Part shown: positions 1-49,820 of the stretch, one piece after another
Layout of the letters: every line of letters starts with the position of its first letter
Numbering within the stretch: the first letter of the stretch is position 1
Source: Coriobacteriia bacterium
GTDB taxonomy: Bacteria; Actinomycetota; Coriobacteriia; Anaerosomatales; SLCP01
Reading direction: 5' to 3'
DNA: 49,820 bases
NCBI GenBank assembly: GCA_014859265.1
Contig: JACUUN010000009.1
Coordinates: 1-49,820 of the forward strand
The notes under the pieces: model-generated
Database searches by the model: none
What the model saw: only the letters and a program-made list of their open reading frames with translations
Told to the model about the DNA's origin: nothing
Made by a program: the position numbers and the translations under genes

Positions 1-1016
1 GCGGCGAGGTAGCGGTCCGCGAACTGCCGGGCGTGCGCGTCGCCGCCAGTAGAATCGACCGCGCCCGGCACGAACAGTTCGGGGCGAATGCTCCCCTCTG
101 CGTGGGCCGGTACCGGTATGCCGAGGAATGCCGCTATCGTCGGAGCGATGTCCGTTTGGGAGATCCGGCCACGCTCAAGCGACGCAGCCTGCCCGACGAA
201 GACGGCCGGGACCTGCCTCACAACGCTTTCCCAGCCCCCGTGCCCGCCTGCGTCCAGGTGGCCGTGGTCCGCGGTTATCACGAAGAGTGTGCGGTCGTCC
301 TGCAACGCCTGGACGAGCCGGATGATCTCTCCGTCGATGCGCTGGGCCGCCTGGAGGTACTCCGCCGATGCCCCACCATAATCGTGCCCCGCCTCGTCCA
401 CGTCGGGCAGGTGCACGATGAGGAGCGCTGGATTGGTACCGCGCGCCAGATCGATTGCCTGGTCGACGTAGGTGCCGGACATGTACTCCTTCGTCCACTC
501 GGCAAAGTACGTCGCCTGCGCCCGGTCAGCGTCGTAGAGTGTCTCGAAGTCCTCGGGTGCGGAGACGGCCACGCCAAGACCTGCACCGAGCGCGCTGTCG
601 ATGAGCGTCTCCACGGGCACGGCGCCCTCGAACCAGTTGGTGGTCACCCCGGAGACGTCAGGCGTCGCCCCGGAGAGTATCGTGGTCCACGTCGGGTAGG
701 AGAGCGACGGCTGTGGGGTGACGGCGATCATGTCGGCGCCGTACTGCCGCAATGTCTGGAAGTTCGGCATCTGATCGGTCACATCCAGACGCAACCCGTC
801 GATGATAACGAGGACGGTGCGCGGGGAATGGTCGGGGCGCGGAGCGGCGACCGGCGCCGCTTCGGCGGCCCACGGGCGATCGTAGTCCCCAAACGGGGTC
901 TCGTAAGACACAACCTGGTCCCATGAGTAGCCTGCGAGGAGGTAGGCACCGTACGCTCCTGCCAGGCAGATTGCGAACGCGAGCGCACCAGCCACCCACA
1001 CCACGGCGCGAGTCAT
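1..1016 (-). CDS. Alkaline-phosphatase-superfamily phosphodiesterase/nucleotide pyrophosphatase, C-terminus beyond window
   Basis: The frame opens at ATG 1016 after a strong ribosome site (AAGGGAGG) and runs off the left edge without a stop, so about 338 residues are visible. An N-terminal hydrophobic segment (about residues 4-27) is a signal anchor, so the enzyme domain should face outside. The fold is seen in VLVIIDGLR (metal Asp), SYPTWTTILSG (the Thr is the likely nucleophile), HLPDVDEAGHDYG and TADHGHLDAGGHGG, which together give the two-metal site of type I phosphodiesterase/nucleotide pyrophosphatase and related sulfatase-fold enzymes. The substrate cannot be read from the sequence; a phospholipid or polyprenyl headgroup or a nucleotide is possible. 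The gene starts 16 bases after the HAD gene and is probably co-transcribed with the genes upstream. Confidence 0.85.
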   Translation of the reverse strand, partial: MTRAVVWVAGALAFAICLAGAYGAYLLAGYSWDQVVSYETPFGDYDRPWAAEAAPVAAPRPDHSPRTVLVIIDGLRLDVTDQMPNFQTLRQYGADMIAVTPQPSLSYPTWTTILSGATPDVSGVTTNWFEGAVPVETLIDSALGAGLGVAVSAPEDFETLYDADRAQATYFAEWTKEYMSGTYVDQAIDLARGTNPALLIVHLPDVDEAGHDYGGASAEYLQAAQRIDGEIIRLVQALQDDRTLFVITADHGHLDAGGHGGWESVVRQVPAVFVGQAASLERGRISQTDIAPTIAAFLGIPVPAHAEGSIRPELFVPGAVDSTGGDAHARQFADRYLA

Positions 1017-1032
1017 GTCCGAACCTCCCTTA

Positions 1033-1731
1033 TCACACGGACCAGCCCAGAAACGCCTCAAGCGCGTCGAGCGTACCGATCCCCCGACCGAAAGGAGGTG
1101 TCTGCTGGCGGTCGATCAGCACCGGTATCATGCCGACCGCCGAGGCACCCAGGATGTCCGCATAGTGGTGGTCGCCGACGTGTACGGCGTCTTGTGGCTC
1201 CACACCCACCCGATTACACGCGAGTTCGAAGATGCGCGGATCGGGCTTGTGCAGCCCGACCTCTGCCGAGGAGACGATCGTGTCGAGTAGACCGGCAATC
1301 CCGAGACCCTCGAGCAGTGTGGTGAGGCGGCGGTCCCAGTTCGAAATCACACCGATGCAATGACCTCGTCCCTTGATGCGCATCAACGCCGGTACGACGT
1401 CCTCGTAGGCGCGCCACCGGTCCGCCCTGCCGAACTCGTCATACACTCGGCGCGCCAGGTCTTCGGCGTCTTCTTTCAGACCGAGCTTGCGAGCGAGAAG
1501 AGAATACATCCCCACCCACACTTCATTGGTCTCGCCTTCGTCAGTCCAGAAGGTATCATCCTCCCGATAGCGGTCCTCGTAGTACGCGTCGACAAGGGGC
1601 ATGAACGCGTCGATCGCCTCAAGGTCACGGACGTGTCCCGCATTCAGGAGGACCTGACGGCAGACCTCGGATACGCTGGGATACGGAAACAGCAGTGTGT
1701 TTCCCACATCGAAGAAGACGGCTCGTGTCAT
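1033..1731 (-). CDS. HAD-family (subfamily IA) hydrolase
   Basis: This is a 232-residue haloacid-dehalogenase-type hydrolase. Motif I is FFDVGNTL at the N-terminus (nucleophile Asp), motif II is VISNWD, motif III is the Lys in GLHKPDPRIF, and motif IV is HVGDHHYADILGA. A helical cap between motifs I and II (residues about 20-95) marks subfamily IA. Motif I has Gly where phosphatases usually have the second Asp (the general acid/base), so the reaction may not be a simple phosphatase one. The ATG at 1731 is chosen because an upstream extension would overlap the nitroreductase gene, which ends 4 bases earlier. It belongs to the operon running leftward from the SpoIIE gene. Confidence 0.85.
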   Translation of the reverse strand: MTRAVFFDVGNTLLFPYPSVSEVCRQVLLNAGHVRDLEAIDAFMPLVDAYYEDRYREDDTFWTDEGETNEVWVGMYSLLARKLGLKEDAEDLARRVYDEFGRADRWRAYEDVVPALMRIKGRGHCIGVISNWDRRLTTLLEGLGIAGLLDTIVSSAEVGLHKPDPRIFELACNRVGVEPQDAVHVGDHHYADILGASAVGMIPVLIDRQQTPPFGRGIGTLDALEAFLGWSV

Positions 1732-1735
1732 GGGC

Positions 1736-2305
1736 TCAGTCAAGGAAGACGGCGACATCGGACCTGTGCGCCGGTGGCTCGGGCTGCGCCTCATCAGGAT
1801 AACCCACCGCCACAATCGCGACGATCGTACGGTCCTCCGGGATGTCGAGCGTCTTCGCGAGCTCATCGCGAACGTACAAGGAGAAGGTGATGTTGCACGC
1901 GCCCAGACCCTGTCCGGTGGCAGCAAGCAGGGTGTTCTCGATGGCCGCGCCGATGGACAGATGAGTGTTCAGGCGCCAGAACTCATCCTCGGTCTTCGGC
2001 ATCGTGCAGACGATGACCACCGGCGCGTTACCGAGTTCCGAGTACCACTGCACCGCCTGGGCATGTAGTTCCGGACCCATGACGTCGATGAACTCCTCGA
2101 GGTGAGTGGTGCCATGCGCCATAGCCTCGCCCACCCGCCTGCGCGTCTCTCCGGTCGTCACGTAGAAGCGCCACGGCTGCTCGTTCATCGCCGAGGGGGC
2201 AAGCGACGCAGCACGGATGATTCGTTCGAGCATCTCTGTGGGAACCGGGTCTGGACGGAAAGATCTGACCGAGTGGCGCCTCTCGAAAGTCTCGAACACG
2301 TCCAT
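1736..2305 (-). CDS. Nitroreductase-family flavoprotein
   Basis: This is a 189-residue FMN-dependent nitroreductase-fold protein. It opens with the classic RRHSVRSF phosphate-binding segment, followed by SLAPSAMNEQPWRFYV and the late GLGACNI segment. The family reduces nitro groups, quinones or enoates with NAD(P)H, or acts in flavin or cofactor chemistry; the true substrate here is unknown. The ATG at 2305 is preferred over a GTG three codons upstream because AAGGAAGG lies 8 bases before it. It follows the glycosyltransferase gene by 14 bases, so the two are probably co-transcribed. Confidence 0.88.
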   Translation of the reverse strand: MDVFETFERRHSVRSFRPDPVPTEMLERIIRAASLAPSAMNEQPWRFYVTTGETRRRVGEAMAHGTTHLEEFIDVMGPELHAQAVQWYSELGNAPVVIVCTMPKTEDEFWRLNTHLSIGAAIENTLLAATGQGLGACNITFSLYVRDELAKTLDIPEDRTIVAIVAVGYPDEAQPEPPAHRSDVAVFLD

Positions 2306-2319
2306 CCTGAGCACCTTCC

Positions 2320-3438
2320 TTAGCTTCGTCCGGCCCTCACCGAAGCGAGAACCCTTTCGCAGACAGCACGAGCCGCCGCGGGCTTGCCGAGCGCTCCGGC
2401 GTTCTCGGACATCTGATCGAGCCGTTCCGGGTGTGTAGCAAGAAATCGCACCTTCTCGACCACGTCTTCCTCGTCACGGCACCACAGCCCCGCGCCGTAG
2501 TTCACAAGGAAGTCGACGTTGTAGACCTCCTGCCCCGGCACCGGGTTGAAGATAAGCAACGGCAGACGCTTCGCTAAGGCCTCGGAGACCGTGAGACCGC
2601 CTGCTTTCCCCACCAGCACATCAGCCGCTCTCATCATTCTAGGCATTTCCTCGATGAAACCGAACACTTTGAGCAGTGTCCGCCGTTGTGCGGCCATATC
2701 GAGTCGTCGACGAAGGCGCTCGCTTCTCCCAGAGAAAGCCACGACCTGGATGCCCGCATCGGCGATGTCTGAAGCCAGAGCCGCAGCGTCGGACGCGCTC
2801 CCGCCAGCGGGCGCCAATAAGACCGTGTACCGGTCAGCCAGCCCGAAACTTTCCAGACACTCAGTGCGGCCGACGTCCTGGCTGAAGCCCTCGCGGATGG
2901 GTATCCCCGAAACGGCCACCCGGTCCCAGGGTATGCCACGTATGATCAGGTCCTCACGGACCTCGTCGCACGCGACGAAGTACAGGTCTGTGGCCGGGTG
3001 GAGCCACGTCCGGTGAGCGCCGAAGTCGGTGATGACCGTAGCCGATACGAGCGGGCGCCCCGCTTTGATATCGGCGACCACCCCACCCGCGACGGGGAAG
3101 GTCGATATGACCGCATCAGGCCGCCACTGCGCTATGAAGGAACTCGCTCGCGCCATGCCCATGATCCTCAGCTCGTGCACGACCGGATTAGTGGGCAGCT
3201 TGTTCGAGAGCTCGAAGAAGGTGCCGTAGGCCACGGGGAAGAACTGCACCGACTGCTGATACGCGAAACGCGCCAACACGTTCAGACTCGGCACGAACTC
3301 CTCGAAGAAGTCGATAACGTGAACCTCGACCTCATCGGAATAGTGTGCTGCGTAGTACTCCTTGAGAGCATTAGCGGCCGACCAGTGCCCACCACCGAAG
3401 GTCGCGCTGAGTATGAGGATCCGAGAGGGTGCGGTCAC
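2320..3438 (-). CDS. MGDG-synthase-like (UgtP-type) glycosyltransferase
   Basis: This 372-residue GT-B glycosyltransferase belongs to the monogalactosyldiacylglycerol synthase/processive diacylglycerol glucosyltransferase family (GT28). The N-terminal half begins ILILSATFGGGH and continues through STFPVAGG and VITDFGAH. The C-terminal nucleotide-sugar half carries VLVGKAGGLTVSEALAKRLP and NPVPGQEVYN. The family moves a hexose from a UDP-sugar to diacylglycerol at the inner membrane face to make glycolipids or teichoic acid anchors. GTG 3438 is chosen because AGGAG sits five bases upstream; a longer GTG start at 3471 has no good site. The upstream neighbour ends at 3472. Confidence 0.85.
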   Translation of the reverse strand: MTAPSRILILSATFGGGHWSAANALKEYYAAHYSDEVEVHVIDFFEEFVPSLNVLARFAYQQSVQFFPVAYGTFFELSNKLPTNPVVHELRIMGMARASSFIAQWRPDAVISTFPVAGGVVADIKAGRPLVSATVITDFGAHRTWLHPATDLYFVACDEVREDLIIRGIPWDRVAVSGIPIREGFSQDVGRTECLESFGLADRYTVLLAPAGGSASDAAALASDIADAGIQVVAFSGRSERLRRRLDMAAQRRTLLKVFGFIEEMPRMMRAADVLVGKAGGLTVSEALAKRLPLLIFNPVPGQEVYNVDFLVNYGAGLWCRDEEDVVEKVRFLATHPERLDQMSENAGALGKPAAARAVCERVLASVRAGRS

Positions 3439-3471
3439 TGGCACTCCTGGGCCGTGAGACGCGACGGGCAC

Positions 3472-4257
3472 CTACTCCGGTGCCCCGACCGGACGGCGCT
3501 TCACCAGTGTCACCTCGGTACCTCCGCCTTCCAGGGGCGAGAAGCACACCTGGTCCATGAGGGCTCGCATGAACATCACTCCTCGGCCACCGACCGCGTA
3601 GAGGTCATCGCTGCACACATGATCGCCATCGAAGCCGCTGCCTGAGTCGATGACCTGCAAGACGACCCGGTCAGGATACGCGGTCACAGCGACGTGTATG
3701 GCTGCCTGACCGTCACTCGGCGACCCATGGCGTATGGCGTTCGCAAGCGCCTCTCCGACAGCCACTTTGATGTCGAAGAGAGCCGATTCGCCGAAGTCAA
3801 GCGTGCCGACCATGTCATGAACCTGCTGCCGCACTCCCGCAAGCGCTCCTACGTCTGCGGGCATGTCCAGCGTCTGAGACCACTCGGCGGTGGCGCCGGT
3901 AGGAATGACGTCGAAGCAGGCGACGGCACTTTCGACGTCCTCCCGCTCCTCAAGACACCCCGCAACGCTCAGCAGTCCGGAGAGCTCGAAGATGCGAGCC
4001 ACGTCTTCGTTCGCTCCCGCCAGAATAGCTTTGCCATCACGCGGCTGGAGGCGATGGTCGAGCCAGACCAGGAGTCCGAGCGCCGAGCTGTCGGCGTAGG
4101 TCACATCAGCGAGGTCCAGCACGATGTTCTCGCAACCGGTCTCGATGACCTGGTCCAGCGTGCCGCGGAGGTCCGGCACAACGGCAACATCTATGTCGCC
4201 GGCAAGGTGGAGCACGCATGCACGCTGCTCCTCGTGCCGGTCCATGTCCAGGTCCAT
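3472..4257 (-). CDS. Fused STAS anti-sigma antagonist and HATPase serine-kinase protein
   Basis: This 261-residue protein joins two partner-switch modules that are normally separate. Residues about 1-110 form a STAS domain with the phosphorylatable serine loop YADSSALGLLV, like SpoIIAA/RsbV. Residues about 125-258 form a GHKL ATPase like SpoIIAB/RsbW: N-box VGEALANAIRHG, G1 box DSGSGFDG, and the glycine-rich GGRGVMFMRALMD. In known systems the kinase phosphorylates the STAS serine and a SpoIIE phosphatase reverses it; a SpoIIE phosphatase is encoded directly upstream, 14 bases away. No sigma factor gene is adjacent, so the output partner is unknown. The start is ATG 4257, with a second ATG at 4245 possible. 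Confidence 0.88.
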   Translation of the reverse strand: MDLDMDRHEEQRACVLHLAGDIDVAVVPDLRGTLDQVIETGCENIVLDLADVTYADSSALGLLVWLDHRLQPRDGKAILAGANEDVARIFELSGLLSVAGCLEEREDVESAVACFDVIPTGATAEWSQTLDMPADVGALAGVRQQVHDMVGTLDFGESALFDIKVAVGEALANAIRHGSPSDGQAAIHVAVTAYPDRVVLQVIDSGSGFDGDHVCSDDLYAVGGRGVMFMRALMDQVCFSPLEGGGTEVTLVKRRPVGAPE

Positions 4258-4271
4258 ACGTACAATCCCCG

Positions 4272-7200
4272 CTATCGTTCCGTCACGGCCAGCCCGGCGT
4301 ATTCTCCGACGATACCCACTGCAAGCACCGCGGCATCATCACGTATCGCACCGGGCACGAATCGGTCGAGAGAGGACAGCAGACGTTGAGTGACATCGCC
4401 GGCATCTCTGCCCTGACGTAGTGCTCGCTGCACCCTACCCTCACCGAAGAATGTATTCCCACGACGCGCCTCGGTCACTCCATCCGTGTAGAGAAGGATG
4501 AGGTCGCCGGGTCCCACCTGGACTGTTTCAAGGTCATAGTGTGCGCCTGCCGTGGCTCCGAGGAGCGCCCCGGTCGGCGGGAAACGCAGGATCGACGAAT
4601 CCGCCGCGCGCCTCAGAAGCGCCGGCGGATGACCGCCGTTCGCATACGAGAGCGTGCCCGCATCGACATCGAGTGCTCCGATCCAGAGTGTGACGATGTC
4701 ACTCGTGTCCCCGCTCTGCGCGACCGTCTGGTTGACTTCGGAGATGATCTCGGCCGGCCCGAGACCGGCAGCCGCGAGACCCCGTACGGTGTACTTGATC
4801 TTCGACGTCTTCGTTGCGGCAGCAACACCCTTGCCGCACACGTCGCCCATCACCATGAAGATGCCACCGCCGGGCGCCCTGAACAGATCGTAGTAGTCGC
4901 CCCCGATGTCGGCCTCGACGCCCGCAGGCAGGTAGACGCTGCTGGACTCGATCCCCGGGAATTCCGGAAGGGTCTTGGGCAGGATGGACGCCTGGAGGAC
5001 CGTGGCGACCAGGTGCTCCTTGCTGTATAGCTTTGCGGTGTCGATCGCGAGCGCGGCCTGCGAGGCAAAGGTGTGAAGCAGGCCCATGTCCTCATCGGAA
5101 AAGGCGCCGCGTTCGGTCGAGAAGACGCTGAGCACACCTGTGCTGCGGCCGCGTGCAAGTAACGGAACCGACAGCATCGAGTGAAGTCCCTGCTCGGCTG
5201 CGAGCGTGGCCAACCCCCCCTTGATCTCGCAGACATCAGCCGCACGGGCCGGCTCACCGCTCGAGAACACGCGACCGGGCACGTCGACACCCGGCTCTGT
5301 CTCGAAGTGGAGCATCTCCGACGAAACCATGCCCCGCGCCATTTCTGTCGAGACCATCCCCGATGCGGCGTCGTAGGTCATCAGAGACACGGCATCCGCC
5401 GCAAAGATCTTCTGCACGACATCGAGGACACGATTGAGTACCACCTTCGTCTGCAGTGAAGAGCTCACCGCCTGACTGATGCGGAAGATAGTCTCGAGAT
5501 TGACGGCCCTGGTCCGGGCGCGCTCGAAGTTGTACGCGCTCTCAAACGCCAGCGAGAGTTGACTCGCCAGTGATGCCGCCAGCCGGTGCTCGCGCAGCGT
5601 GAATGGACGTTCGCCAGCACGCAGGAACGCGAGAATCGCGCATGGCTCTTTGTCGATCATGACGGCCGCAAGCAACGCCCGGCTAGCCGCTATGGACGCC
5701 AGGAGACGCGCTGCGCCATCCCCGGAGTCGCTGTCGACGACCGCCGTCGGCTCCGCCGCATCCACACTCTCCCGCCAGGCGGCGAGGAGAGCCTCCTCTG
5801 CGAGCGGATGCGAGGCGGAGGGAAGCCCGAATGCCGCCCGATCGAAGACTGCAAGCACCGTCGAGGAGGCTCCGAGAAGGATGGCGGTGGTCTCCTCGAC
5901 ACTCTCGAGAGCGGCCGCCAGCTCCTGAGGCCGGGAGAGCTGCTCGGCAACCGCGCGAAGTACCTCAGCCTCCGTTCGCGAGCGCGTCTCGATCTCGAAG
6001 AGTCGCGAGTTGTAGACGGCGACGGCCGCCTGGGCCGAGAAGGTACGTACCATCTCCGTCTCTGCCTCGCTGAACGTCCGCGCACCGTCTTCGATGACGA
6101 CGACCACACCGAGGGGTTCAGTGCCTACAGTGAGCGAAGCGGTGAGCACGGTGACTGCTTGACCGTACTCTCCAGGAACGAACCTGGCGATATCCGCACC
6201 GAATGCGAAGCGCACCTCTGGATCCTCGGCGTGAAGCGCTTCCACGAGCCACGAGTCGGAATCCAGAGACACTCCTTCCGGCCCCTCGGACGACAGGTCT
6301 CGAGCGCGGGCGAGCGCAAGCGTACCGGACTGCTCGTCGACGAGGAAGACCGCGACCGTTGCCGTCCTGACGATGTGCCCCATCGCCGACATGATGCCGT
6401 CGAGCACCTGATCGAGCCGGGACGACGAAGCAAGCAGCTGGGAGAGATCGTGCAACGCGTTGAGCCGCAAGGCGATGGCGTTAAACGCCGCCGCGAGACG
6501 ACCGATCTCGTCCGTGCGCTCGCTCTGGAGCGGTCTCACGTACGCACCGGTCACCGCCTCCCGCGCACGCTCCTCCAGATAAGTGAGCGGGGCGACGAGA
6601 CGGCGGGCCAAGACACCGACCAGCACGAGCGTGATAACGCCGCTTGCGACGAGCGCCATAACCGCAGGCGCCAGCGCGAGGAGTGTCGCCATGACCACCC
6701 CGGCACGGGGCTCGACGATGACGCCACGCCAGGGAAGGCCAGGGTATCCTTCGATATCGGCATAGTGCCCCCAGACCACTGCCTCATCCTCGGCCACCGC
6801 AGACACGGTTCCGCCCCGATTCGGTGCCCCTTGCTCCTCCTGGTACACGATGCTCTCCTGCACGAGCCGGGACGCCCCGACACTCATCACCACGGCGGTG
6901 CCATCCTGCTCCACAAGGAGGACCCACCGATCGATCTCCGGGTCGGCGAAGCGATCGACGAACGGTCGCAGGAAGCCGGACCTCACGCGCGCCAGCATCA
7001 CGAGTTCGTCGTTACCCTCTACAGCGCGGGCGACCCACAAGCGCGTGTCCGCCGAGTCCTCGAGGCGCTCGTAGTAGTAGACAGGCGTTTCTGTGGTTGC
7101 GTTCGAAAGCACCGGATATCCCTCAACGCTGCGCGGCGTTCGGAAGGTCGGGTAGCCGCTGATCACGGTACCATCGCGGCGGGCGAACAGAAGCTGATCG

Positions 7201-7508
7201 ACGTATTCGATTCCTGTGTCGAACTGGGCCGCGAGCGCGGCCCGGTCCACCTCGCCGGTCTCGGCGTCGACCGCGACGGCGATCGATTGGGTCACAAGCC
7301 GGCCAGCGGGGTCGAGTCGCAGGGCGATGTCGCCAACGAGCGCTTGCAGGTAGGCCTGATGACGCGCGCTCACGTGGCTGCTCGCAAGGTCATAGACACC
7401 GACAAGCGCGGAGAGACCTACAATGCTGACCGCAACCATAGCCAGCACGAACGTCAGCAGCACGACACTGGTGGCCAGGCTCGTGGTCCGGCCGCCCCGT
7501 CTCATCAT
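4272..7508 (-). CDS. Membrane sensor SpoIIE-type PP2C phosphatase (extracytoplasmic sensor-HAMP-GAF x3-PP2C)
   Basis: This 1078-residue membrane receptor phosphatase has TM1 at about 11-35, an extracytoplasmic sensor region at about 36-268, TM2 at about 270-300, and a HAMP domain to about 352. Three GAF-like domains follow (about 365-505, 520-655, 680-825), then a SpoIIE/PP2C domain at about 850-1070. The metal-binding motifs ADIGGDYYD, VMGDVCGKG, LYTDGVTEAR and RDDAAV are all present, so it should be an active Mn/Mg phosphatase. The likely substrate is the phosphoserine of the STAS domain encoded just downstream. ATG 7508 and ATG 7505 both lie behind GGTGAGGG. The periplasmic and GAF ligands cannot be told from the sequence. 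Confidence 0.9.
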   Translation of the reverse strand: MMRRGGRTTSLATSVVLLTFVLAMVAVSIVGLSALVGVYDLASSHVSARHQAYLQALVGDIALRLDPAGRLVTQSIAVAVDAETGEVDRAALAAQFDTGIEYVDQLLFARRDGTVISGYPTFRTPRSVEGYPVLSNATTETPVYYYERLEDSADTRLWVARAVEGNDELVMLARVRSGFLRPFVDRFADPEIDRWVLLVEQDGTAVVMSVGASRLVQESIVYQEEQGAPNRGGTVSAVAEDEAVVWGHYADIEGYPGLPWRGVIVEPRAGVVMATLLALAPAVMALVASGVITLVLVGVLARRLVAPLTYLEERAREAVTGAYVRPLQSERTDEIGRLAAAFNAIALRLNALHDLSQLLASSSRLDQVLDGIMSAMGHIVRTATVAVFLVDEQSGTLALARARDLSSEGPEGVSLDSDSWLVEALHAEDPEVRFAFGADIARFVPGEYGQAVTVLTASLTVGTEPLGVVVVIEDGARTFSEAETEMVRTFSAQAAVAVYNSRLFEIETRSRTEAEVLRAVAEQLSRPQELAAALESVEETTAILLGASSTVLAVFDRAAFGLPSASHPLAEEALLAAWRESVDAAEPTAVVDSDSGDGAARLLASIAASRALLAAVMIDKEPCAILAFLRAGERPFTLREHRLAASLASQLSLAFESAYNFERARTRAVNLETIFRISQAVSSSLQTKVVLNRVLDVVQKIFAADAVSLMTYDAASGMVSTEMARGMVSSEMLHFETEPGVDVPGRVFSSGEPARAADVCEIKGGLATLAAEQGLHSMLSVPLLARGRSTGVLSVFSTERGAFSDEDMGLLHTFASQAALAIDTAKLYSKEHLVATVLQASILPKTLPEFPGIESSSVYLPAGVEADIGGDYYDLFRAPGGGIFMVMGDVCGKGVAAATKTSKIKYTVRGLAAAGLGPAEIISEVNQTVAQSGDTSDIVTLWIGALDVDAGTLSYANGGHPPALLRRAADSSILRFPPTGALLGATAGAHYDLETVQVGPGDLILLYTDGVTEARRGNTFFGEGRVQRALRQGRDAGDVTQRLLSSLDRFVPGAIRDDAAVLAVGIVGEYAGLAVTER

Positions 7509-7582
7509 TCAGCCCTCACCTGTTACGCGATGCGATTACCAGCCCCGCCCATCGTAAAGCACGGGCACCGAGCCACCAACCG

Positions 7583-8299
7583 TTAGAGAGCCACGTTGGG
7601 CAGTACAGTACTCAACGCACCGACCAGAGCGGAGAGCCTACCGGTGAGAATGAGCGCACCGACAGCGATGAGGAGCACGCCTGCGACCCGGTTGATCACG
7701 AGGGCATGGCGGTTGATACGGGCGAGGAGTGGACCGATCGTGCCGAAGAGCAGCGCGGTTGCTATGAAGGGAACTCCGAGACCTAGTGAGTAGACGAGCA
7801 GCAGAACCGCACCCTGTCCGACACTGGCCGTCGTGCCAGCGAGCGCGAGTATGGCGCCGAGCACCGGGCCGACACATGGCGTCCACCCAAATGCAAACGC
7901 GGCTCCCATCACGAATGCGGCGCCCCGACCGAACCCACGGGCCTTGCCCATGTCGACCCGTGCCTCGCCGTAGAGCCATGGCACCTTGATCACGCCGAGC
8001 ATCACGATTCCGAAACCGATGACGAGGAGTCCCGCGACACGTTCGAGAACGACTCGGTAGTCGACGAGGAACGAACCCAGGAACGAGGCTGAGGCTCCGA
8101 GGGTCGTGAATACGACCGAGAAGCCGGCGACGAAGAGCAGCGCAGGTCCCAGAAGGACGCGAGCCGAGCGACCTGATCCAAGATCGCTCACCGCGATGCC
8201 CGTCATGAACGACAGGTAGCCGGGAATCAGGGGCAGGACGCACGGAGACAGGAACGACACGACGCCCGCGGCGAATGCCACCGCGAATCCCATCTCCAT
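7583..8299 (-). CDS. ccdA: CcdA/DsbD-type transmembrane thiol-reductant transporter
   Basis: This 238-residue, six-helix membrane protein belongs to the CcdA family. The two conserved Pro-Cys motifs are present: SFLSPCVLPLIPGY in TM1 and GWTPCVGP in TM4. In this family the cysteine pair takes electrons from cytoplasmic thioredoxin and passes them across the membrane to periplasmic thiol proteins, for example in cytochrome c maturation. No cytochrome maturation genes are nearby. ATG 8299 has GGAGG seven bases upstream. The promoter in front (8340-8369) carries a TATACCCC-type palindrome also found before trxA, which suggests the two are controlled together. Confidence 0.92.
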   Translation of the reverse strand: MEMGFAVAFAAGVVSFLSPCVLPLIPGYLSFMTGIAVSDLGSGRSARVLLGPALLFVAGFSVVFTTLGASASFLGSFLVDYRVVLERVAGLLVIGFGIVMLGVIKVPWLYGEARVDMGKARGFGRGAAFVMGAAFAFGWTPCVGPVLGAILALAGTTASVGQGAVLLLVYSLGLGVPFIATALLFGTIGPLLARINRHALVINRVAGVLLIAVGALILTGRLSALVGALSTVLPNVAL

Positions 8300-8339
8300 C
8301 GCACTACCTCCACGCTACCACTCCGGTCAACGATGGCAG

Positions 8340-8369
8340 AGTATACCCCATGGGGTATCTCGGATGCAA
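8340..8369 (-). promoter_or_regulatory. Predicted ccdA promoter with CsoR/CstR-type operator
   Basis: On the minus strand TTGCAT (8369-8364) and TATACT (8345-8340) are 18 bases apart. The spacer holds the perfect 16-base palindrome ATACCCCATGGGGTAT (8343-8358), which slightly overlaps the -10. The palindrome resembles known CsoR/CstR operators, and two more near-identical sites occur at 15317 and 16691. A repressor bound here would block RNA polymerase at ccdA, which starts 41 bases downstream of the -10. Confidence 0.75.
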
Positions 8370-8384
8370 ACCCGCGGAGAACCC

Positions 8385-8609
8385 CTACTCCGAGAGAGCG
8401 GCCTCGTATCCTGCCGAGCGGACGGCCTGCACGAGGTCGTCAACGGAGACGCGGTCCGAATCGAAGGTGACCACGGAGAGCCCCGACGCGTAGTCGGTCT
8501 TCACCTCGGAAACACCCTCGAGATCTCCGAGGGTCATGTCGATGAGCATCGCGCACGAACCACAGTGCATGCCTGTCGTATTCAGGTGAACGGTCTTCAT
8601 TTCAGCCAT
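8385..8609 (-). CDS. HMA-domain heavy-metal-binding protein (CopZ-like)
   Basis: This 74-residue stand-alone HMA domain has the metal motif GMHCGSCAMLID near its N-terminus and a beta-alpha-beta-beta-alpha-beta layout ending in SAGYEAALSE. The family carries Cu(I) or another soft or heavy metal to P-type ATPases, or acts in mercury handling. No P-type ATPase is present in the window. ATG 8609 has AGGAGA about eight bases upstream; another ATG follows at 8600. It overlaps the end of the upstream zinc-ribbon gene by eight bases, so translation is probably coupled. Confidence 0.88.
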   Translation of the reverse strand: MAEMKTVHLNTTGMHCGSCAMLIDMTLGDLEGVSEVKTDYASGLSVVTFDSDRVSVDDLVQAVRSAGYEAALSE

Positions 8610-8940
8610 GGGCCCGGTCTCCTTGCATCGGCATAGACATGTCGCATTCGAGCATCTGTCCGCAGTACGGGCACAGGCGCCACTCCTCGAGGGTCGGCTT
8701 ACCACATGCGGCACATGACGATACCACGAGATCATGCTCATGGGTCTCTGCTGCAGGCTCGAGGAGGAGCAAGGCGACGAGCGCGACGAGGGTCCCGACG
8801 ATCAGCGCCAGACCCCAGACCGGTGTCGTTGGTGTCGACCGGAGCATAGAAAGAAGGAGCGCCGCGACAGAGAGAAGCACAAGGATGCCGAATGCGAAGC
8901 CAGCAATAATCGTTCTCCTCGTGTCCTGTTCACGCGCCAT
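8602..8940 (-). CDS. Small two-helix membrane protein with C-terminal zinc ribbon
   Basis: This is a 112-residue protein of unknown function. Residues about 10-36 and 40-60 are hydrophobic and probably form a membrane hairpin. The C-terminal third carries CAACGKPTLEEWRLCPYCGQ, a zinc-ribbon pattern of two CxxC knuckles, followed by a Met-rich tail with one more Cys (LECDMSMPMQ) that might bind soft metal. ATG 8940 is used because GGGAG lies just before it and the longer frame has no ribosome site. It is coupled to the downstream HMA gene by overlap, hinting at a shared metal role, which is inference. Confidence 0.7.
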   Translation of the reverse strand: MAREQDTRRTIIAGFAFGILVLLSVAALLLSMLRSTPTTPVWGLALIVGTLVALVALLLLEPAAETHEHDLVVSSCAACGKPTLEEWRLCPYCGQMLECDMSMPMQGDRAHG

Positions 8941-9008
8941 GCTCACTCCCGGCGTGGATGCGCAGCGATGTTCGCGAAGGTGCAACACTCATGCCAAAGC
9001 CGGGCGCA

Positions 9009-10358
9009 TCATAAGCCGAGGCGCTGCATCCTCGCCTCGAGAGTCTTTGAGGTCAGACCCAGGAGTTTGGCGGCCTTCGGGGCGCTTCCCCCTGTCCGCG
9101 AGAGCGCCTGGCGCACGAGGTCGAGCTCGACCTCCTCGAGATCGATACCTTCATCCGGCAGGGTGAAATCTCCTGAGGCCGGAACGCACGAGCGCGAGTT
9201 CAGCCTGATTTCCATCGGCAGGTCGTCCACGCCGATCTCGTCGCCCTGGGTCAGGATGACGATCCGTTCGATGGTGTTCTCCAACTCACGGATGTTGCCG
9301 GGCCACTGGTACGTCGCGAGCGCCTCCATGGCGTCAGGGGATATCTTCTTCGCACCCGCGTTGAACTTATCGAGGAAGTGCGCCACAAGAAGAGGTATGT
9401 CGCTCATCCGCGCACGCAGTGGCGGCAGAGTCACCGGTACGACGTTCAGCCGGTAGAAGAGGTCCTCCCGGAACGTCCCGTCGGCTATGAGCTGCTGGAG
9501 GTCGCGGTTCGTAGCGGCAACGACCCGGACGTCGACCTCGATGCTCCGCGTGCCACCGAGACGCTCGAATCGACGCTCCTGGAGGACCCGGAGCAACTTG
9601 ACCTGCACCCCCGGTGTGATGTCGCCGATCTCGTCCAGGAAGAGCGTCCCACCGTTTGCGAGCTCGAACCGCCCGGGTTTCGCCGTCATCGCACCGGTGA
9701 AAGCCCCCTTCTCGTAGCCGAACAGTTCGCTCTCGAGCAGGGTTTCAGGCAGGGCTCCAACGCTAACCGAGACGAACGGGCGGTCGGCGCGCTCTGACAG
9801 CTGGTGTATCGCGCGCGCGACGAGCTCCTTCCCGGTCCCGGACTCGCCGTAGATGAGCACGGTCGCATTGGTGGGAGCCACCTTGCGGATGTTCTCGATG
9901 ACATCCATCATCCGGGGCTCGGCGGCAACGATACCTTCGACGTCGTACTCGCGGTCGAGCTCCTCGCGCAATCGCTCGACCTCAGTCGCAAGTCCCCGCA
10001 CCTTCAGGGCCTTCTCGATGGCGATCTTGAGCTCTTCGAGGTCGAACGGCTTGGTCAGGTATTCGTTCGCCCCGGCCTTCATCGCCTCGACCGCCTGTTC
10101 AACGTTGCCGTGTGCGGTGAGCATGATGATCGGGAACGTGCTCCCCCCTGCACGTAGCCGCCGCAGAACGTCCATACCGTCCGGCTTGGGCATGCGATGG
10201 TCCAGCACCATGAGGTCCGGCTCGGCCTCCCCTATCGCCGCCAGGGCCTCCTTGCCATCGGCCGCTTGCACCACTTCAAAGCCCTCCGACTCGAGTGCCT
10301 GGGCAAGCACCCAGCGCATGTTCTTCTCGTCGTCTGCTACGAGTACGCGCCCCTTCAT
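9009..10358 (-). CDS. NtrC-family sigma-54-dependent response regulator
   Basis: This 449-residue regulator has three domains. The receiver (1-120) has the acidic pocket VADDE, the phospho-acceptor Asp in LMVLDHRMPKPDG, and KPF. The AAA+ activator (about 140-375) has Walker A GESGTGKE, the sigma-54 contact loop GAFTGA, Walker B GGTLFLDEIGD, and the arginine-bearing FREDLFYRLNV. A Fis-type helix-turn-helix closes the protein (GSAPKAAKLLGLTSKTLEARMQ). It should drive transcription with the RpoN protein encoded two genes upstream. The start ATG overlaps the kinase stop codon (ATGA), so the pair is a coupled two-component system. Its target promoters are not identifiable here. Confidence 0.95.
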   Translation of the reverse strand: MKGRVLVADDEKNMRWVLAQALESEGFEVVQAADGKEALAAIGEAEPDLMVLDHRMPKPDGMDVLRRLRAGGSTFPIIMLTAHGNVEQAVEAMKAGANEYLTKPFDLEELKIAIEKALKVRGLATEVERLREELDREYDVEGIVAAEPRMMDVIENIRKVAPTNATVLIYGESGTGKELVARAIHQLSERADRPFVSVSVGALPETLLESELFGYEKGAFTGAMTAKPGRFELANGGTLFLDEIGDITPGVQVKLLRVLQERRFERLGGTRSIEVDVRVVAATNRDLQQLIADGTFREDLFYRLNVVPVTLPPLRARMSDIPLLVAHFLDKFNAGAKKISPDAMEALATYQWPGNIRELENTIERIVILTQGDEIGVDDLPMEIRLNSRSCVPASGDFTLPDEGIDLEEVELDLVRQALSRTGGSAPKAAKLLGLTSKTLEARMQRLGL

Positions 10359-11878
10359 CGGGAGTCCTCCGTCGGTTCGTCGTCGATGGCCATCGGCAGC
10401 GAGAGCCGGAATGTCGTGCCCTCCGGGCTGCTCTCCACTTCGATATGCCCATCGTGCTCGTCGATGATGCGGTGCACGATGGTGAGCCCGAGACCGGTAC
10501 CGGCATCACGGGTCGAGTAGAACGGGTCGAACACTTTGCCGATCTCCTCACGGGGGATACCCGGCCCCGTGTCACTCACGGTGATAACCACGAAGTCCCC
10601 CTGCTCTGACGCGGAGATGTCGATCGTGCCCCCACTCTCCTCCATGGACTGCACAGCGTTGGTGACGAGGTTCAGGAACACCTGCTTGAGCTGGTCGGGG
10701 TCGGCCATCACGCGCGGTAGGTCCGGCGCGTAGTGCTCTGAGATCGTCACGTCGGACTGCCCTGCGAACCGGCTTGTGAAGAGCACAACATCGGCAAGGA
10801 CGCTGGGGACTTCGGTCAGCATCATCGTAGGCTTGCTGGGTCGACCGAAGTCCAGCAGAGCTTTGATGACCTTATCAAGGCGGTCGATCTCCTGCTTTAT
10901 GACCTTGCCGGCCTCGTGGATGCGCGCGGCGTCGCACTCCGAGTCCTCGAGCAGCTGCACGCTTGCGCGAATGACGCCGAGTGGGTTACGCACCTCGTGA
11001 GCGACACCGGCGGTGAGTTCACCCATCGCAGCGAGGCGATCGGCTCTGATGAGCTGCTCGGTGAGCGCCTTGACCTCAGATACATCCTCGATTGTCACCA
11101 CAGCACCGAGAATGCGTCCGCCCACCGCACGCATGCGAGACGTCGAAGCCTGGACATGAATCTCGTGTCCCGCATCGGTAATCATGCGCACCTCCCGCAG
11201 CGTGAGGGGGATGCGTCCCGAGAGTACCTTTCGCACATCTCCCCCGAGACCACCATCGTCGCGGAAGAGCGCCCCGATGCTCTTCGGTACCATCTCGTAC
11301 TCGGACATCCCGAGGAGACGTTCGGCTGCGGGGTTGGCCGTAGTGATCGAGCCATCAGGACCGACCGTGAGGACGCCAGAGGTGATCGAGCGGAGGATCG
11401 ACTGCGTGTAGTCCTGGATGTTGATGAGCTGGATCGCCCGCTCCTCAAGCTTCTTGTACGCCTCTTCGAGCCGCGCGCTCACCTGGCGCAGATCCGAGGT
11501 CTTGCGCTCCTCCGTGTCGCGAAGTGCCCCGAACAAGACACCGATGGCGAAGTACATGAACACCTCGAGGCTGCTGTCGATCGTCCGACCGGTGAAGCCG
11601 CCTATGGTGATCTGCGCGTTTATCGCGAACGGCACCGACGCGGCAAGGGCGGTCAGGAAGCCGCCCTTCTTCCCAAATACGAACGCGGCGTACAGAATCG
11701 GGACGTAGTACAGCCGCCGGTAGAGCAGGTGCAGCATGATCGCGCCGCCAGCGACGTTCGTGTAGAGGTGTAGGGTTGTCACGACCGTGAGCATCGCGAG
11801 CACGATGACCCCGGCGCGTATCCTCACCGCCCTGCGTTGTGCCTCGGCTTCCTCGCTCGACCGTGGCTGCTCGCTCAC
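10355..11878 (-). CDS. Membrane PAS-domain sensor histidine kinase
   Basis: This 507-residue NtrB/AtoS-like kinase has four or so N-terminal membrane helices (about residues 18-120) with little external sequence, then a short coiled coil, a PAS domain (about 160-275), a HisKA domain with the phospho-acceptor His in AGVAHEVRNPLGVI, and a HATPase with N-box NLVTNAVQSM, G1 DTGPGIP and G2 GTGLGL. It should phosphorylate the downstream NtrC-type regulator. GTG 11878 is chosen because AAGGAGG lies five bases upstream and it overlaps the rpoN stop as GTGA. The signal is unknown; the membrane helices could sense a hydrophobic ligand or membrane state. Confidence 0.93.
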   Translation of the reverse strand: MSEQPRSSEEAEAQRRAVRIRAGVIVLAMLTVVTTLHLYTNVAGGAIMLHLLYRRLYYVPILYAAFVFGKKGGFLTALAASVPFAINAQITIGGFTGRTIDSSLEVFMYFAIGVLFGALRDTEERKTSDLRQVSARLEEAYKKLEERAIQLINIQDYTQSILRSITSGVLTVGPDGSITTANPAAERLLGMSEYEMVPKSIGALFRDDGGLGGDVRKVLSGRIPLTLREVRMITDAGHEIHVQASTSRMRAVGGRILGAVVTIEDVSEVKALTEQLIRADRLAAMGELTAGVAHEVRNPLGVIRASVQLLEDSECDAARIHEAGKVIKQEIDRLDKVIKALLDFGRPSKPTMMLTEVPSVLADVVLFTSRFAGQSDVTISEHYAPDLPRVMADPDQLKQVFLNLVTNAVQSMEESGGTIDISASEQGDFVVITVSDTGPGIPREEIGKVFDPFYSTRDAGTGLGLTIVHRIIDEHDGHIEVESSPEGTTFRLSLPMAIDDEPTEDSR

Positions 11879-13269
11879 CGGCGCCTCCTTGCCCACGAAG
11901 GCTCGATGTTGAACTCCTCGCGGTACTTCGCCACCGTGCGGCGCGCCACGGTGACCCCCTCTGCCGAGAGCAGTTCGGCGAGCTTCTGGTCCGACAGGGG
12001 CTTGGCCCGATCCTCCTCAGACACGAGTTCCTTCAGTCTCTGCTTGATGCTCGTAGAGGCGATGTCCATGCCGGTGCTGGTGCGATATCCACCCGCAAAG
12101 AAGTGCTTCAGCTCGAAAAGCCCGTAGGGGGTGGCCATGTATTTTCCGGTCACCCCTCGGCTCACCGTCGACAGGTGTACGCCGATCTCGACTGCGACGT
12201 CCTCGAGACGCAGCGGGCGCAGCGGACCCTTGCCGTCCTCGAAGAACTCCGCCTGCACCTCGAGGATAATCTGGGTGATGCGGCTCACAGTGTCCTTACG
12301 CCGATCGATGTTCTTGATGAAGCTCTCGGCCGATCGGATCTTGTCCTTGAGGTAGCGGCGGGTCTCGTCGTCGGCGTCCGAACCCGAGCGTAGCATCGAA
12401 CGGTAGCGGGGACTCACGCGGAGTGTAGGTATGGAGTCGCTGTTGGGGATGATCAGCCACTCGTCGTCGAAGCGGCGAAGCGTGACATCGGGGACGATGT
12501 ATCCCGGTGACGGTCCGGGCGAGTACGCCCCCGCGGGACGCGGATTCAGCGAGCGCAACGACGCGACCGCGTCGCGCACCTCGGGCTCGCTCACTTTGAG
12601 AGCACGGGAGATCTTACGGAGGTGGCTCGCAGCGACATCGTCGAGATGGCCCGCGATAATACGTTCCAGAAGCGGGTCCTTCAAACCGAGGAAGTCCATC
12701 TGAATGATGAGCGCCTCGGCGAGCGTACGCGCTCCGACCCCCGGCGGATCCATCTGCTGGACGACGCGGAGGCCCTCCTCGGCCTGCTCGGGCGTCACCC
12801 CTACGAGCGCAGCGACTTCGACGCAGTCTCCCCGGAAGAACCCGTCGACGTCGAGCGAGCCGATGACCGCGCGCGCCGCAGCGTCCACTTCGCCGGTGAG
12901 TTCCATCATTGCGAGCTGCTGTTCGAGGTAGTCCGAGAAGCTCAGTATCCCCCCGACGAACTCCTCGGTGTTGGCCGCCTGCTCGTTGGGGTCTCGTGGG
13001 CCGCTGAAGTCCGTCGAGTCGAGTTCGTCGTACATGTCGAGCCATTCGTCCCAGGCGCGCTCTTCCTCGTCGCTCTCGTGACGTGCCTCATCCTCCTCGG
13101 CAGGCTCCGGCTCGATCTCATCTACCTCGAGGAGCGGGTTCTCGAGCATCTCGGCCTCGACGAGCTGCTGGAGATCGACTATAGGCATGGCAAGGATGCT
13201 CAAGCCCTGGTAGACCTGGGGCGAAAGTGTGACCTTCTGCCTGAGTTCGGCCCTTTGCCCGACCTCCAC
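11875..13269 (-). CDS. rpoN: RNA polymerase sigma-54 factor RpoN
   Basis: This 464-residue sigma-54 has the Gln/Leu-rich activator-interacting region at the N-terminus (LRQKVTLSPQVYQGL), an acidic region II (about 45-80), the core-binding domain, a helix-turn-helix (LRLEDVAVEIGVHLSTVSRG), and a perfect RpoN box ARRTVAKYRE near the end. It directs polymerase to -24/-12 promoters and needs an AAA+ activator, supplied by the NtrC-type gene downstream. GTG 13269 is preferred over ATG 13290 because GGGGAGG sits seven bases before it and the protein then starts like other RpoNs. Sigma-54 is uncommon in Actinobacteria, which makes this locus a useful lineage marker. Confidence 0.95.
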   Translation of the reverse strand: MEVGQRAELRQKVTLSPQVYQGLSILAMPIVDLQQLVEAEMLENPLLEVDEIEPEPAEEDEARHESDEEERAWDEWLDMYDELDSTDFSGPRDPNEQAANTEEFVGGILSFSDYLEQQLAMMELTGEVDAAARAVIGSLDVDGFFRGDCVEVAALVGVTPEQAEEGLRVVQQMDPPGVGARTLAEALIIQMDFLGLKDPLLERIIAGHLDDVAASHLRKISRALKVSEPEVRDAVASLRSLNPRPAGAYSPGPSPGYIVPDVTLRRFDDEWLIIPNSDSIPTLRVSPRYRSMLRSGSDADDETRRYLKDKIRSAESFIKNIDRRKDTVSRITQIILEVQAEFFEDGKGPLRPLRLEDVAVEIGVHLSTVSRGVTGKYMATPYGLFELKHFFAGGYRTSTGMDIASTSIKQRLKELVSEEDRAKPLSDQKLAELLSAEGVTVARRTVAKYREEFNIEPSWARRRR

Positions 13270-13370
13270 GACGAATCCTCCCCGGCGCATTACGGCCGCC
13301 TGGAAAAAGCGGCGCTTAGCAAAGAATATACCACCGCGAAGGGGTGTACTTGCGTGGAGGTTCTGTGCGG

Positions 13371-14366
13371 TCAGGACGCTGGCGGGACCTCGAAAGGCCG
13401 TACCGGCTCGGCCACTCCGGACGCCTGGATGAGCATGATGGCACCCAGCACGAGGACGCCGCCGAGCATCTGGATGGCACCGAAAGTCTCGCCCAGCGCC
13501 ACGAACGCAGCTACGCCCGCGATCACAGGTTCCAGTGTCGCCACGATGGTGGCGCGAGTCGGGTCGATGTAGTGCAACGCTTTCAGAAACGCCGCGAACG
13601 GGATGATCGTGCTCGCCACGGCGATGAAGAGCACCGCCGCCGTCGATGCGGGGGCGGCGAAGGCATCGGCGGCACCCCAAGGGCCACCCAGGTAGAGCAA
13701 CCAGAAGATCGATGCGAAACCAAGGCCGTACACAAGCGTCGTCCAGGGGGAGAAACGCCGGGCCGCATACCGTCCCATGAGCGAGTAGGCGGCAAAGAAG
13801 ACCGCCGACGCCAGTCCCCACGCGATGCCTTCGGGGCTCACCGCCAGCCCATCTCCACCGATTACTCCGACGACGAGGGCGCACCCGAGGATGGAGAGCC
13901 CGACTCCCGCGGGCAGCGTCCACGTTAGCCGCTGACCGAGGAAGATGACGGAGACAATCAGCACGATAACCGGCGCAAGGTACTCGAGCAGGATCGCGGT
14001 AGCCACGTTGGTGTAGGAAATCGCCTTGAAGTAGGTGAAGTGGACGCCTGCAAGGCCAACCACGCCGAAGAGCGCGAAGAATGGCAGGTGGCGCCAGGAA
14101 ATCCGCAACGCATAGCGCCGCGAGATGACCAGGTAGATGATGAGCGCCGCAAACGCACTGAAGGCGCGCGCGCCGGATAGCACCACGGGGTCGACGGTCA
14201 TGCCGAGCGGCGGGACCCGCCACGCTGCGGTGTCGGGACCTGTCGGCGTGAAGAGCCACTTGGCGGTGAGCCCACCGGTAGCCCAGCACAACGCCGCGAG
14301 CGCCACGAGCGCGTAACCCTTCCACGCATGCCCGCGCCCGGACGTCGTCTCAGGCGAGTCCTGCAT
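13371..14366 (-). CDS. EamA/DMT-superfamily transporter
   Basis: This 331-residue membrane protein has ten predicted helices in two repeated EamA halves (GGLTAKWLF and later RATIVATLEPVIAGVAAFV). The drug/metabolite transporter superfamily exports amino acids, sugars or metabolites; no substrate can be assigned. The ATG at 14366 lies within the end of the CDF gene (17-base overlap) behind AAGGAG, so translation is coupled to the metal transporter. The rpoN start lies 101 bases further on, which leaves room for a separate rpoN promoter. Confidence 0.88.
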   Translation of the reverse strand: MQDSPETTSGRGHAWKGYALVALAALCWATGGLTAKWLFTPTGPDTAAWRVPPLGMTVDPVVLSGARAFSAFAALIIYLVISRRYALRISWRHLPFFALFGVVGLAGVHFTYFKAISYTNVATAILLEYLAPVIVLIVSVIFLGQRLTWTLPAGVGLSILGCALVVGVIGGDGLAVSPEGIAWGLASAVFFAAYSLMGRYAARRFSPWTTLVYGLGFASIFWLLYLGGPWGAADAFAAPASTAAVLFIAVASTIIPFAAFLKALHYIDPTRATIVATLEPVIAGVAAFVALGETFGAIQMLGGVLVLGAIMLIQASGVAEPVRPFEVPPAS

Positions 14367-15294
14367 CAATCTCCTTGGCAGTCTTGTCAACCTGATAGGC
14401 ATCGTAGGGCTCGAGGTGTGCCACCACGTCGACGACAGCGTCGAATGCGTAGCACACTGCGCGCTCCACGGCCTCGGCGACCGCATGACCAGCAGTGACC
14501 GTAGCCGAGGGGTCGACCTGTATGTGGAGGTCAACGTAGACCTCGGCGGTCGAGCCGCGTGTTCGGATGTGATGACAGCCGAGGACGCCGGGAACCTCCC
14601 TGACCACGGCGGCTATCTTGGCCGGGTCGATTCGCGCCGTATCCGAAAGCGTGACTGTTGCCTGCCTGAACACGTTGTACGCCGTGTAAGCGATCGCGCC
14701 TGCGACAGCCAACGCTATCAGCGGATCCGCCGCGGGATACCCGGCGCGAACAGCGATCAGGCCCCCGATAACACCGATACTCACAAGGACGTCGCTCGCG
14801 GTATGGCTCGCATCGGCAATGAGGATCTCGCTGCCCAGACGCTTGCCGACCGATCGCTCGTAGAGCGTCACACCGATGTTGACCGCGAGCGTGCCTATCA
14901 TGACACCGAACGCGATGGCATCCACCCGCGGGGGCGGACTGCCAGCGAGGAGCCGACCGATCGCTGCGCTCCCGACGTTGTATGCGGCGAATGCGAGCAT
15001 CGCACCGATGGCTGCAGAAGCATATGTCTCGTACTTGCCATGCCCGTACGGATGGTCACGGTCGGCGGGGCGGGCCGCAAGCCCGAGACCGATGACGCCG
15101 ATAACGTTCGACGCGCCATCGAACAGCGAATGGAACCCGTCTGCGACCATGGAGACCGACCCGGCTACGTACCCCCAGCCGAGCTTCGCCAGGGCGACTG
15201 CCACGTTGAGCACCAGAATCGTCACAAGAATGCGGCGGATGCGGGATTTCCGATCCGGCCCACCACTCTCACCAGGTGTCACCCGGTAGCCCAT
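14350..15294 (-). CDS. Cation diffusion facilitator (CDF) metal exporter
   Basis: This 314-residue CDF exporter has six membrane helices and a C-terminal cytoplasmic metal-sensing domain (about 215-300). The transport-site motifs are HSLFD in TM2 (within VADGFHSLFDGAS) and HTASD in TM5 (within IADASHTASD). The HxxxD/HxxxD pairing is typical of zinc or zinc/cobalt CDFs rather than manganese ones. It exports divalent cations with proton exchange. The start ATG 15294 is about 20 bases from the -10 of the shared csoR/cstR promoter region, whose palindrome should control it. Control by a CsoR/CstR-family repressor is unusual for a zinc-type CDF. Confidence 0.92.
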   Translation of the reverse strand: MGYRVTPGESGGPDRKSRIRRILVTILVLNVAVALAKLGWGYVAGSVSMVADGFHSLFDGASNVIGVIGLGLAARPADRDHPYGHGKYETYASAAIGAMLAFAAYNVGSAAIGRLLAGSPPPRVDAIAFGVMIGTLAVNIGVTLYERSVGKRLGSEILIADASHTASDVLVSIGVIGGLIAVRAGYPAADPLIALAVAGAIAYTAYNVFRQATVTLSDTARIDPAKIAAVVREVPGVLGCHHIRTRGSTAEVYVDLHIQVDPSATVTAGHAVAEAVERAVCYAFDAVVDVVAHLEPYDAYQVDKTAKEIDAGLA

Positions 15295-15308
15295 GCGCTT
15301 CTCCCCGG

Positions 15309-15337
15309 TTGCGGATTATACCCCCTGGGGGTATATT
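15309..15337. promoter_or_regulatory. Divergent promoter region with CsoR/CstR-type operator
   Basis: On the plus strand TTGCGG (15309-15314) and TATATT (15332-15337) are 17 bases apart and drive csoR/cstR. On the minus strand TATAAT (15320-15315) points toward the CDF gene, with only a weak -35. Between them lies the perfect palindrome TATACCCCCTGGGGGTATA (15317-15335), centred on one T. This is the best of three matching sites in the window. A further half-site, ATACCCC, lies at 15365-15371 just before the repressor gene. The layout fits autoregulation and control of the divergent transporter. Confidence 0.8.
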
Positions 15338-15392
15338 GTACGTACTGGCCCACAGATGCAGATGATACCCCACCCTAGATGAGGTGAACGCC

Positions 15393-15689
15393 ATGACAGA
15401 CACGATAGGACCCTTGGCGGCTGACAGCGAGCGCACACGTATCCTGAACCGCCTCCGTCGTCTCGAGGGACAGATACGGGGCCTTCAGTCCATGATCGAA
15501 TCCGGCAAGGATTGCGAGGACGTCCTCACACAGATCATGGCCGCGAAGTCTGCATTGAACCAGGTCGGCCTGCACATCATCGGCCACTCCATGAAGCGGT
15601 GTCTGATCGACGAGGAAGAGAAGACACGTGACGAACTCATAGACGAGGCGATCGCGGTGTTCCTCAAGTACTCGTCGTGCGTGAAGTGA
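15393..15689 (+). CDS. CsoR/CstR-family transcriptional repressor (CstR-like, lacks copper-ligand His)
   Basis: This 98-residue all-helical repressor of the CsoR/RcnR/CstR family has the DNA-binding face RLRRLEGQIRGLQ. Two family cysteines lie 29 residues apart, in GKDCEDVL and MKRCL. Copper-sensing CsoR has His four residues before the second Cys; here that position is Ser, with His one residue earlier. The first Cys is preceded by Asp, as in the persulfide sensor CstR, not by the Tyr of CsoR. Reactive sulfur sensing is therefore more likely than copper, by inference. ATG 15393 lies behind GAGGTG; a GTG at 15384 is less likely. The gene follows its own operator at 15317. Confidence 0.88.
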   Translation: MTDTIGPLAADSERTRILNRLRRLEGQIRGLQSMIESGKDCEDVLTQIMAAKSALNQVGLHIIGHSMKRCLIDEEEKTRDELIDEAIAVFLKYSSCVK

Positions 15690-15698
15690 ACAGGCCCT

Positions 15699-16067
15699 TC
15701 ACGCCGTTGCGTCGTCGACTATGCCGATAACGATGGCCTCAATGCCCTTCGCGAGCTCGTCGAGCCGGTGCTCGGGGTAGATCGCTCCGAAGATAGTCGG
15801 CCTGAGCGCAGCCACGACGACTTCCCCATCCTCCTCGTATATGTTGATCCGGCATGGAAGCACCAGGGAGAGTGGGCTCCCGACCTCTTCGAGGGGGCTG
15901 ACCTCCATGATAACGAGAGGGCGTATCGCAAACCCTTTGGCCACGACCGTGCCACCGATGTCGTACTTGTTCTCGATGACGAAGCCGCGGGCGCGCACGG
16001 CGCGCTCCACGGCTTCGATGGTGTCTGGGAAACTCCCGGCCCTTGTCCGCTTGTATGCGTGGTCCAC
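15699..16067 (-). CDS. DUF302-domain protein
   Basis: This 122-residue protein matches the DUF302 family pattern, with an N-terminal GSFPDTIEAVERAVRARGF helix and a later PLVIMEVSP strand region, then ALRPTIFGAIY. No catalytic function is established. DUF302 proteins are often found beside thioredoxin-like, rhodanese and sulfur or redox genes in other genomes. It is the last gene of the leftward trxA-fmdB-DUF302 set and converges on csoR/cstR with 9 bases between stops. GTG 16067 follows a G-rich stretch; no better start is visible. Confidence 0.8.
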   Translation of the reverse strand: MDHAYKRTRAGSFPDTIEAVERAVRARGFVIENKYDIGGTVVAKGFAIRPLVIMEVSPLEEVGSPLSLVLPCRINIYEEDGEVVVAALRPTIFGAIYPEHRLDELAKGIEAIVIGIVDDATA

Positions 16068-16114
16068 CGGGTCCCCCCGTCAGTTGTCGCCCGACCGGGC
16101 GCACGTCCTCATGC

Positions 16115-16315
16115 TCAGGTGAACCCTCCTGAGCCACACGCCTCCGAGCCGCTCCTTCCGACGCGGGGGATTGAAATCACTCCCCCGCCCGGTCCGGTCA
16201 TGACGCGGGTGGAACCGCAACACGGGCAGACGCGATCCTCGGAGCGTATCAAACGCATGAGGAACCTCTCGAAGCGCTCACCGCAATCCTGACACTTCAG
16301 GTCGTACGTAGGCAA
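16115..16315 (-). CDS. FmdB-family zinc-ribbon protein
   Basis: This 66-residue protein begins MPTYDLKCQDCGERFERF and has a second knuckle CPCCG, giving the four-cysteine zinc ribbon of the FmdB regulatory-protein family. The tail is Gly/Ser-rich and ends GSGGFT. The start is a TTG at 16315, forced by the strongly conserved N-terminus. It begins 4 bases after the thioredoxin stop, so it is probably translated with trxA. The biochemical role of the family is unclear. Confidence 0.82.
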   Translation of the reverse strand: MPTYDLKCQDCGERFERFLMRLIRSEDRVCPCCGSTRVMTGPGGGVISIPRVGRSGSEACGSGGFT

Positions 16316-16319
16316 CTCC

Positions 16320-16646
16320 CTACACCCCCAGAGCCAGCTCTTTCGAGATGGCGTCGGCGCCCTTGGCGCCTACTGCCTGCGCCACGACCGAGCCGCGCTC
16401 GAACTTAGCGACGGTCGGGATGCTCATGACACCGTACTTCATCGCCACGTCACGATTCTCGTCGATATTGACCTTGACGAACTTCAGGGCGCCGTCGGCA
16501 CGGACGGCAAGTTTCTCAACTTCGGGGGCAATGGCACGGCACGGGCCGCACCACGGAGCCCAGAAATCCACAACCACAGGCACGGTCGCGTCAAGCACCT
16601 CGTTCTGGAACCGGTCGGCATTCACCTCTATGACGTTATCGGTCAT
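16320..16646 (-). CDS. trxA: Thioredoxin
   Basis: This 108-residue classical thioredoxin has active site WAPWCGPC, the conserved cis-proline segment MSIPTVAKF, and NIDENRDVAMKYGV. It reduces protein disulfides and persulfides in the cytoplasm with electrons from a thioredoxin reductase, which is not in the window, and could feed the CcdA protein encoded at 7583. ATG 16646 with AAGGGAAG upstream is preferred over ATG 16664. It is the first gene of trxA-fmdB-DUF302, transcribed from the strong promoter at 16689-16718 that carries a CsoR/CstR-type operator. Confidence 0.95.
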   Translation of the reverse strand: MTDNVIEVNADRFQNEVLDATVPVVVDFWAPWCGPCRAIAPEVEKLAVRADGALKFVKVNIDENRDVAMKYGVMSIPTVAKFERGSVVAQAVGAKGADAISKELALGV

Positions 16647-16688
16647 CAATCTTCCCTTCGCCATCTTCCGGGATCGTCTCGTCTGGCT

Positions 16689-16718
16689 ATTATACCCTTG
16701 GGGGTATATTGGGGTCAA
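16689..16718 (-). promoter_or_regulatory. Predicted trxA promoter with CsoR/CstR-type operator
   Basis: On the minus strand TTGACC (16718-16713) and a consensus TATAAT (16694-16689) are 18 bases apart, a strong housekeeping promoter. The spacer holds TATACCCTTGGGGGTATA (16691-16708), a palindrome with two mismatches at its centre and the same outer arms as the site at 15317. On the plus strand TATATT (16705-16710) could serve the chelatase-like gene at 16780, though its -35 is poor. The same repressor is expected to act here. Confidence 0.78.
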
Positions 16719-16779
16719 TGCGGCGTGTCCGCCCCTCCTCGGGTATCATCGTGTGCGTCGGGCTGTGGGAAGGATGTCG

Positions 16780-18012
16780 ATGGTTCCGCTCCTGTGGATC
16801 GGGCTGGTCGGCGGTTCGCTGGGGGCGGGCGCAGCTCTTGCGGTTCTTCTCGTCGTCAGCCGTCGCCGCGAAGGCCTCGTGATGATTGCGGGAGTCGCCT
16901 CGATGGCGGGGAGCGTCCTGTCCGGCAACCGACTGGTCACCATCTACGATCGACCCTCTCTCACGGTGATTGCCAGCCTGATAGCCGTCGGCGCAGTAGG
17001 TGGCGGCTTCGCGCTGGTCTCCTCGCTCCTCGCCTACGTTGAGCCGCGATCCCGACCGTCGACTCTTCCGCCCGCGGGCACCCCGTCCCGCATCCTCGTC
17101 CTTCTGATGGTGGATATTGAAGCCGAGGAGTACGTTCCGGCCGAGGTGACACGGGAGATAGCCGAGCTGGTCGATGCCGGCCTCCCTGAACCAACGCTCA
17201 GCGTGACGCCCTTCCACTATGCCGCCCAAAAGGCGCGCTACCGAGCGATCGGAGGGCGAAGCCCCGAGCCCGGTCAGGCACATGGCCTCGCGGAGCGCCT
17301 TGAGGCACACCTGGATCGCACTACCTTCGCTTGCCCCGTGGTGCTGCGCTGCGGTGATGGACAGTCGCTGAGCGCAGCTCTCGATGCGGCTCATGAAGCG
17401 GGGTTCTCCGCCGCCGTGGTGACCGGGGCCTACATAGCGGAAAGTTTCCACGCCGACGCGGAACTCCGTGGGGCCGAGGCGCGTAACGCTGACGCTAACG
17501 GGTTGGCCGTCACGTACACGCGATCGCTCTGGACCTCGGACGAACTCGCACGTCTCGTCGCCCGGCGGGCACTTGCCTTCCGGTCGAACCCGTCACAGAC
17601 CGGAGTGGCGCTTGTCGTCCACGGACAGCCCGGTGAACACGGGCGCATCAACCAGTCCTTCGACATCCAGGAAAACGCGTTCGCCAACCGGGTCCGACTC
17701 TTCCTCGCCGAGGAAGGCTTCACCACCGACCGCGTACGTGTGTGTGCGGCCGAGTGGCGCGACCCGGGGGTCAGCGAGACCGTGCGACACCTCGCCGCCC
17801 TCGGTTGCGAACACGTGCTGGTAGTACCTGTGTGCCATCTATTCGCCAACCTGCAGACCCTGCTAGACATCCCCGCTGCCGCACGCGACGCGAGAGTCGC
17901 CGAGGATGTGCGCGTGGTGCACGTGGCGCCATGGGGAGATGACGAGGTGTTGGCCGAGGTGTTGGCGGAGGCGATTGCGGAAGCCGCAACGGATGTCGCA
18001 GGACACGCGTGA
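16780..18012 (+). CDS. Membrane-anchored ferrochelatase/CbiX-fold protein
   Basis: This 410-residue protein has about three N-terminal helices (residues about 1-85), then a soluble two-lobed chelatase fold. The first lobe starts RILVLLMVDIEAEE. The second carries GVALVVHGQPGEHGRINQSF (the chelatase His), WRDPGVSETVRHLAALG and VLVVPVCHLFANLQTLLDIP. The layout matches ferrochelatase or sirohydrochlorin chelatase halves, but the second catalytic position (Glu in ferrochelatase, His in CbiX) is Gln. Substrate and activity are therefore uncertain. ATG 16780 has GGAAGG six bases upstream; ATG 16774 overlaps that site. It is divergent from trxA and shares the 16691 operator region. Confidence 0.7.
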   Translation: MVPLLWIGLVGGSLGAGAALAVLLVVSRRREGLVMIAGVASMAGSVLSGNRLVTIYDRPSLTVIASLIAVGAVGGGFALVSSLLAYVEPRSRPSTLPPAGTPSRILVLLMVDIEAEEYVPAEVTREIAELVDAGLPEPTLSVTPFHYAAQKARYRAIGGRSPEPGQAHGLAERLEAHLDRTTFACPVVLRCGDGQSLSAALDAAHEAGFSAAVVTGAYIAESFHADAELRGAEARNADANGLAVTYTRSLWTSDELARLVARRALAFRSNPSQTGVALVVHGQPGEHGRINQSFDIQENAFANRVRLFLAEEGFTTDRVRVCAAEWRDPGVSETVRHLAALGCEHVLVVPVCHLFANLQTLLDIPAAARDARVAEDVRVVHVAPWGDDEVLAEVLAEAIAEAATDVAGHA

Positions 18013-18021
18013 GTTGAAACG

Positions 18022-18747
18022 TTACCTGACGCGCTCGGGCTTGCAGCGCTCCCAATTCCACTCGCGCTGGCGCTGGATCCGGGAGAAGTGGAATGCATAA
18101 CGCAGCGCAATAGCGAGCCCCCCGCGGCCAGTCTCGGCCCGGGTCTCGAGTGCGTCGATGCTGGCGCGCAGATTCTCGGCGCTGGTACCGCGGAAGACCG
18201 TGTAGCCCTTACCGATCCCCTGGAGCACGTGGGCGTCGGAACCGCCGGTTGCGGCGATACCCTGGCCCCCCGTGAACACCTCGGCGGCCACGCGGTTCGC
18301 GTAGACGAGGAACGGCATTGAGTTGTAGACCTCGAGGGCATGGAACGCCAGCTCGTTGAGCGCGGCCCCGAAACCCTTCACGCCGAACGGCCCGAAGACG
18401 CCCTGGTTGGAGAAGGGATGAGGGATCATCGCGACCCCGTCCTGATCGGTGATGCAATCGATGGTCTCAGCAACGGTGAGTCCTGCAGGGATGTGCTCTT
18501 CCAGGAAGAGGCCGATGACGTGGCCCGACTTCGAGGATATCTCCTCGCCGACGACGACCTCGATGTTGAAATCGTCCGCGAGAGACTTCGCGAGCAGCGC
18601 ACCCTCGATGGTGTTGTGGTCGGTGATGGCGATGATTGAGAGATCCGTGTTGTCCTGCACGTGCCTCATAATCTCGGGAATCGTGGCCAGACCGTCACTG
18701 TGGGTACTGTGAATGTGAAGGTCGGCCTTGCTCCACGTATCGTTCAA
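18022..18747 (-). CDS. PHP-domain phosphoesterase
   Basis: This 241-residue PHP hydrolase has the metal motifs in order: DLHIHSTHSDG, ITDHNTIEGA, GEEISSKSGHVIG, MIPHPFS and GGSDAH. The family includes histidinol phosphatase-like enzymes and 3',5'-nucleoside bisphosphate phosphatases such as TrpH/YciV; the exact substrate is not known. The start is TTG 18747, behind GGAAGGGGA, because no ATG or GTG lies near the conserved N-terminus. It is separated by 158 bases from the aminotransferase and has its own predicted promoter and an inverted repeat at 18815. Confidence 0.88.
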   Translation of the reverse strand: MNDTWSKADLHIHSTHSDGLATIPEIMRHVQDNTDLSIIAITDHNTIEGALLAKSLADDFNIEVVVGEEISSKSGHVIGLFLEEHIPAGLTVAETIDCITDQDGVAMIPHPFSNQGVFGPFGVKGFGAALNELAFHALEVYNSMPFLVYANRVAAEVFTGGQGIAATGGSDAHVLQGIGKGYTVFRGTSAENLRASIDALETRAETGRGGLAIALRYAFHFSRIQRQREWNWERCKPERVR

Positions 18748-18814
18748 GAGGTCCCCTTCCAAGGGATGCCGTCGGCACCGTGCGGTGTCCGACCGGATAG
18801 TGCAACATCCGTGC

Positions 18815-18875
18815 CGTTGTCGATTTGCTCGCGACAACGTCGCGTAGTATACGTTTCGGCCACCCGGAACGCGAA
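18815..18875 (-). promoter_or_regulatory. Predicted PHP-gene promoter with downstream inverted repeat
   Basis: On the minus strand TTCGCG (18875-18870) and TATACT (18851-18846) are 18 bases apart. Just downstream, at the expected transcription start, lies a perfect 8-base inverted repeat, CGTTGTCG at 18815-18822 and CGACAACG at 18832-18839, with a 9-base spacer. It could be a repressor operator or a 5' leader hairpin; no regulator is assigned. Confidence 0.45.
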
Positions 18876-18905
18876 CATGAGGGCTTTCCGGCGAGCGGCG
18901 CCTTC

Positions 18906-20084
18906 CTAGCCCCGCGCATGCTCCCGGCTCCACGCGCCGAGCCGGGACACGCCCTCGGCGAGCCGCTCGAGCGACGTCGCATAGCTAAAGCGAAGGAAGC
19001 CTTCACCGCCCGGACCGAAGTCGATGCCCGGCGCTGCCGAGACGAACGCCTCCTCGAGGATGCGGCTGGACAGCTCGAGCGAGTCGGGCCCCCACGCGCG
19101 GGCATCCGCAAAGACGTAGAACGCAGCGGTCGGCTCGCTCGCCACTGTCAGCCCGATACCGCGCAGCGCCGGCACCAGGTAGCGGCGCCGTTCATCGTAG
19201 ATCTCCCGCATCCTGGCGACCTCGCCCTGCGCCTGAGTGAGCGCGGCGGTGCCTGCTACCTGGACGAAGTGGTTCGCACAGAGAAAGAAGTTCTGTTGGA
19301 TCTTCTCGCACGGGCGCACGAACGGACGCGGGGCGATGAGGTACCCGAGGCGCCAGCCGGTCATAGCATAGACCTTCGAGAACCCGTTCAGCACGAAGGC
19401 CCGATTGGTGAACTCAAGAATCGAGCGACTGCGCCCCGAGAAGTCGAGTCCGTGGTATATCTCGTCGCTCACGATCCAGATGCCGTGCTCGTCGGCGATA
19501 GCGGCGAGCTCGGCGAGGTCCCCGGGGGGCAGCACCGTGCCGGTAGGGTTGCATGGCGAATTCACCATGATCGCGCGGGTCCGAGATGTGATGGCCGCAC
19601 GAACCTCGTCGGGACGGAAGCGGAAGCCCTCCTCGGCCCGCACGCGGACCGGCACCGAGACGCCGCCGAGGAAGTTCACGTAGTTCGGATAGGCTGGATA
19701 GCACGGGTCGGAGACGATGACCTCGTCACCAGGGTCGAGCAGGGTACCGAATACCAGGAGCATAGCGGGGGACGTCCCTTGGCTGACGACGATGTCCCCC
19801 GGGTCCACAGTGACGCCGTATGACGCCTGGTAGTGGTCCGAGATGGCGTGCCGCAGAGACGGAAGTCCGGCCGACTGTGTGTAGCCGGTGTCGCCGTGCT
19901 CCATGGCCTCCTCGGCCGCTCGGGTGATGAGCGCCGGGGTGGGTAGGTCCGGGTCACCGATCTCGAGCCGCACGACATCGTGGCCCATCGCCGCCAGCTC
20001 CTTGGCCCGCGCCACAACGTCCATGACGACGAATGGCCGGATGGCCTGGGCGCGCTTCGACACGTGCTGCGGTATCGGCTCCAT
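18906..20084 (-). CDS. Class I/II pyridoxal-phosphate aminotransferase (AspB-like)
   Basis: This 392-residue PLP aminotransferase has EIGDPDLPTP, YTQSAGLPSLRHAI, the CNPTGTV segment, SDEIYHGLDF, the cofactor lysine in NGFSKVYAMTGWRLGYL, and the C-terminal Arg in FLRFSYA. The family transfers amino groups between amino acids such as aspartate, aromatic or branched acids and 2-oxo acids. Substrate is not assigned. ATG 20084 has AAGGAG just upstream. It follows the radical SAM gene by 18 bases, suggesting a shared pathway or operon. Confidence 0.92.
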   Translation of the reverse strand: MEPIPQHVSKRAQAIRPFVVMDVVARAKELAAMGHDVVRLEIGDPDLPTPALITRAAEEAMEHGDTGYTQSAGLPSLRHAISDHYQASYGVTVDPGDIVVSQGTSPAMLLVFGTLLDPGDEVIVSDPCYPAYPNYVNFLGGVSVPVRVRAEEGFRFRPDEVRAAITSRTRAIMVNSPCNPTGTVLPPGDLAELAAIADEHGIWIVSDEIYHGLDFSGRSRSILEFTNRAFVLNGFSKVYAMTGWRLGYLIAPRPFVRPCEKIQQNFFLCANHFVQVAGTAALTQAQGEVARMREIYDERRRYLVPALRGIGLTVASEPTAAFYVFADARAWGPDSLELSSRILEEAFVSAAPGIDFGPGGEGFLRFSYATSLERLAEGVSRLGAWSREHARG

Positions 20085-20102
20085 CTCGCTCCTTGCCCGG
20101 CG

Positions 20103-21374
20103 CTACAGGCGCGCCCGGTAGTGGTCCATCAACGCATTGCCCATCACTTCGAGACGACGCAGATCGCCGAAGGTGATTTCCCCGGTGCTCACGACCTCGT
20201 GCGGCGGTGCAGGATCGAACGCGAGCCCGACCTCGTCAGCACGCTGCCACAGATCGGTCCCGGGCAGCACGTGCAGTGTGGACATCTGCAGGGCTCCGGG
20301 GTCGAGGTCGGCGACGAAACGCATACCCGCGAGCACGTCAGCCGCTGTATCGCCCGGCAGGCCGATGATGAGGTCGCACTCGACCGAGATGCCCGCGGCC
20401 TTCGCGGCAGAGACGCCGGCGACGAACCGCTCCCGATCGAATGAGCGGCGGCAGACCTCCAACGCGCGCTCTCCAACGCTCTGGGGCCCAGTCTCGACCG
20501 AGGCGACCCCGGCTCGCCGCAGCATTGCCGCCTCATCGGATCCTATGCGCTCGATGTCGACCTCGATGGTATGCAGACGCACACCATCTCGGGCGTATGG
20601 TTCCATGACGCCGGTCAGCCATCCTAAACGCTCCGGCGTCAGGTTGAACACGGGATCGATGAATGAGAACAACAGGATGCCTGCAGCGCTTGCGAGGTGT
20701 GCAATCTCGGCCTCGACGCGCTCCTTCGAGAAGGAGCGGATGCGACTGAAACCCTTGCCCTCGAAGCAGTAGCCGCATCGGTGCGGACAACCGCGGTAGG
20801 TCTCGATGTAGGCGCTTCCCTCGACGGACTCGAGCACTCCGGTGAGGTATGGCGAAGGTATGGAGTCGAGATCGCCGATAAGCACCCGGTCGGGGGCGGA
20901 GACAACCTCGCCGTCGCGACGGGCGGTGACGCCCTCGACTCGCCAGGGCGAGCGACCTCTGAGCAGGACGGAGAGCAACTCGGCAAAGGTCTCCTCGCCC
21001 TCTCCGCGAACAACAGCGTCAATCGCGGGCTGGGCCTTGAGCACCTGCTCGGCGATGGGCGCGACCTCGGGACCGCCGACCACGATGAATACGTCGGGCA
21101 GAATCTTCTTCAGAAGACGGCACGCGTCATAGATCGACCGGGCATTCCAGCACGTTACCGAGAAACCGACCACCTCAGGCTCGAGCGCTGCGACACGGTA
21201 CGCGACCCACCAGGGATCGACGGTGACGTCGAGGTCCAGTGTCATAAAGCCGCTCTTACCCGCGAGCCGGGAATCGGCCTGTGCGTATGCCCGTACGTAG
21301 CCGAGCGCAAGCGACCGGTAGCCGGGCGAGTTAAGCCCGACGAGCGCCACCTTCTGCGGGGGTCCGTTGCTCAC
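20103..21374 (-). CDS. B12-binding-domain radical SAM protein
   Basis: This 423-residue protein has an N-terminal Rossmann-like cobalamin-binding domain (residues about 8-150, with FIVVGGPEVAP), although no clear DxHxxG cobalt-ligand motif is seen. A radical SAM TIM barrel follows, whose [4Fe-4S] motif is RGCPHRCGYC, with FIDPVFNL, GPQSV and IIGLPGDT further on. Family members methylate or rearrange unactivated carbons or modify tetrapyrroles; the substrate is unknown. GTG 21374 overlaps the stop of the upstream gene as GTGA, so the pair is translationally coupled. It is followed closely by the aminotransferase. Confidence 0.9.
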   Translation of the reverse strand: MSNGPPQKVALVGLNSPGYRSLALGYVRAYAQADSRLAGKSGFMTLDLDVTVDPWWVAYRVAALEPEVVGFSVTCWNARSIYDACRLLKKILPDVFIVVGGPEVAPIAEQVLKAQPAIDAVVRGEGEETFAELLSVLLRGRSPWRVEGVTARRDGEVVSAPDRVLIGDLDSIPSPYLTGVLESVEGSAYIETYRGCPHRCGYCFEGKGFSRIRSFSKERVEAEIAHLASAAGILLFSFIDPVFNLTPERLGWLTGVMEPYARDGVRLHTIEVDIERIGSDEAAMLRRAGVASVETGPQSVGERALEVCRRSFDRERFVAGVSAAKAAGISVECDLIIGLPGDTAADVLAGMRFVADLDPGALQMSTLHVLPGTDLWQRADEVGLAFDPAPPHEVVSTGEITFGDLRRLEVMGNALMDHYRARL

Positions 21375-22084
21375 CCATCCACCCCACTTATCGTGATGGC
21401 GTCGAAAGCATGTAGCGCCTTGTCGCCGAGCGCGTCACGATCCATTCCTGACACCGCCACCCAGACACGGTTCACGGTACCGGTGTCGCATCCGGCGGCC
21501 ACCCAATCCCCGGAACGACGGGAATCGAGTGCGGAATCGCAGGCGAGAAGGATGCTCGACACTCCCATTTCCGCAAGGCGCATCACCGTTGCCGGCAGAT
21601 CCTGTAGGTTGTGGCGGCACACGCGTACCCGTCCGCGCACGGCCACCCTCACACCGAGTGTTTCCGCGGCGTCGAGCAGGTTACCTACGCCCGTTGCGGC
21701 CGCTTTGAACGCGCCCGGAGTCCCGGCGAGGGGGTCATGGGCCTCCGCGCACGAACCGAGGAACGTCACCTCGACGATGCGAACCCCGCCGCGCAGAAGG
21801 CTTACTGCGGCAGCGGAATCGGTGAGCGAACGTCCGGACGTCCGCAGCGCGATGCGTGAAGCCCCGGCCCGAGCTGCGTAATCGACGAGACACGGGAGAT
21901 CGGGGTGATCGAGAGGCCCGACATCCGAGAAGAACACTCCGACGCGCGGCGCGGCGCCGAGAACAGCATCGATATGACGCATGAGCGCGGCCATCGCGAG
22001 GGGCGCCGAAACCCCACCAGCAGCGCACCGGCGGCAGGAGACTTCATCTCCTCCACCGAATGGTATGTTGTGGAACACGAGCAC
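21371..22084 (-). CDS. Radical-SAM-like protein with degenerate cluster motif
   Basis: This 237-residue protein is not a clear member of a named family. Its frame follows the radical SAM order: a first strand VLVFHNI, a Cys pair in EVSCRRCAAGG where CxxxCxxC would sit, FSDVGPLDHPDL where GGEPLLHPDL is usual, then IALRTSGRSL and EVTFLGSCAEAHDPLAGTPGAF, which closely follow radical SAM strands. Only two of the three cluster cysteines remain (Asp at the first), so it may be inactive or a partner subunit. GTG 22084 is chosen because AGGGGAG lies eight bases upstream; GTG 22114 is an alternative. It is coupled to the intact radical SAM gene. Confidence 0.6.
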   Translation of the reverse strand: MLVFHNIPFGGGDEVSCRRCAAGGVSAPLAMAALMRHIDAVLGAAPRVGVFFSDVGPLDHPDLPCLVDYAARAGASRIALRTSGRSLTDSAAAVSLLRGGVRIVEVTFLGSCAEAHDPLAGTPGAFKAAATGVGNLLDAAETLGVRVAVRGRVRVCRHNLQDLPATVMRLAEMGVSSILLACDSALDSRRSGDWVAAGCDTGTVNRVWVAVSGMDRDALGDKALHAFDAITISGVDG

Positions 22085-22216
22085 CGGGCGTACTCCCCTC
22101 GTCGGGTCGCTCACAGCATAGCCGATGCAACGGCGGCAATCAGCCGCCTGCGGTTGCCGCCCCACACCCGCACGTGCGACCACCGCTGGAGCGCTCAAGA
22201 GTCTGGAACGGGGACA

Positions 22217-24631
22217 ATGCCGCAGATAGCTGACACCCAGAGACGGCGGACGAGACTCGGCATGTACGTCGCGCTCGCGCTCGCTATCACCCTCGGGCTC
22301 ATCGGCATTCGTGTCGTCTACGGCTATCTGCTCTTCCACTCGCTGGTCGAGTTCTTCGCCGTAGCCGTTGCCGTAGGCGCCTTCATGGTGACGTGGAACC
22401 TGCGCCGCTATTTCGATGCAGGTTACCTCGTCGTCCTCGGCGTGGCGTTCTTCTTCGCGGCATGCGTGGACGTGTTGCACCTCCTCGCTTACCGCGGGAT
22501 GGGCGTCTTCCCCGAGCCAGGAGCCAACCTCCCCACACAGCTCTGGCTCATCGCCCGCTACATCCAGGCGGCCGGCCTGCTCATCGCTCCGGCGTTCGCA
22601 CGCCGTCGGGTGTCTGCAGCGCCAGTCTTCTGGTCCTTCGCCGCACTCACTGTTGCCCTACTCTCGACCGTGTTCGTGTTCGACATCTTCCCGGTGGCGC
22701 TCGTCGACGGAGTGGGACTTACGCCGTTCAAGGTGTGGAGCGAGTATGCGATCAGCGGAGCGATGGCGCTTAGTCTGGTAGCAGTGTGGAGGTACCGCGA
22801 CACGTTCAACAGAGAGGTGTTGTGGCTGCTGACGGCGATGATTCTGACCGCGATCGCAGCCGAGCTCGCCTTCACCCTGTATGTTGATCCTTACGGTGCC
22901 TGGAACTTCGTCGGCCACCTTCTCAAGGTCGTCACGTTCTTCCTGCTATACCGGGCGATTGTCGAGACCGCACTCGTGCGCCCCCTCGACGTGCTCTTCC
23001 AGAACCTGCAGCGCACCGCCGAGAAGTTGAAAGAGAGCGAGGTCCGCTTCCGCTCGACGTTCGAGCAGGCCACAATCGGGATCGCACAGATCTCCCTCGA
23101 CGGCCGTTGGCTTCGCCTCAACCACAGACTCGCCGAGATCGCAGGTCACTCCCTCGAGGATCTCACGCAGATGCTTCCCGAGGACATCACGCACCCGGAC
23201 GACCGGCCTGCCGAAGTCGCGCTCATCAGGCGACTGATCGATGGGGAAATCGACGAGTACCGCCTTGAGAAGCGTTACATTGGCAAGGACGGCTCCATCG
23301 CCTGGGTCGAGGTGAGCCGCACCCTCATGCGTGGGGCAGATAGCGTCCCGATGTACTTCATCGCTACCGTCGAAGACATCGGCGAGCGCAAGGAGCGCGA
23401 GGAGAACCTGCGCCGTTCTCGCGACCTGACCAACACACTCAACTCGATCGATCTGGCGATCAACGCCATGACCGATGTCGACGAGATCACCCGCACCGCA
23501 GCCGAGGCAGGCTGCGACGCTCTCGGAGCCGAGAGTGCCGCGCTGCTGTTGCGCGACGGAAAGCGATGGCGCCTCGGCCATCTGTACCGGTTCCCACACG
23601 AGAAGATCCCGCAACACGCGCCGGGCAACCAACCAGTCCCGGTAGCTGCCGAGGACGGCTCCCCGCTGGTTGTGGACGACACCTTCACGTCCGAACGCTT
23701 GAACGCCGACACCATGCGCATTCTGGGCATACGCTCACTGCTTACGGTGCCGCTGCGCTTCCGCGGCGAGGACCTCGGGGTCATCTATCTGAACTACCAC
23801 TCGGCACCCCACCGCTTCAGCGATGCAGAGGCCGAGTTCGCCCGCAGGCTCTCCTCCTCGGTCACGCTCGCCATCGAGAACGCTCGACTCTACGCAGCGC
23901 AACGACTGATCGCAGACACCCTCCAGTCCGCGCTGCTCGCGATGCCCTCCCACCTGCATGGCCTGGAGCTCGCCCACGTGTATCGCAGCGCCACCGAGCT
24001 CGCGCGAATCGGCGGCGACTTCTACGACGTGTTCGAGGTCCTCGGCGACACAGTGGCGTTCGCGCTCGGCGACGTCTCGGGCAAGGGCATCGAGGCGGCG
24101 ACGCTCACAGCTATGGCGAAGAGCACTATCCGCGCGTACGCCTACCAGGACCCCCGCCCGGACCGGGTGCTTGGCGCGGCGAACGACGCCATCGCAACTC
24201 AAATCGGTGACACCCGCTTCATCACCGCGCTCTATGGCACAATTCACGTGCCGACAGGCCGACTGGAGCTGGCGTCCGCCGGCCATCCGCAACCCGTGCT
24301 CTGTGTCGATGGGCAATGTAGCGACGACACCATCGAGAACTTCCCTCCCCTCGGCGTGGTGCCAGGCGTTAAGTTCACGTGCTTCTCCCAATCACTCACC
24401 GAAGGCAGCCTGCTCGTGCTCTTCAGTGACGGGCTTATCGAGGCGCGCAACGACTGCGGCTTCCTCGGCGAGGACCGAGTGCGCGAGATCGTGACAGAGA
24501 ACATCGACGGGAGTCCGGCTGTGGTGGTCGACGCCCTCGTGGCCGCGGCGGAAACCCACTGCGGCGGAAGAATCGGCGATGACATCGCCCTCGTCGCGCT
24601 ACGCTACACCGGGCCCGGAGAGGGCCCCTAG
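22217..24631 (+). CDS. MASE3-PAS-GAF SpoIIE-type phosphatase
   Basis: This 804-residue protein has seven N-terminal membrane helices (about 15-255) resembling the MASE3 sensor domain, a PAS domain (about 275-395, ending MYFIATVEDIGERK), a GAF domain (about 405-550) and a SpoIIE/PP2C domain (about 580-800). The phosphatase motifs ARIGGDFYDVF, LGDVSGKG, LFSDGLIEARND and GDDIALVAL are intact. It probably dephosphorylates a STAS-type antagonist; the fused STAS/HATPase protein at 3472 is the only candidate in the window. The start ATG 22217 sits behind ACGGGGAC. The gene is divergent from the radical SAM cluster. Confidence 0.9.
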   Translation: MPQIADTQRRRTRLGMYVALALAITLGLIGIRVVYGYLLFHSLVEFFAVAVAVGAFMVTWNLRRYFDAGYLVVLGVAFFFAACVDVLHLLAYRGMGVFPEPGANLPTQLWLIARYIQAAGLLIAPAFARRRVSAAPVFWSFAALTVALLSTVFVFDIFPVALVDGVGLTPFKVWSEYAISGAMALSLVAVWRYRDTFNREVLWLLTAMILTAIAAELAFTLYVDPYGAWNFVGHLLKVVTFFLLYRAIVETALVRPLDVLFQNLQRTAEKLKESEVRFRSTFEQATIGIAQISLDGRWLRLNHRLAEIAGHSLEDLTQMLPEDITHPDDRPAEVALIRRLIDGEIDEYRLEKRYIGKDGSIAWVEVSRTLMRGADSVPMYFIATVEDIGERKEREENLRRSRDLTNTLNSIDLAINAMTDVDEITRTAAEAGCDALGAESAALLLRDGKRWRLGHLYRFPHEKIPQHAPGNQPVPVAAEDGSPLVVDDTFTSERLNADTMRILGIRSLLTVPLRFRGEDLGVIYLNYHSAPHRFSDAEAEFARRLSSSVTLAIENARLYAAQRLIADTLQSALLAMPSHLHGLELAHVYRSATELARIGGDFYDVFEVLGDTVAFALGDVSGKGIEAATLTAMAKSTIRAYAYQDPRPDRVLGAANDAIATQIGDTRFITALYGTIHVPTGRLELASAGHPQPVLCVDGQCSDDTIENFPPLGVVPGVKFTCFSQSLTEGSLLVLFSDGLIEARNDCGFLGEDRVREIVTENIDGSPAVVVDALVAAAETHCGGRIGDDIALVALRYTGPGEGP

Positions 24632-24661
24632 ACCCAGCGCCAGAGGGGTTAGTGACCACGC

Positions 24662-25030
24662 ATGGCTGTGACGAGCCGTAGCCAGCGATACCGCCGCGTT
24701 GTCACGGTTCCCGTCGAGTCAGTGACACCGTTCGCCAAGCGCATCATCGAGGAACAGACACATCCGATTACGATGGCAAAGGGGCTCACCGCAACGCTGC
24801 GCCGGACGATGAAGGCGGTGCAGGGCCTGCCGGACAACGTGAACCGGATACTCAAACGCGTGGCCGACGGCGACCTGCGCATGACCGTGCGACCGGGAGG
24901 ATTCGACCCGCTCATGTCCCGAGCAGGCGATCGACAGGATTGCGTTCGCACTCGTGTGTGCGGCGGGCGTTGGCGTGTGCTTCTTCCTCTCGATGGTGTT
25001 CAGACGCTGGCGCCGCGACGCCACGATTAA
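24662..25030 (+). pseudogene. Broken C-terminal fragment of UbiB/ABC1-type kinase
   Basis: The 122-codon frame resembles only the C-terminal tail of the UbiB/AarF (ABC1) atypical kinase family: IIEEQTHP, a helical stretch, then GLPDNVNRILKRVADGDLRM, which closely follows family tails. The kinase domain is missing. At a CCC run (24918-24920) the frame departs; reading one base over gives SEQAIDRIAFALVCAAG and a hydrophobic stretch, the expected terminal membrane helices of UbiB. An extra C, or a sequencing error, therefore splits the tail. With the N-terminus also absent, this is most likely a remnant next to the tRNA gene. Confidence 0.65.
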
Positions 25031-25042
25031 TAGACGGGAAAG

Positions 25043-25073
25043 GAAGCGGCCTTCCCCGTCTGGGAAAGGCCGC
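25043..25073 (-). terminator. Predicted terminator downstream of tRNA-Leu
   Basis: On the minus strand a GC-rich hairpin (25073-25046) pairs GCGGCCTTTCCC with GGGGAAGGCCGC around a short loop and is followed by TTCCTTTCC. It lies about ten bases after the tRNA 3' end. The U-tract is interrupted, so efficiency is uncertain. Confidence 0.6.
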
Positions 25074-25083
25074 CGCTTATACA

Positions 25084-25169
25084 TGGTGTCCGAGGCGAGA
25101 GTTGAACTCGCACGTCCCTAAGGACACTAGGCCCTCAACCTAGCGCGTCTGCCATTCCGCCACTCGGAC
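25084..25169 (-). tRNA. tRNA-Leu (anticodon GAG)
   Basis: This 86-base class II tRNA has acceptor stem GTCCGAG pairing with CTCGGAC, discriminator A and an encoded CCA end. The anticodon stem-loop is CTAGG-TTGAGGG-CCTAG with anticodon GAG, there is a long variable arm with a GTCC/GGAC stem, and the T-arm is GCGAG-TTCAACT-CTCGC. It reads CUC and CUU leucine codons. Confidence 0.97.
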
Positions 25170-25201
25170 AATCTCCACGCCCGTGGGCGCGACGGACGAC
25201 A

Positions 25202-25232
25202 GTATAGCGCACTCGTTTCGGGCGCGCTATAC
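25202..25232. repeat. Perfect 9-base inverted repeat between oppF and tRNA-Leu
   Basis: GTATAGCGC (25202-25210) and GCGCTATAC (25224-25232) form a perfect inverted repeat with a 13-base loop. On the minus strand it lies 80 bases after the oppF stop and ends in TATACT, a possible -10 for the tRNA gene. It may be a transcript-end hairpin for opp, lacking a U-tract, or a control site for the tRNA promoter. The rest of 25170-25311 shows nothing else clear. Confidence 0.5.
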
Positions 25233-25311
25233 GGAATCCACTGCGTTGAGCACGCCCATCAATCGTCGCCGGGAAGTGAGGCTCCCGGGCGCCTGGGCAG
25301 CGGCCTCGAAG

Positions 25312-26331
25312 CTATCCTGCATCGGCGGACCCACCCTGGAGATTAATCGGGAACGGCTTCGCGAAGTGGCATGCAGCCCGGTGATCCGGAGCGACCTCGG
25401 CGAGCGGCGGTTCCTCCTCCGCGCACTTCGGAAACTGCGCGATCGGACAGCGGGTGTGGAAGCGGCATCCGCTCGGAGGGTCGATGGGACTCGGCACATC
25501 GCCCTGCAGGATGATGCGCTCCCGAGTGCGCTGCTTCACCGGATCGGGGACCGGCACAGCCGAGAGCAGTGACTGGGTGTACGGGTGGTGCGGCTCATCG
25601 TAGAGACCCCTCCAGTCGCCCATCTCGACGATCTTGCCGAGGTACATGACCGCGACCCGGTCCGAGATATGCCTGATGACAGAGAGGTCGTGCGCGATGA
25701 AAAGGTACGTAAGGCCGAAGGTGTCCTGGAGCTCATCGAGAAGGTTGACGACCTGTGCCTGGATCGACACGTCAAGAGCGGAGACTGGCTCGTCGCAGAC
25801 GATGAGCTTGGGCTGTAGTGCCAACGCGCGGGCGATACCGATGCGCTGTCGCTGGCCACCCGAGAACTCGTGGGGATACCGGTTGATGTGCTCGGGGTTG
25901 AGACCGACGACCTCGAGCAGTTCCTTCACACGGTTGCGGCGCTCCTCACGGTCACCGATACCGTGTACCAGGAGCGGCTCCCAAACGATCTCGCCGATGG
26001 TCATGCGCGGGTTGAGTGACGCGTAAGGGTCCTGGAAGATGATCTGTACATCGCGACGGAACGCCTTGAGCGCGGTCCGCTTCATCGAACCGACGTCCCG
26101 GCCGTCGAAGGTGATCGTACCGGAGGTCGGCTCGAGCAGGCGCATGACACACCGGCCCGTGGTCGACTTGCCGCAACCGGACTCCCCTACCAGCCCGAGC
26201 GTCTCACCAGCGTTGATCGAGAATGACACGTCGTCGACCGCGTGCACCTTCCGCCCTATGCGGCTGGTGAGGACGCCCTGCTCGACAGGGAAGTACTTGC
26301 ACAGATTCTCCACCCTGAGCAGTTCGGTCAC
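25312..26331 (-). CDS. oppF: Oligopeptide ABC transporter ATP-binding protein OppF
   Basis: This 339-residue ATPase has Walker [11 protein letters not shown]-loop [13 protein letters not shown], signature [15 protein letters not shown], Walker [13 protein letters not shown] and H-loop FIAHDLS. The C-terminal oligopeptide-transporter extension carries a cysteine-rich segment ([16 protein letters not shown]). With OppD it powers peptide or nickel-type import through OppB/OppC. GTG 26331 overlaps the oppD stop as GTGA; the longer in-frame extension lies inside oppD. It is the last gene of the five-gene operon. Confidence 0.93.
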
Positions 26332-27344
26332 CTCACGCCACCTCCCCGGCCGGGCGGCTGTAGCAGCAAGCGTTCGTCCGGCGAGATGTGGCACGCAGCA
26401 AGGTGACCACTGTTCGCGTCGATCAATTCCGGAGCATCTGCGGAGCACAACCCGCGTGCATGCGGGCAGCGTGGGTGGAACGCACAGCCAGAAGGTACGT
26501 TGATTAGACTTGGAGGTTGGCCGGCGATCGGCCTGAGTGCGCCCTTCTCGTCCACGTCGTGCCGCGGCAGACTGGCGAGAAGGCCCCACGTGTATGGATG
26601 CAAAGGCCGGTAGAACACCTGGTCCGAGGTGCCGTATTCCACCTGCTTACCTGCGTACATGACCATCACGTCATCAGCCATATCAGCCACGACACCAAGG
26701 TCGTGGGTGATTATGATGATGGCTGCTCCCGTGCGCTCCTGCATCTCCATCATGAGCTCGAGAATCTGGGCCTGGATGGTCACGTCAAGCGCGGTCGTCG
26801 GCTCATCGGCGATCAGGATGTCCGGATCGCACGCGAGCGCCATAGCGATCATCGCCCGCTGTCGCATGCCACCGGAGAACTGGTGCGGATAGTCCCTCGC
26901 ACGCTCGCGCGGATGCGGAATCCCGACCATGTCTAGGAGTTCGGCGGCGCGCTCGAACGCCTCCTTGCGGCTCATGCCTTTGTGTAGGACGAGCGACTCA
27001 CCGATCTGGCGGCCGACCCTGAAGACCGGGTTGAGCGAGGTCATCGGGTCCTGGAAGATCATCGCGATGCGGTCGCCGCGCAGTTCACGGACTTGCGAAT
27101 CGTTCATCTTGAGGACATCATCGCCCTTGAAAAGAACCTCTCCGGAGACGATTCTGCCCTGGGGCTCGGCGACCAAACGCATGATCGAGAGCGCAGTCAC
27201 GGACTTGCCCGATCCCGACTCTCCGACGACCGCCAGAATCTTCCCCTGCTCGAGCGTGAACGACACGCCGTCGACGGCCTTAACGATGCCGTCCCGGGTG
27301 GTGAAGTGTGTGGCGAGGTTCTTGACCTCGAGAAGTGCTGGCAT
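26328..27344 (-). CDS. oppD: Oligopeptide ABC transporter ATP-binding protein OppD
   Basis: This 338-residue ATPase pairs with OppF. It has Walker [11 protein letters not shown]-loop [12 protein letters not shown], signature [15 protein letters not shown], Walker [13 protein letters not shown] and H-loop IITHDLGV, plus the C-terminal Cys-rich peptide-transporter domain ([15 protein letters not shown]). The Cys-rich tail suits a subunit of the Opp/Dpp/Nik group, some members of which carry an iron-sulfur cluster there. The oppC stop lies 4 bases downstream of... its upstream neighbour oppC ends at 27349, so the two genes are 4 bases apart. Substrate class is set by OppA. Confidence 0.93.
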
Positions 27345-27348
27345 CGAG

Positions 27349-28353
27349 TCAGTCCTTCATCTTCACGTCGAGTGCGTCGCGCATACCATCACCCATGAGG
27401 ACGAACGCGAGCACAGTCGTCAGGATCGCAAAACCGGGCCATATCGTGAGCCAGGGAGCGCGGAACATGAGCGACTTCGCATCTGAGAGCATGAGCCCCC
27501 ATGACGGGGTCGGTGGCTGGACGCCCATGCCGAGGAAGGAGAGTGCTGCCTCGGTGATGATTGCGCCGCCGATACTCATCGTGCCGTACACGATGATGGG
27601 CGCGATGGCGTTAGGCATGATGTGCCGGAACATGATTCGGAAGTCCGAGGCGCCCATAGCACGGGCAGCATCGACGTACTCGTTCTCCTTGACCGAGAGT
27701 ATCGAGCTACGGAAGACACGCGCGATACTCGGCCAGCCGAGGATACCGATGGCAATGAAGACGTTACGGTAGCTTGGTCCGAGCACCGCGATGAGCGCGA
27801 TTGCGAACAGGATGTATGGGAAGGCGAAGAACACGTCCGCCGAACGCATCACGAGCGAATCCACGAAACGACCGTAGTAGCCCGAGAGAGCGCCGAGCAG
27901 CAGCCCGATTGCGAGCGAGATGGAGACGGCGAGCACGCCAACCGTGAGCGAGACCCGCGCACCGTAGACGACGCGGGAGAGCACGTCCCTGCCGAGCTTG
28001 TCCGTTCCGAACGGATGGGTGAGCGAGGGTGCCTGGAGACTCGCTCCGGGAGTCGTGTTGACGGCCAGCGGGTCGCCGAAGAGAGGCGGTACCCACAGGT
28101 CTGCCGATATCGTCATGATGAGCACGGCTACGATCCATACGAGCCCGACGATCGCGAGCTTGTTCTTGCGGAGCCGTCGCCATGCGTCGCCCCAGAGCGT
28201 ACGGCTTCCTGTTGCGGTCTCAGCCTGAACGTGCGCGTGGGTGTCACCGGGAAGGGTCGGGAGGGTCGTCCCTTCGGCCCGCACTTCGTGCCCGGCGACA
28301 TCGGTTGGACCGTTGGCGCGCGGGCGTCGAGGGTCTCGATGATCGGTGGTCAC
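27349..28353 (-). CDS. oppC: Oligopeptide ABC transporter permease OppC
   Basis: This 334-residue permease has a long N-terminal cytoplasmic tail (about 50 residues), one helix, then the conserved HPFGTDKLGRDVLSRVVYGARVS loop start and five more helices. The EAA loop coupling to the ATPases is around YVDAARAMGASDFRI, and PTPSWGLML near the C-terminus is typical of OppC/DppC. GTG 28353 overlaps the oppB stop (GTGA). The longer frame upstream of this start overlaps oppB and is not used. Confidence 0.93.
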   Translation of the reverse strand: MTTDHRDPRRPRANGPTDVAGHEVRAEGTTLPTLPGDTHAHVQAETATGSRTLWGDAWRRLRKNKLAIVGLVWIVAVLIMTISADLWVPPLFGDPLAVNTTPGASLQAPSLTHPFGTDKLGRDVLSRVVYGARVSLTVGVLAVSISLAIGLLLGALSGYYGRFVDSLVMRSADVFFAFPYILFAIALIAVLGPSYRNVFIAIGILGWPSIARVFRSSILSVKENEYVDAARAMGASDFRIMFRHIMPNAIAPIIVYGTMSIGGAIITEAALSFLGMGVQPPTPSWGLMLSDAKSLMFRAPWLTIWPGFAILTTVLAFVLMGDGMRDALDVKMKD

Positions 28354-29327
28354 TCCGCACCACCTCCGTACCTGATGCGGGGATCGAGGAGCGCATAGCT
28401 CAAGTCGACGAGCAGGTTGATGATCATCACCAGGAACACGATGACTATGACCCCGCCCATGACGATGGGCCAGTCGCGCTGTCCCACCGCCAGGAAGATC
28501 TCGCGGCCCACACCGGGCCAGCTGAACACCGTCTCGGTGAGAATCGCGCCGCCCATCATCACCCCGAAGTCGATACCGACGAACGTGACCACCGGGATGA
28601 GCGCGTTCTTCAGTGCGTGGCGGAAGGTGACCGCACGCCTCGTGAGGCCTTTGGCTTCGGCGGTGCGTATGTAGTCCTGGCCCATCGACTCCAGCATCTG
28701 GCTGCGCATGATACGGGCGACGTATGCGGTCGAGACCGACGCCAGGGTTATGGCTGGAAGGATGATGTGCACCCAGTCGGGGAAGTTCGCCGATGACATC
28801 TGGGATATCGGTAAGTAGAACGTCCCGCCTGTCCACTCCTTCAGCTTGATGCCGAAGAAGATCTGGAAGAGCATGCCGAGCCAGAACACCGGCACCGATA
28901 CGAGTATCGAGGTCGATAACGTCACCAGCACGTCGAGGAACGAGTACTGTCGGACGGCCGAGATGATGCCTGCCGTCACACCTATGATCGCCTCGATGAT
29001 GATGCCAGCGACCGCCAGTCTGAGGGTGTTCGGGAACTTGTCGGCGAGGATGTCGAGCACCGGACGGCCACGCTGGAACGACTCCCCGAGATCACCCTTC
29101 AAGATGTTGCTCACGTAGAGCACGTACTGGCGATACAGTGGCTGGTCCAGCGCGTGTTTCTGGATGATCTGCTCGCGCAGCGCGTCAGAGATCGCGCGTT
29201 CACCGGTGATCATGCGGACAGGGTCACCGGGCAACACGCCCGGGGCCCGCAGGACGAAGAGGATGAGGGTCACGCCGATGAAGACGGGGATCATCTGGAA
29301 CGCACGGCGAACAACGTACTTGACCAT
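28350..29327 (-). CDS. oppB: Oligopeptide ABC transporter permease OppB
   Basis: This 325-residue permease has the standard OppB start (MVKYVVRRAFQMIPVFIGVTLILF), the PGDP loop after the first helix, six predicted helices, and the EAA motif YIRTAEAKGLTRRAV for contact with the ATPases. FSWPGVGREI near the C-terminus is diagnostic of the DppB/OppB family. It forms the membrane channel with OppC. A 109-base gap with a strong hairpin separates it from oppA. Confidence 0.94.
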   Translation of the reverse strand: MVKYVVRRAFQMIPVFIGVTLILFVLRAPGVLPGDPVRMITGERAISDALREQIIQKHALDQPLYRQYVLYVSNILKGDLGESFQRGRPVLDILADKFPNTLRLAVAGIIIEAIIGVTAGIISAVRQYSFLDVLVTLSTSILVSVPVFWLGMLFQIFFGIKLKEWTGGTFYLPISQMSSANFPDWVHIILPAITLASVSTAYVARIMRSQMLESMGQDYIRTAEAKGLTRRAVTFRHALKNALIPVVTFVGIDFGVMMGGAILTETVFSWPGVGREIFLAVGQRDWPIVMGGVIVIVFLVMIINLLVDLSYALLDPRIRYGGGAE

Positions 29328-29373
29328 GGGGATCCGTCTCGCTCGGGTCGGGTAGATAGGTTACAGACCGACG

Positions 29374-29405
29374 GTGCCGGGACGCCCGGACGGGCGTCCC
29401 GGCAC
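29374..29405 (-). terminator. Strong hairpin between oppA and oppB, likely partial terminator or mRNA stabiliser
   Basis: GTGCCGGGACGCCC and its exact complement form a perfect 14-base stem with a 4-base loop (29374-29405), 31 bases after the oppA stop. No U-tract follows on the minus strand. In binding-protein operons such hairpins commonly protect or terminate the short oppA message, so more binding protein than permease is made. Confidence 0.6.
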
Positions 29406-29436
29406 TCGTTTCACTCCTCTGTGGAGTACGTGTCTG

Positions 29437-31089
29437 TTACTGCTCCAGCCAGACGTTCACGAAGTCGAACAATCCGTTCGCGCTATAGACGCCGTCCATG
29501 ACCCGGTCGGATGCGACGCGAGTGTGGCGATAGAACATGACCGGCGCAACAGCAGCCTCGTCACCGATGATCTTCTCGATCTCGGCGTACAGCTCAACAC
29601 GCTCGTCGTCATCGACGGTCCTGCGTGCCTCTTCGAGCTTCTCGTCAACCTCTGCGTTCTCGTACAGCGCGAAGTTGTCGCCGCTGCCGCTCTTGAAGAG
29701 CGGGTAGAGGAAGTTGTCCATGATCGGATAGTCCGCAATCCAGCCGAGACGACCCATCTGGTACGTGCCCTCCGAGAGCATGTCGAGATACTGCGCCCAC
29801 TCCATGCCGGACAGCTCGGACTCGACGCCGATGGCTGCAAAATCCTGCTGGATGAGCTGCATGATGTCCTCGTGGCCTGCTCCGCTGTTGAACTGAAGCT
29901 GTATGGTGGGGAGGCCCTCGCCGTCCGGATAGCCAGCCTCTGCGAGCAGTTCCGCGGCCTCTTCGGCGTCATAGCGAGAGTACGCCCACGCATCGTCCTT
30001 GAAGCCGAAGATGCCTTCCGGCACGATACCGGTGGCCGGGATGCGGCTGCCCTCGAAGACGGTGTCGCAGATGGCCTGACGATCGATGGCGAGCGAGAGG
30101 GCTTGCCGGACGACCGGGTCGCTCAGGACCTCATCCGTGTTGTTCATGAGGATGTAGTACGTGGCGAGTTCGGTACCGAGTAGCACCTGCTCACCAGGGT
30201 TGGCGGTGTAGCCGTCGGGACTCTCACCGTACTGGTCGACGGTGGCCTGGATCTGGCCGCTCGGAATCTGCACGAAGTCCACGTTGCCTGCCTGGAACTC
30301 CAAGAATGCGGTGTCTTGGTCGGCCAGGATCTTGTACTCGATGGCGTCGATCCATGGTTTGTCGCCATAGTAGTCGGCGAACTTCTCGACCTTGATGTAC
30401 TGGTCGTGCGCCCATGGCTCGCTCATCATGAACGGGCCGTTGCCGATGGGCATCTCACCGAAGTCACCGGCCTCGACTTCCTCGGCGGGAACCGGCGCAA
30501 GAGCCGGGTGCCCTACGACGTACTCAAAGTCAGCGAACGGGTACTGAAGCGTGACTTCGAGGGTCGTGTCATCAACAGCGACTACGCCTGCGAGCTCTGT
30601 CGCGGACCCGTCTTGCATCTCGTCGTAGCCCTCGACCACGCCGAGATGATAGGCGATCTCGGACTCGTTCTCGGGATTGCAGATGCGCTCCCACGCGTAC
30701 TTGAAGTCTGCCGCGGTCACGTCACGACCGTTGTGGAACTTCGCGCCCGCGACGAGGTTGAACGTCCACACGGTGGCGTCCTCGTTCGATTCCCAGGTCT
30801 CGGCCGCAGCCGGCCCGACCTCGGACGTGATGGGATCGAAGGTCACGAGACTGTCGAAGAGCGCATGGCCGACCTGTGTGCCCTCCGACTCCTGCAGGTT
30901 GACGGGATCGATGAAGGCGGGCTCGGAGATGTAAAAGCTGAAGGTCCCACCCTCAACGGGACCCTCGGATACCGGCTCCTCGGAGTCCGGCGGCTCCTCC
31001 TCGCTCCGGCACCCGGCAAGACCGAGCACTGAGAAAGCGAGCCCAAGTACAAGGAGGAGCGCGATCGACTTACGCAATCTCTCTGACAA
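29437..31089 (-). CDS. oppA: Oligopeptide-binding lipoprotein OppA (SBP family 5)
   Basis: This 550-residue extracellular solute-binding lipoprotein belongs to family 5. A signal peptide with basic start ERLRKS and a hydrophobic core ends at lipobox LGLAGC, so the mature protein is lipid-anchored. The family signature around AETWESNEDATVWTFNL and AKFHNGRDVTAADFKYAWER is clear. It captures peptides or similar ligands and delivers them to OppBC. TTG 31089 is chosen because GGGAGG lies seven bases upstream and it gives a normal signal peptide; the longer frame adds 53 non-signal residues. It is the first gene of oppABCDF. Confidence 0.93.
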   Translation of the reverse strand: MSERLRKSIALLLVLGLAFSVLGLAGCRSEEEPPDSEEPVSEGPVEGGTFSFYISEPAFIDPVNLQESEGTQVGHALFDSLVTFDPITSEVGPAAAETWESNEDATVWTFNLVAGAKFHNGRDVTAADFKYAWERICNPENESEIAYHLGVVEGYDEMQDGSATELAGVVAVDDTTLEVTLQYPFADFEYVVGHPALAPVPAEEVEAGDFGEMPIGNGPFMMSEPWAHDQYIKVEKFADYYGDKPWIDAIEYKILADQDTAFLEFQAGNVDFVQIPSGQIQATVDQYGESPDGYTANPGEQVLLGTELATYYILMNNTDEVLSDPVVRQALSLAIDRQAICDTVFEGSRIPATGIVPEGIFGFKDDAWAYSRYDAEEAAELLAEAGYPDGEGLPTIQLQFNSGAGHEDIMQLIQQDFAAIGVESELSGMEWAQYLDMLSEGTYQMGRLGWIADYPIMDNFLYPLFKSGSGDNFALYENAEVDEKLEEARRTVDDDERVELYAEIEKIIGDEAAVAPVMFYRHTRVASDRVMDGVYSANGLFDFVNVWLEQ

Positions 31090-31220
31090 CGTAGTGCCTC
31101 CCTTCGAACGACGGACAGTCGCAACGGCCGCTACCCCACACGCACGAAGGCGACCCCCTCGCCCTAGTGGGACATCCGCGCCCGCACATGCCGCACAAGT
31201 CACGCACGACAACATATAAA

Positions 31221-31238
31221 GTGTCCACCTCTTGACAC
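31221..31238. repeat. Inverted repeat upstream of oppA
   Basis: GTGTCCACCTCTTGACAC has 5-base arms (GTGTC/GACAC) around 8 bases, in an AT-richer patch 132 bases upstream of the oppA start. A TTTATAT stretch lies next to it on the minus strand. It may be an operator at the opp promoter; no regulator is known. Nothing else clear is seen between 31090 and 31283. Confidence 0.35.
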
Positions 31239-31283
31239 ATGATGGCAAGCGTTGCGGCGCTCACGGTTATGTACCCCAAACAG

Positions 31284-31317
31284 CAGAAAAGGGCGGGCCT
31301 GTGAGTAGGTCCGCCCC
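31284..31317 (-). terminator. Rho-independent terminator after secG
   Basis: On the minus strand GGGCGGACCT and AGGCCCGCCC pair across a 6-base loop (31316-31291) with one G-T pair, followed by TTTTCTG. It lies 33 bases after the secG stop and closes the long uvrA-to-secG block. Confidence 0.85.
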
Positions 31318-31349
31318 ATGATACGTTCAGATGTGATTCCGCGGTGCGC

Positions 31350-31595
31350 CTAACCGGCCGGAGAGTAGGTCACCATCAGAAGTAGCGTCGTCACCGCAAA
31401 AGTGAGAGCCGCGATGATCGTGAACCGGTCGAGGTTCTTCTCGATGATCCCCGTCCCGGTAGATGTCGGCGACATCATGCCGGAGAACATCGAGGAGACG
31501 CCGGTGCCCTTGCCGGAGTGCAGAAGTATGAGCACGACGAGCCCGACAGAAGCGAGCACGTGTATCAGGAGCAGGAACCCAACAAGCACGTTCAC
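31350..31595 (-). CDS. secG: Preprotein translocase subunit SecG
   Basis: This 81-residue protein has two helices (about 3-26 and 58-77) with the linker LLHSGKGTGVSSMFSG, the usual SecG pattern. It supports SecYEG-dependent export. GTG 31595 has AAGGAG eight bases upstream. It follows gpmI by 50 bases, the common order in Gram-positive bacteria of the glycolytic operon ending in secG. Confidence 0.92.
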   Translation of the reverse strand: MNVLVGFLLLIHVLASVGLVVLILLHSGKGTGVSSMFSGMMSPTSTGTGIIEKNLDRFTIIAALTFAVTTLLLMVTYSPAG

Positions 31596-31645
31596 GCGCG
31601 ATTCTCCTTACGGTAGTCCCGCGGACAGGTCGGCCACGCGGCCCT

Positions 31646-33184
31646 TCAGTATAGCAGGAGGCTTCGTCCCGTCCACTCCTCCGGAGGTTCGATGCCGAGG
31701 AGCGCGAGCAGTGTGGGCGCGACGTCGGCGAGCATGCCTCGGTCGGCAAGCGCCCGTACCCGGTCGTCCACTACGATGAGAGGCACGTCCGCCGGAGTGT
31801 GGGCGGTAAACGGGCTCGCTCCGTCGGCATCGATCATCTGCTCCGCGTTGCCGTGGTCGGCGGTGACCAGGGTGACACCTCCCCGGTCCCGAATAGCTTG
31901 CGTAACCCTGCCGACACACGCATCGACCGTCTCGACAGCGGCCACGGCCGCACTGAAGACACCCGTATGCCCGACCATGTCGCAGTTAGCGTAGTTGACG
32001 ATGTAGACGTCGGCCCGACCTTCCCTGATCGCGCGGACGAGTTCGTCGGTCACCTCTATCGCGCTCATCTCGGGCTTGAGGTCGTAGGTAGCCACCTTCG
32101 GGCTCGGCACAAGGACACGCTCCTCCCCCTCCTTAGGCTTCTCGGCTCCGCCGTTGAGGAAGAAGGTGACGTGCGCGTACTTCTCGGTTTCCGCAACGTG
32201 CAGTTGGCGCAGCCCGGCCTCTGACAGCACGTCGGCCAGGACGCAGCGCGGCAGGTCTTTGGCGAATGCGACCGGCGCGGGGATCGACGGGTCGTACTCC
32301 GTGAGACACACGAAGTGGACCTGCGGAGAGATGGGACGTTCAAATCCCCGGAACCCAGAATCGACAAGAGCTCGCGCGATCTCGCGCGCACGGTCCGGGC
32401 GGAAGTTGAAGAAGATAACGGCATCCCCATCCTGAATCGTCGCGACAGGGACCCCGTCCTGTGCGATCACTGCAGGTACGACGAACTCGTCCGTGATACC
32501 TGCCGCATACGATGCTGCGACCGCTTGATGAGCGCCCGGGACGTCGATGCCATCGCCCAGGACGAGAGCACGCCAGGCCCTCTCGACGCGCTCCCAGCGG
32601 TTGTCGCGATCCATTGCGTAGTAGCGGCCCATCACCGTAGCGACCTGACCGACCCCCTCTTCTGCCAGGAAGCCCTCGAGATCGGCGACGAAACCGAGGC
32701 CCGAATCGGGAGGCACGTCTCGCCCGTCGAGGAAGCAGTGCACGTAAACCCGGGTAGCACCGCGGCGCTTCGCGAGGCGGATGAGTGCGTAGAGGTGGTC
32801 TCGATGGCTGTGCACCCCTCCGTCGGAGAGCAGGCCCATGAAGTGGACCGCTCTTCCGTCCGCGACCGCCGCGTCGACCGCAGCACCTAACGTCTTATTC
32901 TCAACAAACGAGCCGTCCTCGATGGCCTGCGAGATGCGGGTGAGCTCCTGGTACACCACCCGGCCGGCACCGATGTTCAAGTGACCAACCTCCGAGTTGC
33001 CCATCTGGCCATCCGGAAGCCCCACTGCCTCACCCGAAGCCTCCAGGCGAGTGTGCGGGCAACCCTCGAAGAGAGCGTCTAACGTAGGTGTGTGTGCCGA
33101 AGAGATGGCGTTGCCCGGACCAGGCTCGGCAAGGCCGTAGCCGTCCATGATGATGAGACAGAACGGCAAGCGCGCCTCACTCAC
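31646..33184 (-). CDS. gpmI: 2,3-bisphosphoglycerate-independent phosphoglycerate mutase
   Basis: This 512-residue, Mn-dependent iPGM converts 3- to 2-phosphoglycerate in glycolysis. The N-terminal metal motif is IIMDGYGL, the phospho-serine loop is GNSEVGHLNIGAG, and the later metal motifs include VNYANCDMVGHTG and VTADHGNAEQM. The length is normal for the family. GTG 33184 overlaps the tpiA stop as GTGA, so translation is coupled. An iPGM is an alkaline-phosphatase-superfamily enzyme, like the protein at 1-1016 but not a close relative. Confidence 0.96.
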   Translation of the reverse strand: MSEARLPFCLIIMDGYGLAEPGPGNAISSAHTPTLDALFEGCPHTRLEASGEAVGLPDGQMGNSEVGHLNIGAGRVVYQELTRISQAIEDGSFVENKTLGAAVDAAVADGRAVHFMGLLSDGGVHSHRDHLYALIRLAKRRGATRVYVHCFLDGRDVPPDSGLGFVADLEGFLAEEGVGQVATVMGRYYAMDRDNRWERVERAWRALVLGDGIDVPGAHQAVAASYAAGITDEFVVPAVIAQDGVPVATIQDGDAVIFFNFRPDRAREIARALVDSGFRGFERPISPQVHFVCLTEYDPSIPAPVAFAKDLPRCVLADVLSEAGLRQLHVAETEKYAHVTFFLNGGAEKPKEGEERVLVPSPKVATYDLKPEMSAIEVTDELVRAIREGRADVYIVNYANCDMVGHTGVFSAAVAAVETVDACVGRVTQAIRDRGGVTLVTADHGNAEQMIDADGASPFTAHTPADVPLIVVDDRVRALADRGMLADVAPTLLALLGIEPPEEWTGRSLLLY

Positions 33185-33948
33185 CGGGCGGCCTCCACGA
33201 TCGCCGCGAACGACGAAGCCTCAAGCGCGGCACCACCGACGAGCGCGCCGTCTATGTCGGGCTCCGCGAAGAACATCGCAGCGTTCTCGGGTTTGACCGA
33301 CCCACCGTAGAGGACCCGCATCGATATCGCTGAAGGCTGCCCGAAGGTCGCGCCGACCGTGGCACGAATCGAGCGTGCGACGTCGTTGGCGCCTTCCGGC
33401 GTGGGCGTGCGGCCGGTGCCGATCGCCCAGACGGGCTCGTAGGCGATCACGAGCCGCGACGCGTCCTCGGCGGAAAGCCCCTCGATCGCCGCGCGCACCT
33501 GCCCGCGCACGAAGGTCTCTGTCTCCTCGGCTTCGCGCACCGCGAGCGACTCACCAACGCACACGATAGGCACCATGCCGGCCGCGAAGACCGCACGAGC
33601 CTTCTTGCTGACGGTCTCGTCCGTCTCGCCGAAGTACTCGCGCCGCTCGGAGTGACCGATGATGACGTAGTCGCAGCGCAGGTCCACGAGCATCCGCGGA
33701 GCTATCGCGCCGGTGAAGGCTCCCTCGTGCTCCCAGTGCACGTCCTGCGCGCCGAGTCCCATCGTGAGGCGATCGAGTTCGATGACGGTCGACACGCTCT
33801 TAAGCGCCGTGTACGGCGGGCAAACCACGACCTCGACGTCGTCCCAGATACCTGAGACGAGCGGCTCGATGTTCTGGGTGAGGATCGCGCCCTCACCCGC
33901 TGTCTTGTACATCTTCCAGTTGCCGGCGACCATCGGTCGGCGTGCCAT
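33181..33948 (-). CDS. tpiA: Triosephosphate isomerase
   Basis: This 255-residue TIM-barrel enzyme has GNWKMYK (catalytic Lys), IIGHSERREYFGE (catalytic His) and IAYEPVWAIGTG (catalytic Glu), followed by the phosphate-binding LYGGSVKPENA. It interconverts dihydroxyacetone phosphate and glyceraldehyde 3-phosphate. It follows pgk by 12 bases and overlaps gpmI. Confidence 0.97.
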   Translation of the reverse strand: MARRPMVAGNWKMYKTAGEGAILTQNIEPLVSGIWDDVEVVVCPPYTALKSVSTVIELDRLTMGLGAQDVHWEHEGAFTGAIAPRMLVDLRCDYVIIGHSERREYFGETDETVSKKARAVFAAGMVPIVCVGESLAVREAEETETFVRGQVRAAIEGLSAEDASRLVIAYEPVWAIGTGRTPTPEGANDVARSIRATVGATFGQPSAISMRVLYGGSVKPENAAMFFAEPDIDGALVGGAALEASSFAAIVEAAR

Positions 33949-33960
33949 GTGTGCTCCTCC

Positions 33961-35148
33961 CTACCTGTCCTGGAGGGCATCGATGCCCGGCAGGCTCGAG
34001 CCTTCAAGCAGCTTCATCGAGGCGCCGCCGCCCGTCGAGACGAACGTCACACGCCCCTCGAGACCGAACTTTTTGAGCGCGGCGACCGAGTCGCCACCGC
34101 CGACGACGGACACCGCGCGGTTGTTGCGAGCGACCGCGGCGGCGACCTCCCGTGTGCCCGCCTCGAACGGCTTCAGCTCGAAGACGCCCATCGGCCCGTT
34201 CCAGAAGATCGTGCGCGCCGAGGATATAGCCTCCTTGAAGAGCTCGACGCTGGTGGGTCCGATGTCGAGCCCCATCATGTCGGCGGGAATCTCCTCACGC
34301 CCGACGATGGCGGTGTCCACATCATCAGCGATGTCGGCGGCAACCACGAAGTCGACCGGTAGGAGCAGATCGACGCCATTGACAGCCACTCTCTCGAGCA
34401 TCGTCTTGGCCGACTCGATCCACTCCTCCTCGACAAGGCTCCTTCCGACACCGATCCCTTTGGCGACCAGCAGTGTGAAGCACATCCCGCCACCGATGAT
34501 GAGAGTATCGACGACGTCGAGCAGGCGGTCGATCATCCCGAACTTGTCGGAGACCTTGCTACCGCCGAGAATCGCCACAAAGGGCCGCTCCGCGTCGGCA
34601 AGCATGTCCATGAGAGTCTCGACCTCGCGCGCCAGCAGCAGACCAGCGTATGCGGGGAGGTGGTCCGCCAGCCCAGCGGTCGAGGCGTGCGCCCGGTGTG
34701 CAGCACCGAACGCGTCGTTCACGTAGAGATCGCCCAGCGAGGCGAGCTCGGCTGCGAAAGCCGGGTCGTTCGCCTTCTCGCCGGGGTGGAAACGCACGTT
34801 CTCGAGCATGAGGATCTCGCCATCGACCATCCGGTCGACGGCGTCGCGCGCCTCGCGCCCGACGATGTCGTCGACGAACACCACGTTGCGGCCGAGCAGG
34901 CGCTGCAGCACCCGTCGCACGGGGCGCAGCGAGTACTGCGGGTCTGGCTCACCCTTCGGCCTGCCGAGGTGGCTCATGATGATGACACGCGCCCCATGGT
35001 CGACGAGGTGGCGCAGCGTAGGCAGTGCAGCTCGTACCCGCGTGTCGTCTGCCACTGCTCCCTCGTTCAGTGGGACGTTCAAGTCCACGCGCACGAGCAC
35101 ACGCTTCCCCCGGACGTTCGCGTCCTTGACCGTCTTCTTCGAAAACAT
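33961..35148 (-). CDS. pgk: Phosphoglycerate kinase
   Basis: This 395-residue kinase has the substrate segment VLVRVDLNVPLNEG, MSHLGRPKG, the hinge and ATP regions AILGGSKVSDK and FWNGPMGVFE, and the late STGGGASMKLLEG. It makes ATP from 1,3-bisphosphoglycerate. It sits between gap and tpiA in the standard operon order; the ATG at 35148 lies behind a GGAGGCGGG-type site. Confidence 0.97.
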   Translation of the reverse strand: MFSKKTVKDANVRGKRVLVRVDLNVPLNEGAVADDTRVRAALPTLRHLVDHGARVIIMSHLGRPKGEPDPQYSLRPVRRVLQRLLGRNVVFVDDIVGREARDAVDRMVDGEILMLENVRFHPGEKANDPAFAAELASLGDLYVNDAFGAAHRAHASTAGLADHLPAYAGLLLAREVETLMDMLADAERPFVAILGGSKVSDKFGMIDRLLDVVDTLIIGGGMCFTLLVAKGIGVGRSLVEEEWIESAKTMLERVAVNGVDLLLPVDFVVAADIADDVDTAIVGREEIPADMMGLDIGPTSVELFKEAISSARTIFWNGPMGVFELKPFEAGTREVAAAVARNNRAVSVVGGGDSVAALKKFGLEGRVTFVSTGGGASMKLLEGSSLPGIDALQDR

Positions 35149-35217
35149 CCCGCCTCCAGCACGGTCCTGGTACGGGCCCTGTCCATGCCAGGCCCGTACA
35201 GCGTCACACCCGACCGT

Positions 35218-36237
<1,020 letters not shown>

Positions 36238-36254
36238 CTAAACCCGGCGCCGGA

Positions 36255-36303
36255 CCCGTGCCTGACGCCACACGAACGCCCGCTCCGCTGCGCGCGGCAC
36301 GGG
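36255..36303. repeat. Inverted repeat in the whiA-gap intergenic region
   Basis: CCCGTGCC (36255-36262) and GGCACGGG (36296-36303) form an 8-base inverted repeat around a 33-base GC-rich loop, 33-81 bases upstream of the gap start. It could be a leader hairpin or an end-of-whiA structure. No confident promoter is seen. Confidence 0.4.
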
Positions 36304-36320
36304 CGCGACCTTCCCTATGG

Positions 36321-37262
36321 TTACTGTTCCCAAGAGGAACCGCGTGATGCCAGTTCCTCGATACGCCGTATCCTATGATATACCGCCGATTTTGACAGCG
36401 GCGGGTCGGCAAGCTCTCCGAGTTCGCGCAGGCTTACTTCAGGATGCTCAAGCCGCAACGCCGCGAGCTCCCGCAACGCGGGAGGCAGGCTTTCCAAGCC
36501 TCTCGTGGCATCGAGCGTGTGAATCGCCTCGAGCTGCACTATGGCGGCCTCGGCGGACTTCTGGATATTCGCGGTCTCGGCGTTCACGAGCCGGTTGACA
36601 TCGTTGCGCATCGACTTGATGATTCGGACATCCTCCGTGCGCAGGAGTGCCCGGTGCGCCCCCACGAGCGCAAGAAAGGTAACGATCGGCTCGGCACCTT
36701 TCAGATAGACCGCGTGCAGGCCCCGTCGCTGCGTCACCTTCGCGTGGATGCCGAAGCGGCCCATGAGCTTCCGCAGATCCTCGGCCATCTCGCCGGTCTC
36801 GGCGGTCAGTTCGAAGTGAAAATCTCCGTGGGGGTCGGCTACGAACCCGCCGCCGAGGAACGCTCCGCGCAGGTACGAGATCGCGCAGCAATCGCGCCGG
36901 ACAAGCCGGGGTGCGATGCCGTAGGTAAGCGCGAGCCCTTCATCAAGGATTCCGAGCTCGTTGAGCGCCTGGGGCAAGCGCGGCTGGCTCACCACCGTGA
37001 TGAGGTAGTTGTTGGTCTTGTGGAGCACGCTGCGCCGCACGGTGAGCTCGGTCTTGAGGTCGTAGAGCCCGTGTAGCAGCTTGATTGTCTTTCGAGCCAC
37101 GGGCGCGGTCTCGGTGGCGATCTCGAGCCGGTACCGTTCCTTTCCGGTGATATGCAACGTGCCCTCGATGCGGACGAGCGCTGCCAGTTCCGCCTTCAGG
37201 CAGCACTGCCGCTTCGGCTCGATGCGCGAAAGCTCCTCTTTGACCTCGGCGGTGAACGACAC
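36321..37262 (-). CDS. whiA: DNA-binding protein WhiA
   Basis: This 313-residue protein has an N-terminal LAGLIDADG-like fold (VKEELSRIEPKRQCC, then the YLRGAFLGGGFVADP motif) and a C-terminal helix-turn-helix around LRELGELADPPLSKSAVYHRIRRIEELA. WhiA controls sporulation and cell division in Streptomyces and links division to growth in Bacillus. The start GTG 37262 directly follows the yvcK stop. The rapZ-yvcK-whiA order is conserved across Gram-positive bacteria. Confidence 0.95.
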   Translation of the reverse strand: MSFTAEVKEELSRIEPKRQCCLKAELAALVRIEGTLHITGKERYRLEIATETAPVARKTIKLLHGLYDLKTELTVRRSVLHKTNNYLITVVSQPRLPQALNELGILDEGLALTYGIAPRLVRRDCCAISYLRGAFLGGGFVADPHGDFHFELTAETGEMAEDLRKLMGRFGIHAKVTQRRGLHAVYLKGAEPIVTFLALVGAHRALLRTEDVRIIKSMRNDVNRLVNAETANIQKSAEAAIVQLEAIHTLDATRGLESLPPALRELAALRLEHPEVSLRELGELADPPLSKSAVYHRIRRIEELASRGSSWEQ

Positions 37263-38237
37263 CTACGCGACCAGCCTCCCGAGAACGCGACACAGCTTAT
37301 GATGCGAGTGATGGCGGACGTCAGCGGGGTCGACGACGTCGGCGGTGACCACGGCGATCCCCAATGCCTCGATGCGGCCGATAGTGTCGGGACCCGCCTC
37401 GACCGCCTCGATCGGTTCGCGCTCATCATCGCACAACAGGCAGTGCCCGGAGCGGTCCGGCGAGCGGTCCGGCACATTCACGACAACGGTGTCTATCGCT
37501 CCTGCCAACCCGTGATCGAGGAGCGCCTGCACGTGGTCGGCCGCATCCATGCCGCTTGTCTCCCCACGCTGGTTCGCAACGTTACATACATGAATGCGCT
37601 GAGCCGCGGTCTCCTGGAGTGCGGCGGCAATGCCTGGAACGAGGAGGTTCGGGACGAGGCTCGTGAAGAGGCTCCCCGGGCCGATCACCACGACATCTGC
37701 GTCGCGCACGGCGCGCATCGCCGGCTCAAAGGCAGCGGGAGCCGCGGGTTCCAGCCGCACGTGCGTCACCGGCCCGTCACTCACGGCAATCCTCGCCTGG
37801 CCCGAGACCGTGTGCCCGGCGGCGTCGGTCGCATGCAGCGACACATCCTCCAGTGTGGACGGCAGGACGTGCCCGCACGTGCCGAGCAGACGCTCCGCCT
37901 CCTCGATAGCTCCCGGAAAGCTGCCGGTGATGTCAGCGAGCGCCGCGATGACCAGGTTTCCAAGTGCGTGCCCCGCGAGCCCCTGACCGTGCGGAAACCG
38001 ATACTGGAACAGCTGGCCAAGCACTCCTTCGGCATCGCCGAGTGCGACAAGGCAGTTGCGTACATCTCCCGGAGGCAGCATGCCAAGCTCGCGTCTGAGA
38101 GTCCCCGAAGATCCGCCGTCGTCTGCCATCGTAACGACCGCCGAAGTCTCGAGCCCGAGCTCGACCAGGCAGCGCAACACGCCTGGCAGGCCGGTCCCGC
38201 CTCCGATCGCGACGCCCGCGCGGCGCGCGTTGTTCAT
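37263..38237 (-). CDS. yvcK: Gluconeogenesis/cell-envelope factor YvcK (CofD-like)
   Basis: This 324-residue protein starts GVAIGGGTGLPGVLRCL and has the family segment MADDGGSSGTLRRELGMLPPGD, and later VIGPGSLFTSLVPNLLVPGI. YvcK proteins bind UDP-sugars and help direct carbon and peptidoglycan precursor flow. The ATG overlaps the rapZ stop (ATGA). It resembles the 2-phospho-L-lactate transferase fold (CofD), but the context assigns it to the YvcK group. Confidence 0.93.
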   Translation of the reverse strand: MNNARRAGVAIGGGTGLPGVLRCLVELGLETSAVVTMADDGGSSGTLRRELGMLPPGDVRNCLVALGDAEGVLGQLFQYRFPHGQGLAGHALGNLVIAALADITGSFPGAIEEAERLLGTCGHVLPSTLEDVSLHATDAAGHTVSGQARIAVSDGPVTHVRLEPAAPAAFEPAMRAVRDADVVVIGPGSLFTSLVPNLLVPGIAAALQETAAQRIHVCNVANQRGETSGMDAADHVQALLDHGLAGAIDTVVVNVPDRSPDRSGHCLLCDDEREPIEAVEAGPDTIGRIEALGIAVVTADVVDPADVRHHSHHKLCRVLGRLVA

Positions 38238-39163
38238 CGGGACTCCCGGTCCTTCGCGATGTCTCGGTGGCTTACTGCCACGCGGAAGCCATGCGTCGAC
38301 AGGAAGCGCGCGGTCTCCTCGGCCAACGTCACGCTACGATGCATCCCACCCGTGCAGCCAAGCGCGACGACCAGGTGCGTCTTGCCCTCCATAAGGTAGC
38401 TGGGCGCCAGCATCTCGAGCAGGTCGAACCACTTCTCGAGGAACTCCACGGTCTCCTCGCGTTCGAGCACGAACTGGCGTACCGGCTCCTCGAGTCCGGT
38501 CCGTTCCCGCAGAGCCTTCTGGTAATACGGGTTGGGAAGAAAGCGCACGTCCATCACGATGTCCGCGTCCGTCGGGATGCCGTACTTGAAGCCGAACGAG
38601 ACGATAGTGATCGCGAGGGAGCTCGCGAGGCTGCCCGTGAAGAAACGCTCGCGGATCGCGGTGCGCAGCTCGCCAGGTTTGAGCTTGCTCGTATCGATGA
38701 TGAGATCCGCGCGCAGGCGGATGTCCGCGAGCGCCTCGCGCTCGGCCGCGATGGCGTCGATCACCGAGTCGCCCTCGGCACAGAGCGGGTGTAGGCGACG
38801 CGTCTCCTTGAAGCGGCGGACGAGCACCTCCTCGTCGGCCTCCAGGAAGAGCAGGTGGAACGGCACCCCGGCATCCTCGAGCTTTCGGAGCTCCCCGGAG
38901 AGCTCCTCGAAGAACTCTTTGGCCCGCACGTCGCACACGACCGCGATGCGCCGGATGCGGCTGCCCGGCAACCGTGTCAGGTCGACCAGTTGAGCGATGA
39001 ACGCCGGCGGCAGATTGTCGATGCAGAAGTAACCGAGGTCCTCGAAGGTATGTATCGCCTGGCTCCGGCCGGCCCCGGACATGCCGGTGATGACAACCAG
39101 CTCGGTCGCCTGGCTTTCCTCGGACGGCGAAGCGTGAGAAGGAACGGGGGTCTCCTCTGGCAT
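38234..39163 (-). CDS. rapZ: RNase adapter/nucleotide-binding protein RapZ
   Basis: This 309-residue protein has the P-loop VITGMSGAGRSQAIHTFEDLG, CIDNLPPAFI, and the C-terminal GCTGGMHRSV motif near the end. The P-loop has Arg where Lys is more usual, as in some actinobacterial homologues. In E. coli RapZ binds small RNAs and guides RNase E to control glucosamine-6-phosphate synthesis; here its role is inferred from its fixed partners yvcK and whiA. It starts at ATG 39163, 22 bases after the YvlD-like gene. Confidence 0.95.
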   Translation of the reverse strand: MPEETPVPSHASPSEESQATELVVITGMSGAGRSQAIHTFEDLGYFCIDNLPPAFIAQLVDLTRLPGSRIRRIAVVCDVRAKEFFEELSGELRKLEDAGVPFHLLFLEADEEVLVRRFKETRRLHPLCAEGDSVIDAIAAEREALADIRLRADLIIDTSKLKPGELRTAIRERFFTGSLASSLAITIVSFGFKYGIPTDADIVMDVRFLPNPYYQKALRERTGLEEPVRQFVLEREETVEFLEKWFDLLEMLAPSYLMEGKTHLVVALGCTGGMHRSVTLAEETARFLSTHGFRVAVSHRDIAKDRESR

Positions 39164-39185
39164 GGGACTTCCTCACAGACGGGGG

Positions 39186-39533
39186 TCAGTCCTTGTCGAT
39201 GGCGCTGGAGAACAGCGAGGTGACGGCTGAAATGATAATCGCGGCGATCACGGTGGCAATGAAACCGGTCGTGTGCACTCCTGGCACGACCCAGGCAACC
39301 AGGTAGATCATCAGCGCGTTCACGACCAGGGCGAACAGGCCGAGCGTCAGGATGGTGATGGGAAGCGAAAGTATCTTCACGACCGGTCGGACGAACGCAT
39401 TCGCGACTGCCAGGACGAGCGCCGCCCAGAGCGCGGCCTCGGGACCGTCGACCTGCAGCAGCCGATCGCCGGACAGGTACGCGACGCCGAAGATGACAGC
39501 GGCCGAAACGACCATACGCAGGACGAACTTCAT
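39186..39533 (-). CDS. Phage-holin-family-4/YvlD-like membrane protein
   Basis: This 115-residue protein of four predicted helices has the family motif VANAFVRPVVKILSLPITILTLGLF, found in YvlD and phage holin family 4 proteins. Its function is unknown; YvlD is linked to envelope stress in Bacillus. ATG 39533 is used because AGGAGG lies eight bases upstream; GTG 39539 is too close to it. It lies between uvrC and rapZ. Confidence 0.85.
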   Translation of the reverse strand: MKFVLRMVVSAAVIFGVAYLSGDRLLQVDGPEAALWAALVLAVANAFVRPVVKILSLPITILTLGLFALVVNALMIYLVAWVVPGVHTTGFIATVIAAIIISAVTSLFSSAIDKD

Positions 39534-39595
39534 CTTCACACCCTCCTTGCCCGAAGCGGGTACCGTGTGACGTCAGTATACCCGCAGGCGACGCG

Positions 39596-41470
39596 CTACT
39601 CGTCGTCCTCCGCAGACTGTCGCAACACTGCGGCGATCTCCTCGGCCACCTCACGCGGCACACCGGGAACGGCGGCGATGGCGTCGAGGTCCGCATCCCG
39701 CAGACGTTTGACTGACCCGAATGCCTTGAGCAGCAGTTTCTTGCGCTTCGGTCCAACACCGGGTATGTCATCGAGGACACTCGCGGTCATCACCTTGCCG
39801 CGTAGTTCCCGGTGGTACGTGATGGCGAAACGGTGGGCCTCGTCGCGGATGCGCTTGACGAGGTAGAGCGAGGCCGATCCGGCCGGAAGCACGACGGGCT
39901 CGTCCCAACCGGGGAGCCACAGCTCCTCCTCACGCTTCGCAAGAGCAGCAAGCGGGATGTCGCCGGCCCCCACCTCGGCAAGCGCGGCGCGGGCCGCCGA
40001 GAGCTGGGGTTTGCCACCATCGACGATTACGAGGCCGGGACGTGATGCGGCGAACCGCTCGTCACCGATGCGCTCAGCAGAGAAGCGCCTGTGCAACACC
40101 TCGGCCATCATCGCAACGTCGTTGGATTCCCTCTCGTCCATCCGGACACGGAAGCGCCGGTATGCCGAGGTGTCGGGCCGCCCGTTCGTGAACACCACCA
40201 TCGAGCCGACCGAGTGGCGGCCATGAAGCGTGGAGATGTCGTAGCACTCGATGCGCAGCGGTCCGCCGGGCAACGCGAGCGCACTCTCAAGCTCGAGGAG
40301 CGCGCTGTTGAGGCGCTCTTCGTCGTAGCGGGTACGCACCTTATGCCGCATGAGGGTGTGACGCGCGTTCACCGCAGCCATCTCGAGCAGCCGGCGCTTC
40401 TCACCACGCGCGGGAACGACGAGGCGCACCTTCGTGCCACGCAGCCCGCTCAGCCACTCCTCGACAGCACCGGCGCTCTCGGGCAACTCCGGCAGCACTA
40501 TCTCGCGCGGCACATGCCCGGCGTCGTCGTAGTAACGCAGGAGGAAACCTTCAACCAGCTCGTTCATGGGCACATCGAGACCCTTATCGAGCACGAACTC
40601 GTTGCCGATCAGCACGCGACCTTCACGCACGACGAACACGTGGACGCCTGCAATCGTCTCCTCGCGGAAGAAGCCGGCCACATCGATCTCGAGGGGGCGG
40701 CTTGACACGACCGTCTGGCGCTGCTCGATGCGGCGCACGGCGTCGAGCCGGTTACGGAAGCGGGCCGCGCGCTCGTAATCCAGGTCGGTGGCGGCTTCAT
40801 GCATGCGCGCTTCAAGCTCCTCGGCGACCCCCCGGTGGTGCCCCCGCAGGAACGTGCGCACCCGGGCGACGTTCTCAGCGTAGCGCTCCTGAGTGACCGC
40901 TCCCACACATGGCCCGGGCCCCTTGCCCACGTTGTAGTCGAAGCACGCCTTGCCGCTCGGCATGCCACCCTTGGCATTGACTCTCTTCCACTCCACACAC
41001 TGAGCGCTGCAGATCGGGTAGATGCGGCGGACCACATCGACCGTCTCGCGCGCGGCACGAGCGTCGGTGTACGGGCCGAAGTACTGGGTGCCGGGACGGT
41101 GCTTCTCGCGGGTGAACTTGATTGCCGGAAACGGGTCCGCCGTGGTGAGGGCGATGAACGGGTACGACTTGTCGTCGCGGTAGTCGACGTTGAAGGGAGG
41201 GTTGAACTGCCGGATGAGGTTCTTCTCGAGGATGAGACTCTCGATCTCGTTCTCGGTCACCACGTAGTCGAATGAGGCGACCTGCGTCATCATGAGCGGC
41301 ACTTTCTCCCGGTCGTCCTGGCCGAGGATGTACTGTCGCATCCGCTTGCGCAGGGACTTCGCCTTGCCGACATAGAGGACCTGACCGGAATCTGACTTCC
41401 ACAGGTAGACCCCCGACTCGTCGGGAACACCGGCGACCTCTTCGGCTAGTGAGGGATGCTCGGGGCTCAT
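39596..41470 (-). CDS. uvrC: UvrABC system protein C
   Basis: This 624-residue excision nuclease subunit has an N-terminal GIY-YIG domain (GVYLWKSDSGQVLYVGKAKSL), a UvrB-binding UVR motif around LEARMHEAATDLDYERAARF, the RNase-H-like endonuclease with IECYDISTLHG and LVIVDGGKPQL, and two helix-hairpin-helix units at the end (IPGVGPKRKKLLLKAFGSV). It cuts both sides of a lesion in nucleotide excision repair. ATG 41470 has GGAG seven bases upstream; an in-frame upstream extension lies within the preceding gene. Confidence 0.96.
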   Translation of the reverse strand: MSPEHPSLAEEVAGVPDESGVYLWKSDSGQVLYVGKAKSLRKRMRQYILGQDDREKVPLMMTQVASFDYVVTENEIESLILEKNLIRQFNPPFNVDYRDDKSYPFIALTTADPFPAIKFTREKHRPGTQYFGPYTDARAARETVDVVRRIYPICSAQCVEWKRVNAKGGMPSGKACFDYNVGKGPGPCVGAVTQERYAENVARVRTFLRGHHRGVAEELEARMHEAATDLDYERAARFRNRLDAVRRIEQRQTVVSSRPLEIDVAGFFREETIAGVHVFVVREGRVLIGNEFVLDKGLDVPMNELVEGFLLRYYDDAGHVPREIVLPELPESAGAVEEWLSGLRGTKVRLVVPARGEKRRLLEMAAVNARHTLMRHKVRTRYDEERLNSALLELESALALPGGPLRIECYDISTLHGRHSVGSMVVFTNGRPDTSAYRRFRVRMDERESNDVAMMAEVLHRRFSAERIGDERFAASRPGLVIVDGGKPQLSAARAALAEVGAGDIPLAALAKREEELWLPGWDEPVVLPAGSASLYLVKRIRDEAHRFAITYHRELRGKVMTASVLDDIPGVGPKRKKLLLKAFGSVKRLRDADLDAIAAVPGVPREVAEEIAAVLRQSAEDDE

Positions 41471-41474
41471 GCGA

Positions 41475-42868
41475 TCACTCCGTCGCGAAAAAGACGAGCA
41501 CGCGTCCGCAGTGGGAAGCGTCGACGAGCGCGGCGCTGCCCCGGGAGAACGCCCACCCTCGCAGAGAAGCATCGGTGAGCGAGACCTCCCCATCCTCCCC
41601 AGCCAACCAGTACACCGCCCCGTCGGCCCGCCGGTAGGCAAGCCACGTGTCAGGCGCGACAGACGAGCCGCCGTCTGGCGTGGACCAACCGAGCGACGGG
41701 GGCGTCCCTCCGCGCGCGTTGAGCCTCAGGACCCGCTCGGGCAGGGAACTATCGGCGACACTTGCGGAGGGCTTGACGTCCAGCGAGGCCGACCGCTCGA
41801 AGCTTCGCACCTCGGTGGCGGTCTTTGGAGCGCTGCCGGCATCCGCCGCAGCGAGTACCGCATCGGAGAGAGGACCCGGGGCAAGCGGCGCGGATTCTAC
41901 CTGTGCAGCGACCGCCCGCGCATCTCCAAGTATGCCATCCGGTGAGGAACGAGCCACCAACGCCTCCACCGCCAGCACCTGCGAGCGAAGCCTGGCTACC
42001 GCCTCTCGGCCCGGATCGGGTCCCAGCGCCTCGATCTGGGTGAGGAGCGCGGCGCCTCCGGGGAGCGAAGCGCTCGCGAGAGCGGCACGAAGGCGAGCTA
42101 TGTAGAGTTCCACGACTCGCTCCCCCGCACCGGGAGCGCGTACCCCGGGCGCGCTGCTACGCGCAAGAGTCGCTGCATCCGAAAGCGCACCAGCGTCTTC
42201 CACGAGAGGGCCCTCGTCACCGAGGAGGCCGGCAGCACGGTTCTTCGCGTCGAGATAGGCGCCCGCTACGTGGACATCGATTGCAAGCGTATCGTCGGGC
42301 AGGAACGTTGCGCCCTCGGGCCAGGCTGCGACGAGCGCCGCGGCCCGCTCCGCCTGCCCGGCCGGTACCACGGTGAGTCGCAAGTCTCCCGTGACGTCCG
42401 ATGGCGCCTCTTTGCCGACTGCAACGATGATCCGGGATGCCAGGACCGCATTGAGGGCACCCGCATCGTCGTCCTCCACTGCGATACGCACCTCGTCACC
42501 CGAACCCTCAAGCTGCACTAGAGGTCCGCCGTCGGCGAAGATTTGCACGGTGTAACCCGACACGTCAGGGTACGCGGCAACGAGAGTGCCGAACCCCGCT
42601 TGCCAGGAGATCTCCACGTCAGGCGTTGAAGCAAGCATGGGGACGTCCAGCCTCAGCACGGCGGTTCCGTCCGTGGCGCCGACGGCTGCGCGCTCGATGC
42701 CGGCAAGCCGGACTGATCGGAGCACGGTCTCCTGTGGGCCGGAGGACGCGAGGTATGCGCGATTCGGGTTGGAGATGACGCGGGCCATCAGCAGACCTAT
42801 GAGCGCGACCGCGAGGATAGCGGCCACTATCCACACTGCGGGCGGCACCCGTGTCCGGCCGGTGGCGG

Positions 42869-42872
<4 letters not shown>
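41475..42872 (-). CDS. Conserved-looking membrane-anchored protein of unknown function
   Basis: This 465-residue protein is not recognised. One helix (about 11-30, [20 protein letters not shown]) anchors it, with the rest probably outside the cell. The exterior is Ala/Gly/Asp-rich, with two or three beta-rich segments and a helical Ala-rich middle (about 245-340), and no catalytic motif is evident. A single Cys (SHCGRV) lies near the end. GTG 42872 overlaps the uvrA stop and its own stop lies 4 bases before uvrC, so it is locked between two repair genes. A link to repair is inferred only from this coupling. Confidence 0.65.
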
Positions 42873-45736
<2,864 letters not shown>

Positions 45737-45784
45737 GGAGCGAACCTGCCTTACTGCCGAGGCCGAGATTCCAAGCAAGTCTTC

Positions 45785-45819
45785 ATTGTACCCTCGCTGG
45801 CGAGCGAACGTGCGTTCGC
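45785..45819 (-). promoter_or_regulatory. LexA (SOS) box and predicted uvrA promoter
   Basis: GCGAACGTGCGTTCGC (45804-45819) has 7-base arms and matches the Gram-positive LexA/DinR box CGAACRNRYGTTCG at every position. On the minus strand TACAAT (45790-45785) is a good -10, and its -35 region falls inside the box. LexA binding would block this promoter until DNA damage. Confidence 0.82.
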
Positions 45820-45951
45820 CCCCTCCACCTGGCCGAAACCCGGTAATTCGGATGTCGCCCGATGTTCACTTCGTTGCAACGTGCAGGAAATATACGCCCC
45901 CGACCATGCTCACCAGGCCGCCCGGCGGCGTGTAACTGCTAAGGAGCAACA

Positions 45952-47253
45952 ATGGATGTGAAGATCGCCCTGGACACCGTCTGGGTGCTCGTGTCCGGAA
46001 TGCTGGTGTTCTTCATGAACCTCGGCTTCGGACTCGTCGAATCCGGTTTCACCCGGGCGAAGAACACGGTCAACATCATCTCGAAGAACTTCATCGTCTT
46101 CGCGGTGTCAACGGTCGCGTTCCTCCTCGTCGGGTGGGGCATCATGTTCGGTGACGGCAACGGCGTTGTCGGCACACAGGGGCTGTTCCTCCTTGGAGGT
46201 GCGGACAACAGCCCCGCGATAGGCGATGCCTACCAGGGCGTGTACTCGGCGATCAGCTGGACGGGGGTACCGCTTCTCGCAAAGTTCTTCTTCCAGCTCG
46301 TGTTCGCGGGAACGGCCGCGACAATCGTCTCGGGTGCCGTTGCCGAGCGAATCAAATACGTGTCGTTCATGGTCTTCACGTTCGTGCTCGTCGCGCTCGT
46401 CTACCCGACGATCGGGCACTGGGTCTGGGGTGGAGGATGGCTCGCCGAGCTGGGCTTCTGGGACTTCGCCGGCTCGACGGTCGTCCACTCGACCGGAGCA
46501 TGGGCCGCTCTTGCCGGCGTGCTCGTACTCGGACCGCGCATCGGCAAGTTCAGCAAGGACGGCAAGGCACACGCCATCCCGGGTCACAACATGACCTCCG
46601 CCATGACCGGCGCCATGATCCTGTGGTTCGGCTGGTTCGGCTTCAACCCCGGCAGCACAATGGCTGCAGACCCGGGATCGATCTCTCACATCATCGTTGC
46701 GACAACCGTCGCAGCCGCTGCGGGGGCGCTTGCAGCTACAGCGCTCGCCTGGGGAATCCTCGGCAAGCCTGACATAGGCATGACCATCAACGGTGCACTC
46801 GGCGGGCTGGTCGGCATCACCGCAGGCTGCGCGTTCGTGGGCCTTGGAAGTTCGCTCGTCATCGGCGCGATCGCCGGCGCCATCATCGTGCTCGGCGTCC
46901 TGTTCCTCGACAGAGTCCGCATCGACGACCCCGTGGGCGCCATCGCGGTTCACGGCATGGGCGGTATCTTCGGGACGCTGGCGATCGGCCTGTTCGCGCA
47001 GGACGCTATCGCGCCCGGCACAACGGGCAACGGCCTGTTCTTCGGTGGAGGATTGACGCTGCTGTGGAATCAACTCATCGGCGTCGCTGCGGTCGGCGCA
47101 GCGGTCTTCGCTGTCTCGCTCGTCGTCTGGGTCGCCATCAAGGCAACGATCGGCGTGCGCGTCTCCGAAGAGGAGGAGATGGAAGGCCTGGACATCGGCG
47201 AGCACGGGAACAGGGCATACCCCGACTTCGTGCTGACCGAGACCACCTTCTAG
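45952..47253 (+). CDS. amt: Ammonium transporter Amt
   Basis: This 433-residue, eleven-helix Amt/MEP/Rh family channel has the twin pore histidines in DFAGSTVVHSTGAWAAL and IAVHGMGGIFGT, the GHNMTSAMTG and WFGWFGFNPGS segments, and a C-terminal regulatory tail. It imports ammonium and is normally blocked by the PII protein encoded downstream. ATG 45952 has AAGGAG just upstream. It heads the amt-glnB-glnD operon and is divergent from uvrA. Confidence 0.96.
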   Translation: MDVKIALDTVWVLVSGMLVFFMNLGFGLVESGFTRAKNTVNIISKNFIVFAVSTVAFLLVGWGIMFGDGNGVVGTQGLFLLGGADNSPAIGDAYQGVYSAISWTGVPLLAKFFFQLVFAGTAATIVSGAVAERIKYVSFMVFTFVLVALVYPTIGHWVWGGGWLAELGFWDFAGSTVVHSTGAWAALAGVLVLGPRIGKFSKDGKAHAIPGHNMTSAMTGAMILWFGWFGFNPGSTMAADPGSISHIIVATTVAAAAGALAATALAWGILGKPDIGMTINGALGGLVGITAGCAFVGLGSSLVIGAIAGAIIVLGVLFLDRVRIDDPVGAIAVHGMGGIFGTLAIGLFAQDAIAPGTTGNGLFFGGGLTLLWNQLIGVAAVGAAVFAVSLVVWVAIKATIGVRVSEEEEMEGLDIGEHGNRAYPDFVLTETTF

Positions 47254-47294
47254 ATGCGTGCATGTGAACCGTCTGGGCCGATGAGGTCGAGTGA

Positions 47295-47645
<351 letters not shown>

Positions 47646-47654
47646 GGACGTACC

Positions 47655-49820
47655 GTGCGCCGCTATCTCGAGGAGCGGCAGGAGCTGATCGGAGCCGCCG
47701 CGCCGGGGACCACCTCGGCGCGGCGGCTCGCGCTGCTGACCGACGAGATGCTGTCAGACCTGGCCGAGGGTCCTGCCGCAGCGTCGCTCCCCCGCCGTAC
47801 CCGCTGGTCGCTGATAGCGCTCGGGGGGTACGGCGCCGGCGCGCTCCTGCCGGGTTCCGACCTCGATCTGCTGATCGTGTCCAACGCGTCAGCCGCAGAG
47901 CTAAGACCCTTTGTCGAGACGCTCCTCTATCCGCTGTGGGACGCGGGGCTCAGCGTCGGCCACCAGGTACGCTCGCGCCGAGAACAGGTCCGGGCGATAC
48001 GCGAAGACGTGACCGTCCTGACCGCGACTCTCACCGGACGCGTGATTGCCGGGGACACCTCGCTCGGTGCCGATGTGCTGCGAGTATGCGCGACCGACGC
48101 CGCCAGACGCACGGATGCGACCATCGCCCTGCTGCACGAGCGCCCGCGCACTGGTTCGCCGTATCTGCTCGAGCCCGACCTCAAGGAGGGCGCGGGCGGC
48201 AGACGCGACTTTGACGAACTCACCTGGACCGCCTCACTGCTCACGGGCGCTCCGCAATCCGACCCCTCCCCACTCGTGTCGCTCGAAGTGCTGGACCAGG
48301 CGGACTACACGCGCTTGGTCAAGGCTGCCGACACAATCGCCGCCGCGCGCTGGGAGATGCACGTGGCGCAGTTGGGATCCGTGATGACCGAGGAGCTGGC
48401 GGACGAACTCCTGACCGACCCTTCGCTCGTTCAGCGGGCGCTCGCAGACACGCACCACACTCTGTTGAGGGCACGCCGGAGAGTCACCGAACCGGGTTGG
48501 GCCGCCGAAGAGGCGCCGGTTGCAGCGGCTGACTTCTTCGATCTGGTCTCGCGTGGCTCGGCGTCCCTTGCCGGCCTCGAGGAGACCGCGTGGGCCGGTC
48601 ATCTCGACCACCTGGTGCCGGGCATGAGTGCTCTCATGTCGCTGCGGCGACCCGGCATCGCGCACACGCGCACCGTCGGAGCCCACTCGCTCGCATGCGC
48701 CGCGGAATCCTCGGAAATCATGGCACTCGCGACCGGCAGCGGCTCGGAGGATCCGGTCCTCGCCGCCTCGACGGCGCGCGTGGAGGATCTTCGCACCCTG
48801 GCAGTTGCCGCCCTCGCACACGACGTTGGCAAGACGGAGCCCGGTCCCGGGCACGCAGAGCGCGGCGCCGTCGCGGTGCGTGCTATCACCGCCCGGTTCG
48901 GGCTCTCTGAGGAACAGGCGGAGAGGGCAGCCGCGCTCGTTCGCCATCACCTGCTCCTGGCCACCGCCGCCTCGGGTATCGACCTTGATGACCCCGCGGA
49001 GATCGAGGCGGTCGCGAAACTCCTCGGCGACCCTACTCTGCTCGCTCCGCTCCACATCCTGACCGTCGCCGACTCCCGCGCGACAGGTCCCGGTGCGTGG
49101 AACGCCTGGCATGCCGATCTCGTAGGTACGCTCGTCAGTAGACTCGACGCTGCGCTCGCGTCGGGTCAGTCGAACGGAGCCGCAACAGGCAGCACGCCTG
49201 CGCACGAACACCTTGAGGCGCTTGCCCAGAAGATCGCGGACAACCGCGCGCCCGCTGGCCACGTACTCGAGATCGGAAGCGGACCGATACCCGGGTCGTA
49301 CCGGGTCAACGTCGCGGCGCCCGACCGGCACGGCCTGCTCGTCATCTTCGCGGGCACGTTCGCGCTGGCGGGGCTCGACATCCTGGCCGCCAACTCTGCA
49401 CCGTCCCGCTCAGGCGTCGCACTCGACACCTTCATCGTGACCTCGGCGACTCTCGCACCGGTAGGCGCGGACACCTGGAACAGGTTCGAGCGCATGCTTG
49501 CGGCGTCGCTCGCCGGGCGGCTCGCACTCTCCGTCCGCCTGGCCGAGCGCAGGCGGCACTACGCCCCCCGGGTCTCCGGCATGACCGAGGTTCGCATCGA
49601 GCAGGATCCGCGGGGAGCGCTCCTGCACGTTCGGGCGCCGGACCGCGTCGGACTGCTCTACGACTTCGCGCGGGCGGTCTCCGAGAGCGGCCTCGACGTT
49701 CGGTCGCTCACCGCGACCTCCCGGGCGGGGTGGGCGGAGGACACCCTGCGCCTCGAGTACGCGACCGGCACGGGTGCCGGAGCCCTCGGACAGCTCGCCA
49801 TGCGCCTGCGGGAGCTCTAG
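47655..49820 (+). CDS. glnD: PII nucleotidyltransferase/hydrolase GlnD
   Basis: This 721-residue bifunctional enzyme has a nucleotidyltransferase domain (ALGGYGAGALLPGSDLDLLIV, with the metal DxD), the EPDLKEGAGGRRDF segment, an HD hydrolase domain (AALAHDVGKTE), and two C-terminal ACT domains (about 555-620 and 650-721). It attaches and removes a nucleotide on the PII Tyr in response to glutamine. It is shorter than the E. coli enzyme (890 residues). The usual GGYGRGEL motif reads GGYGAGAL, so an Arg and a Glu are replaced by Ala. GTG 47655 is 9 bases after glnB; the gene is complete and ends at the last base. Confidence 0.93.
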   Translation: MRRYLEERQELIGAAAPGTTSARRLALLTDEMLSDLAEGPAAASLPRRTRWSLIALGGYGAGALLPGSDLDLLIVSNASAAELRPFVETLLYPLWDAGLSVGHQVRSRREQVRAIREDVTVLTATLTGRVIAGDTSLGADVLRVCATDAARRTDATIALLHERPRTGSPYLLEPDLKEGAGGRRDFDELTWTASLLTGAPQSDPSPLVSLEVLDQADYTRLVKAADTIAAARWEMHVAQLGSVMTEELADELLTDPSLVQRALADTHHTLLRARRRVTEPGWAAEEAPVAAADFFDLVSRGSASLAGLEETAWAGHLDHLVPGMSALMSLRRPGIAHTRTVGAHSLACAAESSEIMALATGSGSEDPVLAASTARVEDLRTLAVAALAHDVGKTEPGPGHAERGAVAVRAITARFGLSEEQAERAAALVRHHLLLATAASGIDLDDPAEIEAVAKLLGDPTLLAPLHILTVADSRATGPGAWNAWHADLVGTLVSRLDAALASGQSNGAATGSTPAHEHLEALAQKIADNRAPAGHVLEIGSGPIPGSYRVNVAAPDRHGLLVIFAGTFALAGLDILAANSAPSRSGVALDTFIVTSATLAPVGADTWNRFERMLAASLAGRLALSVRLAERRRHYAPRVSGMTEVRIEQDPRGALLHVRAPDRVGLLYDFARAVSESGLDVRSLTATSRAGWAEDTLRLEYATGTGAGALGQLAMRLREL

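Follow-up and report, generated by a model that had tools for sequence, protein, structure and literature searches.

A conserved putative radical SAM pseudoenzyme strictly paired with a short cobalamin-dependent radical SAM enzyme in Anaerosomatales: a possible subunit with a remodelled putative metal site

The window, a stretch of 49,820 nucleotides, comes from a metagenome-assembled genome of 2.34 Mb that its named relatives place in the Anaerosomatales (OPB41) of the class Coriobacteriia, an order with cultured members (PMC9686372). Its central features (Table 1) are a gene for a B12-type radical SAM protein and, directly upstream on the same strand, a gene for a second protein of radical SAM fold, here called the partner. 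The original prediction, made from the DNA letters, had placed here an intact B12-type radical SAM gene that overlaps a degenerate radical-SAM-like gene as GTGA and is followed by an aminotransferase gene. This arrangement is borne out, as both reading frames are open on the minus strand, the B12 gene encodes a CxxxCxxC motif together with a B12-binding domain, the junction of the two genes (GGGTGAGC) gives the GTGA overlap exactly, and the aminotransferase reading frame, separated from the B12 gene by 18 nt, has a good ribosome-binding site. A divergent gene for a MASE3-PAS-GAF-SpoIIE signalling phosphatase (21905-24631, plus strand) adjoins the pair.

Table 1. Features of the locus, in positions of the window (AT, aminotransferase; rSAM, radical SAM)
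Feature	Position	Strand	Basis or remark
Pseudo-radical-SAM partner (PSEUDO)	21371..22084	(-)	237 aa, GTG start; ORF and translation, AF2 rSAM fold, orthologues, dN/dS
CxxC (C17-R-R-C20), remnant of CxxxCxxC	22025..22036	(-)	Both Cys in 47/47 orthologues of the order
SDVGP at the GGEP position, residues 53-57	21914..21928	(-)	Consensus of the order is (T/L)G-x-(E/D)-P
C156-R-H158, C-terminal end of predicted strand beta5	21611..21619	(-)	Both in 47/47
GTGA stop/start overlap, partner/B12 gene	21371..21374	(-)	Junction sequence; translational coupling inferred
Class-1 cobalamin-dependent radical SAM enzyme	20103..21374	(-)	423 aa; C-terminal domain of TokK/CysS absent
Intact C196-x3-C200-x2-C203 cluster motif, B12 enzyme	20766..20789	(-)	Translation
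Trp76 codon, B12 enzyme	21147..21149	(-)	Aligned to TokK Trp76
Class I aminotransferase gene (AT)	18906..20084	(-)	Syntenic neighbour, probably outside the unit
PHP-domain phosphoesterase gene	18022..18747	(-)	Start inferred; syntenic neighbour, probably outside the unit

The partner had been described as keeping only the CxxC of the radical SAM cluster motif, and it indeed reads SCRRC with D13 at the first cluster position; the first cysteine is missing from the window protein and from all 47 sequences of the order. The replacement of GGEP by SDVGP, also part of the original prediction, is real in the window protein but confined to its own lineage, since most of the order retains G-x-(E/D)-(P/A) at this position, with the glycine in 46/47 sequences. 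Outside the window's lineage the partner of most species may thus still bind SAM. The window partner scores 14.9 bits against the Pfam radical SAM model PF04055, below the gathering score of 29.5, and the NCBIfam search relates it weakly to several radical SAM/SPASM families, with TIGR04347 as the best. The AlphaFold2 (AF2) model, built on an alignment with 17 orthologues, has a pLDDT of 89.7 and a pTM of 0.88, and contains six beta-alpha units in the order of the radical SAM core; the CxxC loop is its least confident part (block means 66-75). The best solved structure in Foldseek is BlsE (E 2.9e-9), which the sequence profile of the partner retrieves as well, followed among the top structures by DesII, the tetraether synthase GDGT-MAS, SkfB, Mmp10 and MoaA, and the best matches in VIA-align are NifB, viperin, BlsE and SkfB, with Z values of 17.6-17.8. 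The matches of both searches are mainly radical SAM enzymes, and the TIM barrel implied by the original reading of this protein is therefore confidently predicted, as the partial (beta/alpha) barrel of the radical SAM core. Within the source genome, the intact genes most closely paralogous to the partner are AhbC/AhbD/NirJ-like radical SAM/SPASM genes at G000:C165:39202-39741 and G000:C75:2267-2827.

The downstream protein has the features of class 1, namely an N-terminal B12-binding Rossmann domain (PF02310, 67.6 bits) and a radical SAM core with CxxxCxxC (PF04055, 65.4 bits), both above the Pfam cut-offs. Its AF2 model (pLDDT 91.3) finds TokK, CysS, TsrM and OxsB as top folds, with TM values of 0.86 on the query and 0.59 on the target for CysS, and of 0.82 and 0.54 for TokK, and the combination of high query and low target values indicates that the B12 core is complete and that the rest of CysS and TokK is missing. 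The protein stops at residue 423, its sequence match ends near residue 390 of the 681 of TokK, and a C-terminal domain beyond the barrel, as in TokK, TsrM and OxsB, is not present. AprD4 and MgmA have also about 450 aa, so a short protein of the cobalamin radical SAM type is not necessarily an incomplete one. The score against the KedN5 family model NF033712 is 161.4 bits, below the cut-off of 700. The tryptophan listed in Table 1 corresponds to TokK Trp76, the residue below the cobalt in that radical methyl-transfer enzyme (PMC13331322).

When the B12 alignment was used to scan 84,980 species genomes, 55 orthologous loci came up, four of which (L118, L120, L131 and L134) run off the contig upstream of the B12 gene. 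In the 51 with upstream sequence the partner is found on the same strand in every case (51/51), so that the co-occurrence expected by the original prediction holds with no exception seen; the B12 gene is directly downstream of the partner in 30/30 loci of the order, and the overlap is 4 nt in most orthologues. B12 genes apparently lacking a partner in G001, G017 and G029 were rejected as exceptions, because the gene runs into the contig end there. The paired loci are almost all from Anaerosomatales, plus a few other Actinomycetota, and five pairs lie outside the order: Ca. Geothermocultor (L128), the Actinomycetota L129 and L133, the uncultured L130, and G363 (L055), with L128, L129, L133 and L130 counted within the 51. 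Neither gene of the pair is detectable in two nearly complete genomes (G022, 99%; G031, 98%), where the aminotransferase, PHP and further downstream genes stand in the usual order, which indicates that the pair was lost together and that the aminotransferase stayed. The pair is missing from G013 too. The partner and the B12 enzyme are a real two-gene unit. Remote B12-type radical SAM proteins of Fermentibacteria and Aegiribacteria (L136-L141) have no partner and served only as outgroup. A second, SPASM-tailed version of the pair is found at a different genomic place in G037, G038 and G012 (L042, L045 and L038); it adjoins MinD/Mrp-type ATPases and NifX-like genes in G037 and G038, and G012 and G038 have two partner copies each.

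Orthologues of the partner were found in most of the 61 genomes of the order and are nearly all free of internal stops. The gene evolves faster than the B12 gene (dN/dS 0.13-0.35 and 0.04-0.12, respectively), and its ratio points to purifying selection rather than to a decaying reading frame. Eight positions, C17, C20, H60, R77, G100, G132, C156 and H158, are invariant in all 47 partner sequences of the order, a set with a median identity of 36%, while the remaining four cysteines of the window partner rank 46th to 204th in conservation. In L122 the spacing of the cysteine pair is CxxxC. In the AF2 model C17 and C20 follow strand 1 and C156 and H158 come directly after strand 5, and it is on this side of the barrel that radical SAM enzymes hold their cofactors. 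This suggests that C17, C20, H60, C156 and H158 form a remodelled, putative metal site. The Cys/His set is retained where GxEP is gone (the window protein) or changed (members of the sister genus), which favours a conserved metal site without canonical SAM chemistry. The term degenerate, used in the original prediction, therefore fits the loss of the standard cluster site, but with three cysteines and two histidines invariant it is too simple. C156 and H158 are mostly missing from orthologues with an intact CxxxCxxC, although the intact outgroup partner L129 already carries the equivalent of C156. Since the contrast between intact and lost motifs is essentially one of a single clade versus its outgroup, the gain of the CxH motif would count as a single event.

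In L055, L128, L129 and L130 the partner has the CxxxCxxC intact, together with GGEP and a SPASM-like tail (CxxC...C). The L128 and L129 partners score above the gathering threshold of PF04055 (51.1 and 41.3 bits, respectively); the best NCBIfam relatives of those from L128 to L130 are HxsC and HxsC4, below cut-off. Within the order the SPASM-like tail is present in a part of the species (forms of 292-297 aa) and lost in the rest, the window included. The tree of the B12 protein separates the group with intact partners from the Anaerosomatales and requires at least three changes of motif state and at least three of tail presence. The partner of L133 has lost all cluster cysteines with the SPASM-like tail intact, and since L133 groups with the intact L128 (support 100/98), its loss of the cysteines is a separate one. 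The intact orthologues outside the order argue that the Anaerosomatales form is a derived pseudoenzyme, one that is held under purifying selection, and they strengthen the pseudoenzyme reading originally proposed. Futalosine-type menaquinone genes are located a few genes upstream of the L133 partner gene (L133:7228-7995).

Taking together the predicted fold, the strict pairing and joint loss, the intact relatives of ancestral type, the purifying selection and the invariant Cys/His set, the reading we tentatively prefer, and which may be right, is that the partner is a non-catalytic subunit of radical SAM fold, with a remodelled metal site, serving a B12 methyltransferase that has no C-terminal domain. 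The two proteins would form one functional unit. Its downstream member would be an active enzyme of the class-1 cobalamin-dependent radical SAM type, by analogy most likely a C-methyltransferase, that would transfer a methyl group as a radical in the manner of TokK and CysS and would do so without the C-terminal domain of over 200 residues found in these enzymes. The partner would descend from an active radical SAM/SPASM protein already paired with the B12 enzyme. In Anaerosomatales the first cluster cysteine would have gone, together with the SPASM tail in most species and with GGEP in the lineage of the window, changes after which canonical radical SAM chemistry should no longer be possible. 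Radical chemistry seems to have been dispensable at least twice and the presence of the partner not, which suggests that its lasting role is to bind or to complete the B12 enzyme. It would be a subunit, probably physically bound, that acts in trans in substrate binding or in closure of the active site, and the putative metal site of C17, C20, C156, H158 and possibly H60 may be structural or a redox relay. The stronger proposal, that the partner is an obligate in-trans subunit of the truncated methyltransferase and that its CxxC, together with a relocated pair of CxH ligands from the end of strand 5, makes up a metal site of a type new to the radical SAM fold, we consider doubtful; if true, a pseudoenzyme subunit of this superfamily would have rebuilt its cofactor site while its intact ancestral form lives on in sister lineages.

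The invariant residues can also be read as a SAM-cleaving [4Fe-4S] site rebuilt from C17, C20 and C156, which would make the pair two active radical enzymes. Some other proteins bind such clusters through non-canonical cysteine arrangements, exactly three cysteines of the partner are invariant, most of the order still has G-x-(E/D)-P, and the early occurrence of the C156 equivalent in L129 is in line with such a site. However, the window's lineage is without the glycine and the acid of GxEP, yet has kept C17, C20, C156 and H158, so the SAM motif can go while the metal ligands stay, and the extra invariant histidine suggests a fully ligated site with no open coordination position. An active enzyme of this non-canonical kind is in our view unlikely.

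Strict adjacency also fits two successive enzymes. The ancestral partner would then have performed a separate step on the same substrate, a step since dropped or replaced in Anaerosomatales, leaving a mere binder that forms no stable complex. The outgroup partners do look fully competent, and AlsB and AlsA are a precedent for a pathway that employs another radical SAM enzyme alongside a B12-dependent one (PMC13331322). A protein without catalysis would however be expected to disappear, whereas the partner is retained wherever the B12 gene occurs, L133 included, and this makes sequential action improbable as the explanation of the pair.

A larger unit is conceivable in which partner, B12 enzyme, aminotransferase and PHP protein make one amino-acid-derived product by C-methylation followed by transamination. 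The aminotransferase gene is directly downstream of the pair in 43/50 loci, with gaps mostly of -2 to 29 nt, and the PHP gene follows in 44/50. Both genes nevertheless persist in G022 and G031 without the pair, and the pairs of G012, G037 and G038 and of all outgroup loci are placed elsewhere and without the aminotransferase. The two neighbours are thus probably not part of the unit and were rejected as core components, the aminotransferase as third component proposed in the original prediction falls away, and we regard a four-gene operon as very unlikely. A SpoIIE-type gene is likewise located upstream of the aminotransferase gene in the pair-less G022 and G031, in opposite orientation. An open reading frame at 16348-18012 (plus strand), with a hydrophobic N-terminal part and a ferrochelatase/CbiX-like C-terminal half (PF00762, E 3.7e-13), is kept in most neighbourhoods of the order, in a source genome that has its AhbC/AhbD/NirJ-like genes elsewhere. 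A link to heme, considered on account of this neighbour and of NirJ/AhbD-like scores, found no support, as HxsC-type proteins give the best scores for the intact orthologues and the pair occurs also in unrelated contexts. No conserved neighbours hinting at the substrate were seen among the outgroup loci.

That an ordinary B12 radical SAM gene is simply preceded by a pseudogene or a spurious reading frame, for which the low identity of the orthologues and the faster evolution of the gene might be quoted, is refuted by the purifying selection, the near absence of stops, the eight invariant residues and the confident fold.

For kinases and proteases it is well established that a pseudoenzyme can regulate or complete an active relative. 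In the open-access literature we found no comparable case for radical SAM proteins, nor a paper describing such a pseudoenzyme in a pair with a B12 radical SAM enzyme. Within one phylum the partner forms a series, from an intact radical SAM/SPASM protein through a rebuilt cluster site with or without the SPASM tail to a clusterless lineage, and as all these forms adjoin the same B12 enzyme, the change from enzyme to presumed helper becomes visible and the role of a radical SAM fold without radical chemistry directly testable. Inactivity of truncated B12 radical SAM enzymes when expressed alone is a common problem, and the pair suggests that such enzymes may need an encoded neighbour for activity.

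The B12 protein is best compared with TokK and CysS of the KedN5 family (NF033712), with which it shares the cobalamin-binding Rossmann domain, the radical SAM barrel, the CxxxCxxC and, with TokK, the tryptophan under the cobalt, but it has 423 aa instead of 645-681 and, in contrast to them, is always paired with a second protein of radical SAM fold. For the intact outgroup partners the best NCBIfam matches are HxsC and HxsC4 (TIGR03977 and NF038332), radical SAM maturases of the His-Xaa-Ser system; the L128 partner reaches 107.7 bits for HxsC and 86.8 for HxsC4, short of the cut-offs of 500 and 267.9. The outgroup partners have about 290 aa, like HxsC/HxsC4, and HxsC too is a radical SAM protein working in a pair, but it works with HxsB, whereas the protein studied here is paired with a B12 radical SAM protein. 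An HxsA-like repeat peptide was not seen among the neighbouring reading frames of the outgroup loci, and a search for the HxsC4 family across the phylum gave no genome above the cut-off. The window partner itself is closest in NCBIfam to TIGR04347, a pseudo-SAM/SPASM family of haloarchaea (45 bits, E 8.7e-12), with which it shares the pseudo-SAM designation, but this score is far from the cut-off of 525 bits, the model has 390 positions and the organisms are different. The closest solved structure by both sequence profile and fold is BlsE, the cytosylglucuronate decarboxylase (7vob), an active radical SAM enzyme, unlike which the partner is without CxxxCxxC and, in the window, also without GGEP. 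Finally, OxsB and AlsB are class-1 cobalamin radical SAM enzymes which need a second protein, OxsA and AlsA respectively, and the latter also belongs to the radical SAM enzymes (PMC13331322). Neither OxsA, an HD phosphohydrolase, nor AlsA, which is described as active, is a radical SAM pseudoenzyme.
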